In this document: in pieces, positions 1-39,142 of the stretch
Position numbering within the stretch: the first letter of the stretch is position 1
Layout of the letters: every line of letters starts with the position of its first letter
DNA from: Candidatus Baldrarchaeota archaeon
GTDB lineage: Archaea; Asgardarchaeota; Baldrarchaeia; Baldrarchaeales; DXJG01
DNA length: 39,142 nucleotides
NCBI GenBank assembly: GCA_016840485.1
Contig: JAEOSG010000005.1
Coordinates: 1 to 39,142, forward strand
Direction: 5' to 3'
The notes under the pieces: generated by a model
Database searches by the model: none
What the model was told of the DNA's origin: nothing
What the model saw: the letters and a program-made list of their open reading frames with translations, nothing else
Made by a program: the position numbers and the translations under genes

Positions 1-107
1 GTGATCTGGTACTATAGTTCTAATTTTTTTACTCAGATTTAAATATTATCACGAACAAAAGTATACGACATAATTTGAAGTGTAGTTATTGAAATGCTTT
101 CCATTTA

Positions 108-1379
108 TTATTCGTATCTTAGAGCTTGTACTGGTTTTAGTTTTGCGGCTCTCCAGGCAGGATATAAACCGAATAAAACACTTACTAAAATGCCGAAAGC
201 TAGTGCTCCAATTAATGTGGTCAGCGTCAAAACTGGAACTATTGTCATGGCAGTTGTACCTGTTGCTTCCATTCCTGGGCGACCTCCAAAACCTGTAAAA
301 CCGAATCTAGAAAATATTCTTGCCATTAAGATTCCAAACCCTATACCCAATGTTGACCCTATCAAACCAATTAAAATAGCTTCGCTTATGAAAATTAACA
401 TAATTGTTCTGTTTTTAGCTCCCAGAGCTTTTAGTATACCTATTTCTCTTGTCCTCTCCATAACCGAAACAATCATAATATTCATTATGCCTATTCCAGC
501 CACCAAAAGAGATATGCCTGCAATTCCAGCTAAAAACATCTCAACCGTTGAGAACACAGTCTCAACAGTATTTAATATGGCTGTAGAAGAAATCACACTA
601 ACTTGACCACCAAAAAGATCTCTAATTTTTTCTGAAGCACCGTTTATCGTTTCCTCTTTACCATCCTTTAGTTGAACAATTATTTGATCACATTTTTCAC
701 CAAAGAGGTCAACAGCAGTGGAAATAGGAATATAAACACTTCTGTCTGAAGGACCACCGAAACCAAAACCACCAATTTTCTCTAAAATTGCAGCAACATG
801 AAAAGTATAGGACACATTCACAGGAATATGGTTCTCTCTAACGGTCCATAATAACTCAACACTATCATTCACTTCACAAATCAGGGTATCATTTTCCCAC
901 GGATCAGCTACTCTGGCGCCCAAAATCACTGTATCATTACTTGGGTTTAAAGGAATTTCGCCTATCTCAGCAGAAAAGGTACTGTAGATTTTCATATATT
1001 CTGTAAAGTTTACTCCAATAATCGTAACCATCTCAGAAATATTTCCAGCCTTTATGTACCCTGCTCTCTGAATAATAGCCACAACAGCTTTTACTTCTGG
1101 AACATTGTTAATTATTTGTTCAGTATCGTTAACCAGCAAGTAAAATCCAGGTTCTATTGTTCCCATTCCCATTTCTGAACGCGGCGTAACAATCAGTGTA
1201 TCAACGGCAAAACCTCTTTGAAGTTGCACAGTTATGGCGTTTTGAAAACCTTGACCAAGAGATAATAGTGCTACAATTGCAGCTATTCCGATAACAACAC
1301 CTAAGGTTGTCAATGCCGCCCTAAGTTTTCTTAAACGAATGGCACCAAAGGCGTATGAAAAAGCATCTGTTAACTTCAT
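108..1379 (-). CDS. MacB/LolC-type (FtsX-fold) ABC transporter permease
   Basis: Membrane subunit of a MacB/LolCDE-type ABC system, which moves lipids, peptides or drugs at the cell surface rather than importing solutes. A first membrane helix near residues 20-45 (around LGVVIGIAAIVALLSLGQG) is followed by a large extracytoplasmic domain (about 50-265), then three helices in the C-terminal third. The family motif VMERTREIGILKALGAK sits after helix 2, and the protein ends in the typical LYPAWRAAKLKPVQALRYE. Its length of 423 aa is normal for a permease without a fused ATPase. The start overlaps the stop of the ATPase gene by 4 bases (ATGA), so the two are translationally coupled. Substrate is not visible; a PadR regulator heads the operon. 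Confidence 0.92.
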   Translation of the reverse strand: MKLTDAFSYAFGAIRLRKLRAALTTLGVVIGIAAIVALLSLGQGFQNAITVQLQRGFAVDTLIVTPRSEMGMGTIEPGFYLLVNDTEQIINNVPEVKAVVAIIQRAGYIKAGNISEMVTIIGVNFTEYMKIYSTFSAEIGEIPLNPSNDTVILGARVADPWENDTLICEVNDSVELLWTVRENHIPVNVSYTFHVAAILEKIGGFGFGGPSDRSVYIPISTAVDLFGEKCDQIIVQLKDGKEETINGASEKIRDLFGGQVSVISSTAILNTVETVFSTVEMFLAGIAGISLLVAGIGIMNIMIVSVMERTREIGILKALGAKNRTIMLIFISEAILIGLIGSTLGIGFGILMARIFSRFGFTGFGGRPGMEATGTTAMTIVPVLTLTTLIGALAFGILVSVLFGLYPAWRAAKLKPVQALRYE

Positions 1380-2056
1380 GTATTTTCCTCCTTTAAAACT
1401 CCATCAACAATATAAACAACTCTCTTAGCCTGATTCGCTACGAACTGATCATGTGTAACAAGAATGATCGTTACACCTTCCTCTTCATTCAACTTTTTCA
1501 CCAATTTCATTATTTCAGCCGCAGTTTTGGAATCTATATTTCCGGTAGGTTCATCCATTAAAAGATATCTAGGATTATTTACCAATGCACGTGCTATAGC
1601 TACACGTTGCTGTTCTCCACCACTTAGCTCCGTAGGTTTATGCTTCATTCTATCTTCCAAACCGACAATCTTCAAAAGTTCCATAGCCCTTTTTCTTCTT
1701 TCAGACTTACTTACACCTGCTATTGTAAGCGGCAGTTCAACATTTTCAAGAGCTGAAAGCCTAGGAATAAGATTGAAAAATTGGAAGACAAAACCAATTT
1801 TACGTCTAAGCTCCGCAAGCTGATCCTCATTCAAAGTTGATATGTCAATTCCATCTATTATCACTTTTCCCTCTGTAGGTTTATCTAAGGCACCTATAAG
1901 GTTAAGTAACGTTGATTTTCCACTCCCTGACGGTCCTAAAACAGCTATGAAATCTCCCGGGTAAACTTTTAAATTTATTCCACGTAAAGCGTGAACAGGA
2001 ACCTTGCCTAGCATATAAGTCTTCTTTAAATTAATTGTTTCAACAACAGGCTTCAT
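1376..2056 (-). CDS. MacB/LolD-type ABC transporter ATP-binding protein
   Basis: ATPase partner of the downstream permease. It shows Walker A GPSGSGKST near residue 42, a Q-loop (FVFQFFNLIPRLSALENVELP), the signature LSGGEQQRVAIARAL, Walker B YLLMDEPTGNID and a switch histidine in ILVTHD. The TGNID variant after Walker B is typical of the MacB/LolD/FtsE class. Length of about 226 aa is normal. I prefer the ATG at 2056 over the in-frame TTG three bases upstream because GGAG, inside the end of the PadR gene, lies 8 nt before it. Second gene of a PadR-ATPase-permease operon. Confidence 0.95.
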   Translation of the reverse strand: MKPVVETINLKKTYMLGKVPVHALRGINLKVYPGDFIAVLGPSGSGKSTLLNLIGALDKPTEGKVIIDGIDISTLNEDQLAELRRKIGFVFQFFNLIPRLSALENVELPLTIAGVSKSERRKRAMELLKIVGLEDRMKHKPTELSGGEQQRVAIARALVNNPRYLLMDEPTGNIDSKTAAEIMKLVKKLNEEEGVTIILVTHDQFVANQAKRVVYIVDGVLKEENT

Positions 2057-2061
2057 CAAAT

Positions 2062-2634
2062 CTACTCCTTAAGCTTTTCATTAATTTTCCTGATTTTATT
2101 AATTAGCTGCTTCAAAGCTTCTTTCAATTCTTTAACAGCTTCACTTGAATACTTGCACTCCAAATTTGCCTTAAATTCAAACAAAACTTGAAAAAGTTCT
2201 TTAAAGGTTTCCCGTAATTCTTTTGTTTTTTCGGAGTAAAGAGAAAGCAAAAGAGGAACCAAAAAAGGCCTGGGAAACGGAGTTGGATGAAGAAAGGGAG
2301 GCTTAAAAGACTCGGATTCTTTTAAAATTTTCTGCTGTCTTTCAAGAAACTTTTTACCCTTTTCAGTGAGGGAATAACGTTTTACACCTTTTTCTTCGGT
2401 GGGTACTTCCTCTATAAAACCTTCGTCTCGCAGCCATGCTAAGAGAGGATAAATTGAACCTGGACTAGGTTTCCAGAGTCCTCCTGTTCTTTTCCAGATC
2501 TCCTCTATAATCTCTGAACCTGACATGGGCTTTTCACCTAAAAGCTTAATGACATATTGACGTAAGAAGCCTTTTGGGATAACTGCGGTATGCCTTATTA
2601 GATGTTTTTTAAACCAAGGAGGCAAGTCAAACAT
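2062..2634 (-). CDS. PadR-family transcriptional regulator
   Basis: PadR winged-helix repressor, first gene of the exporter operon. Residues about 25-100 carry the PadR fold: the MSGSEIIEEIWKRTGG helix, the recognition part SPGSIYPLLAWLRDEGFI, and the wing ending in KRYSLTEKGKKFL. The C-terminal third (about 130-190) is lysine/glutamate-rich and likely a helical dimerisation segment, as in other PadR proteins. PadR proteins commonly repress a neighbouring exporter and themselves and release DNA on binding a small hydrophobic ligand. That role here is inferred from gene order and from the palindrome just upstream (2660-2675). Confidence 0.9.
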   Translation of the reverse strand: MFDLPPWFKKHLIRHTAVIPKGFLRQYVIKLLGEKPMSGSEIIEEIWKRTGGLWKPSPGSIYPLLAWLRDEGFIEEVPTEEKGVKRYSLTEKGKKFLERQQKILKESESFKPPFLHPTPFPRPFLVPLLLSLYSEKTKELRETFKELFQVLFEFKANLECKYSSEAVKELKEALKQLINKIRKINEKLKE

Positions 2635-2659
2635 GACATCACCTTTGACATCAACAATA

Positions 2660-2675
2660 ATATCAAGTTTGATAT
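2660..2675 (-). promoter_or_regulatory. Candidate PadR operator at the promoter of the exporter operon
   Basis: ATATCAAGTTTGATAT is a perfect 7-bp inverted repeat with a 2-bp centre. A second, shorter palindrome TTGACATCAA lies at 2645-2654, and TGACATCA recurs at 2634-2641 and 2646-2653. Reading the minus strand, the TATA-like ATTTATATA (2688-2696) is about 25 nt upstream of 2660-2675, so the palindrome would cover the transcription start. This is a natural place for an autorepressor. The assignment to PadR is inferred. Confidence 0.55.
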
Positions 2676-2771
2676 ATTTAATTTACCTATATAAATGTAT
2701 CCTTTAACACCAAAATCTAATAATTCCCTGTCAATTAATAGAAGTGATAAAAGAAAATTTAGTAATGGTGA

Positions 2772-3750
2772 ATGAAAGTGTCAAAGGAGATTATTAATTA
2801 TTATATTGACGAAATGAAAGACTCCACACTATATAGATCTCTAGCGGAGATCGAAACGAACGAAAATGTAAGGGAGGAGTTATTGAAGCTAAGTTCAATG
2901 GAAAAAGAACATGCAGATTTTTGGAAATTTTTTCTTGAACGTAGAGGAATTAAAGTTAAAGAATTTAAGCCCAGCTTCACCATTGGTTTATATAAGATTT
3001 TAAGGAAGATTTTCGGCCTTGCTTTTACCTCAAAGGTTATGGAAATGGGTGAAGCAAAAACAATTAGAGAATACTACGAGTTTTACCGTAGAACAGATCT
3101 ATCAGAAGAGGAAAAAGAAAAGTTAAAGCAGATAGTTGAAGACGAACTATTACATGAGGATATATTTCACAAAATGGGCAGTAGCGAAAAAATAGAACAC
3201 ATACGTGATGTTTTCCTAGGCATGAATGATGGTCTCGTAGAAATACTTGCAACAGTTGCAGGTTTAACCGGAGCATATAGTGGGAATCCCTATATCTTAG
3301 GAGTTATAGGAAGTATAGTAGGTATTTCAGGCATGCTCTCGATGGCTATAGGAACATACATATCCGTGAAAAACCAGAGACAAGTAAAAGAACAAAAAAT
3401 ATTCGAAAACAGAGTTTTACATGAAGTATTAAACCAAAAAAACGGGTATAGAAGAAACCTTAGAGGATCCCTTAAAAGCTGCATACTACACAGGGCTCTT
3501 CTACCTCCTAGGAACAATCCTAATAGTTTTTCCATTCTTCCTAGGTTTAAACAGCACATACGCGCTCTTAACATCTGCTGGAGCTGCAATAATCGCATGG
3601 ACTATCTCAGGCTTTATAGTAGCGTTAACAAGCGGTTTAAGCGCCACAAGAAAGATATTGGAGATGCTTATAACAGGTCTAGGCGCTGCAACCATAACCT
3701 ACACAATAGGATCCCTAATATCATCTCTCCTAGGAATAAGCATCCTATAG
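2772..3750 (+). CDS. Ferritin-like/VIT1 fusion (MbfA-like iron or manganese transporter), frameshifted
   Basis: N-terminal ferritin-like (erythrin) domain, residues about 5-130, with metal-ligand motifs MEKEHADFW and EDELLHEDIF. It is fused to a VIT1/CCC1 transporter domain starting at EHIRDVFLGMNDGLVEILA. This arrangement is that of membrane-bound ferritin MbfA, which exports iron. The frame breaks at a run of seven A (3436-3442, codon ~222). After that the +1 frame encodes the expected VIT1 C-terminus (GIEETLEDPLKAAYY, then LSATRKILEMLITGLGAA) and stops at TAG 3748-3750. With six A the protein would be about 326 aa and intact. In the unshifted frame the tail is basic and unlike the family, and stops at 3773. 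The cause could be sequencing error, real mutation or slippage on A7. Confidence 0.85.
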
Positions 3751-3855
3751 CCATATTAAGATTTGTTCAGTAATTCTACACAACCTATATTAATCGAAGC
3801 AATGTAAAATACCGTTAATTAAAGCTAACATGTGATTTTGAGGGAATGTGACAAC

Positions 3856-4605
3856 ATGTCAGTTGGACTCGTACAGTTAGGTTTCCTCGCTAGTCTACTG
3901 GCTGGAGCAGCCACAGGTCTAGGCGCTGTGCCTATTTTTTTCCTAAGAAATCTTTCACAACGCACTTTAGATGTTATGTTGGGTTTTGCAGCAGGAGTTA
4001 TGTTAGCCGCTACAGCTTTCAGCCTTTTAATCCCAGCAATCGAGTTAAGCAATGTATGGATGGTTGCAGGAGGTTTCTTAGCTGGAGCAGTATTTGTACA
4101 TTTACTTGACCGATATGTGCCCCATGAGCATTTAATAAGAGGTTTTGAAGGCCATCCAGCCAAACTATCAAAAGTAACTCTTCTAATTTTAGCTATAACC
4201 ATACACAATTTCCCCGAAGGATTAGCTGTCGGAGTCACATTTGGAAGCGGAGATATAGCATCGGGTATGGTCATAGCAATAGCTATAGGCTTACAAAATA
4301 TCCCCGAAGGATCAGCAGTCGCCTTTCCCTTAATTAGAGAGGGTATCAGCCGAAAAAGAGCACTATGGTATGCAACCTTAAGCGGACTGGTTGAACCAAT
4401 AGGAGGTTTAATAGGCGTTCTGGTGGTGTCTCTCATGCACTCATTGCTACCAATAGGTTTGGCTTTTGCGGCTGGTGCTATGACATTTGTGGTAAGCGAT
4501 GAAATGATACCTGAAAGCCACCGTGTGGGCCATGAACGAGAAGCCACCTTCGGTTTTATCATAGGGTTCACAGTGATGATGTTCCTTGACACAATATTCG
4601 GATGA
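3856..4605 (+). CDS. ZIP-family divalent metal transporter (ZupT-like)
   Basis: About eight membrane helices. The two ZIP metal-site motifs are HNFPEGLAVG (helix 4) and QNIPEGSAVA (helix 5), and the end reads SDEMIPESH. ZIP proteins import Zn2+, Fe2+ or Mn2+ down a gradient; the exact metal cannot be read from sequence. I chose ATG 3856, preceded by GAGGG at 3840-3844, over a GTG at 3832, which would add eight polar residues in front of the first helix. It follows the ferritin-VIT1 gene by ~100 bp on the same strand, so uptake and detoxification/export of a metal are encoded side by side. Confidence 0.9.
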   Translation: MSVGLVQLGFLASLLAGAATGLGAVPIFFLRNLSQRTLDVMLGFAAGVMLAATAFSLLIPAIELSNVWMVAGGFLAGAVFVHLLDRYVPHEHLIRGFEGHPAKLSKVTLLILAITIHNFPEGLAVGVTFGSGDIASGMVIAIAIGLQNIPEGSAVAFPLIREGISRKRALWYATLSGLVEPIGGLIGVLVVSLMHSLLPIGLAFAAGAMTFVVSDEMIPESHRVGHEREATFGFIIGFTVMMFLDTIFG

Positions 4606-4642
4606 ACCGTATAAATTAAAATTCCAAAATTTAAAGCCTCTT

Positions 4643-5812
4643 TTAAATGCGTACTAAATGTTCAACTGCCTCCTCTTTACTTTTAGTTTTAACTTTAAGT
4701 AAAAGAAGCGAAGATGGGAAAGATAAGACTCCACAGAGCAAAAAAGGTACAATCGGACTGTAAAACTCCCAAAGGTAACTGCCAATTGTCGATCCTATCG
4801 CAATGGATAGTCCATTAATTGTAGCGGCAACACCTAGAACCGTAGCTCTTATCTGCGTATTAGTTATACTGGACATCAAAGTACCATATGACGTATCACG
4901 TAAAGAAAACACAAAAACAGAGAAAAGCGATAATAAAATCGTTGCAGTCCAAAACGATGTTGAAAATACCCACATGAGAATACTAAAACACGATCCTAGA
5001 ATTGCGATCATGAAACTACGTTTACTTCCAATTTTCTTAATTAGCATCCCACTTGGAAAAGTGTTAAAACACGCAGCAAATTGAGAAATAGAAAACATTA
5101 ATTCAATTTCAAAAAATGACAGTTTAAGTATCCCATCGGCATATAGCGATATGAAGGGGTAAACCATCCCATAAGCTAAGCCAAATATTAGGTAACTCGC
5201 CAAAAAATACATAATATTTCTGTTAACCATTAAAGAAACTCTGCTTGCATCTTCAAATCTCTTTTGCATGGTTTCATGAAGAAATAGAGTTTGAATAGTT
5301 GCACATATCCCACTAATTATTGCACCACTATAAAATACGATCTTATATCCGAAAAGAGGAATAATAAAAGCGCCAATTAAAGGACCTACTGCCCAACTTA
5401 GGTTAATGAAGAATACAAAGGTTGTAAAAGCCATTTCCCAGTCTCTTTTATCAACAGATTCAGCTATCATTGAATTGAAAGAAGGATACTGTACACCATT
5501 AAAAATCCAAAAAACGGTTATAGCTAACGTTGCTATCCACCATATCTGAGTGAGACCCAATAAAATGTAACATGGAATAAACATAAGTGTGGAAATCACA
5601 ATTAAAGTTTTTCTACCTATTTTGTCTCCAAGTAAACCACCTAAAAACTGGGGCGTATACCAACCTACACTTATTGCAGCAAAAGAGATCCCAATAGCAA
5701 TAGTTGATGCCCCCAATTCCTCCAAGTAAAGAGGAACAACCATATACCAGGAACTAGAAACAAGATCAATTAGAAAACTTGTAATTGACAATATAAAGAC
5801 ATTTCTATTCAT
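4643..5812 (-). CDS. Major facilitator superfamily transporter
   Basis: Twelve predicted membrane helices over about 389 aa. The MFS loop 2-3 signature appears as GGLLGDKIGRKTLI, and a related pattern (PSGMLIKKIGSKRSF) sits in the second half, as expected from the internal duplication of this family. The substrate cannot be told. The ATG at 5812 is preferred because GGAAGGG lies 6 nt upstream; an ATG at 5833 would add seven residues. Convergent with the ZIP gene and divergent from sufC; no obvious operon partner. Confidence 0.85.
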   Translation of the reverse strand: MNRNVFILSITSFLIDLVSSSWYMVVPLYLEELGASTIAIGISFAAISVGWYTPQFLGGLLGDKIGRKTLIVISTLMFIPCYILLGLTQIWWIATLAITVFWIFNGVQYPSFNSMIAESVDKRDWEMAFTTFVFFINLSWAVGPLIGAFIIPLFGYKIVFYSGAIISGICATIQTLFLHETMQKRFEDASRVSLMVNRNIMYFLASYLIFGLAYGMVYPFISLYADGILKLSFFEIELMFSISQFAACFNTFPSGMLIKKIGSKRSFMIAILGSCFSILMWVFSTSFWTATILLSLFSVFVFSLRDTSYGTLMSSITNTQIRATVLGVAATINGLSIAIGSTIGSYLWEFYSPIVPFLLCGVLSFPSSLLLLKVKTKSKEEAVEHLVRI

Positions 5813-6103
5813 AGTGTCCCTTCCAATAGGCATTTCTTCCTAATTTAAGATCACAATATTTCGAATTACAACGTCATAAATATTATCTTTCAAATTTGTA
5901 TCCCAAAGTTAACTTCAACATATTTTGCAAACTGATTTATAAACTCTATTCTAATTCGATTTTGAATATGCTATCGGGTACTTGGGTTTAAGAAAAAGTT
6001 AGCGAGATGTTTAAATTCCAACACCATTTAAGTACTCTCGCAAACGTCAAGTTACTGTTAAGTAAATTGTTTACAGTTTTACAAACGTGCCAGAGGTATT
6101 AAA

Positions 6104-6865
6104 ATGCTCAAAATAGAAAACATTACCGTTGAGTATCACGGCAAAGAAATATTAAAGAATATAGACTTGGAAATAGAAAAAGGAACTATACATGCCCTCC
6201 TTGGGCCAAACGCCGCAGGTAAATCTACATTAGCAAAGGTTATAATGGGTTTTCCACAGTATAAGGTTACTTCTGGAACCATATATTTTGAAGGCAAGGA
6301 CATAACACATTATTCAATGGAAGAAAGAGTTAAACTTGGAATCACAATGATTTTTCAAGACCCACCTGCTATTAAAAATGTAAAATTAAAAGAACTGCTC
6401 GGAAAAATTTCTAAAGTTCCAATAGATGAACTGTTAGGAAAGATAAAGCTAAACAATATGGTAGAGGAACTCCTTGATCGAGAAGTTAATGTAAACTTCT
6501 CTGGAGGGGAAAAGAAACTATCTGAACTTCTACAAGTCTTATCGCTAAAACCAAAATTTTTAATTTTAGACGAATTAGATTCTGGGCTTGATCTAGTGAA
6601 TTTGAGAAAGATAACTTTTCTAATAAAGGACGAATTCCTCAATAGTGAAACCTCTCTTCTAATAATAACCCACCGTGGAGAAATTTTACATTTCCTTGAG
6701 CCTCATGTCGCTCATGTTATGGTAGATGGGGAAATTGTTTGTTCAGGTGATTGGAGATATGTCTGGAAGGTTATCACAACCGAAGGATATGAAAAATGCC
6801 GCGAATGTAGAGGAAGAATACCACTATTTGCAAAGAGATCATCAAGTGAACATTCTTCCAGTTGA
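6104..6865 (+). CDS. sufC: SufC, Fe-S cluster assembly ATPase
   Basis: Cytoplasmic ABC-type ATPase that energises the SufBC Fe-S scaffold. Motifs: Walker A GPNAAGKST (residue ~34), the SufC-specific QDPPAIKNVKLKELL, signature NFSGGEKKLSELLQ, Walker B FLILDELDSGLDLV and the histidine loop LLIITHRGEIL. DELDSGLD is the SufC-type Walker B. RBS AGAGG lies 7 nt before the ATG, and a TATA-like GTTTAAATT is at about 6009. The end (GYEKCRECRG) resembles other archaeal SufC proteins, but its final serine-rich residues overlap the start of sufB by 77 nt, longer than usual. Confidence 0.93.
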   Translation: MLKIENITVEYHGKEILKNIDLEIEKGTIHALLGPNAAGKSTLAKVIMGFPQYKVTSGTIYFEGKDITHYSMEERVKLGITMIFQDPPAIKNVKLKELLGKISKVPIDELLGKIKLNNMVEELLDREVNVNFSGGEKKLSELLQVLSLKPKFLILDELDSGLDLVNLRKITFLIKDEFLNSETSLLIITHRGEILHFLEPHVAHVMVDGEIVCSGDWRYVWKVITTEGYEKCRECRGRIPLFAKRSSSEHSSS

Positions 6866-7703
6866 AAATGTTGAACTTCTTAAAATAACAGACGCAATCA
6901 AAAAATATCCTTGGATAAAAGAACATATTCCTAAACCCGTTGAAGGCTACTTCATGTGGATCAAAGAAACTATAAAAATTCCTCTTTCCGGATGTTTTCT
7001 AATTGCAAGCCCAAGGACAAAGCAGAAACCAGCAAATCTCCTAATTCTCGAGGAAAATGTTAAAGCAACCCTGAGAACAATTTGCGCCGCAGAACTCCCG
7101 GACTTAGCAGGTAGCCATACCGGTTTCACTAAAATCATATTGAAAGAGAAATCGCAATTAAACATCGAACATGTACACAGATGGGGTAAAAGAGACACCG
7201 TAATAACTAGTTTAAATGTTCTGCTTCACCCCCATGCACGTCTTAAATACGATTATCGAAGCCTAGAAGCTCCCAAAAAACTAAGTATAATCACAAAAGC
7301 GGAACTACTTGATAACGCGTCATTTAGCCTTACCACGGCAGTAGACGCAGAAAACAGCAATATTACCACAAAAGAAGTTTTCAGCCTAACTGGAGCTAAA
7401 AGTCGCGGTGAAATAAAATTAAGATTTGTGGGAAGAGACAATAGCTATGTGAAAGCTTTAAGTAAAATTTTAGGGTTTGGAAACGAAGCAGTTGGACATC
7501 TAGATTGTCAAGGCCTTCTTTTAAGTGATTCTTCCTACATAGATTTGATACCAGAACTCGTTAGCAGAAACAAAACCGTAATGTTAACACATGAAGCATC
7601 AATAGGAAGAATCTCCGAAGAAGTACTACTATATCTTAGAAGCAGAGGACTAACAGAAGAGGAAGCCATAAACCTAATAGTAACAGGATTCCTAACAAAA
7701 TAA
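6789..7703 (+). CDS. sufB: SufB/SufD-family Fe-S scaffold protein
   Basis: Partner of SufC. Archaea often use a minimal SufBC pair in which SufB carries the nascent cluster. Recognisable blocks: EEEYHYLQRDHQVN near the N-terminus, then the beta-helix core with GSHTGFTKIILKEKSQLNIEHVHRW, the block GHLDCQGLLLSDSSYIDLIP, and the family end LTHEASIGRISEEVLLYLRS. Only about 304 aa follow ATG 6789, so the extra N-terminal ~75 residues of many SufB proteins (including the KPAxYGxDID segment) are missing, making it SufD-like in size. A start at GTG/ATG 6726 is possible but would overlap sufC by 140 nt. No SufS or SufU gene is nearby. Confidence 0.88.
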   Translation: MKNAANVEEEYHYLQRDHQVNILPVENVELLKITDAIKKYPWIKEHIPKPVEGYFMWIKETIKIPLSGCFLIASPRTKQKPANLLILEENVKATLRTICAAELPDLAGSHTGFTKIILKEKSQLNIEHVHRWGKRDTVITSLNVLLHPHARLKYDYRSLEAPKKLSIITKAELLDNASFSLTTAVDAENSNITTKEVFSLTGAKSRGEIKLRFVGRDNSYVKALSKILGFGNEAVGHLDCQGLLLSDSSYIDLIPELVSRNKTVMLTHEASIGRISEEVLLYLRSRGLTEEEAINLIVTGFLTK

Positions 7704-7910
7704 AAATTCTCTCTCATATTCATCAGGTTAATGTCTTTAAAAGAAATCTTACCTTTACATTAAAATTTAACAACAATTTATAGCTCACACATGTTTTGAG
7801 TCATTCAAAATCAATACCACTTTTATTCATAAAAGGTAAACAGTTATAATTATCATTGAGCAATATAGCTATAGAATTTAATTATCTTGGTGTCAAGTGG
7901 AGTTGATTAA

Positions 7911-8657
7911 ATGTCCAGTATTTCTGACCTTTTATTATCTCTAAAAAAGAACAAAGCAACCCTAACAGAGTTGAAAGAAGCCTTTAACCGCAACATAGAC
8001 ATAATTAGCCGAGACATAGATTCATTAACCGAGCGATTAGAACGCTTAAAAAATAAACTCATCGAAAAGCAAAATATCGAAGAAGAAAAAGAAAAAATAG
8101 TATCAGAATTGGAAGCTGCTATTTCCAGCCTAGAAAGCGAAAAATCACAAGCCGAAAACAAACTTTCAGAACTTAAAGAAAATGAGATCCAGTTTAACCA
8201 ACAGTTAAAGGAGTTAGAGACAGAACTTACCAAGATCAGGGAAGAAATAAGCAGCGTAAAGGAAAATATTTTCAGCCTTGAGCAAGCCTGCAAGGAAAAA
8301 GAAGACGAGATAGCTAAATTGGAAAAAGAGATTGAGAACATAAAAATGGAGCATGATAAAGCAATAGCTTCTCTGAGATCATCTTATGAAGAGGAATCAA
8401 ATAAGTTAAATGAGTTAAAAGCAAAATATTCCGCCTTAAAATTTCTAATAAGGAAAGACATCTTGGATATACCAGAATTAAAGGTAATTAGGGTAATAAA
8501 AGATCAGAAAACCACATCAATCAGTTTCATTGAGAAAAGTACATCGCTAAAAACCTCTTTCATTCAACATGTCATCAGAGGCTTAGTTGAAAGAGGAGTT
8601 ATAGAGTTTAATCCAAATACAGGTGAAATAAAAACTTTAAAAGAAATTAAAATCTAG
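7911..8657 (+). CDS. Coiled-coil protein with C-terminal winged-helix-like domain (paralogue 1)
   Basis: Not a family I can name. Residues ~15-165 are an almost unbroken heptad-like run rich in E, K, L and S, predicting a long coiled coil. Residues ~175-248 are globular: LKFLIRKDILDIPELKVIRVI, a helix-turn-helix-like SLKTSFIQHVIRGLVERGVI, and a two-strand wing FNPNTGEIKTL. The downstream gene has the same architecture and alignable ends, so the two are tandem duplicates. The combination suggests a DNA-associated or scaffold protein, perhaps a heterodimer with its neighbour; this is inference. A weak GGAG precedes the ATG. Confidence 0.8.
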   Translation: MSSISDLLLSLKKNKATLTELKEAFNRNIDIISRDIDSLTERLERLKNKLIEKQNIEEEKEKIVSELEAAISSLESEKSQAENKLSELKENEIQFNQQLKELETELTKIREEISSVKENIFSLEQACKEKEDEIAKLEKEIENIKMEHDKAIASLRSSYEEESNKLNELKAKYSALKFLIRKDILDIPELKVIRVIKDQKTTSISFIEKSTSLKTSFIQHVIRGLVERGVIEFNPNTGEIKTLKEIKI

Positions 8658-8681
8658 TGTAAAAGATGAGGGGGAGCTATT

Positions 8682-9416
8682 ATGTCTGAAATATCTAATA
8701 TTAAAGATTTACTGAGAAAAACTGAAGAAGATACAAAAGAATTAAAAGGATTTCTTAATTCTAAGCTTGAATCTATAATTGAAGAAGTAAATTCATCAAG
8801 TAAAGCATTAGAAAGCCTTGAAAAAGACCTTGAAAACACCGAAAGTAGAATCAAAAAATATGACACGCAAATAACTGAATTGAAAGAAAAGAAGACTAAC
8901 CTTGAACAAGCAGTTAAAAACCTCAAACTAAAAATCGAAGAAACAAATAATAAAATAGTAGAATTTAAAGACAAAATATCTGATCTTAAAGTTAAGCTAG
9001 AAAATGCTAGCAAAGAACTTATCCAGTTAAAAAATGAAAAAGAGGAAAAGCAAAAGAAGTTAGAAGAATTAAATCAAAAAGTAAAACAACTTAAAGAAGA
9101 AATTGTTCGCATTAAAAAAGCTAACGAAGAAGAATTTACAGAAAAAAGTGTAGGTCTCAACAAAATAAGAGAGGAACTAAACAAGTTAGCAAGCGAAAAC
9201 GCAGTTATCGATTTTATTTTAGCCGAGGGAAGTTACTCCACTCCAGAGGTAGAAATTCTTACAATACTTTTCAAAACAAGAGCGTCAACTGTAGAAGAAA
9301 TAAAAAGAGAAGTTAAAGCGCCTCCAGTAATGACCGTTAGAACCTTAAGAAAGCTAGCTGAAATGAATGTTTTAAGCTACAACGAAACAACAGGGCAAGT
9401 TAAACTCCTACTATAA
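8682..9416 (+). CDS. Coiled-coil protein with C-terminal winged-helix-like domain (paralogue 2)
   Basis: Tandem paralogue of the preceding gene, 24 nt downstream and with a strong RBS (GAGGGGGAG). The N-terminus MSEISNIKDLLRKTEEDTKE parallels MSSISDLLLSLKKNKATLTE. A coiled coil spans ~20-160. The C-terminal domain (~170-244) has TPEVEILTILFKTRASTVEE, a helix VMTVRTLRKLAEMNVLSY and a wing NETTGQVKLLL, matching the other copy position by position. Function is unknown. The pair is probably co-transcribed and co-translated, which favours a hetero-oligomer. Confidence 0.8.
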   Translation: MSEISNIKDLLRKTEEDTKELKGFLNSKLESIIEEVNSSSKALESLEKDLENTESRIKKYDTQITELKEKKTNLEQAVKNLKLKIEETNNKIVEFKDKISDLKVKLENASKELIQLKNEKEEKQKKLEELNQKVKQLKEEIVRIKKANEEEFTEKSVGLNKIREELNKLASENAVIDFILAEGSYSTPEVEILTILFKTRASTVEEIKREVKAPPVMTVRTLRKLAEMNVLSYNETTGQVKLLL

Positions 9417-9429
9417 GTTTTTATTTCTG

Positions 9430-11883
9430 CTAAAGTCCTAACTTGGTGTTCTTTGAACTCCTTTTTATTTCTGGGACGTATTTTTTCATTAGTAGTGACC
9501 ATGAGGTTACTGAAACTGAACTCATCGCCATGGCTATTCCTGCTAACGCTGGATATAGAAGTCCTGCTGCTGCAACTGGAATCAAGATAGTGTTGTAGGC
9601 GAATGCCCAAAAGAGGTTTTGCTTTACCTGTCTAATTGTTCTCTTACTAAGCTGAATAGCCGCAATGACATCTCTTAAATCATCTCTAATTAAAATAATG
9701 TCTCCAGCTTCAATTGCGATATCTGTTCCACTTCCTATAGCAAATCCAACATCAGCTTGAGTTAAGGCGGGAGCATCGTTTACACCGTCTCCAACCATGC
9801 CAACAATGTAACCTTCTTCCTGAAGCTTCTTCAATTCTTTAGCCTTATCTCTAGGCAAAACGTTAGCCAGTACCCTATCAATACCAAGTTGGGCAGCAAT
9901 CGCTCTAGCCGTCCTCTCATTATCACCAGTTATCATTCCAACTTTTATTCCCATTTTTCTAAGCTCTTCTAATGCTATTTTCGCCTCTCTTCTAGGGATA
10001 TCCATAATTCCTATTAAACCTATTATCTCATTGTTCACCGAAATCCCTACAACTGTTTTTCCCTGTTCCATTAGTTTGTCAGCTTCTTTTTCGGCACCGT
10101 TGAATTTAACTCCTTTTTCTTTTAACAATCTAATGCTTCCAACCAGTATTTCTAAGCCGTTATATACTGCTTTAACTCCTTTTCCAGGGATGGATATAAA
10201 GTCTTCTGGATCTTCGATTTTCAAGCCTTCTCTTATCGCTTTTTCAACAACTGCTTTAGCTAGGGGATGTTCTGAATTCTTTTCAGCTATTGCAGCCAAT
10301 CTAAGAGTTTCTTTTACTAAGTCACCATTCCCGTTAGCTAATACTTCAACTGGTTTAATAGCGATCACATCTGTAACTTCTGGGCTACCCTTGGTCAATG
10401 TTCCCGTTTTATCGAAAACAATGATATCTAGTTTCCCAGCTAACTCTAATGCTTCTCCACTTTTAATCAAAATTCCATATTCAGCTCCTTTGCCCATTCC
10501 AACCATTACAGCGGTTGGAGTAGCTAATCCTAAAGCACATGGACATGCAACAACCAAAACAGCAACCATATTCAATATAGCTTTGGCCACTCCAACGTGA
10601 AAGCCAAAGTACCACAACATGAAGGTTAAGATTGAAACCGATATAACTGTAAAAGTGAAATACCCAGCTACCTTATCAACTATTTTTTGAATCGGCGGCT
10701 TCATGCTTATAGCTTCTTCAACAAGCTTAACTACCTGAGCCAGAAACGTATCGCTTCCAACCTTTGTAGCTCTAATCTTTAAAACTCCTTCCCTGTTTAC
10801 CGTCCCACCTATAACTTCATCTCCAGGTTTCTTCTCAACTGGAATAGATTCCCCTGTAACCATTGACTCATCTACAGCAGAATGCCCCTCTATAACCACT
10901 CCATCCGTAGCTATCTTCTCCCCCGGTCTAACGATCAAAATATCTCCTACTTGTATCAATTCAGCTGGTATCTCCTCTTCAACACCATCTCTTAAAACTC
11001 TAGCACTCTTAGGACGTACTTCCAAAAGTTTCTTGATAACAGCGGACGTCTTACCCTTAGTTTTGGTTTCCAAATATTTTCCAAGCAGCACAAATGAAAT
11101 AACTATCGTTGAACTATCGTAGTAAATATTTCGCCACACTGGTGTAGGGAAAGTATACCATGCGCTTAAAAGAAACGCCGCCGTTGTACCAATTGAAACC
11201 AGTGTATCCATATTTGCTGTCTTCATTCTAGCTGCTCTAAAAGCCCCTTGATAAAATCTCCAACCAACACCAAACTGAACTATCGCCGTTAAAACAAATA
11301 TAATGTAACCTGCCAGAGGTGTCCCAGCCAATGGAAGAAAGCGAAACACGTCGGGATAAGCATAAAGAAGTATAGGAACAGACAAAATTAAGCCTAAAAT
11401 AGCTAAACGCTTCAACTTCTTAGCTTCAACTTCTTCAACAGATAATGCAAATTCTTCGTGAATAACATCTAACCCGTAATCGGTAATAATTTTCTTAATA
11501 TCGCTGAGAGAAATTAAAGCAGGATTATACTCTAAAAACACTTGACCATTCACATAATTAACAGAAACATTTTTTACACCCTCAACATTTCTAAGAGCAT
11601 CTTCTAGCTTATTAGCATCAATCTGATCCCTTAAACCACCCACTTGAATCGTAACTTTTTCATATACAACATAGTAACCAGTCTCCTTAATTGTTTCTTC
11701 GATTTCATTAAGATCAACCTTCTCCGGATCAAAAACTACGGTAGCCTTTTCTGAAGCAAAACTAACTTCAGCTTTTTCAACACCAAGTAAATTTTTCAAA
11801 TTTCTCTCTATTGTTAGAGCACAACCAGCACAATGCATACCACCTATTTTCAATGAAACTGTTCTTTTTCTGTTCTTAGACAT
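9430..11883 (-). CDS. copA: Copper-exporting P1B-type ATPase CopA
   Basis: Pumps Cu+ out of the cytoplasm using ATP. Order of domains: heavy-metal-binding domain 1 with GGMHCAGC (Cys18, Cys21); a second ferredoxin-like domain (~74-140) that has lost its CxxC and reads GGLRDQID; two extra helices; the TGES actuator; the membrane metal site CPC at about residue 446; DKTGTLT phosphorylation site (~490); SEHPLAKA nucleotide site; [10 protein letters not shown]; and the P1B-1 motif MSSVSV in the last helices. 817 aa is normal. The start is fixed by AAGGAGGTG 6 nt upstream. Last gene of a minus-strand copper operon after the 51-aa peptide and the YHS protein. Confidence 0.97.
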
Positions 11884-11922
11884 CTTGACACCTCCTTAAA
11901 AGGAGAAAATAGTTTTTAAATT

Positions 11923-12108
11923 CTAGACACTGCAGCCGGGGCAACCATGACAGCCATATCCGAAAGCTTTTTCATATTTCTCTGTTTCCTTGTCGAAGAC
12001 CATTTTACAATGTTCACTACAGAAATAGTACACTTTACCCATGTATTCCGATCTATATTTCGCTGTCTTCTCATCTACTTCCATTCCGCAGATTGGGTCT
12101 TTAGCCAA
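11923..12108 (-). CDS. YHS-domain small metal-binding protein
   Basis: Small YHS domain, a TRASH-like zinc/copper-binding fold: KDPICGMEVD, then GKVYYFCSEHCKMVF. The tail GCHGCPGCSV adds three closely spaced cysteines that could bind Cu+. I place the start at TTG 12108, giving the classic MAKDPICGME start with AGGGGTGA as RBS; a GTG at 12117 would add three residues. It sits 39 nt upstream of copA in the same orientation. YHS proteins beside copper ATPases are thought to hand over or buffer copper; that role is inferred from context. Confidence 0.85.
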   Translation of the reverse strand: MAKDPICGMEVDEKTAKYRSEYMGKVYYFCSEHCKMVFDKETEKYEKAFGYGCHGCPGCSV

Positions 12109-12125
12109 AACAATCACCCCTGTCG

Positions 12126-12149
12126 CTTTTTCACATAATTATGAAAAAG
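12126..12149. promoter_or_regulatory. Perfect 8-bp inverted repeat upstream of the YHS-copA genes
   Basis: CTTTTTCA (12126-12133) and TGAAAAAG (12142-12149) are exact inverted copies around an 8-bp AT spacer. It lies between the end of the 51-aa peptide gene and the YHS gene, just upstream of the latter on the minus strand. It could be a second operator for the copper regulator or a weak intercistronic hairpin. There is no T-tract that would favour a terminator. Confidence 0.4.
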
Positions 12150-12158
12150 GTTTAATTG

Positions 12159-12314
12159 TTACAATCGACAGCACATTGACCGAGTTTTACCAAATTTCTT
12201 ATTAACCATAAACCCAAGTATAAATCCTGCCAGTGGAGCTATGAAAGTCCAAGGCCGCCCAAATATGTAGCCAATCATAAGACCGAGGAACAAACCTAAA
12301 CAGCAAAGCAACAT
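12159..12314 (-). CDS. Small two-helix membrane peptide (51 aa) in the copper operon
   Basis: A short reading frame starting MLLCCLGLFLGLMIGYIFG and ending SMCCRL. It has two hydrophobic segments (residues ~1-18 and ~24-36) joined by a short GRPWTF turn, with CC pairs at both ends (residues 4-5 and 48-49). GAGGT lies 4 nt upstream of the ATG, and a TATA box is about 40 nt upstream. It precedes the YHS and copA genes in the same orientation. The paired cysteines and position suggest a role in copper handling or as a CopA accessory peptide; no homologue is recognised. Confidence 0.65.
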   Translation of the reverse strand: MLLCCLGLFLGLMIGYIFGRPWTFIAPLAGFILGFMVNKKFGKTRSMCCRL

Positions 12315-12349
12315 AATAACCTCAATACATAATGTCAAAAGAGATAAAA

Positions 12350-12380
12350 AATATATTTGTTATTCTTTCCAAAATGGAAA
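12350..12380 (-). promoter_or_regulatory. Promoter and candidate operator of the copper operon
   Basis: On the minus strand the AT-rich AAATATATTT (about 12350-12358) is a good archaeal TATA box for a start near 12328, giving a ~14-nt leader before the 51-aa peptide. Immediately upstream, TTTCCATTTTGGAAA (12366-12380) is a perfect inverted repeat with 6-bp arms. The half-site TTTGGAAA also occurs near 12414-12421. The position next to the BRE/TATA element and beside the Lrp-TRASH gene suggests the copper regulator binds here; this is inferred. Confidence 0.55.
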
Positions 12381-12434
12381 TCTAAATAAAATAATAAAAT
12401 CAATTACTACTTTGGAAAATAAATGTTAAAACAG

Positions 12435-13033
12435 TTAAGATTGCTTCTTTCTCCGCTCTAAAATACGCATTCTTTCTTTAAACTTTCTTAGACATATTGG
12501 ACAACAGAAATAAAACCTTCTATTATATAAAGTGTATGTGTAAGGCTCATCTGAGATTTCTTTACCGCAGTAGTTACATTTCAGCTTTAAACTCAATCTT
12601 GGCGTGTATTCTGCTTTTTTTACAACTTTCAGAACAATATTTGTTTCGAAGGGAATCTTTAGATCAACAAACTTCTCTAACATGTCTTTAAGCATCTTTA
12701 TATTAGGAATCACCGCCTTACAAATAACATTTCTCTCCCCGCTTGTCACATATATCTCAGAGATTACGTCCATCTTTCCTAATTCTTCTACAAGCTGTTC
12801 AGTATCTGGTGCCTTAAATCCAACCAACACTTGGACTCCTTGTTCAAAAAGCTTATCGTCCAAAATAACAGTAAACTTTTTAATCACACCGCTTTCAATT
12901 AATTTCTTTATTCTTTGCCTCACAGTAACTCTACTTAAACCCAGTTCACGGGAAATATCGATATAGAGGCACGAGCATTCTCTTGAAGAATTCTCAAAAT
13001 CTCATAATCAGCTTCACTTAAATTAACAGCCAT
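12435..13033 (-). CDS. Lrp/AsnC-type copper regulator with C-terminal TRASH domain, frameshifted near its start
   Basis: Resembles the CopR/CopT-type copper regulators of Sulfolobus. An Lrp helix-turn-helix is followed by the Lrp effector fold and a metal-binding TRASH domain (CNYCGKEI, then FYFCCPICLRKF). The undisturbed frame begins only at MRQRIKKLIESGVIKKF. Upstream, ATG 13033 starts MAVNLSEADYEILRILQENA, and the frame that continues reads YIDISRELGLSRVTV. The two join if one base is added near 12966-12967. Without it the protein lacks its first HTH helices. It lies directly upstream of the copper operon it probably controls. Confidence 0.85.
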
Positions 13034-13371
13034 TTCACACACCCAAGCATAATACTTGAGAAAACTGCTACTCAAACTTGCAACACATATCCTTTCATAA
13101 CACTATATGATATGTTAGAAGTAACTGTTTATTTACACATTGTTACCGCCTATTTTGACAAGGTTAATATCTTAATTGAAAAAAGCTCGAAAACACCTAG
13201 TTTCTCATAATAAAACTAGAGTTTCTATCTTTGAACATGACCCTTCTCCAAGATTTTTGAACCAAAAATATAAAGTAACTGCATTAATACACATAGATGT
13301 TCACAGATATTGTTAAAGGTTTGAATATTAACTTGTGATGCGTGTTGCGTTGTAATGAGGGTTTAGGAAGG
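13034..13371. other. Intergenic region between copper regulator and VapBC-like module
   Basis: AT-rich, with no credible reading frame or RNA gene. It must contain the promoter of the Lrp-TRASH gene on the minus strand. Near that gene, CAAGCATAATACTTG (inverted CAAG/CTTG) overlaps the start of TTGAG/CTCAA half-sites, which are plausible Lrp-type contacts. Confidence 0.4.
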
Positions 13372-13375
13372 TTTA

Positions 13376-13410
13376 AAATACTATGGTATTTTCTAAATAC
13401 TAGAGTATTT
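13376..13410 (+). promoter_or_regulatory. Two tandem 16-bp palindromic operators before the RHH/PIN toxin-antitoxin genes
   Basis: AAATACTATGGTATTT (13376-13391) and AAATACTAGAGTATTT (13395-13410) are near-identical inverted repeats spaced 19 bp centre to centre, about two helical turns. The TATA-like TTTAAAATA (13372-13380) overlaps the first, and the expected transcription start falls in the second. The RBS GGAGG (13413-13417) follows. Paired palindromes of this kind fit cooperative autorepression by a ribbon-helix-helix antitoxin. Confidence 0.7.
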
Positions 13411-13426
13411 ATGGAGGCGTTAAGTT

Positions 13427-13738
13427 TTGTCTATAGTGTGGACGATTAAAGTTAGTAGAAATCTCGATAAACTTGTGGAGGAACTTGTTAAGGCACTAGG
13501 ATATACTGGTAAGGCTGAATTTGTCAGAGAAGCTGTTAGGGAAGCAATATTGAGAAAAAACATTGGACTGTTGGGGTTACATTCAATGGACAAACTTTCA
13601 AAAGAAAGAGGAGACCCCTTCGAGACATTAAAACAGTTGCTTGAACTTAAAGTTCCAAAAGAAATTGTAAAAGAAGAGTTAGAGAAAGGTAGGGAAGATG
13701 TTGAAAAACTCATCAAAAGCGAAAACGTTAATCCTTGA
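13427..13738 (+). CDS. Ribbon-helix-helix antitoxin (VapB-like)
   Basis: The N-terminal ~45 residues form a CopG/MetJ-type ribbon-helix-helix: strand VWTIKVSRNLDKLVEELVKA, then YTGKAEFVREAVREAIL. The remaining ~55 residues are charged and helical, suited to wrapping the toxin. The TTG start follows GGAGG by 9 nt. The gene overlaps the PIN-domain gene by 41 nt, typical for a toxin-antitoxin pair. It should bind the two palindromes at 13376-13410. Identity as antitoxin is inferred from fold and context. Confidence 0.8.
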   Translation: MSIVWTIKVSRNLDKLVEELVKALGYTGKAEFVREAVREAILRKNIGLLGLHSMDKLSKERGDPFETLKQLLELKVPKEIVKEELEKGREDVEKLIKSENVNP

Positions 13739-14189
13739 CGCAAATATTTGGGTCTACGGGATTCTGGGAACATTAAAAGAAGCAACAGGCATTATCCTAA
13801 AATGCATAAAAGGAGAATACAAGATCCTTGTAAACAGTTACATTGTAGCCGAAGTAACAAGAGTATTAAAACGGATAGCCATAAGAATTCACCGCAACCC
13901 TCTAGAACTTGAAAAACTGTTCTGGAAAATACTAAACTCAAACAACATTATAAAAGAATTCTACCACCCCATTACTGAAGACCTCATCGAAACAATGAAG
14001 AAAACCCCTGAAATACAAATGATATCAAAAATACTAGAAATCGAACCAAAAGACGTACCTTACCTAGTTCTAGCTTTCAAACATAAAGTTCCAATTATTA
14101 CAACCGACGAAAGAAGTCTTGCAAAAAAGAGCGAAAAAATAAGAAAACTGACAAAAATAGAAATATTCACAATAAAAGAACTAATATAA
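13698..14189 (+). CDS. PIN-domain ribonuclease toxin (VapC-like)
   Basis: PIN nuclease fold. The first acidic residue is in TLILDANIWVYG, a conserved Glu in NSYIVAEVTRVL, and the C-terminal acids in IEPKDVPYLVLAFKHKVP and IITTDERSL. VapC toxins cleave tRNA or rRNA when the antitoxin is lost. 163 aa is slightly long for VapC, and the DVPYLVLA pattern matches the archaeal PIN group often paired with RHH antitoxins. It starts inside the antitoxin gene at ATG 13698, so translation is coupled. Confidence 0.85.
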   Translation: MLKNSSKAKTLILDANIWVYGILGTLKEATGIILKCIKGEYKILVNSYIVAEVTRVLKRIAIRIHRNPLELEKLFWKILNSNNIIKEFYHPITEDLIETMKKTPEIQMISKILEIEPKDVPYLVLAFKHKVPIITTDERSLAKKSEKIRKLTKIEIFTIKELI

Positions 14190-14260
14190 AGTCTTCCATT
14201 CTGCGCGAACAAAATTCGGAACCAACCTAATTTTACCTTTAATCTTAAGAGTTTAAACAC

Positions 14261-15124
14261 CTATAACTTGATTCTCATGCCATCGAAGGCAAACTTTATG
14301 TTAAATTGCCTGTATTTTTTCTCTAGTCCCTTGTAATCATCAAAAGACTTACCCCATTCCTCTTCAATGTGTGTTATGATTACTTTCCCTATATTGAGCT
14401 TTTCCTTAATTTCTATTATTTCTTCTATGGAAAACATTTCCTTTCTAAGTTTATTGTCCTGTGGAACAAAATAACCATCCTTTAAAGGTTCATCAGGAAT
14501 GACATTACCAATAATCAAAACATCCGCATTATTTAGCTTATTGTTCGCTATTGGAAATGGTTTAACGTCGCAGGGCGTGTAAATAACTTTCTTGTAGTCT
14601 TCCTCTACGAGAAAAATTGTTGAAGTAACATCGCCTTTAACTTGAATAGGCGTTATCCTAAAATTATCAATCTCAAGAGGTACATTTTCTTTAAGCGTAT
14701 TTAAAGAAACTACACCAATCTCCTCATAGTATTTAAAATATGCACCGTACTTGTTTTTTATTAAGTAGATCGTTCATAACCTCTTCTAACGCGTAGATAG
14801 CAATTTTTCGTTCGGGTTCTTTGCCGTCGACATATTTAGCCAACCAGTACATATTTATCTCTTCTACGATCCTTATGCTAAGTGTGTGATCAGGTTCCCA
14901 ATGCGTATAGAAAATAGCATTATTTGCTTAATGTTTTCTCTATTCAATTGAACAGCTATGTCCTCAGGAGTGTCAAACAAAATGTTTACATCTTTTAAAA
15001 ACATAGATGGTCCTGAACGCGAATATGGAACTCCCTTCTTTCTTGCCTCCTTTCACACCCTACATTGGCATAGCGATCTGGGGATCCGTGTACAACCACC
15101 TGAACCCAAAATTATAATTTCCAA
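14261..15124 (-). pseudogene. Metallo-beta-lactamase-fold hydrolase (PhnP-like), three lesions
   Basis: Reading the minus strand from TTG 15124 gives MEIIILGSGGCTRIPRSLCQ, the start of a PhnP/RNase Z-like MBL protein, followed by CRV, an in-frame TGA (15055-15053) where relatives have Cys, then KEARKKGVPYSRSGPSMFL. A missing base near 14921-14924 is needed to reach the metal motif THWEPDHTLS. An extra base in a T6 run (14754-14759 on the plus strand) is needed to continue into KYGAYFKYYEEIGV. The rest, to GMRIKL at 14261, is open. One nonsense codon and two indels in ~285 codons argue for a decaying gene, or for poor local sequence. Confidence 0.75.
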
Positions 15125-15249
15125 GGCTCACAACCTTCCTTCATTAATAAACATTTTTATGTTTTCTCAATCCATTGTTACATTATTAAAAAGCTTTGAA
15201 TTTACATAAAACCTTTTTACAATAAGTTGATATTGGGATTAAAAGCTTA

Positions 15250-15630
15250 TTACAGTTGAATAAGTGTTATGTTGAGGAGGACTTGTGCTAAGTAGTTTAG
15301 AATTACTATGAAGACCACTGCTATAAGGGAAATCAGTATTGCGTGATCCCAGCTTACGAGTTGCCCGCTTCTAGGTTTTAACAGATATCTGACAAGGTAA
15401 ATTAAAGCCGTAAAGGCAAAATATGGTGCGGCTTCACCCAGGTAGAACATGCTGATTATTGCTCGAATTATAGGCAGTAAAAAGATAGCTAAGACAGCAA
15501 CGACAAATAAACTGGCAAGATAAGATGTAGATACACGTTTCCTACCAGTGATCGCTAGAGCCGAAATGTAAAGAACTCCCATAACTAAAAGTATTTCAAA
15601 TATTAGGAAAGCGATTTGTTCAGGCGTCAT
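15250..15630 (-). CDS. Small integral membrane protein, unknown function
   Basis: About 126 aa with four hydrophobic helices (roughly residues 5-25, 37-58, 66-88 and 98-122 from ATG 15630). No motif is recognised. GGAGG lies 8 nt upstream of ATG 15630, which I prefer to the TTG at 15645. It stands alone between the MBL pseudogene and the divergently transcribed FAH-family gene. Confidence 0.65.
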   Translation of the reverse strand: MTPEQIAFLIFEILLVMGVLYISALAITGRKRVSTSYLASLFVVAVLAIFLLPIIRAIISMFYLGEAAPYFAFTALIYLVRYLLKPRSGQLVSWDHAILISLIAVVFIVILNYLAQVLLNITLIQL

Positions 15631-15808
15631 GGGCGTATCCTCCAAACTGTGAAATATCTTTAGTTTGTAAGCATGTATATATAAGTATGAAGTTTAAGAC
15701 TGCATGGAAGTTTTAACACTTTGAGTCAAACGCAATTTAATAAAATGTCAGTAGCGGGATTACGTTTCCAAGACTTTAGTTATATCAGGTTTTAAGAGGT
15801 GGATAGTA

Positions 15809-16669
15809 ATGCGGATAGTTTCGTTTAATGGAGGGAAAGCAGGCATACTCATTAACGATAAAGTGCTAGATGTTTCGAAAGCTTTAAAGGGAATAAACTT
15901 TAGAAACTGGGCTAACTACAAATACGTAAGGAATTTAATTGAGCAATGGGATGAAATCAAAATTTTACTAGAAAGAATATTGAAAAGCAAACATGTAATC
16001 GAAGGTTTTTCCTATAATCTTAACGATGTATCTCTTGATGCACCGATTACCAATCCTTCAAAAATTATTTGCGTAGGAAGAAACTATATGAGTCATATTG
16101 AGGAAATGCGGGAAGAAGTTCCTAGTGAACCAATCTTCTTTTTAAAACCGCCATCAGCACTTACAGGACACAACAGCAAAATAGTTTTACCAGCAGAAAG
16201 TAAAAGAGTAGATCATGAAATAGAACTCGCGGTTATAATCGGTAAACGATGCAAAAACGTGGATCCAAGAGAAGCATGGAGCACCATTTTCGGATACACA
16301 ATACTATTAGACATAACTGCACGAGATCTGCAGAGAAAGGATGTTACATGGTTTAGAGCAAAAGGATTCGATACCTTTTGCCCCCTAGGTCCTTGGATTG
16401 TAACAAAAGATGAAATAGAGGACCCACAAAACCTAAATATAGAGTTAAAAGTAAATGGAAAAGTAAGACAGCAAGGAAACACAAAAGACATGATATTCAA
16501 AATCAACGAACTCATACGCTTCGCATCAAAAGTCTGCACCCTCGAACCAGGAGACATAATAGCTACCGGAACACCAAAAGGAGTAGCACCACTAAAACAC
16601 GGAGACATAATAGAAGGCTACATCGAAAAAATAGGTTCATTGAAACTAGCGGTAAATTCTTTTCCTTAA
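15809..16669 (+). CDS. Fumarylacetoacetate hydrolase (FAH) family enzyme
   Basis: FAH-fold hydrolase/decarboxylase acting on 2-oxo or diketo acids such as acylpyruvates. Core motifs: KIICVGRNYMSHIEEM, the metal ligands in DHEIELAVIIGKRC, GYTILLDITARDLQ, RAKGFDTFCPLGPWI and the end CTLEPGDIIATGTPKGV. The catalytic divalent metal sits on the Glu/Glu/Asp set in these blocks. 286 aa with a distinct N-terminal ~60-residue domain is usual for the family. RBS GAGGTG is 7 nt before the ATG. No pathway neighbours are present, so the substrate is open. Confidence 0.92.
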   Translation: MRIVSFNGGKAGILINDKVLDVSKALKGINFRNWANYKYVRNLIEQWDEIKILLERILKSKHVIEGFSYNLNDVSLDAPITNPSKIICVGRNYMSHIEEMREEVPSEPIFFLKPPSALTGHNSKIVLPAESKRVDHEIELAVIIGKRCKNVDPREAWSTIFGYTILLDITARDLQRKDVTWFRAKGFDTFCPLGPWIVTKDEIEDPQNLNIELKVNGKVRQQGNTKDMIFKINELIRFASKVCTLEPGDIIATGTPKGVAPLKHGDIIEGYIEKIGSLKLAVNSFP

Positions 16670-16786
16670 GTCTATATCGTAAAAATTAATAGCTTTAATG
16701 GACTCCCCAACTTTTTCTTTAGTTTCCTTAGGTAATTTATCTCACTTTTTGAGGAATGTTCTAGAAAATTTAGCCTTGTAGGGCAT
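16646..16786 (-). pseudogene. RelE-type toxin remnant
   Basis: From ATG 16786, with RBS AGGAGG, the frame reads MPYKAKFSRTFLKK, then TGA, then DKLPKETKEKVGESIKAIN, and stops at 16646-16648. The first part is a typical RelE start, in which the TGA stands where relatives have Leu or similar. The catalytic C-terminal half is absent: the fragment ends inside the 3' end of the convergent FAH-family gene. It follows the antitoxin-like gene at 16805-17026 in the same orientation, so this is a dead RelBE-type pair. Confidence 0.65.
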
Positions 16787-16804
16787 AAAATAGCCTCCTA
16801 CTAG

Positions 16805-17026
16805 CTATTTAAGAGTTTCTTCCAAATTTTCAATTTTACACTCTACATAGTTTCCCTTAGCTATTTCCTCTTTACCCTTTTTAATGGCTTCCAATGTTTC
16901 TTTATCAGCCAAGGTTTCAAGTGTGGCAAGGATTTGTTCAACTTTAGAATAAACGTCAAGTAGTTCTTTAAATAGCTCCCTAGGGATAAAAATACCTTTA
17001 TCGGTTACCTTGATATCATTAACCAT
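16805..17026 (-). CDS. Antitoxin-like small protein of a broken RelBE pair
   Basis: 73 aa: a short N-terminal strand part VNDIKVTDKGIFIPRELFKE, resembling an AbrB/RelB-type DNA-binding start, then a long charged helix with ETLEAIKKGKEEIAKGNYVE, typical of RelB-like antitoxins. ATG 17026 is preceded by GGTGAT. Its stop lies just upstream of the RelE remnant. It is probably a leftover antitoxin; I cannot assign a precise family. Confidence 0.6.
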   Translation of the reverse strand: MVNDIKVTDKGIFIPRELFKELLDVYSKVEQILATLETLADKETLEAIKKGKEEIAKGNYVECKIENLEETLK

Positions 17027-17117
17027 CAAATCACCAACATATATCCCATATTTTTAATTATTTAAAGCTACTCCATGCATATTTCCACCATATCTAATGT
17101 GCTTTCCCTGATCTTAC

Positions 17118-17150
17118 ATTTCATTCTTCTGCAAGCAGAATGAATGAAAT
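17118..17150. repeat. Long imperfect hairpin (15-bp stem, one bulge)
   Basis: ATTTCATTC plus TTCTGC (17118-17132), a two-base AA centre, then GCAGAA, a bulged T and GAATGAAAT (17135-17150) pair over 15 bp. It lies in the 274-bp gap between the surface-protein stop and the antitoxin-like gene. No T-tract follows on either strand, so a simple intrinsic terminator is unlikely. It could be an operator, an RNA-processing signal or a short mobile-element end. Confidence 0.55.
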
Positions 17151-17300
17151 AAAAATATATTAACACAATTAACATAATGAACATTTTCTAGTCTCTCTTT
17201 AATATCTATTTTCGTTCTTTGACATTAGACACAAATTCATCAAAATTAATATTAAAACCAGCAAAATAAAACATATATCTAAAAAATTAAAAATGGTTAG

Positions 17301-18608
17301 TTATGTTGGGGTTGGTTGTCCTGGTGGAGGCGGTGGAGAAGGGGATGACGATGAATAATAGGTTACATATTTTACCCACGCCATTGGAACACTGTACTGA
17401 TCCATATAGAAATAGTAAAACTTCACATTATAGTTTACATCGCCCCAAACATCGTAAATCACATAAGCAGCTGACACATGTTCAGTTACTACTCCAAGAG
17501 CTACACCTGGTAGAACATCGCCGAGCCCTTCCTTTATTAGGCCTGCAGCCAATGCATATGGGAACGGTACCATATGTTCCTCCTTATCTGCAGTAAAATC
17601 ATCAAATTCAACAGACCCAGCAATGTTCCCAGCTTCCACTCCTTTTCCTGTAAATGTTTTGTAATACTTGTATGTGCCTTCCATATTATAGTAATCGTCT
17701 CCCTTGACATTTCTTAGCGTGTCCGGGACAACATATTTTATGTAGGTTTTATAGTCTGTTTGCACAATTTCACCCGGAATACTACCATAATAGTAGCGAA
17801 GATGCCACGTTTCCCAAACGACACGACCGTAAATAGAAATCCAACCTTCGCCATTATATCCTACGCCAACATAAGTGTATCCATCCCTGATCCACGTTGT
17901 TGATCCAAATGTACCTGAAGCCAGTTCCCACCCTGTAAACCCTTCATTTATGGTGACTTTGTATGCAATGTAATCATACTTGTAAATTTTATAATGTAAT
18001 GTCCCTTGTGAATGTGAGTCTGTTTTTAGGTAGGCTAGGTTTATGTATCCTTCATGTTCTTTGCTCCATGCAAGTTCATATACTAGTCTTCCAGCATAAC
18101 CAAGGATTTCAGCTTTTTTAACTACCTTAGATTTGTTGATTGTATTCCACTTCAATTTTAGTGTTTTTCCTATTGTTATTGGTCCTTTTCCTCTGATTTC
18201 CCATGGTATGGTTAAAGTGCATGTTGTTGTGCCTAGCTTTTCACCGCTGTAGTATGCGAATATTAGGATGCCTGGGTTGGCTATTCCACCGTGTTCAGCA
18301 AGCCATTCGTTGGTTTCGATCCAAGGATTCGTTAAATTTTTTATTGATAGGTGGAAGATGGCTTTGCCGCGACTGTTTGTTTTAAGTCGGTCTATGAGTT
18401 TAGCTGGTCCTTTGGGTACGGTGATGAATATCTGTACTGTTGCGTCTGGAACAGCTTTTCCTTGTTCATCTACTATCCATATGGTTAATGTGTATGAGTC
18501 TGAGAGTATTAGTAGATTGTATGCGTAAGCTATTGTTGGAATAATGATTACACCGATCAATAGTGCAAGAAGTATTCTACTTCTTATTTTTCTCGTAGAT
18601 TCCCCCAA
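17301..18608 (-). CDS. Secreted tyrosine-rich surface protein, unknown function
   Basis: A signal peptide is clear: basic start MGESTRKIRSRI, hydrophobic LLALLIGVIIIPTIAYA, with a likely cut after AYA near residue 29. Residues ~37-130 look like an Ig-like or carboxypeptidase-regulatory-like domain (TLTIWIVDEQGKAVPDATVQ). The middle is rich in Tyr, Trp, Thr and Gly with alternating beta-strand pattern. The end is SSSSPSPPPPPGQPTPT, a proline/serine linker with no membrane anchor after it. That suggests a released or S-layer-associated protein, or a linker whose last domain is lost. The TTG start has GGTGGGGAT upstream. No known family recognised. Confidence 0.75.
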   Translation of the reverse strand: MGESTRKIRSRILLALLIGVIIIPTIAYAYNLLILSDSYTLTIWIVDEQGKAVPDATVQIFITVPKGPAKLIDRLKTNSRGKAIFHLSIKNLTNPWIETNEWLAEHGGIANPGILIFAYYSGEKLGTTTCTLTIPWEIRGKGPITIGKTLKLKWNTINKSKVVKKAEILGYAGRLVYELAWSKEHEGYINLAYLKTDSHSQGTLHYKIYKYDYIAYKVTINEGFTGWELASGTFGSTTWIRDGYTYVGVGYNGEGWISIYGRVVWETWHLRYYYGSIPGEIVQTDYKTYIKYVVPDTLRNVKGDDYYNMEGTYKYYKTFTGKGVEAGNIAGSVEFDDFTADKEEHMVPFPYALAAGLIKEGLGDVLPGVALGVVTEHVSAAYVIYDVWGDVNYNVKFYYFYMDQYSVPMAWVKYVTYYSSSSPSPPPPPGQPTPT

Positions 18609-18803
18609 GCAGCCATCCCCACCAATTTAAATTTGTCTAAAACTTTAGAAAATAACATATATATGTTTCGGTTTCATTGCTGAAATACTTGTTTTTGTCT
18701 ACCTCATTTTCATTTAAACAATTTTGTATAACAAAAACTTGATGGAAATATACTAGAGCTTGGTATTGTTATTATCAGATTATAAAATGTTTAAATGTTG
18801 CAA

Positions 18804-20138
18804 TTAGTTCATTCTGGGATGCGATTTTATTGTTTCACTTATTATCTGTATTGTTTTTTCTACGTCTTTTATTCTGATGTTTTCGTTTGGTGCATGAGCT
18901 CTTGTCCCCCAGTAGCTTACTCCTATGCCACTTACAGCTGGCAGTTTTAAGTATTTGGTAAAGATGTGCATTGGGCCGCTTCCAGGAGACCATGGGGCAA
19001 TTTTTGTTTTGACACCAATACTGTTTAGTATTTTCAGTAGTTTTTGTATGGATGGATGTTTAAAACTTGTATATGTAGGCTCTGTGTAATCCATTTTCTT
19101 ACATATTAAGCCGTTTTTCTCAGCTAATTCGCAAAACTCTTTGCTTATTGCTTCAGCGTCTTGATAGGGTACAAGTCTAAAATCTACTTTAACCGAGGCC
19201 TCGGCAGGTAGAACTGTTTTTGAAGCTTCTCCAGTGTAACCTGTTAGGAATCCATCTATGTTAAATGAGGGCCTTCCATAATAAGCTTCCAAAGCCTCTT
19301 CGTCTTCTAAATCGTCAACAAAAGATTCAATATCAAATTCCTGCTTCAAAACGTCTGAATCAAAAGCTATCTCGTAACCTGCTTCCCTTATTTCTTGAAG
19401 CACTTCCCTAATGTCGACTATGCCGTTCCAAAAACTCTTTATTTTCTTTAAATTATCTTTCTTAAGTTCGTAGAGAAACGTTATCAAATCCCAAGCAGCG
19501 CTGGGTAAAAGTACAGCTAAAGATGAATGGGCGTCTCGAGAAAGTCTTCTAGCTTTAAGTTCAAAGTAAAGTATTCCCTTTAAACCAAGAAATATAGTCA
19601 TAGATCCATCTTTGTTGAACCCTCCAAACTCCCATATCACGAGTTCTACATCTTCAAAAAACTCTTTGCTTTGAGACAAGGCATTCCACAGGTGGGGTGA
19701 ACCTGCTTCCTCTTCACCTTCAATAACAAACTTTACGGTGATCGGTAATTCTCCTTCTTCCTCTAAAATCTTTTTAACAGCTAATATTCTCGAAACAATG
19801 TTCCCCTTGTTGTCTCCGACTCCACGCCCATATATCCTGTCTTCAACAACTTTTACCTGAAAAGGGTCGTAAATCCATTCTTCTAAAGGTTCTGCAGGCT
19901 GCACATCATAGTGGTTATAGAAAAGAATCGAATTATTCCCTTTCCCTTTAAGACTGGCCAGTATAACTGGGTTACCTTCTCTTGGCTTAACAACTTTTAC
20001 GGAAAATCCAACTTCTTTTAAAACCTCTACTAAATACTTGGCAGTTTTCTCACATTCACCTTCATTAATTGACAGCGATTTAAAAGAAACTAGATCACTT
20101 AACATATTTATGAACTCTTTCAAAACTTCGTCACTCAT
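18804..20138 (-). CDS. M20-family metallopeptidase/deacylase
   Basis: Zinc peptidase of the M20 (ArgE/DapE/CPG2) family. Metal and catalytic motifs in order: ILFYNHYDVQPAEPLEEW (His and Asp), GRGVGDNKGN (bridging Asp), IEGEEEAGSPHL (catalytic Glu pair), the dimerisation insert ~185-300, and the late histidine in RAHAPNENIRI. Length of 444 aa is normal. ATG 20138 is favoured by GGTGA 6 nt upstream. Members hydrolyse N-acyl amino acids or dipeptides; the full EEWxYDPF block is common in dipeptidase-like members. Stands alone. Confidence 0.9.
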   Translation of the reverse strand: MSDEVLKEFINMLSDLVSFKSLSINEGECEKTAKYLVEVLKEVGFSVKVVKPREGNPVILASLKGKGNNSILFYNHYDVQPAEPLEEWIYDPFQVKVVEDRIYGRGVGDNKGNIVSRILAVKKILEEEGELPITVKFVIEGEEEAGSPHLWNALSQSKEFFEDVELVIWEFGGFNKDGSMTIFLGLKGILYFELKARRLSRDAHSSLAVLLPSAAWDLITFLYELKKDNLKKIKSFWNGIVDIREVLQEIREAGYEIAFDSDVLKQEFDIESFVDDLEDEEALEAYYGRPSFNIDGFLTGYTGEASKTVLPAEASVKVDFRLVPYQDAEAISKEFCELAEKNGLICKKMDYTEPTYTSFKHPSIQKLLKILNSIGVKTKIAPWSPGSGPMHIFTKYLKLPAVSGIGVSYWGTRAHAPNENIRIKDVEKTIQIISETIKSHPRMN

Positions 20139-20147
20139 ATGATTCAC

Positions 20148-20519
20148 CTACTATGTGCATATTACAATATACTTCCTTAAACACAGCCTCTAAGCAATTT
20201 GACGAAATATCCGTGGACTACAAAATGTTAAATTCCGCTATAAACATATAAATTCTATCTTTTAGCTTTTGCGTATTTTGAATTATTTAACAACATATAA
20301 CCTAGTTCTGGTAACTAAGAGATATTACTGTAAAATAACGCTTAGATAAGAATTCCTATTTAGGAAAATATCCGTTGTTGATTATCAAAATATGTTAAGA
20401 ACAAAATTCATATAAGTGGTCATATGGTCCACTAGTCTGTTTGCATATGCTTTTAACAGTGTACATGAAGGAATTTATAAGTATATTGAAAGTATTAGTT
20501 TATTAGTGGGGTGAATTTT
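20148..20519. other. Intergenic region upstream of the DUF5678-like gene
   Basis: No gene seen. AGTGG (20415-20419) and CCACT (20429-20433) form a short inverted repeat around a CATATG core. A TATA-like TTTATAAGTATA begins near 20471 and would start transcription about 20 nt before ATG 20520. The promoter of the M20 gene lies at the other end. Confidence 0.4.
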
Positions 20520-20762
20520 ATGGAAGCTTTACTTCACACACTTTCTATCTACGGTGAAAACAGTAGATGGATTAGAGAACACTATGAAGAATTGAAAAAA
20601 ACGTTTAAAGACGAGTGGATTGCAGCTATGGATGGCAAAGTTATAGATCATGATAAAGATTTAGTGAGACTGGTGGAGAGACTCAGGAAGAAGTATCCTG
20701 AGAAATATGAGCAGATAGCGGTAGAATTCATAGCAAGTAAGGAAGTAGAACTAATTCTTTAA
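20520..20762 (+). CDS. DUF5678-like small protein
   Basis: 80 aa. The core EHYEELKKTFKDEWIAAMDG, KVIDHDKDLVRLVERLRKKY and a final strand pattern EQIAVEFIASKEVELIL match what I know of DUF5678, a short archaeal and bacterial domain of unknown biochemical role. It is often encoded just before an aspartyl-protease-like protein, as here (12 nt gap). ATG 20520 follows GGGGTGA by 5 nt; a GTG at 20511 is less likely. Confidence 0.7.
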   Translation: MEALLHTLSIYGENSRWIREHYEELKKTFKDEWIAAMDGKVIDHDKDLVRLVERLRKKYPEKYEQIAVEFIASKEVELIL

Positions 20763-20774
20763 GAGCGGGTTGAC

Positions 20775-21221
20775 TTGAGAATTAAAGGATTCATCAAAGG
20801 CGGTAAATTTGGACCAGCATATGTAATAGCGACAATAATCATCAAAGATTTAGACATAAAATCTCCGATAGAACTTCTATTAGATACAGGTGCAACTAGA
20901 ACAACAATACTGGACAGAGATGCAATAAGACTAGGTATAGATTATTCAAAGTTAGAAAAGCACAGGGAGGGAACACTAGGCATAGGTGGAGTAGTTGAAA
21001 CCTACATAATAAGAAACATAGAATTGGTATTCATTACAGAAGATAGAAAGCATTACAAAGAGAGACTCGACATGATATACGTACTTAAACATAAAACACT
21101 TAATGAAAAAATATTAAGATTGCCAAGTATTCTTGGAAGAGATGTACTAAACAAATACAAATTAGTCCTTCACGGACAGAAAGGAATAGTAATAATAACG
21201 GATGAAATATTGCAGTTCTAA
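20775..21221 (+). CDS. Retropepsin-like aspartyl protease
   Basis: A single-lobe retropepsin-like fold, 148 aa. The catalytic motif is ELLLDTGATRTTILDRDAI (DTGA near residue 37), and the second family hallmark is the hydrophobic-Gly block LPSILGRDVLNKYKLVLHG. Such proteins act as homodimers. No membrane segment or fused domain is visible. The TTG start has only a weak RBS, consistent with coupling to the DUF5678-like gene upstream. Substrate unknown; the two genes form a common pair, so they may act together (inference). Confidence 0.8.
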   Translation: MRIKGFIKGGKFGPAYVIATIIIKDLDIKSPIELLLDTGATRTTILDRDAIRLGIDYSKLEKHREGTLGIGGVVETYIIRNIELVFITEDRKHYKERLDMIYVLKHKTLNEKILRLPSILGRDVLNKYKLVLHGQKGIVIITDEILQF

Positions 21222-21497
21222 TTTTTATCATAAGCTTCAGTCTTAATAGTTTAACATTAAATTTCCCATAATGGAGCTTTAAGTATGATTTTACCCTTAA
21301 ACTAATGGCATTCGCTTAAGAAGGAGAAAACATTAACTTTACTAACTTTCTAGTCTCCTTTCTTCCACTAAATGTAATAGCTTATCTTAATTAGTTCATA
21401 AAATATATAGGCAAAAAGGTAAGAAATAATAAACCGATCGAAAATAGAAGCTCTAACTTTATTGAAGTTTATTATTAACGTCATATGTGGGGGTTTT

Positions 21498-22956
21498 ATG
21501 GGAGAGAGTTATTTTGCAGTATTTGATATTGGAACTACAAACGTTAAAACAATGATTTTTGACGAAAAAGGCAATATAATCGGAAAAATTATGAGAGAGT
21601 TGCCTATAATAACGCCACAACCGGAGATCATAGAGCAAGACGCAGAAAAACTATGGAGGGTATCTGCATCCACGATGAAAGATACGATAGAAGCTTCAAA
21701 AATTTCTCCGCAAAACATAGTTGCTGTAACAATATGTACGCAGAGAGGAACAGTTGTTCCAGTTGACAAGGATGGAAAAACCCTTATACAACGCTATCAC
21801 ATGGATGGACACGAGAACAAGCGAAACCATAAATAAACTCCTGAATAAAATTCGGCACAGACTCATTGCAATGAGAATTTTATGGTTTAAGGATGAGAGA
21901 CCAGATATTTACAATAAAACCTTCAAATTCGAAACAATCGATGCATTCTTTTACAGAAAACTCACGGGAAACTGCGTGTCAGATTTTGCAAATGCCGTCT
22001 ATGGACCATTTGACGTAAAAAACCTCAAATATTCAGATGAACTCTCCGAAGAGTTTAGAGCCCCAATTGATAAACTTCCAGAGATAAAACCGGCAGGAGA
22101 AATTGTCGGAGAAATAATACTGGAGGCAGAAAATCTAACAGGTTTGAAGAGTGGAACACCAGTAGTTTGCGGAAGCGGGGATCAACAATGTTCTAGTGTT
22201 GCTCTTGGACTACTTGAAACAAATAAAGTAAAAATAACTACGGGAACAGGTACATTTGTTGATGCTTGCATATCTAAACCGCCATTTGAATTCTATCAAC
22301 CTCTTATGAAACTTTTCTGTCTGCCGCACGCGTTAAAAAACTTCTGGCTAATTGAGGGGGTACTTCCAACAACTGGAGCGATTTATCGATGGCTACGAGA
22401 CCTGTTATTCAAAGACAAGGCTAATTTAAAAGTTGGTGAAGTTGAGCCCTACAAAATTTTAGATGCTGAAGCAGAGCAAGTACCTCCTGGATCGGACGGG
22501 CTTATTTTGATTCCACTATTTTCATATTCTATGGGAATATTTCGCGGACTGAGTTTAAAACATGGGAGAGGACATCTTGCAAGGTCCATTTTAGAATCCA
22601 ACGGTTTTATCTCTAGATTTTTCTTAAAACTAATGGAAACCTTCGGAGTAAAGACAGAGGAACTCAGCGCGGATGGAGGAGGTATGAAAAGTAAATTGTG
22701 GAGAAGAATACTAGCTGATATCACGGGTAAAAAGGTAGTAGTTCCAGTAAATATAGAGGATATCACCGCTTTAGGTGTTGCGGTAATTGCAAGTACTGCC
22801 GCAAAGATTTATGGTAGCTTAAAAGACGCAGTTGAATCCATGGTACAAATCCATGAGACATTGGAACCAAATCCTCAGAACTTAAAAACATACAGTGGAA
22901 TATACCCCGAATTTGAAAAGCTACTCTTATCGGTGGTAACAAAACTACCCATATAA
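21498..22956 (+). CDS. FGGY-family sugar/polyol kinase (glycerol-kinase-like), frameshifted
   Basis: N-terminal ATPase lobe FAVFDIGTTNVKTMIFDEKG, then VTICTQRGTVVPVDKDGK. A break occurs at an A5 run (21776-21780). In the next frame the protein continues PLYNAITWMDTRTSET, as expected (NAIxWxDxRT), through TGTGTFVD, the FGGY signature region GIFRGLSLKHGRGHLARSIL and ADGGGMKSKLWRRILADITG to 22956. With four A the protein is ~486 aa and intact. The start at ATG 21498 follows GTGGGGG. Context (an FAD oxidase, an Fe-S protein and glpABC nearby) points to glycerol or a related polyol, but TQRGT differs from TNQRET of true glycerol kinase. Confidence 0.8.
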
Positions 22957-22971
22957 CAGGAGCATGATGAT

Positions 22972-24408
22972 ATGAGTACTCAAACAGTTTTAAAGGATAG
23001 AATATCAAAAATAGTTGGAGAAGAAAACCTATCAACGAGCCTTGTCGACTTAGCAATATGTTCACGCGACTTATGGTTACCTTACTTTTTTAACATAGTT
23101 GATCGAAAACTCTGGAAGCTACCTGACGTCGTAGTATGGCCAGAAACAACCGAACAAATCTCAGAGATCATTAAGCTAGCCAATGAAATCAAAGTACCAG
23201 TTATAACTTTAGGTGGCGGTGCAGGGGTCTGCGGAGGAATCTCACCTACACGAGGAGGAATAATCATAGACATGAAAAGGATGAATAAAATCATAGAGAT
23301 AGATGATAAATCGCTTACAGTGAGAACACAAACAGGCATTATAGGTATGGAACTGGAAGAAGAACTAAACAAACATGGGTATACGCTTGGGCACTACCCG
23401 TTGTCCATTTACTCTTCTACAATTGGTGGTTTTCTTGCTTGTCGATCAGCAGGTGTATTATCAAATAAATATGGGAAAATAGAAGACATGGTTCTAGGAA
23501 TACAAGTAGTTCTCCCAACCGGAGAAATCATAGAAACGAAACCTGTGCCGAGAAGCGCGACAGGCCCAAACTTAACTCAGTTATTTGTAGGTTCAGAGGG
23601 AGTTCTAGGAATAATAACGGAAGCAACGTTAAGGATACATGAACTACCCGAAGAACGCATATACATATCCTATAGGTTGAAAAGTGTTCACGAAGGATTA
23701 GAAGCCATCCGAAAAATATTTAGATGCGGAGTAAGGCCTGCAATTGTCCGGTTATATGATGAATATGATACAAAACTTACTCTTAGAAGTTTAGGTCTTC
23801 CAGCGGAAGGCTGCTTACTAATTTTAAGCTTCGAAGGAAACAGTAAACTAGTAAAGGTAGAAAAAGAAATCACAGAAAATATATGTGAAAAAGAGTTTAA
23901 AGCAGAGAATCTAGGGGAAAAGCCTGCAAAACACTGGTGGATACATAGACACGATCAATACTGGATGCTTCCCACGCTTCTCATGGGCAAAATGATAGTT
24001 GATACAATGGAAGTTGCAGCAACTTGGAATAAGCTGGAAAAACTATACTTTGAGATACGTAAAGTGTTTGAAAAATACCGTGTAACTGCTATGGCGCATT
24101 TTTCACACTTCTACCAAGAAGGTGGATCAATATACTTCACTTTTCTCAAAAGCAAAGAAAAGGGAAAACCAATTGAGCAAATCTATTGGTACATTTGGAA
24201 AGACGCCATGGAAACGTGCCTTAAAATCGGCGGAGCCATTAGCCACCACCACGGTATCGGTCTACTTAAGGGAGCATGGCTACCGAAATATTACGGAAAC
24301 GCCTACAAAGTTTTAGCTAACATAAAGAGAATACTCGATCCCAATAACATATTGAACCCTGGAAAACTTGGATTTGGTGGAATGGATGAAGCTAGAAAAA
24401 TATTCTAA
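22972..24408 (+). CDS. FAD-linked oxidase of the VAO family, alkyl-DHAP-synthase/GlcD-like
   Basis: 478 aa. FAD-binding PCMH domain: DVVVWPETTEQISEIIKLAN, VITLGGGAGVCGGISPTRGG, SSTIGGFLACRSAGVLSNKY and QLFVGSEGVLGIITEATLRI. The C-terminal substrate domain ends in GGAISHHHGIGLLKGAWLPK and LDPNNILNPGKLG. The triple histidine and the SAGVLSNKYGKIEDMVLG block resemble eukaryote-type alkylglycerone-phosphate synthase more than bacterial GlcD. It lies 15 nt after the kinase and overlaps the Fe-S gene, like glcD-glcF pairs. The likely role is oxidation of a 2-hydroxy acid or glycerol-phosphate-like substrate, with electrons passed to the Fe-S partner (inference). Confidence 0.87.
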   Translation: MSTQTVLKDRISKIVGEENLSTSLVDLAICSRDLWLPYFFNIVDRKLWKLPDVVVWPETTEQISEIIKLANEIKVPVITLGGGAGVCGGISPTRGGIIIDMKRMNKIIEIDDKSLTVRTQTGIIGMELEEELNKHGYTLGHYPLSIYSSTIGGFLACRSAGVLSNKYGKIEDMVLGIQVVLPTGEIIETKPVPRSATGPNLTQLFVGSEGVLGIITEATLRIHELPEERIYISYRLKSVHEGLEAIRKIFRCGVRPAIVRLYDEYDTKLTLRSLGLPAEGCLLILSFEGNSKLVKVEKEITENICEKEFKAENLGEKPAKHWWIHRHDQYWMLPTLLMGKMIVDTMEVAATWNKLEKLYFEIRKVFEKYRVTAMAHFSHFYQEGGSIYFTFLKSKEKGKPIEQIYWYIWKDAMETCLKIGGAISHHHGIGLLKGAWLPKYYGNAYKVLANIKRILDPNNILNPGKLGFGGMDEARKIF

Positions 24409-25537
24409 ACAAGCCCTCAAATGTGCTCTATGTCTCAAAATGTGCAAATTCGTCTGCCCAGTAGCCAGCGTTGTTAGACGCGAACCAGTATACCCACCAA
24501 ACAAAGCACTAATAGTACACCTAATAGCATCTAAACTCGTAGACATCAATGAAGAAGGCGACGTTCTAGCAAAGTATCTCTATCTTTGTACAACATGTGG
24601 TCTCTGCAGCACCGAACCGTGGTGCGGCTTAAAAATCTCAATGCCAGAAATCATTGAATCTGCAAGAACATACTTAGCATCACTAAATAAAGTTCCAGAA
24701 AACGTGTTGGAAGTGGAAAAAACTGCAAGGAAGAATTACAATCCATACGGAGAACCTAACACTCAAAGATTTTCGCATCTAAATGCAAGATTTTCTGATA
24801 ATGCTGATGTTGCATATTTCATTGGGTGTACAAGTGCTTATAGAAGAACAGAAATAGCAAACGCCACAATAAACATATTAAAAACTTTAAACATCGATTT
24901 CACATTGATAAAAGAAGAGCGATGTTGCGGATCTCCTCTCCTGAGGTTAGGTTTCCCTGAAACAGCTAAAGAATTTGCTCAACACAATGTTTCTGCCATT
25001 GAAAGTATGGGGGTTAGTAAAGTAGTTTTTACATGTCCAGGATGCTACAGAGCCTTTAAAAAAGACTATCCTGAGATAGATGTAGACGTACCTTTTGAGG
25101 TCTACCACATTTCAGAGTTTTTAGTCGAACAAATAGATGAAAAGGACCTAACACAAGTGAACCATGAGATAACTGTTACTTATCATGATCCGTGTCACCT
25201 TGGTAGACACTTAGGAATTTTCGACCCGCCAAGAAAACTTTTAGAAAAAATGGGTTACAAAATAAAAGAAATGTCATGGAACAAGGAAAGTTCAAAATGT
25301 TGCGGCGCAGGAGGCGGTCTTCTCCACATTAATAAAGAAATATCCAAGGACATAGCAAGAAAACGATTAGAAGAAGCATTAGAAACAGAAGCAAAAATAC
25401 TTGCTACCTCATGTCCCTTCTGCAAAACACAGTTCGATAACATCGCAAACGGGAAAATAATGGTGAAAGATATCACAGAACTTTTACTCGAAACATTAAA
25501 CAAAACTTTTACTAATGAATCTACAAAAATTGTGTAA
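24386..25537 (+). CDS. HdrD/GlcF-like Fe-S electron-transfer protein with two CCG domains
   Basis: N-terminal cluster motifs are CALCLKMCKFVCP (CxxCxxxCxxxCP) and CTTCGLCSTEPWCG, both spaced differently from the standard CxxCxxCxxxCP. Two CCG (DUF224) domains follow: RCCGSPLLRLG with FTCPGCYRAF, and KCCGAGGGLLHI with ATSCPFCKTQF. Such proteins take electrons from a flavin dehydrogenase to quinone, heterodisulfide or another carrier. ATG 24386 follows GGTGG by 5 nt; a TTG at 24368 would add six residues. Overlap with the FAD oxidase (23 nt) indicates a complex. The 3' end is partly duplicated at 26057-26248. Confidence 0.88.
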   Translation: MKLEKYSKQALKCALCLKMCKFVCPVASVVRREPVYPPNKALIVHLIASKLVDINEEGDVLAKYLYLCTTCGLCSTEPWCGLKISMPEIIESARTYLASLNKVPENVLEVEKTARKNYNPYGEPNTQRFSHLNARFSDNADVAYFIGCTSAYRRTEIANATINILKTLNIDFTLIKEERCCGSPLLRLGFPETAKEFAQHNVSAIESMGVSKVVFTCPGCYRAFKKDYPEIDVDVPFEVYHISEFLVEQIDEKDLTQVNHEITVTYHDPCHLGRHLGIFDPPRKLLEKMGYKIKEMSWNKESSKCCGAGGGLLHINKEISKDIARKRLEEALETEAKILATSCPFCKTQFDNIANGKIMVKDITELLLETLNKTFTNESTKIV

Positions 25538-25613
25538 ACTTAAAAACAACTACTGCACTCCAATCAAAAACTAAATTTTAATATTTGTCGAAATTTTTTT
25601 AAGCGATAAAAAC
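25424..25613 (+). repeat. Direct repeat copy 1 (end of the Fe-S gene plus following spacer)
   Basis: About 190 bp running from codon KTQFDNIAN near the end of the Fe-S gene through the spacer to GCGATAAAAAC. It is repeated 633 bp downstream. The first 27 bases differ at one position; the spacer part is more diverged, but TATTTGTCGAAA and GCGATAAAAAC are kept in order. Confidence 0.75.
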
Positions 25614-25691
25614 AATAATGTAATCAAATGAACTAGCACGCGTATCAAAGAATACCGTAATAATTCCATGTGTAAGATCGGGGGGATTAGA

Positions 25692-26093
25692 TTGATTACT
25701 AGTTCAGTTAATAGATACATGGTTGCCTGGATTTCTATATATTTCCTATTCCTTTTAGAGGTGCTCTATGTTTTTCTTTTCTCCCCCACATCCTTCCACA
25801 TAAAGTTATTTGACGCCGTTGGATCTCTACTATTGATTTCCACCGCTTTTCTAACATTTATTTTAAAATATCGCCAAGTAGAAGAGTTTTCTAAAGAAGA
25901 CAAAAACTTCACAATGGCGCTAATAATATTCAGCATCGCAATTATTGCTGGCGATTTCCTATACCACATCCACCTAGTTCAAAACTTAACGTACATAATC
26001 GCCACCTGCCTAATAATAACACTCATAGTCTCCTATGTCCTCTACAAAACATTAACAAAACACAGTTCGATAACATTGCAAACAAAAGGATAA
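25692..26093 (+). CDS. Small membrane protein flanked by direct repeats, unknown function
   Basis: Four hydrophobic helices (VAWISIYFLFLLEVLYVFLF; DAVGSLLLISTAFLTFIL; FTMALIIFSIAIIAGDFL; LTYIIATCLIITLIVSYVL) over ~133 aa. No family recognised. TTG 25692 follows GGGGGG by 6 nt and is my preferred start; GTG 25668 is the alternative. The last eleven sense codons (HSSITLQTKG end) run, one base out of frame, through the duplicated piece of the Fe-S gene, so the original C-terminus seems to have been replaced. Confidence 0.6.
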   Translation: MITSSVNRYMVAWISIYFLFLLEVLYVFLFSPTSFHIKLFDAVGSLLLISTAFLTFILKYRQVEEFSKEDKNFTMALIIFSIAIIAGDFLYHIHLVQNLTYIIATCLIITLIVSYVLYKTLTKHSSITLQTKG

Positions 26094-26248
26094 GGTAAGA
26101 GACATCACAGAACTGTTACTTTAAACTTTAAACATTACTTCACCCAATAACTTTGTAAAGGCGACGCAAACTTAAACAACCACCATGAAAGGTCAAAAAC
26201 CGCAAAATTTAGATATTTGTCGAAAATAAATTATATGCGATAAAAACC
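26057..26248 (+). repeat. Direct repeat copy 2, with a fossil of the Fe-S gene end
   Basis: Matches 25424-25613. In the Fe-S frame it reads KTQFDNIAN, then KRIR and a stop, so it is a truncated coding fossil. The region upstream of the next membrane gene continues with TTAGATTGA after a G6 run in both copies. This suggests that the duplication originally reached the next gene's leader. Confidence 0.75.
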
Positions 26249-26274
26249 ACATTTTATTCAAAATAATTTGGGGG

Positions 26275-26293
26275 GTAGCGCGCGGCGCGCTAC
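26275..26293. repeat. GC-rich perfect palindrome
   Basis: GTAGCGCGCGGCGCGCTAC: 8-bp perfect arms around CGG, almost all G/C in a strongly AT-rich setting. It sits after a G6 run, 43 nt before ATG 26337. The equivalent place in the first repeat copy (after GGGGGG at 25680-25685) lacks it and reads directly ATTAGATTGA, so it looks inserted. It could be a leader hairpin, operator or short mobile palindrome. Confidence 0.6.
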
Positions 26294-26336
26294 AGCATAT
26301 TTAGATTGAAGTTAAGTATTGGAGGTAGTGATTTCA

Positions 26337-26759
26337 ATGAAAAGGTTGATGTTCTGGGTTTGGATTATACTTGGATGTGGGTGGTTAATAGGTGCTATAG
26401 TTAATTCTTTAGTGTTTAAGTCGCTTCAACGGGGAACATTAACATCCATATTTCTTGCATTAATATGCTTTGAAATAAGTGTGGGGATTTGGGGTTTTGA
26501 TTCCGAAACACGGCAGTTATGTTCAAAGGCAACGAATTCGTTAATCTTTCTAGGTATTCTAGGAACATTTTTGGGTATCCTCGGAGGATTGGTAGTTCAG
26601 GTCGAAAATCTTTTTCAAAAAATATTCATTGCGTTTGCTGGTTTCGCTCCGTTCCTATTTGCAGTGAGTGCTGTAAACTGGAATAAAAAACCGATCTTAA
26701 GTAGAATCACCTTCATCATCGGAATTGGTGTACTTCTATACGGTTTAGCCCTCAGCTAA
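26337..26759 (+). CDS. Small four-helix membrane protein, unknown function
   Basis: 140 aa, helices at about 5-27, 37-55, 66-90 and 94-138. No recognised motif. GGAGGT lies 10 nt upstream of ATG 26337. It is followed after 35 nt by another membrane protein in the same orientation, likely one transcript. It is not obviously homologous to the membrane protein at 25692 despite the shared upstream repeat. Confidence 0.65.
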   Translation: MKRLMFWVWIILGCGWLIGAIVNSLVFKSLQRGTLTSIFLALICFEISVGIWGFDSETRQLCSKATNSLIFLGILGTFLGILGGLVVQVENLFQKIFIAFAGFAPFLFAVSAVNWNKKPILSRITFIIGIGVLLYGLALS

Positions 26760-26794
26760 AAGACTAAAAGTCCCAATTTGCTGGAGGTTTTGTG

Positions 26795-27154
26795 ATGAGT
26801 GGGGCGTTTTTCTTGGTAGGTGGTTTCACCGGGCTGACTGTTGTTTCTTTGTTTTTACTTTTTAAATTTAGGCTGGTTCCGCTAAGCCGCTCAAGTTTAC
26901 TAAAATATGAAAGGTTTCCTTGGTTCTTAGCTCTTTTGACCTCAATGCTTTCCTCTTTAGCTCTAGTTTCAGGCTGTGTTGCTGGAGGTCTAATCGGGAC
27001 TTTGTTTTTCGGTGAACATGGAGAAACAATTTTAACTCGTATAATAAACAAAAATTTTCTAACAATTTTCCTCGCTATGTTTGCCGTTGCCACATTGATC
27101 TTTTTAATGGCCATAAAAACCACGATGCGAAAACGTGATAAACAACAAAAGTAA
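26795..27154 (+). CDS. Small membrane protein, unknown function
   Basis: 119 aa with three helices (GGFTGLTVVSLFLLF, FLALLTSMLSSLALVSGCVA with GGLIGTLFFG, and FLTIFLAMFAVATLIFLMAI) and a basic tail KTTMRKRDKQQK, so the C-terminus is probably cytoplasmic. RBS GGAGG is 7 nt before ATG 26795. It may form a membrane complex with the preceding protein (inference from gene order). Confidence 0.65.
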   Translation: MSGAFFLVGGFTGLTVVSLFLLFKFRLVPLSRSSLLKYERFPWFLALLTSMLSSLALVSGCVAGGLIGTLFFGEHGETILTRIINKNFLTIFLAMFAVATLIFLMAIKTTMRKRDKQQK

Positions 27155-27395
27155 AATAAGAGAAAAGTTGCTAATATATGTTAAAAATAAACGCGTGTCA
27201 TATACTAATAATACTTTTATTTTTTATCATGAAAACGGTTGCATTGCAGCTTAAAGATCGTTAAAATGTGTAATGTTTAAAATAAAGTCAAAGCCCTTTT
27301 TAATTATAATAGAAATCAGAATAGTAGAATAGTTGTTAAGCAATTGAATATCCTTTTAGTTACTCAATACGTTGTGGTACTATTTTTAATGATAG

Positions 27396-27617
27396 TTATT
27401 TCTTTAATGTTTTTATAAGTTCTAGGGGTTTTTCGATTTTCTTGAAAACTTTGCTTGCATTTAAAATCTCTATTCCAATAACTTTCCCACTATTATCCAA
27501 CTCTAAATTTATATTAGGGGCTAATTCTATAAAACCTTCTTCAACGCCATTTCTAATAATTATGTATAGGACATCGCTTTTCTCGTCGTAAACAACCTTT
27601 GGATAAGCTTCACTCAA
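27396..27617 (-). CDS. DUF2283-family small protein
   Basis: 73 aa. The pattern VVYDEKSDVLYIIIRNG, then INLELDNSGKVIGIEILNAS, is the DUF2283 signature, a small beta-rich domain common in archaea and bacteria beside DUF4258-type proteins. I use TTG 27617, preceded by GGGAGGTGG; this leaves an 8-nt overlap with the upstream DUF4258-like gene. The pair resembles a toxin-antitoxin unit, but I know of no demonstrated activity. Confidence 0.8.
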   Translation of the reverse strand: MSEAYPKVVYDEKSDVLYIIIRNGVEEGFIELAPNINLELDNSGKVIGIEILNASKVFKKIEKPLELIKTLKK

Positions 27618-27900
27618 CCAACTTCCACCTCCCACTTTTAACCCTGTACTCAACTTGCCTCTTACTTATTGGATGAACCGTTATCAACTCAACCACTCCA
27701 TTTCTAACATCGTAAACAACTATGATAAACCTTTCTCTACCAGCGTAAAACATCTTCTTCAAAGCAATAAAATGTCCACTCTTTTCATCATAAAATCTTC
27801 GTTCAGCTTCTTTATACACTCTTAAAGGAAGTTCCTCAGGAAAACCCCTTAACGAAATCCGTAACTTTAAATGGTCGGTATATTTAATCTCTTCAGTCAA
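27610..27900 (-). CDS. DUF4258-like protein, partner of DUF2283
   Basis: 96 aa, alternating strands with conserved-looking YTDHLKLRISLRG, FIALKKMFYAGRERFIIVVY and VVELITVHPISKRQVEYRV. This is the layout of DUF4258/BrnT-RelE-like small proteins that are encoded directly before DUF2283 genes. A RelE-like RNase role is possible but unproved. The TTG start has GAGGG 6 nt upstream. Confidence 0.65.
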   Translation of the reverse strand: MTEEIKYTDHLKLRISLRGFPEELPLRVYKEAERRFYDEKSGHFIALKKMFYAGRERFIIVVYDVRNGVVELITVHPISKRQVEYRVKSGRWKLVE

Positions 27901-28005
27901 TCTTTTCCCTCGTTAATAGCTTACTTGTATGTTTTTATTTCTAAGTAGTGCGCGCTTCTTGTTTGAAGTATAAAAGTTAACTGCGGATTTGCGCCTTCTA
28001 ATGAT

Positions 28006-29220
28006 CTACTTTAGATTTTTCGCAATTAAAAACGATATATCCTTAACTCTAATTCTTTGTTCTCCAATTTCTACAAACCCCTTTTTTATGTTAACACTGC
28101 ATGATGGACATGCTGTTAACACTATAGATGCGCTAGTTGATTTAAAGTCCTCCGCTTTTAATTTTGCAACCTCTAACGATAATTTGGGATCGTATATTAG
28201 GAGAATTCCTCCTCCACCGCAACATTTCTCTCTCATTTTTGATTCAACAACCTTTACATTTGGAAGCGATGCAACAAGATCATAGAAATAGTCGTTCATA
28301 TATTTACCAACATGACGATTAAGCTCACATGGATAATGAATAGTAACAGTAATTTCCTCATTTAAAGAAGGTTTACGCATAATTTTTATTAACTTATCTA
28401 GTTTGACGTCTTCTATTAAATACTCTATGAGATGTTTTACAGTTATGTTGGTGTCGTATCCTTCTAAGACCCTTTTCAGATTAGCGGTACAGCCTGCACA
28501 CGTCGTTAAAACCGTTTTAGCTTTTTTCTCACCTATTTTACTTATAAGTTTGTTCACCGTTTCTTCAGCGAGTTCATCCATTCCCAGAATGTGTGCAGGG
28601 TATCCGCAACAGCTCCAATCCTCCAAAAGAGTATAATCCACATTTAATTTCTCTAGTATCGTTTTTGTTGCTTCAAATATCTCTATAAGTGTTGAAGAAG
28701 CTTGACAACCTGGAAAATAAACCACATCTGCTTCCCGCTTGTATCTATCTTGAACTACTGGAATATCTAAAAATTCACGCATTTCTTTCCTCTCTTCCTT
28801 ACTCATTGGAGAAGTAAAGAAACCTGTCTTCCTTAAAGACTCCACGTATTTAATAACGGAAGACGGGAGAGCCGAAGGCGTGTAATCTAATATTTTCTTT
28901 CTAATCAGCTTTATTATGTTGGTGACAGGTACGTTTTGAGGGCAAACCTCTCTGCATTCGCCGCATAAAGTACATTTCATTACCTCATCAAACATTAGTT
29001 TGTATTCCGTAAAGTGACGGGAAGTCTCGGTTGAGATGCTTCTCGGTCCAGGGCAAGTTACTAATGGAACTTGCATTATTGGGCAAAACATTGTACATAT
29101 TCCACAATTCAAACACTTCTCCAACAGTCTTACCTGTTCCCACTCGTCGCTAGACAGTATTGGAAGCTCTATTGCCCTTACAACCTCCAAAACCTTCTCA
29201 AAATAACTTTCAAAACTCAT
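28006..29220 (-). CDS. glpC: Anaerobic glycerol-3-phosphate dehydrogenase, Fe-S subunit GlpC
   Basis: Two [4Fe-4S] motifs, CLNCGICTMFCP (followed by the GlpC-like TCPGPRS) and CTLCGECREVCP, then two CCG domains: CCGYPAHILGM with CAGCTANL, and CCGGGGILLIYD with CPSCSVN. GlpC anchors GlpAB and passes electrons to the membrane carrier. 404 aa is close to the bacterial size (about 396). RBS GAGGTG is 8 nt before the ATG. The gene is last in glpA-glpB-glpC, the classic order, with 6 nt after glpB. Confidence 0.9.
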   Translation of the reverse strand: MSFESYFEKVLEVVRAIELPILSSDEWEQVRLLEKCLNCGICTMFCPIMQVPLVTCPGPRSISTETSRHFTEYKLMFDEVMKCTLCGECREVCPQNVPVTNIIKLIRKKILDYTPSALPSSVIKYVESLRKTGFFTSPMSKEERKEMREFLDIPVVQDRYKREADVVYFPGCQASSTLIEIFEATKTILEKLNVDYTLLEDWSCCGYPAHILGMDELAEETVNKLISKIGEKKAKTVLTTCAGCTANLKRVLEGYDTNITVKHLIEYLIEDVKLDKLIKIMRKPSLNEEITVTIHYPCELNRHVGKYMNDYFYDLVASLPNVKVVESKMREKCCGGGGILLIYDPKLSLEVAKLKAEDFKSTSASIVLTACPSCSVNIKKGFVEIGEQRIRVKDISFLIAKNLK

Positions 29221-29226
29221 AGCATT

Positions 29227-30588
29227 TCACCTCACAAAGTTTGCAACAACGTTTCCAGCGAAGTATCCAGTTGATATTGCAATACCTAGGCCGCTTTTCT
29301 CAGAAATCCGATTATAACCTGATAGTATTGCACCTGCAGCAAACAAATTCTCATACACAGGAGTTCCATCCAAGCCTACAGGGCGAAACATATTATCCAC
29401 TTTTATCCCTACAGCAAAAACGGGATGACCATCCTTGGAAAACAAACCTTCTCTCAACAATTTCAAAATTTTAATACCCTCTAAGAACTTGCCTTTCTGA
29501 TCGCAAACTGGAAGACCAAATATCCCCTCTACAATTTCACCCTCATGTTCTTTAAGCCCTCCACCTATAAAACTGCCAGTCGCAAGTACCACCGCCGAAC
29601 ATTTAATTTCCTCCCTCCTCCTCTCCATACTGATTTCAATTTTCTCAACCTTTCTATTTCTCTTGTGAATTCTTAGAACTTCTATTCCCTTAATGATCTT
29701 AGCACCATCGTATTGAGATACAGCTCTCTCTAGTTTTTGTTGCAGTCTGAGACCCGGAACTGACGGTGGTAGCGACGGTATTTCGAAAACTTGGCTTCCT
29801 AATTGTTCTTCCAATCTTTTAATAATATTTTCCGTGTTTTCTAGTCCTAGAACTGCAGGAAATCCTATTATATCGGCATGTTTTCCTTTTAAATTGTTGA
29901 CAATCGTTTTTGCAAAACTATCTAGGTAGTCTTCCTTTTCAAGTAGTCTTGCAATGTTTACTGCCAATATGTTATGTTTATTCTCAAATGTTGGTAGGCT
30001 AATCACCATAGATTTTACGTCCTTTAAGTTAATTTTTAAAATTTTAGCAAAATAAGCGAGAGATTTTGCGTAAAAACTTGCATCGAAATCTGGATACCCC
30101 TTAAATCCAATAATATGTATAGATTTGTCAGAAAGATTTTCTAGAACTCCGTTTCTCATAGAAATTTGATATAAAGCTGTAGGTTTTAAAGTTCCCAGCG
30201 GGTTCGAAACAAACACATTTCTATTCAAATCTCCAACATACTTAACGCCAATTTCCATAGACAAAAACTCCGATAACGCCTCCCTAGCCCTTAACACGGC
30301 ATTTTTCTTTCTTTCATCAGAATCTACTTCAAAACCTCCTCCCAGAACACCATAAGGGTGTTGAGGATATTTTTCAGCAACTTCCCCCACAGCATCCAAA
30401 GGGTTTTCCACGAACACACCGCTTGGAAAATAGCCCATTAAATCTATTGTTCCAGAGGACATAGCAGTGGCTCCAAGCCCCCTCGACACAATAAGAACAG
30501 GAATATTTCTCTTTGTAAGTTCGTAAGCAGACATTAAACCTGCAGCACCACATCCCACAACCACAACATCAAATTCTCTCATCAACAT
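29227..30588 (-). CDS. glpB: Anaerobic glycerol-3-phosphate dehydrogenase subunit B
   Basis: FAD/NAD(P)-binding Rossmann start EFDVVVVGCGAAGLMSAYEL. The GlpB-typical SRGLGATAMSSGTIDLMGYF is followed by NPLDAVGEVAEKYPQHPYGV. The C-terminus carries the second FAD block TPVYENLFAAGAILSGYN and GLGIAISTGYFAGN. About 453 aa, slightly longer than bacterial GlpB. The ATG at 30588 overlaps the glpA stop by one base (TGATG), indicating coupling; ATG 30582 is an alternative with GGAG 8 nt upstream. Confidence 0.92.
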   Translation of the reverse strand: MLMREFDVVVVGCGAAGLMSAYELTKRNIPVLIVSRGLGATAMSSGTIDLMGYFPSGVFVENPLDAVGEVAEKYPQHPYGVLGGGFEVDSDERKKNAVLRAREALSEFLSMEIGVKYVGDLNRNVFVSNPLGTLKPTALYQISMRNGVLENLSDKSIHIIGFKGYPDFDASFYAKSLAYFAKILKINLKDVKSMVISLPTFENKHNILAVNIARLLEKEDYLDSFAKTIVNNLKGKHADIIGFPAVLGLENTENIIKRLEEQLGSQVFEIPSLPPSVPGLRLQQKLERAVSQYDGAKIIKGIEVLRIHKRNRKVEKIEISMERRREEIKCSAVVLATGSFIGGGLKEHEGEIVEGIFGLPVCDQKGKFLEGIKILKLLREGLFSKDGHPVFAVGIKVDNMFRPVGLDGTPVYENLFAAGAILSGYNRISEKSGLGIAISTGYFAGNVVANFVR

Positions 30589-32243
30589 CACTCCATCACA
30601 TCAATTAAACGGTCATAGTTTGCAACCATCATGTAAATTGACTGTGCAAGCTCTTCTTGGCCCATTTGATAACATCGTAACACCGATTGTTTCCCCTTCC
30701 ACCGCTCCCTCAAAAAATCTAGTATAAGCTTATGAATCTCTTTAACCGGGAATTTCAATTCATCTGAAACTATATGTGCAACTTTAAATGTACAGAAACA
30801 GCCTTGACACGGACCCATACCAAGCCTAGTTCTCCTCTTAATATCATCAATTGTACGCGCAAACTCCTCCCTCAAAACATATCTTATCTCAGCTTCAATC
30901 ACTGGCTCACACGTACATATCGTGGACTTCCACTCTGGCTTATCCTTCGTGTATTTTAGTATTCGTTCAGCTCTACAACCATGCCTATGAACAATTCTCT
31001 CAACCACACGCGGCGGCAACCCATATTTTCTTGCAAGCTCCAGCACATCTACTTCTCTTTCAGCACCGGGTAAAGGTTCATCACGAGTACGGCACTTCTC
31101 CCTGACACCAAACTTTTTACATATTAGATCCGTAACTTTCTCCCCTATTAGCCTCATCGTCACCATCTTCCCCCCTCCAATCGTAATAAACCCCTTCAAC
31201 CCATCCCTTTCCTCATGATCAACTATTTCATCTCGACGAGTAATATCCGACTCCGGCACACCCCACCTGTAGAGAAGAGGTCTAAGACCAGCCATCGCCC
31301 TAATAACCCTCGCATCCCTAATTTTCGGCACAAACCTCTCCATACTTCTTAACAGATACTCCACTTCGTCAAAAGTTGGCTTAACATCATCCGGATCTCC
31401 AAAATAATCGTCATCAGTGTCTCCTAGCATCATCGTATTCTCATGAGGCAGCAAAACAAGGTAATGGCCATCAATAGCCTCAGCAATAATCCCAAAATTC
31501 GTAATCCTCCTATCAAGAAACACATGCACACCCTTAGTCGGCCTCAACCTATATTCCACACCAGCCATCTTCGCAATGATAGGAACCCATGCACCAGCCG
31601 CATTAACCACCATAGACGCCCTTATCTCCTCCACCCTTCCACTAAACACATCTCTAACCTTAATTCCAACAACTTCATCTCCTTCCCTCAACACATCGAT
31701 TACCTTCGTGTATGTTCTTATTTCTGCTCCATGTTCCTTCGCTGACAACGCCGTAGCAACAACAAGCCTAAATACGTCTACACCCCATTCCTCCGTGTAA
31801 AACGCACCGAAAAACGCATCCTTATTCAAATTCGGTTCAAGCTTTAAAGCATCTTCCTTCGAAAGATATGTGTGAGGATGTGTGTTTTTCATTTTATGAA
31901 AATAGTCGAGAAACTTGTACATCTTTATCAGTTTTTCAAGTCCTTTCTCATCAACAGGCTTAGTTATAAGATGAAGATACGGAATTCTAAAAACTAGATG
32001 GGGCGCAATTTTCTGAATTATTCCACTTTCTCTGCACATTTCAGTAACCAGTTGCGTGTCAGAGTGAGGAGGAAGAAGGTAGCGAAAACCTCCATGAATC
32101 ATACCCATACATGTACCAGTCGTCCCAGAACCTAAATCACCCTTCTCAATAAGAATTGTTTTAAAACCCCGCATAGCACAGTCACGTGCAACAGCAACAC
32201 CAGTACTACCACCACCAACCACAACAACATCAAACTTCTCCAT
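30588..32243 (-). CDS. glpA: Anaerobic glycerol-3-phosphate dehydrogenase subunit A
   Basis: Catalytic FAD subunit that oxidises sn-glycerol-3-phosphate to DHAP. FAD motif EKFDVVVVGGGSTGVAVARD, LIEKGDLGSGTTGTCMGMIH, substrate region MLGDTDDDYFGDPDDVKPT, and a C-terminal BFD-like [2Fe-2S] domain: CTCEPVIEAEIRY then RRTRLGMGPCQGCFC, matching GlpA rather than aerobic GlpD. I choose ATG 32243, with GGAGAG upstream and the usual start just before the Rossmann strand; a start at 32303 would add 20 atypical residues. First gene of glpABC. In archaea, whose lipids use glycerol-1-phosphate, this serves catabolism. Confidence 0.94.
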   Translation of the reverse strand: MEKFDVVVVGGGSTGVAVARDCAMRGFKTILIEKGDLGSGTTGTCMGMIHGGFRYLLPPHSDTQLVTEMCRESGIIQKIAPHLVFRIPYLHLITKPVDEKGLEKLIKMYKFLDYFHKMKNTHPHTYLSKEDALKLEPNLNKDAFFGAFYTEEWGVDVFRLVVATALSAKEHGAEIRTYTKVIDVLREGDEVVGIKVRDVFSGRVEEIRASMVVNAAGAWVPIIAKMAGVEYRLRPTKGVHVFLDRRITNFGIIAEAIDGHYLVLLPHENTMMLGDTDDDYFGDPDDVKPTFDEVEYLLRSMERFVPKIRDARVIRAMAGLRPLLYRWGVPESDITRRDEIVDHEERDGLKGFITIGGGKMVTMRLIGEKVTDLICKKFGVREKCRTRDEPLPGAEREVDVLELARKYGLPPRVVERIVHRHGCRAERILKYTKDKPEWKSTICTCEPVIEAEIRYVLREEFARTIDDIKRRTRLGMGPCQGCFCTFKVAHIVSDELKFPVKEIHKLILDFLRERWKGKQSVLRCYQMGQEELAQSIYMMVANYDRLIDVME

Positions 32244-32550
32244 ACAATCTCTCCACACAAATAAAGTATAATCATAGTTCCATAAAATCAATTGCAATGA
32301 CACCTATGAATTCTAACACGTTTTTAATTTAAACGTATAACTTTGCACAGAATTTGTTTGTAATTGTATTTAATTTTTACATAAATTTCGGAGCCAACCG
32401 CCGTTTATGATATATTTTTGTTTTCTGGTTTTTATTTTCTCTTGTATCAAACGTTTTACTTTCATGTAAATTTTTCTTTACCAGAATTGTTAAAAACGCT
32501 TTCTATAAATCAATATATCTCGGAAATTTGTAACGCTTTAGGTGGAATTA
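32244..32550. other. Divergent promoter region between glpA and the membrane winged-helix gene
   Basis: No gene seen. It must hold the promoters of both divergent units: on the minus strand TTATACTTTATT is about 15-30 nt before glpA, and on the plus strand CTATAAATCAATATA ends ~33 nt before ATG 32551. The divergent arrangement leaves open that the winged-helix protein controls glpABC. Confidence 0.4.
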
Positions 32551-33753
32551 ATGTCTAGCATTATAGACTTGGAAAGTCTTTATAAAGTATTATCCCATTC
32601 TACTCGTAGAAAAATTCTCTGTTACTTATATAAGAAAAAATCTGCTACTTTTACTGAGTTAATGGATATAACTGGGATAAAAACATCCGCTAAGCTTAGC
32701 TGGCATCTCAAAAGTCTTCGAGGGCTTGTTAAGAGGATCAATGATAAATATACTTTAACTGAAATTGGGAGATCCGTTATTGAAAAAGACGAGGAACTAT
32801 CCAATTTACTAAGAGAATTTTATCCGAAGAGAAGCTATTTCAAAAAACGGTTTAAAGTACCCCTAAACTCTTTACTTATCCTTGCTATCGCTGTTGGCGG
32901 TCATATACTAGTAAATGTAATTCTAGCTCTAAGTAAGAATTTAGCTGAGTATCCAATGCCCGTATTCATGAGTGTAGGAATGCTATGTGGAATATTTTAT
33001 GGTTATCTCGGAACCAAACACCTACATATCGAATTTGATCAACTCTTCTGGGGAGCATTAGTCATGGGTGTTCTATTATCTGGATTATATTTTTACTTAG
33101 TCTTTCTACAACCCTGTTTAGTTACCTTCTACTCACTAATCGTTTCAAGGATATTAGCTTTAAACGAAACAGAAAGTAAAGTTTTCCAATTTAGAACAAA
33201 TCACTTAAAAGTTCTCTTAATTTTGTTAACTATATCGATTTTGTTAGCTAAAGTACTTCCTCAAACATTAAGACTTCCTCAATATAATAACTACTCACAT
33301 TTCAATGGTTACTATCTACTAGTCATTTCAGAAGAACATATACGCATCCTTACAGATTTTTATCGAACAGCTGGAATAATATCGGAAAGCTGGATACAAG
33401 TGGATGTTGCATCCATTATATTTTTCCTTTTTCTTGGATATGTTATGGGATTGTTGATTTATCTCTTTCAACCTAAAATTATTGCTTACGAAACAATTAT
33501 CGGAATCATAGCAATTTTAATCACGTGTACAACTTTTTTGTTAATAATACTTATACCGTTTGGCTCACTAAGGAAGATCATAATACCTTTATTATTCGTG
33601 GTCTGGCCGACACTAATAGGCATATGGATTCAAACATTCATAGTTGAGAGAGGGATAACAAAACAACACTTAAACACGTATAGCCAAGAAGGGAAGAATG
33701 TCCGAAATTGCAATTTAGTAATAAAAAATATCTCATTTCATCCCAAAGGCTAA
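32551..33753 (+). CDS. Membrane-embedded winged-helix (ArsR-like) regulator
   Basis: Residues ~5-80 are an ArsR/MarR-type winged helix: LYKVLSHSTRRKILCYLYKK, FTELMDITGIKTSAKLSWHL, KSLRGLVKRINDKYTLTEIG. From residue ~100 there are about seven to eight membrane helices, e.g. LLILAIAVGGHILVNVILAL and IIFFLFLGYVMGLLIYLF, with a longer extracytoplasmic loop around HFNGYYLLVISEEHIRILTD. This is a one-component, membrane-anchored DNA-binding design. The ligand is unknown. Divergent from glpA and convergent with the C39-like peptidase gene. ATG 32551 follows GGTGG; a GTG at 32542 is possible. Confidence 0.8.
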   Translation: MSSIIDLESLYKVLSHSTRRKILCYLYKKKSATFTELMDITGIKTSAKLSWHLKSLRGLVKRINDKYTLTEIGRSVIEKDEELSNLLREFYPKRSYFKKRFKVPLNSLLILAIAVGGHILVNVILALSKNLAEYPMPVFMSVGMLCGIFYGYLGTKHLHIEFDQLFWGALVMGVLLSGLYFYLVFLQPCLVTFYSLIVSRILALNETESKVFQFRTNHLKVLLILLTISILLAKVLPQTLRLPQYNNYSHFNGYYLLVISEEHIRILTDFYRTAGIISESWIQVDVASIIFFLFLGYVMGLLIYLFQPKIIAYETIIGIIAILITCTTFLLIILIPFGSLRKIIIPLLFVVWPTLIGIWIQTFIVERGITKQHLNTYSQEGKNVRNCNLVIKNISFHPKG

Positions 33754-33848
33754 CTATTACATAAAATCACTTAGCTTGAAACTAATATTTAAGTGATTTC
33801 TACCTTGTTTGAGATAAGATTTGGTAGTTAATATAGTTGGTCTTGTCT

Positions 33849-34559
33849 TTAACGCATGTTAATCCTTTTCTTGAATTTTATAGTGTACAGGGTGATTATT
33901 AGCACAAGAGCAACAGTGACAGTAGCTAATATTGTCGTTAACCATACATTTTTTGCTGGTTTTTCGCTGTAGATTGGTATGGGGTTTTGAGGCGGTTTTT
34001 CATCAGACTTATATATTAGTAGTGTCCAGTTCGTTGTTGAAAAAGTTGATCCTGGTTCCCAAAGCTCTTTGAAAACTCTATAACTAATAGTGTAGTTTGC
34101 TTGTTTCAACGGATCATTTGTCATGATGATCTCAGTTTTATCATTGTAATCTATTACCACACGAAAATGGCCATAAGTAGTTGTTAAACTATATTTTTGT
34201 AGAACTATAATTGGATAACCTTCTCTAATAAACTCCTTCAACTCATCTATATTCGAAAACAATGATTCAACTGTAAAATTAAATTTTAATGGATATTTTT
34301 CCATATCAGAAATATAAGTCAAATGAGTCACAGGGTCATATATCTCCGATGCGATCTCATCCTGCGAAACATTTATGCCCCAGTACTGTAAAACCATCGC
34401 TAAACAAGCAGGACCACACCAATAAGGATCTTTCTGCCTTACAAAAGGAACTCCAGGAATATAGTAACCTACTACAACAAGCGTAGCTCCGCACATCAAT
34501 GCACTAGAAAACATGTAAAGAACAATTATGAAAAGACAACTAAGATATTTTAATCGCAT
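33849..34559 (-). CDS. Membrane-tethered C39-like cysteine peptidase
   Basis: Signal/anchor segment at 4-27 (CLFIIVLYMFSSALMCGATL), then a papain-like C39/NlpC-type domain: VPFVRQKDPYWCGPACLAMV (catalytic Cys), a His in YGHFRVVIDYND, and the Asn/Asp in MTNDPL. A single helix VWLTTILATVTVALVLIITL with a basic tail KFKKRINMR anchors the C-terminus. The domain therefore faces outside. C39 enzymes usually cut double-glycine leaders of exported peptides while fused to ABC exporters; a free anchored form is less usual. RBS GGAGGG is 6 nt before the ATG, and a TATA box TTTTAAATAC lies about 45 nt upstream. Confidence 0.82.
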   Translation of the reverse strand: MRLKYLSCLFIIVLYMFSSALMCGATLVVVGYYIPGVPFVRQKDPYWCGPACLAMVLQYWGINVSQDEIASEIYDPVTHLTYISDMEKYPLKFNFTVESLFSNIDELKEFIREGYPIIVLQKYSLTTTYGHFRVVIDYNDKTEIIMTNDPLKQANYTISYRVFKELWEPGSTFSTTNWTLLIYKSDEKPPQNPIPIYSEKPAKNVWLTTILATVTVALVLIITLYTIKFKKRINMR

Positions 34560-34914
34560 TGCGACCCTCCTTCTCTAAATTAATATTGCATTGATGTATT
34601 TAAAATGTTCACGAATCCCTATTTTTATCATCATTGTTAATCCTTAGAATAATCCCTTAAAAATTGACTCCTAATCAAAAATCTCACCTAACTATGTCAC
34701 CATGATACACTTCAATGAAATGTCAAAATAAAACACCCAATAAGCAGGGGCTATAAAATATCAGATTATACTCAGCATCAAATAAATTTTCACGATTAAA
34801 AATACATATTTTGAACTGAATGTTACAAAGATAATACATGTACAATAAATAATTAAGTTTTAATGTCGTTATAGCTTCACGGAAAACTCATGCCACTTTA
34901 ATTCATTTAAATTG
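34560..34914. other. Intergenic region, no gene seen
   Basis: Very AT-rich. It carries the promoter of the C39-like gene (minus-strand TATA around 34594-34604). No RNA gene, repeat or reading frame of note was found in the remainder. Confidence 0.4.
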
Positions 34915-35274
34915 TTATGAGAGAATTACTCGAAGAAGATCGGTTTCTAAAAGCAAATACTCAAAGTTTTCTGATATTTCCTGAAGTCTTTTTACTAGAA
35001 GTTTCTTTACTTCTTTGTTTACAGCGTAAATTTCCTCCAGTTCTAAAACACTTGTATATTCTTCTTTTATTCTCTTAATTGATTTATGCGGATGTAATAT
35101 TAATATACCCTTAATCTCTCCTTTATCTTCTACAACAAAACAATATTCTTTAACGTTTTGCACATGCCATGCGGTGTGTTCTTCCACTTCTTTCACGTTT
35201 CTTTCTGGATACTGTTTTAACAGCAAGTTTACAACATTTCTCAAGTCCTTTTCATCCATCCTTCTTAGCCTCAT
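34915..35274 (-). CDS. GNAT-like acetyltransferase-fold small protein
   Basis: 119 aa. Start MRLRRMDEKDLRNVVNLLLK (strand 1 and helix 1 of a GNAT fold), then EYCFVVEDKGEIKGILILHP (strands 2-4), a helix with NKEVKKLLVKRLQEIS, and a final strand YLLLETD. The acetyl-CoA pyrophosphate loop (Q/RxxGxG/A) is not clear, and the protein is shorter than most GNATs. It may be a reduced or non-catalytic member. Stands alone. Confidence 0.5.
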   Translation of the reverse strand: MRLRRMDEKDLRNVVNLLLKQYPERNVKEVEEHTAWHVQNVKEYCFVVEDKGEIKGILILHPHKSIKRIKEEYTSVLELEEIYAVNKEVKKLLVKRLQEISENFEYLLLETDLLRVILS

Positions 35275-35373
35275 AAAATCACCATTAGAATGTCCCTTGG
35301 ATGGTTTAAATTAGTTTATTGGTTTACAGATTCAACCAAAAACTTTTAATGTTTAAAAAGGTCGAGGAAAATT

Positions 35374-36201
35374 ATGAAAGAAAACGAGGTGAAGAAAATT
35401 TTTGGAATAAGCGAGAAAGACATTACATTGGTAAAACTCTTAATAAGTAACCCTAAAATTCCTTTAAAAAATCTGGCAAAAATTCTAGGTGTTACAAAGC
35501 AGGCGTTAGCTAAGAGGAAAAGGAAACTTGAAGAAAATGAGATAATTAAATCGTATCTGTTTTGGAATGTTTTACCTAGGTTCGAACTCACAAAATACTT
35601 CGAGATAATATTAGAAAGTAGCAAAATTGAAGATGAAATGGAAGTAATTAAGAAGCTTGACGAAGAGTGGACTACCGCTATAATATGGAAAATTCCCGGG
35701 AAGAAAACAGTTATTGCCGGGTTAATTCTAACAGAGAGAGTTAAGGAGTTTGTTAAGTGTTTCAGTAAAATTAAATCTGTCATAGATGTCAAAATAACTC
35801 CGGTTTTGATGAGAAAATTCCTAGGTGAAAAAACAAAGATTGGTAAAATTTCTTCTGAAAAAATACTGCAAACTGTAGAAAGGGAGATTGAAAATATTTT
35901 AGAAAAGGGGAAAATTTTAGCAATACTTTACGGATTTTTCCCTGAAGAAGAAAATGTTGATATCTGTGTTATAAAATCGAAAATCCGTGGAAAAGAATTC
36001 TACTCATACGAAAAAATACTTGATGGAATATATTTTGACTACCACATCATGACATACAAAGCCTTTAAAGAATTCGCTACTAGAGAACCAGAATGGCTAG
36101 CATCCTTAAAAATAAAGTTTACAACGAACAAAGCCATTGAAAGAAAAATAAACAAAATATTAAGATATTCACGTAAAAACTCTACTAATCTCCACATTTA
36201 A
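35374..36201 (+). CDS. Lrp-like HTH protein with possible nucleotidyltransferase-like C-terminal domain
   Basis: Residues ~10-65 form an Lrp-type HTH: DITLVKLLISNPKIPLKNLA, KILGVTKQALAKRKRKLEEN. Residues ~70-155 look like a ligand-sensing alpha/beta domain. The last ~110 residues (ILEKGKILAILYGFFPEEEN, VDICVIKSKI, FDYHIMTYKAF, EPEWLASLKIK) resemble the order of elements in minimal nucleotidyltransferases, but the usual GS and DxD residues are not all kept. If real, it is a degenerate, ligand- or RNA-sensing domain. Low certainty on the tail. Confidence 0.6.
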   Translation: MKENEVKKIFGISEKDITLVKLLISNPKIPLKNLAKILGVTKQALAKRKRKLEENEIIKSYLFWNVLPRFELTKYFEIILESSKIEDEMEVIKKLDEEWTTAIIWKIPGKKTVIAGLILTERVKEFVKCFSKIKSVIDVKITPVLMRKFLGEKTKIGKISSEKILQTVEREIENILEKGKILAILYGFFPEEENVDICVIKSKIRGKEFYSYEKILDGIYFDYHIMTYKAFKEFATREPEWLASLKIKFTTNKAIERKINKILRYSRKNSTNLHI

Positions 36202-36358
36202 AATAAATTTGTCATAAACGTGATATAGTTGTTAAAATGGTGTTGCGATGTATTGGTTTTATTTCTTGTTGCTTAGGATGGTTAAAGGGGTGTTGTATTT
36301 TGAGGTAGTGTTTTAGTCCTCTAAAGCTAAGATTTATTAGAAAATTTAGGAAGTGAGC

Positions 36359-36607
36359 ATGGAAGTTAGTGGTGATGATTTTATGTTGGTGAAGTTTGAG
36401 GTTTATTTTGACGGTAAGTATTGGTGTGCCCGAGGAATTGGAGTTGACATTTTCACGCAAGGCAAAACGCTGGATGAACTCTTTGAAAACATAAAAGAAG
36501 CCGTGGAAGTACATTTCGAAGAGTTAATAGAGAGAGGAGAGGAAGTCCGTATATTGGTGATTTCAGAGATCGAAGTGCCAAAAGTTGCCAAAGCTACCAG
36601 TGGTTAG
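36359..36607 (+). CDS. hicB: HicB-family antitoxin
   Basis: Partial RNase H-fold HicB domain: VKFEVYFDGKYWCARGIGVD, then FTQGKTLDELFENIKEAVEV and HFEELIERGEEV. The typical antitoxin-first order is seen, with the HicA reading frame overlapping the 3' end by 23 nt. ATG 36359 has AGGA 8 nt upstream; ATG 36383 is a shorter alternative. There is no additional DNA-binding domain, so autoregulation would need another protein. Confidence 0.8.
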   Translation: MEVSGDDFMLVKFEVYFDGKYWCARGIGVDIFTQGKTLDELFENIKEAVEVHFEELIERGEEVRILVISEIEVPKVAKATSG

Positions 36608-36754
36608 CGGCAAACAACTCTTAAAACTACTTGAAAACTAGGCTACATAGTTGTTCGCCAACGTGGAAGCCATATAAGACTCAGAAAAATCACTTCTATT
36701 GGTGAACATAATATAACAATACCCTACCATAAAGAAATTGCAATAAGTTTTTAG
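36585..36754 (+). pseudogene. hicA: HicA mRNA-interferase toxin, frameshifted
   Basis: From TTG 36585: LPKLPVVSGKQLLKLLE, then a break at AAAA (36634-36637). With one more A the frame continues KLGYIVVRQRGSHIRLRK and ITSIGEHNITIPYHKEIAIS to TAG 36752-36754, a complete HicA of ~57 aa with its catalytic His in GSHIRL. As written, translation stops at codon ~19, leaving antitoxin without toxin. The perfect preservation of everything downstream suggests a very recent mutation or a base-calling error. Confidence 0.8.
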
Positions 36755-36833
36755 AGAATTCATCGGTGAAAACTATAGTTACATCAAGTTGTCCATGCCT
36801 TACATCTTTAAAAGCATCTTCAAAATTATCATA

Positions 36834-37590
36834 TTACTCTTGTGTTTTTCGACATAATAAGTATATGTAGCCATTATAAAGATCTAATTTCAATATCTTA
36901 AATCTGCATTTATTAAGCAGCTTGATTAAGGTCCACTTATCTGTATGTACATGGTAGTGCCACCCTGAATATCTACTCCGAATTCCGTTTATTGAAAGAT
37001 AGTATAGAAATTCTCCCCAGAGAAGCGGCTTACGTTTCACAACTCTCCAATAACAGAAAAGCACCAAATCAGATAAAAACTCTCTTAAAGACTTCCAAAA
37101 GCTAGGATACATCCAACTCTCAACACTCATGTAGAGAATGCCTCTAGGCTTTAATACTTGCCTCAGCAAAGTAAGAAATCTTTCCCTCATATCAGGAGGA
37201 ACATATTCAAATGCTTGAGAGAACCAGATACCATTAAACACACTTCTACGAAAAGATAAGCTAAACATGGAGCCCCTTATAAAACTTACATTTTGATTCG
37301 CTAAACATTTCTTTTTAGCCATCTTAAGATTATTAGAAGATTTATAAATCTAAAGCAAAAACATGTCTAGTGTTTTTAGAAAGCTTAGAGGTATGTCTTC
37401 CATCCCCACAAGCCAAATCCAAAATAAGGCTATTCGAACCAATTAAATCAAGAAACTCGTAAAAATATTTTTCCTCCAATTGGTTCTCGAACTCTCCGAT
37501 AAGTTCCTCTTCATAAACATCACTAACTTCATAGGGAAAAAGAATATTTCTGATAATTCTCACGAGAAACCTTCTTCGTTTTTCCCTCAT
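36834..37590 (-). CDS. Class I SAM-dependent methyltransferase, frameshifted
   Basis: The 5' part (from ATG 37590, GGAG upstream) holds EEKYFYEFLDLIGSNSLILD and motif I LDLACGDGRHTSKL, then ends in FALDL and a stop. In the next frame, SSNNLKMAKKKCLANQNVSF continues, with WFSQAFEYVPPDMRERFL and VLKPRGILYMSVESW (post-motif blocks of Ubie/type 11 methyltransferases) to 36834. Removing one T/A in TTTATAAAT (around 37341-37349) restores ~251 aa. The C-terminal YSGWHYHVHTDKWTLIKLL is like lipid- or small-molecule methyltransferases. Substrate unknown. Confidence 0.75.
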
Positions 37591-37912
37591 TTTTCTCCCT
37601 ACAATTAAGTTTGTGAAATTGGTTTAATCTAACATGGTTTCCGGTTGACATAAATATTTAAACAACTCTTATGTAGCTATTTCGGTACAAATATTATCTA
37701 TAAGTGTTCTTGTAAGTTTAAGGTGAACATTCTTGGGATTAGTTAAGTTTTGTTTGGTTAAATATTTATAATAGATTAAAATTGAGTTGAATTGAATCTG
37801 CTATCCTAATTCGTCAAAACTTTAAACTTATGGGATTGGTAAAGAATTATTTAAGTTCTAGTTAAACACCTTGTAACATAGTTTTGAATTAGAGATCAAG
37901 GTGAATGTAGGA
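37591..37912. other. Intergenic region between methyltransferase and DUF433 gene
   Basis: No reading frame or RNA found. TATA-like AATATTTATAATAG lies near 37761-37774, and TTATTTAAG near 37848-37856 is in reach of ATG 37913. The promoter of the methyltransferase on the minus strand must lie close to 37600-37680. Confidence 0.4.
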
Positions 37913-38134
37913 ATGTATGAGGATAGAATTGTTATAGATCCTGAGGTAAGGCATGGTAAGCCCGTTATAAAAGGTACAAGAGTTCCAGTGGATATTATTC
38001 TAGGGTCTCTGGCTGGCGGAATGAGTGTTGAGGAAGTTGCAGAAGAATATGGGATTACAAGGGAAGATGTTTTAGCAGCAATAGAATATGCCGCAAAAAT
38101 CGTAGCAAAAGAGGAGATCAAAGAATATGCGTAA
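37913..38134 (+). CDS. DUF433 antitoxin-like protein
   Basis: 73 aa. The DUF433 core is complete: IVIDPEVRHGKPVIKGTRVP, then VDIILGSLAGGMSVEEVAEE and YGITREDVLAAIEYAAKIVA. This is a winged/HTH DNA-binding fold used as antitoxin to DUF5615 PIN-like proteins. AAGGTGA lies 8 nt upstream of ATG 37913; GTG 37901 is less likely. It overlaps the toxin gene by 8 nt. Confidence 0.88.
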   Translation: MYEDRIVIDPEVRHGKPVIKGTRVPVDIILGSLAGGMSVEEVAEEYGITREDVLAAIEYAAKIVAKEEIKEYA

Positions 38135-38492
38135 AATAAAATTCCTTCTGGACGCAGATATGCCACGTTCAAGCGCTGAAGTCATTAGAAATCTAGGCTA
38201 TGAGGTCGAAGACGTAAGGGACATCGGGTTAGGAGCTGCAAAGGATAGAGAAATAATTGAATATGCTCTAAGAAATAAACAAATAATTATCACTAGAGAC
38301 GTTGATTTCGGAGAAATACTTAGATATCCAAAACATCCAGGAGCCATAATCTTTAGACTCCCCTACACCTACACAGCAAAGGAAATAAATAAAAAATTAA
38401 AAGAGTTCTTAACTTCTGTTAGCGATAAAGAAGTTGAAAATGCTATAATAATTGTTGAACTCTCAAGGTATAGAAAAAGAAGACTAAAATAA
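38127..38492 (+). CDS. DUF5615 PIN-like toxin
   Basis: 121 aa, starting KIKFLLDADMPRSSAEVIRN (first acidic site), then DVRDIGLGAAKDREIIEYAL (second), and IIITRDVDFGEILRY (third, TRDxDF). This set is the PIN-like (Mut7-C/DUF5615) nuclease signature. With DUF433 upstream it forms a type II toxin-antitoxin pair common in archaea and cyanobacteria. Both genes are intact here, unlike HicAB and RelBE in this window. RNase activity is inferred from the fold. Confidence 0.88.
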   Translation: MRKIKFLLDADMPRSSAEVIRNLGYEVEDVRDIGLGAAKDREIIEYALRNKQIIITRDVDFGEILRYPKHPGAIIFRLPYTYTAKEINKKLKEFLTSVSDKEVENAIIIVELSRYRKRRLK

Positions 38493-38520
38493 GTAAGTTG
38501 CTCGAATTTTGTTTCTTAAT

Positions 38521-39123
38521 TTAATAGATTTTTTGTCCCATTTTCATCGGTGAGTTGTCGTATATTTCTTGGATATGGAAAACATATACTGGCCTTTCAC
38601 TCCACTTATCTTTTTGCGGTTTTCCGCCGTGGTATAAGTCGTGTATTCTGTTAACAAACTCATGTACATCATCATCCAAGTGTATTTCTACTTTACATCG
38701 CACCTCGTAGCTTGTCATCGGGGGATAGTAGAAAATTATGGTTGCAATAGGGTTTTCGTTGACATTAGTCCATGTATGTTTATGTGCCAGTTCAATGGAT
38801 GTTAACTTTGTGAAATCAATTTTCTCCCGTAGATATATATGCTCTAAGAGAAATTTTAAAGCTTCTACTTGGCTTCTCTTCTCTTTCATATATTCTCGTA
38901 AAATTTCAAGTGTTTCAGGAAGATATTTATCTTCATGTATGAATCCTATTCCTTTCACGCTAGCGTTTAACCCTGCACTTCCATGAGTTGCGATAGCAGG
39001 TGTATGTCTCAAAAACCCAAGATACGCTTCTTGTTCACTAGCTTTGCCGCGAAGTATTTTCTCAATAAGTTCTCTACGCTTAACGTAAAGCCAATCAATA
39101 AATTCTTCAGGTATCATTTTCAT
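38521..39123 (-). CDS. Conserved hypothetical protein, unknown function
   Basis: 200 aa; I do not recognise the family. The first ~115 residues are mostly helical with ATHGSAGLNASVKGIGFIHE. Residues ~125-200 form a beta-rich part: ENPIATIIFYYPPMTSYEVR, CKVEIHLDDDVHEFVNRIHD, then KWSERPVYVFHIQEIYDNSP, which could be a split-barrel or flavin-binding-like sheet. Soluble, no signal peptide. GGTGAT precedes the ATG. It is convergent with the DUF5615 gene. Confidence 0.6.
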   Translation of the reverse strand: MKMIPEEFIDWLYVKRRELIEKILRGKASEQEAYLGFLRHTPAIATHGSAGLNASVKGIGFIHEDKYLPETLEILREYMKEKRSQVEALKFLLEHIYLREKIDFTKLTSIELAHKHTWTNVNENPIATIIFYYPPMTSYEVRCKVEIHLDDDVHEFVNRIHDLYHGGKPQKDKWSERPVYVFHIQEIYDNSPMKMGQKIY

Positions 39124-39142
39124 AAAATCACCAAACCTAAAA

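Follow-up and report, generated by a model that had tools for sequence, protein, structure and literature searches.

An Asgard gene pair predicted to form an in-register heterodimeric coiled-coil rod with paired winged-helix heads

Ska1, a kinetochore protein of ~255 aa that belongs to the Ska1-Ska2-Ska3 complex, has an N-terminal coil and a C-terminal winged helix (wH). Sso10a and Lrs14, small chromatin proteins of Sulfolobales, join a DNA-binding wH to helical dimerisation. Hop2-Mnd1, which functions in eukaryotic meiotic recombination, is built of two subunits of similar size with N-terminal wH domains. It is described as a leucine-zipper rod, kinked at two junctions, one end of which bears a pair of adjoining winged helices (PMC4402518). 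Coil-plus-wH proteins are also encoded in archaeal ESCRT loci (arCOG09748 and arCOG11741); arCOG09748 is reported to have a C-terminal wH and an extra globular central domain (PMC10936438).

Here we describe two adjacent genes, A and B, whose products would resemble Hop2-Mnd1 most closely in plan. From their sequences, A and B are predicted to coil around each other in parallel as a heterodimer, which would bring both wH to the same end. However, the helix of A/B is uninterrupted, whereas the Hop2-Mnd1 rod is described as kinked (PMC4402518), and the wH is C-terminal in A, B and their orthologues. Hop2-Mnd1 is the nearest known plan to such a two-headed hetero-rod, not a sequence relative; the A/B locus (G000:C284) is not among the matches listed for the Hop2 model PF07106, down to E ~0.5. 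Like Sso10a and Lrs14, A/B combine an archaeal wH with helical dimerisation, but as a ~250-aa hetero-pair with a predicted 25-heptad rod. Like arCOG09748 and arCOG11741, A and B are archaeal proteins that each combine a coil with a wH, but they lack the central globular domain of arCOG09748, and their clustered neighbours give no sign of the ESCRT-locus setting of both (PMC10936438). The MarR and TrmB families have the fold of the C-terminal domain of A/B, which in contrast have no effector domain, a long coil and, in B, an acidic wH. No description of the pair was found in the open-access literature.

The window, i.e. the whole stretch of 39,142 nucleotides analysed from a Candidatus Baldrarchaeota archaeon, carries A and B on the same strand (+), in the same frame and 24 nt apart. 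The tandem of coiled-coil and wH proteins that an earlier note had recognised here is real and better founded than the note put it: both ORFs are present, and profiles and AlphaFold support coil and wH. The features are as follows.

7911..8657, + strand: gene A, coiled coil plus C-terminal winged helix, 248 aa (ORF; orthologues in the same order in 73 extracted pairs)
7914..8453, + strand: residues 2-181 of A, single uninterrupted helix, ~25 heptads (AlphaFold; constant heptad phase)
8469..8654, + strand: residues 187-248 of A, winged helix, mildly basic (wH profile search, wH charge, AlphaFold)
8658..8681, + strand: spacer before B, 24 nt, purine-rich (GAGGGGGAG), ribosome-binding-like (sequence reading)
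8682..9416, + strand: gene B, coiled coil plus C-terminal winged helix, 244 aa (ORF; 73 extracted pairs)
8682..9227, + strand: residues 1-182 of B, coiled coil with the heptad register of A (periodicity, pairing analysis)
9240..9413, + strand: residues 187-244 of B, winged helix, near-neutral here and acidic in most lineages (profile, charge, AlphaFold, Foldseek)

A and B are co-linear over their whole length. Each has its wH proline at residue 188, and in each the shared ending N(P/E)xTGxxKxL, already noticed earlier, begins at residue 234. This motif is the wing hairpin and is kept only in part among relatives, across which the junction of coil and wH, hydrophobic LL and then PE, is the better-conserved signature.

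Two other gene groups of the window flank the pair. Directly upstream (6104-7703, +) lies a minimal SUF-like set of two genes, for a SufC ATPase (NCBIfam TIGR01978, over cut-off) and, after it, a SufB/D-like protein. With the listed SufB/D-like start at 6726, 140 nt would be shared with sufC; translation therefore probably begins further downstream. At 9430-12923 (-) a copper-type P-ATPase, recognisable in the sequence by its CPC and DKTGT motifs, is accompanied by a short cysteine-rich YHS/TRASH-like ORF (11923-12117) and by an Lrp-like regulator with a cysteine-rich tail at its end.

Profiles built from 19 As and 19 Bs were run across 228 Asgard genomes, both genes being required at E<=1e-20. 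Co-occurrence of the two copies, a check that the earlier note had named beforehand, is borne out: 107 of the 228 genomes and 13 of the 29 families have both, including Baldrarchaeia (f1), Lokiarchaeia (f3), f10, f15, f17, f22 and f24, and also a closed genome (G006) taken as Odinarchaeum. Where a few genomes show one strong gene, the partner is mostly at a contig edge or lower-scoring. The pair is missing from the whole large family f4 (Thorarchaeia by inference) and from many other of the 228 genomes searched. No A/B pair occurs in the ~290 sampled genomes of other archaeal phyla within a 392-genome archaeal search; matches at E<=1e-9 appear in eight of them only, as SMC-sized or otherwise unlike frames. 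The closest named relative of B, 72% identical, is from a Candidatus Baldrarchaeota MAG, and nearly all other named matches are from Lokiarchaeota.

Gene order is invariant. A precedes B on one strand in 73/73 extracted pairs, with a gap of -11 to +28 nt bar one late-called start; in Lokiarchaeia the genes mostly overlap by 1 or 4 nt. The surroundings of the 73 pairs are variable: among the clustered genes within five positions, no context is common to different families and no single gene family recurs beside A/B across lineages. Recurrence of neighbours, which were clustered and not each identified, is essentially within families.

Some genomes have more than one pair. An f10 genome (G019) carries a head-to-tail double pair A1-B1-A2-B2 (L068:7563-10688, -), and another genome (G008) has two unlinked pairs (L064, L065). 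A Lokiarchaeon (G180) has a second, degenerate pair (L123:4820-7036, +), in which the coil of B is shorter by ~45 residues and a long, largely acidic extension follows at the C-terminus, bringing B to 488 aa, and the A partner retains 188.

The view that A and B are a duplicated pair is confirmed by reciprocal profile matches, at 7.7e-26 from the A profile to B and at 5.8e-27 from the B profile to A; a single-sequence comparison gives 20% identity and E = 1.4e-7. Both belong to a wider set of Asgard proteins with a coil and a C-terminal wH. This set includes class C, single-gene relatives of ~225-246 aa with the junction G(K/Q)PHxRI and a coil length less fixed than in A/B, found in f4 (probably Thorarchaeia), Lokiarchaeia, f6 and Baldrarchaeia (L116-L121, L185-L190, L192, L193; L063:7899-8606, +). 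In a maximum-likelihood tree of the junction-plus-wH region, built on 79 columns only, A (86/85), B (86/90) and C (100/99) each form one group. The tree is consistent with a single old duplication followed by joint inheritance of A and B, and the duplication probably preceded the split of the main Asgard lineages.

Long forms of 437-648 aa, related to A/B by profile, have an extra N-terminal region (L181:1640-2953, -, on contig C142 of the window genome; L179:1783-3729, +; L180:1051-2820, +; L182, L183). Contig C154 of the window genome also encodes a diverged 226-aa coil-plus-wH protein matched by A and B alike (L061:3546-4226, +). Because class C and the long forms exist besides A/B, a coil with a C-terminal wH is a recurrent Asgard design, and A/B is its heterodimeric branch.

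In the AlphaFold model of A (mean pLDDT 90.5), residues 2-181 make up one helix, and H-E-H-H-E-E comes after it; hmmscan matches A and B mainly to coiled-coil families. The distance between Met1 and the wH anchor is almost always 187-190 residues in A and mostly 188-190 in B, the exceptions being B of f15 and f21, ~6-9 residues below the norm. Thus, the length is near-fixed although identity between families is mostly 15-30%. The hydrophobic periodicity of 3.5 residues keeps a near-constant phase across 188 residues in both proteins, and the two coils are in one register when anchored at the wH. We infer a rod of ~25 heptads without stutter, which would be roughly 26 nm long.

When two strands coil in parallel, each g residue lies opposite the e' found five residues on in the partner. 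The pairing was scored by a simple charge count, opposite minus like charges over the 46 g-e' positions of each dimer, in 18 cognate pairs whose coils have <40% identity with one another. In register, A:B of cognate partners reaches a mean score of +6.06, compared with 0.12 +- 0.74 when charges are shuffled within e and within g (z = 8.0, 0/5000 as high). The homodimers score -0.78 (A:A) and -0.78 (B:B), and A combined with a B from a different lineage -0.35 (0/3000 permutations as high as cognate). Moving A:B out of register by whole heptads, between -70 and +70 residues, gives scores <= 1.44. The antiparallel arrangement is rejected, its best offset scoring 2.11.

A:B exceeds both homodimers in 13 of the 18 pairs and their mean in 16 (Wilcoxon p = 4e-4); in the other five A:A or B:B equals or exceeds A:B, and one Loki representative has a negative A:B score. 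Common descent of A and B is rejected as the cause of the A:B score, because A:A and B:B would rise too. We take these scores as direct evidence, at the level of sequence, for co-evolution of A and B as a parallel, in-register heterodimer, and consider the heterodimeric rod itself very probable. Together with co-occurrence and adjacency across the Asgard phylum, the cognate charges favour the obligate heteromer that had been proposed for the pair. A model of A and B as one read-through chain would be forced, since a linker of ~8 residues is too short for a 26-nm parallel rod. For class C homodimers a charge test gives a weak signal (p = 0.01, 6 sequences), and no conclusion is drawn from it.

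Among the Pfam and NCBIfam matches listed for A and B, none is over the curated cut-off. A reaches 22.3 bits against MarR (cut-off 24.6), and B has a sub-threshold match to HTH_27 only. The supposition that the pair is of unknown family is supported: no profile match points to a family of known function, the best being generic MarR/TrmB winged helices. A wH-only profile of A, B and C sequences finds in the PDB the MarR-type 3nrv (E = 2.6e-8) and 7kua (8e-7), and an Lrs14-like protein at 1.2e-5. The C-terminal piece of B is modelled by AlphaFold as a winged helix (83.6), and Foldseek aligns this model with MarR, IclR, Fur and AspA winged helices of the PDB at probability ~1.0, with no E-value <0.001. 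The winged-helix fold of A and B is secure, their nearer kinship is not. Searches dominated by the coil were set aside as noise: the full A profile finds myosin, tropomyosin and SMC coils in the PDB, and PHROGs returns mostly coil matches, e.g. tape-measure proteins.

The heads differ in charge. In most families the wH of A has a mildly basic net charge, about +0.5 to +4, and that of B is acidic in most (about -1 to -6), with exceptions near zero in Baldrarchaeia and f24 and at +1 in a single f16 genome; A is more positive than B in every family group. As a control, TrmB-type wH domains average +3.5 over 17 segments from seven of these genomes, at least one of them in a wrong frame. Helix 3 of B in Lokiarchaeia (PPIMAVRTIKQL) is almost invariant and hydrophobic, presumably at the position where MarR contacts DNA. 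The B head, being acidic and hydrophobic in helix 3, therefore looks like a protein-binding wH, and the A head could still touch DNA.

These data bear on the possibility that A/B is a nucleoid-organising or transcription factor, whose A:B rod bridges or regulates DNA via one or both wH. Such a function would suit a fold closest to the DNA-binding MarR, Lrs14 and TrmB families, the basic tendency of A and the existence of archaeal wH chromatin proteins such as Sso10a and Lrs14; the acidity of B in nearly all lineages against the TrmB-type average, its hydrophobic helix 3 in Lokiarchaeia and the missing effector domain make it rather unlikely. The DNA-binding ends of the earlier note are accordingly unsupported for B, acidic in nearly every lineage; the mildly basic A may still bind DNA. 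With a parallel rod both heads would lie at the same end.

We suggest that A and B are obligate partners within a single complex, in which helices of ~180 residues would zip in parallel and exactly in register into a ~25-heptad heterodimeric rod of ~26 nm. The parallel geometry would place the basic-leaning wH of A beside the acidic wH of B, forming a composite two-part head at one end. This head may dock on one partner, for which a protein is the likelier candidate although the A wH might touch DNA, and the N-terminal end of the rod may engage another partner. The rod would then act as a spacer or tether of fixed length. Paralogy, co-occurrence, gene order, the helix-plus-wH fold, the fixed length and parallel in-register hetero-pairing are supported by the sequence analyses. 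The tether role is conjectural, the gene neighbourhood, not conserved between families, giving it no backing. The whole statement, with the heterodimeric rod, the tether role and a mainly protein-binding head, appears moderately probable.

A membrane-trafficking or ESCRT-linked adaptor, with the rod as a stalk and wH heads that bind ESCRT-like partners, is quite improbable. It would agree with the use of wH domains as protein-binding modules in ESCRT-II, with the near-universal presence of ESCRT-III in Asgard and with the coil-plus-wH proteins reported from ESCRT loci of other archaea (PMC10936438). Against it, no recurrent partner gene is found among the clustered neighbours of A/B, the main text of the asCOG-based ESCRT survey does not list A/B, and ESCRT-III is equally present in genomes with and without the pair. 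Because ESCRT-III is near-universal, its correlation with A/B is uninformative. Snf7 is not among the 25 best Pfam matches of A or of B, which speaks against ESCRT-III/CdvB membership; the window genome has its best Snf7 match on a different contig (G000:C48).

A cytoskeletal coupler of the Ska1 or Ndc80 type, whose heads bind a polymer that the rod links to cargo, is very improbable. Ska1 has the coil-then-wH order and a size similar to A/B, and a rod of fixed length would suit a load-bearing spacer. However, the Pfam search reveals no sequence relation to Ska1 beyond coil noise (SKA1 0.014, in the coil only), and the polymer would have to be other than tubulin, since tubulin is rare in Asgard.

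The SMC/kleisin-type or Kite-replacing chromosome device that the earlier note had considered is hardly credible: SMC models match A/B at 1e-9 to 1e-10 in the coil only and an MksE-type wH appears weakly in the wH profile search, but A/B have no ATPase head, hinge, kleisin domain or tandem wH, each chain having just one wH, and most A/B genomes encode ScpB at another place, so that it coexists with the pair in Loki-, Odin- and Baldrarchaeia. Replacement of ScpB by A/B is ruled out by this coexistence. Most Asgard families have ScpB (PF04079), but it gives no match among the f17 genomes listed, most of which carry A/B.

The heterodimeric rod with its composite head is the reading we retain. It concerns a pair that is kept in about half of the sampled Asgard phylum, encoded as a unit and fixed in rod length over very deep divergence. 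Tentatively, A/B may be an ancestral, previously undescribed component of Asgard cell architecture: a ~26 nm obligate heterodimeric rod with a mostly non-DNA-binding paired wH as a protein-docking head, belonging to an Asgard-specific coil-plus-C-terminal-wH expansion (A, B, C and the long forms). A heterodimeric tether of eukaryotes might even descend from it. We regard this broader proposal as possible rather than probable.

Sequence here yields a precise and falsifiable prediction, a parallel, in-register heterodimer, and the heptad e and g residues name mutations predicted to break A:B pairing. With two small genes, A/B can be expressed and tested in E. coli. Finding a partner of the wH head would give this new structural complex its place in the Asgard cell.
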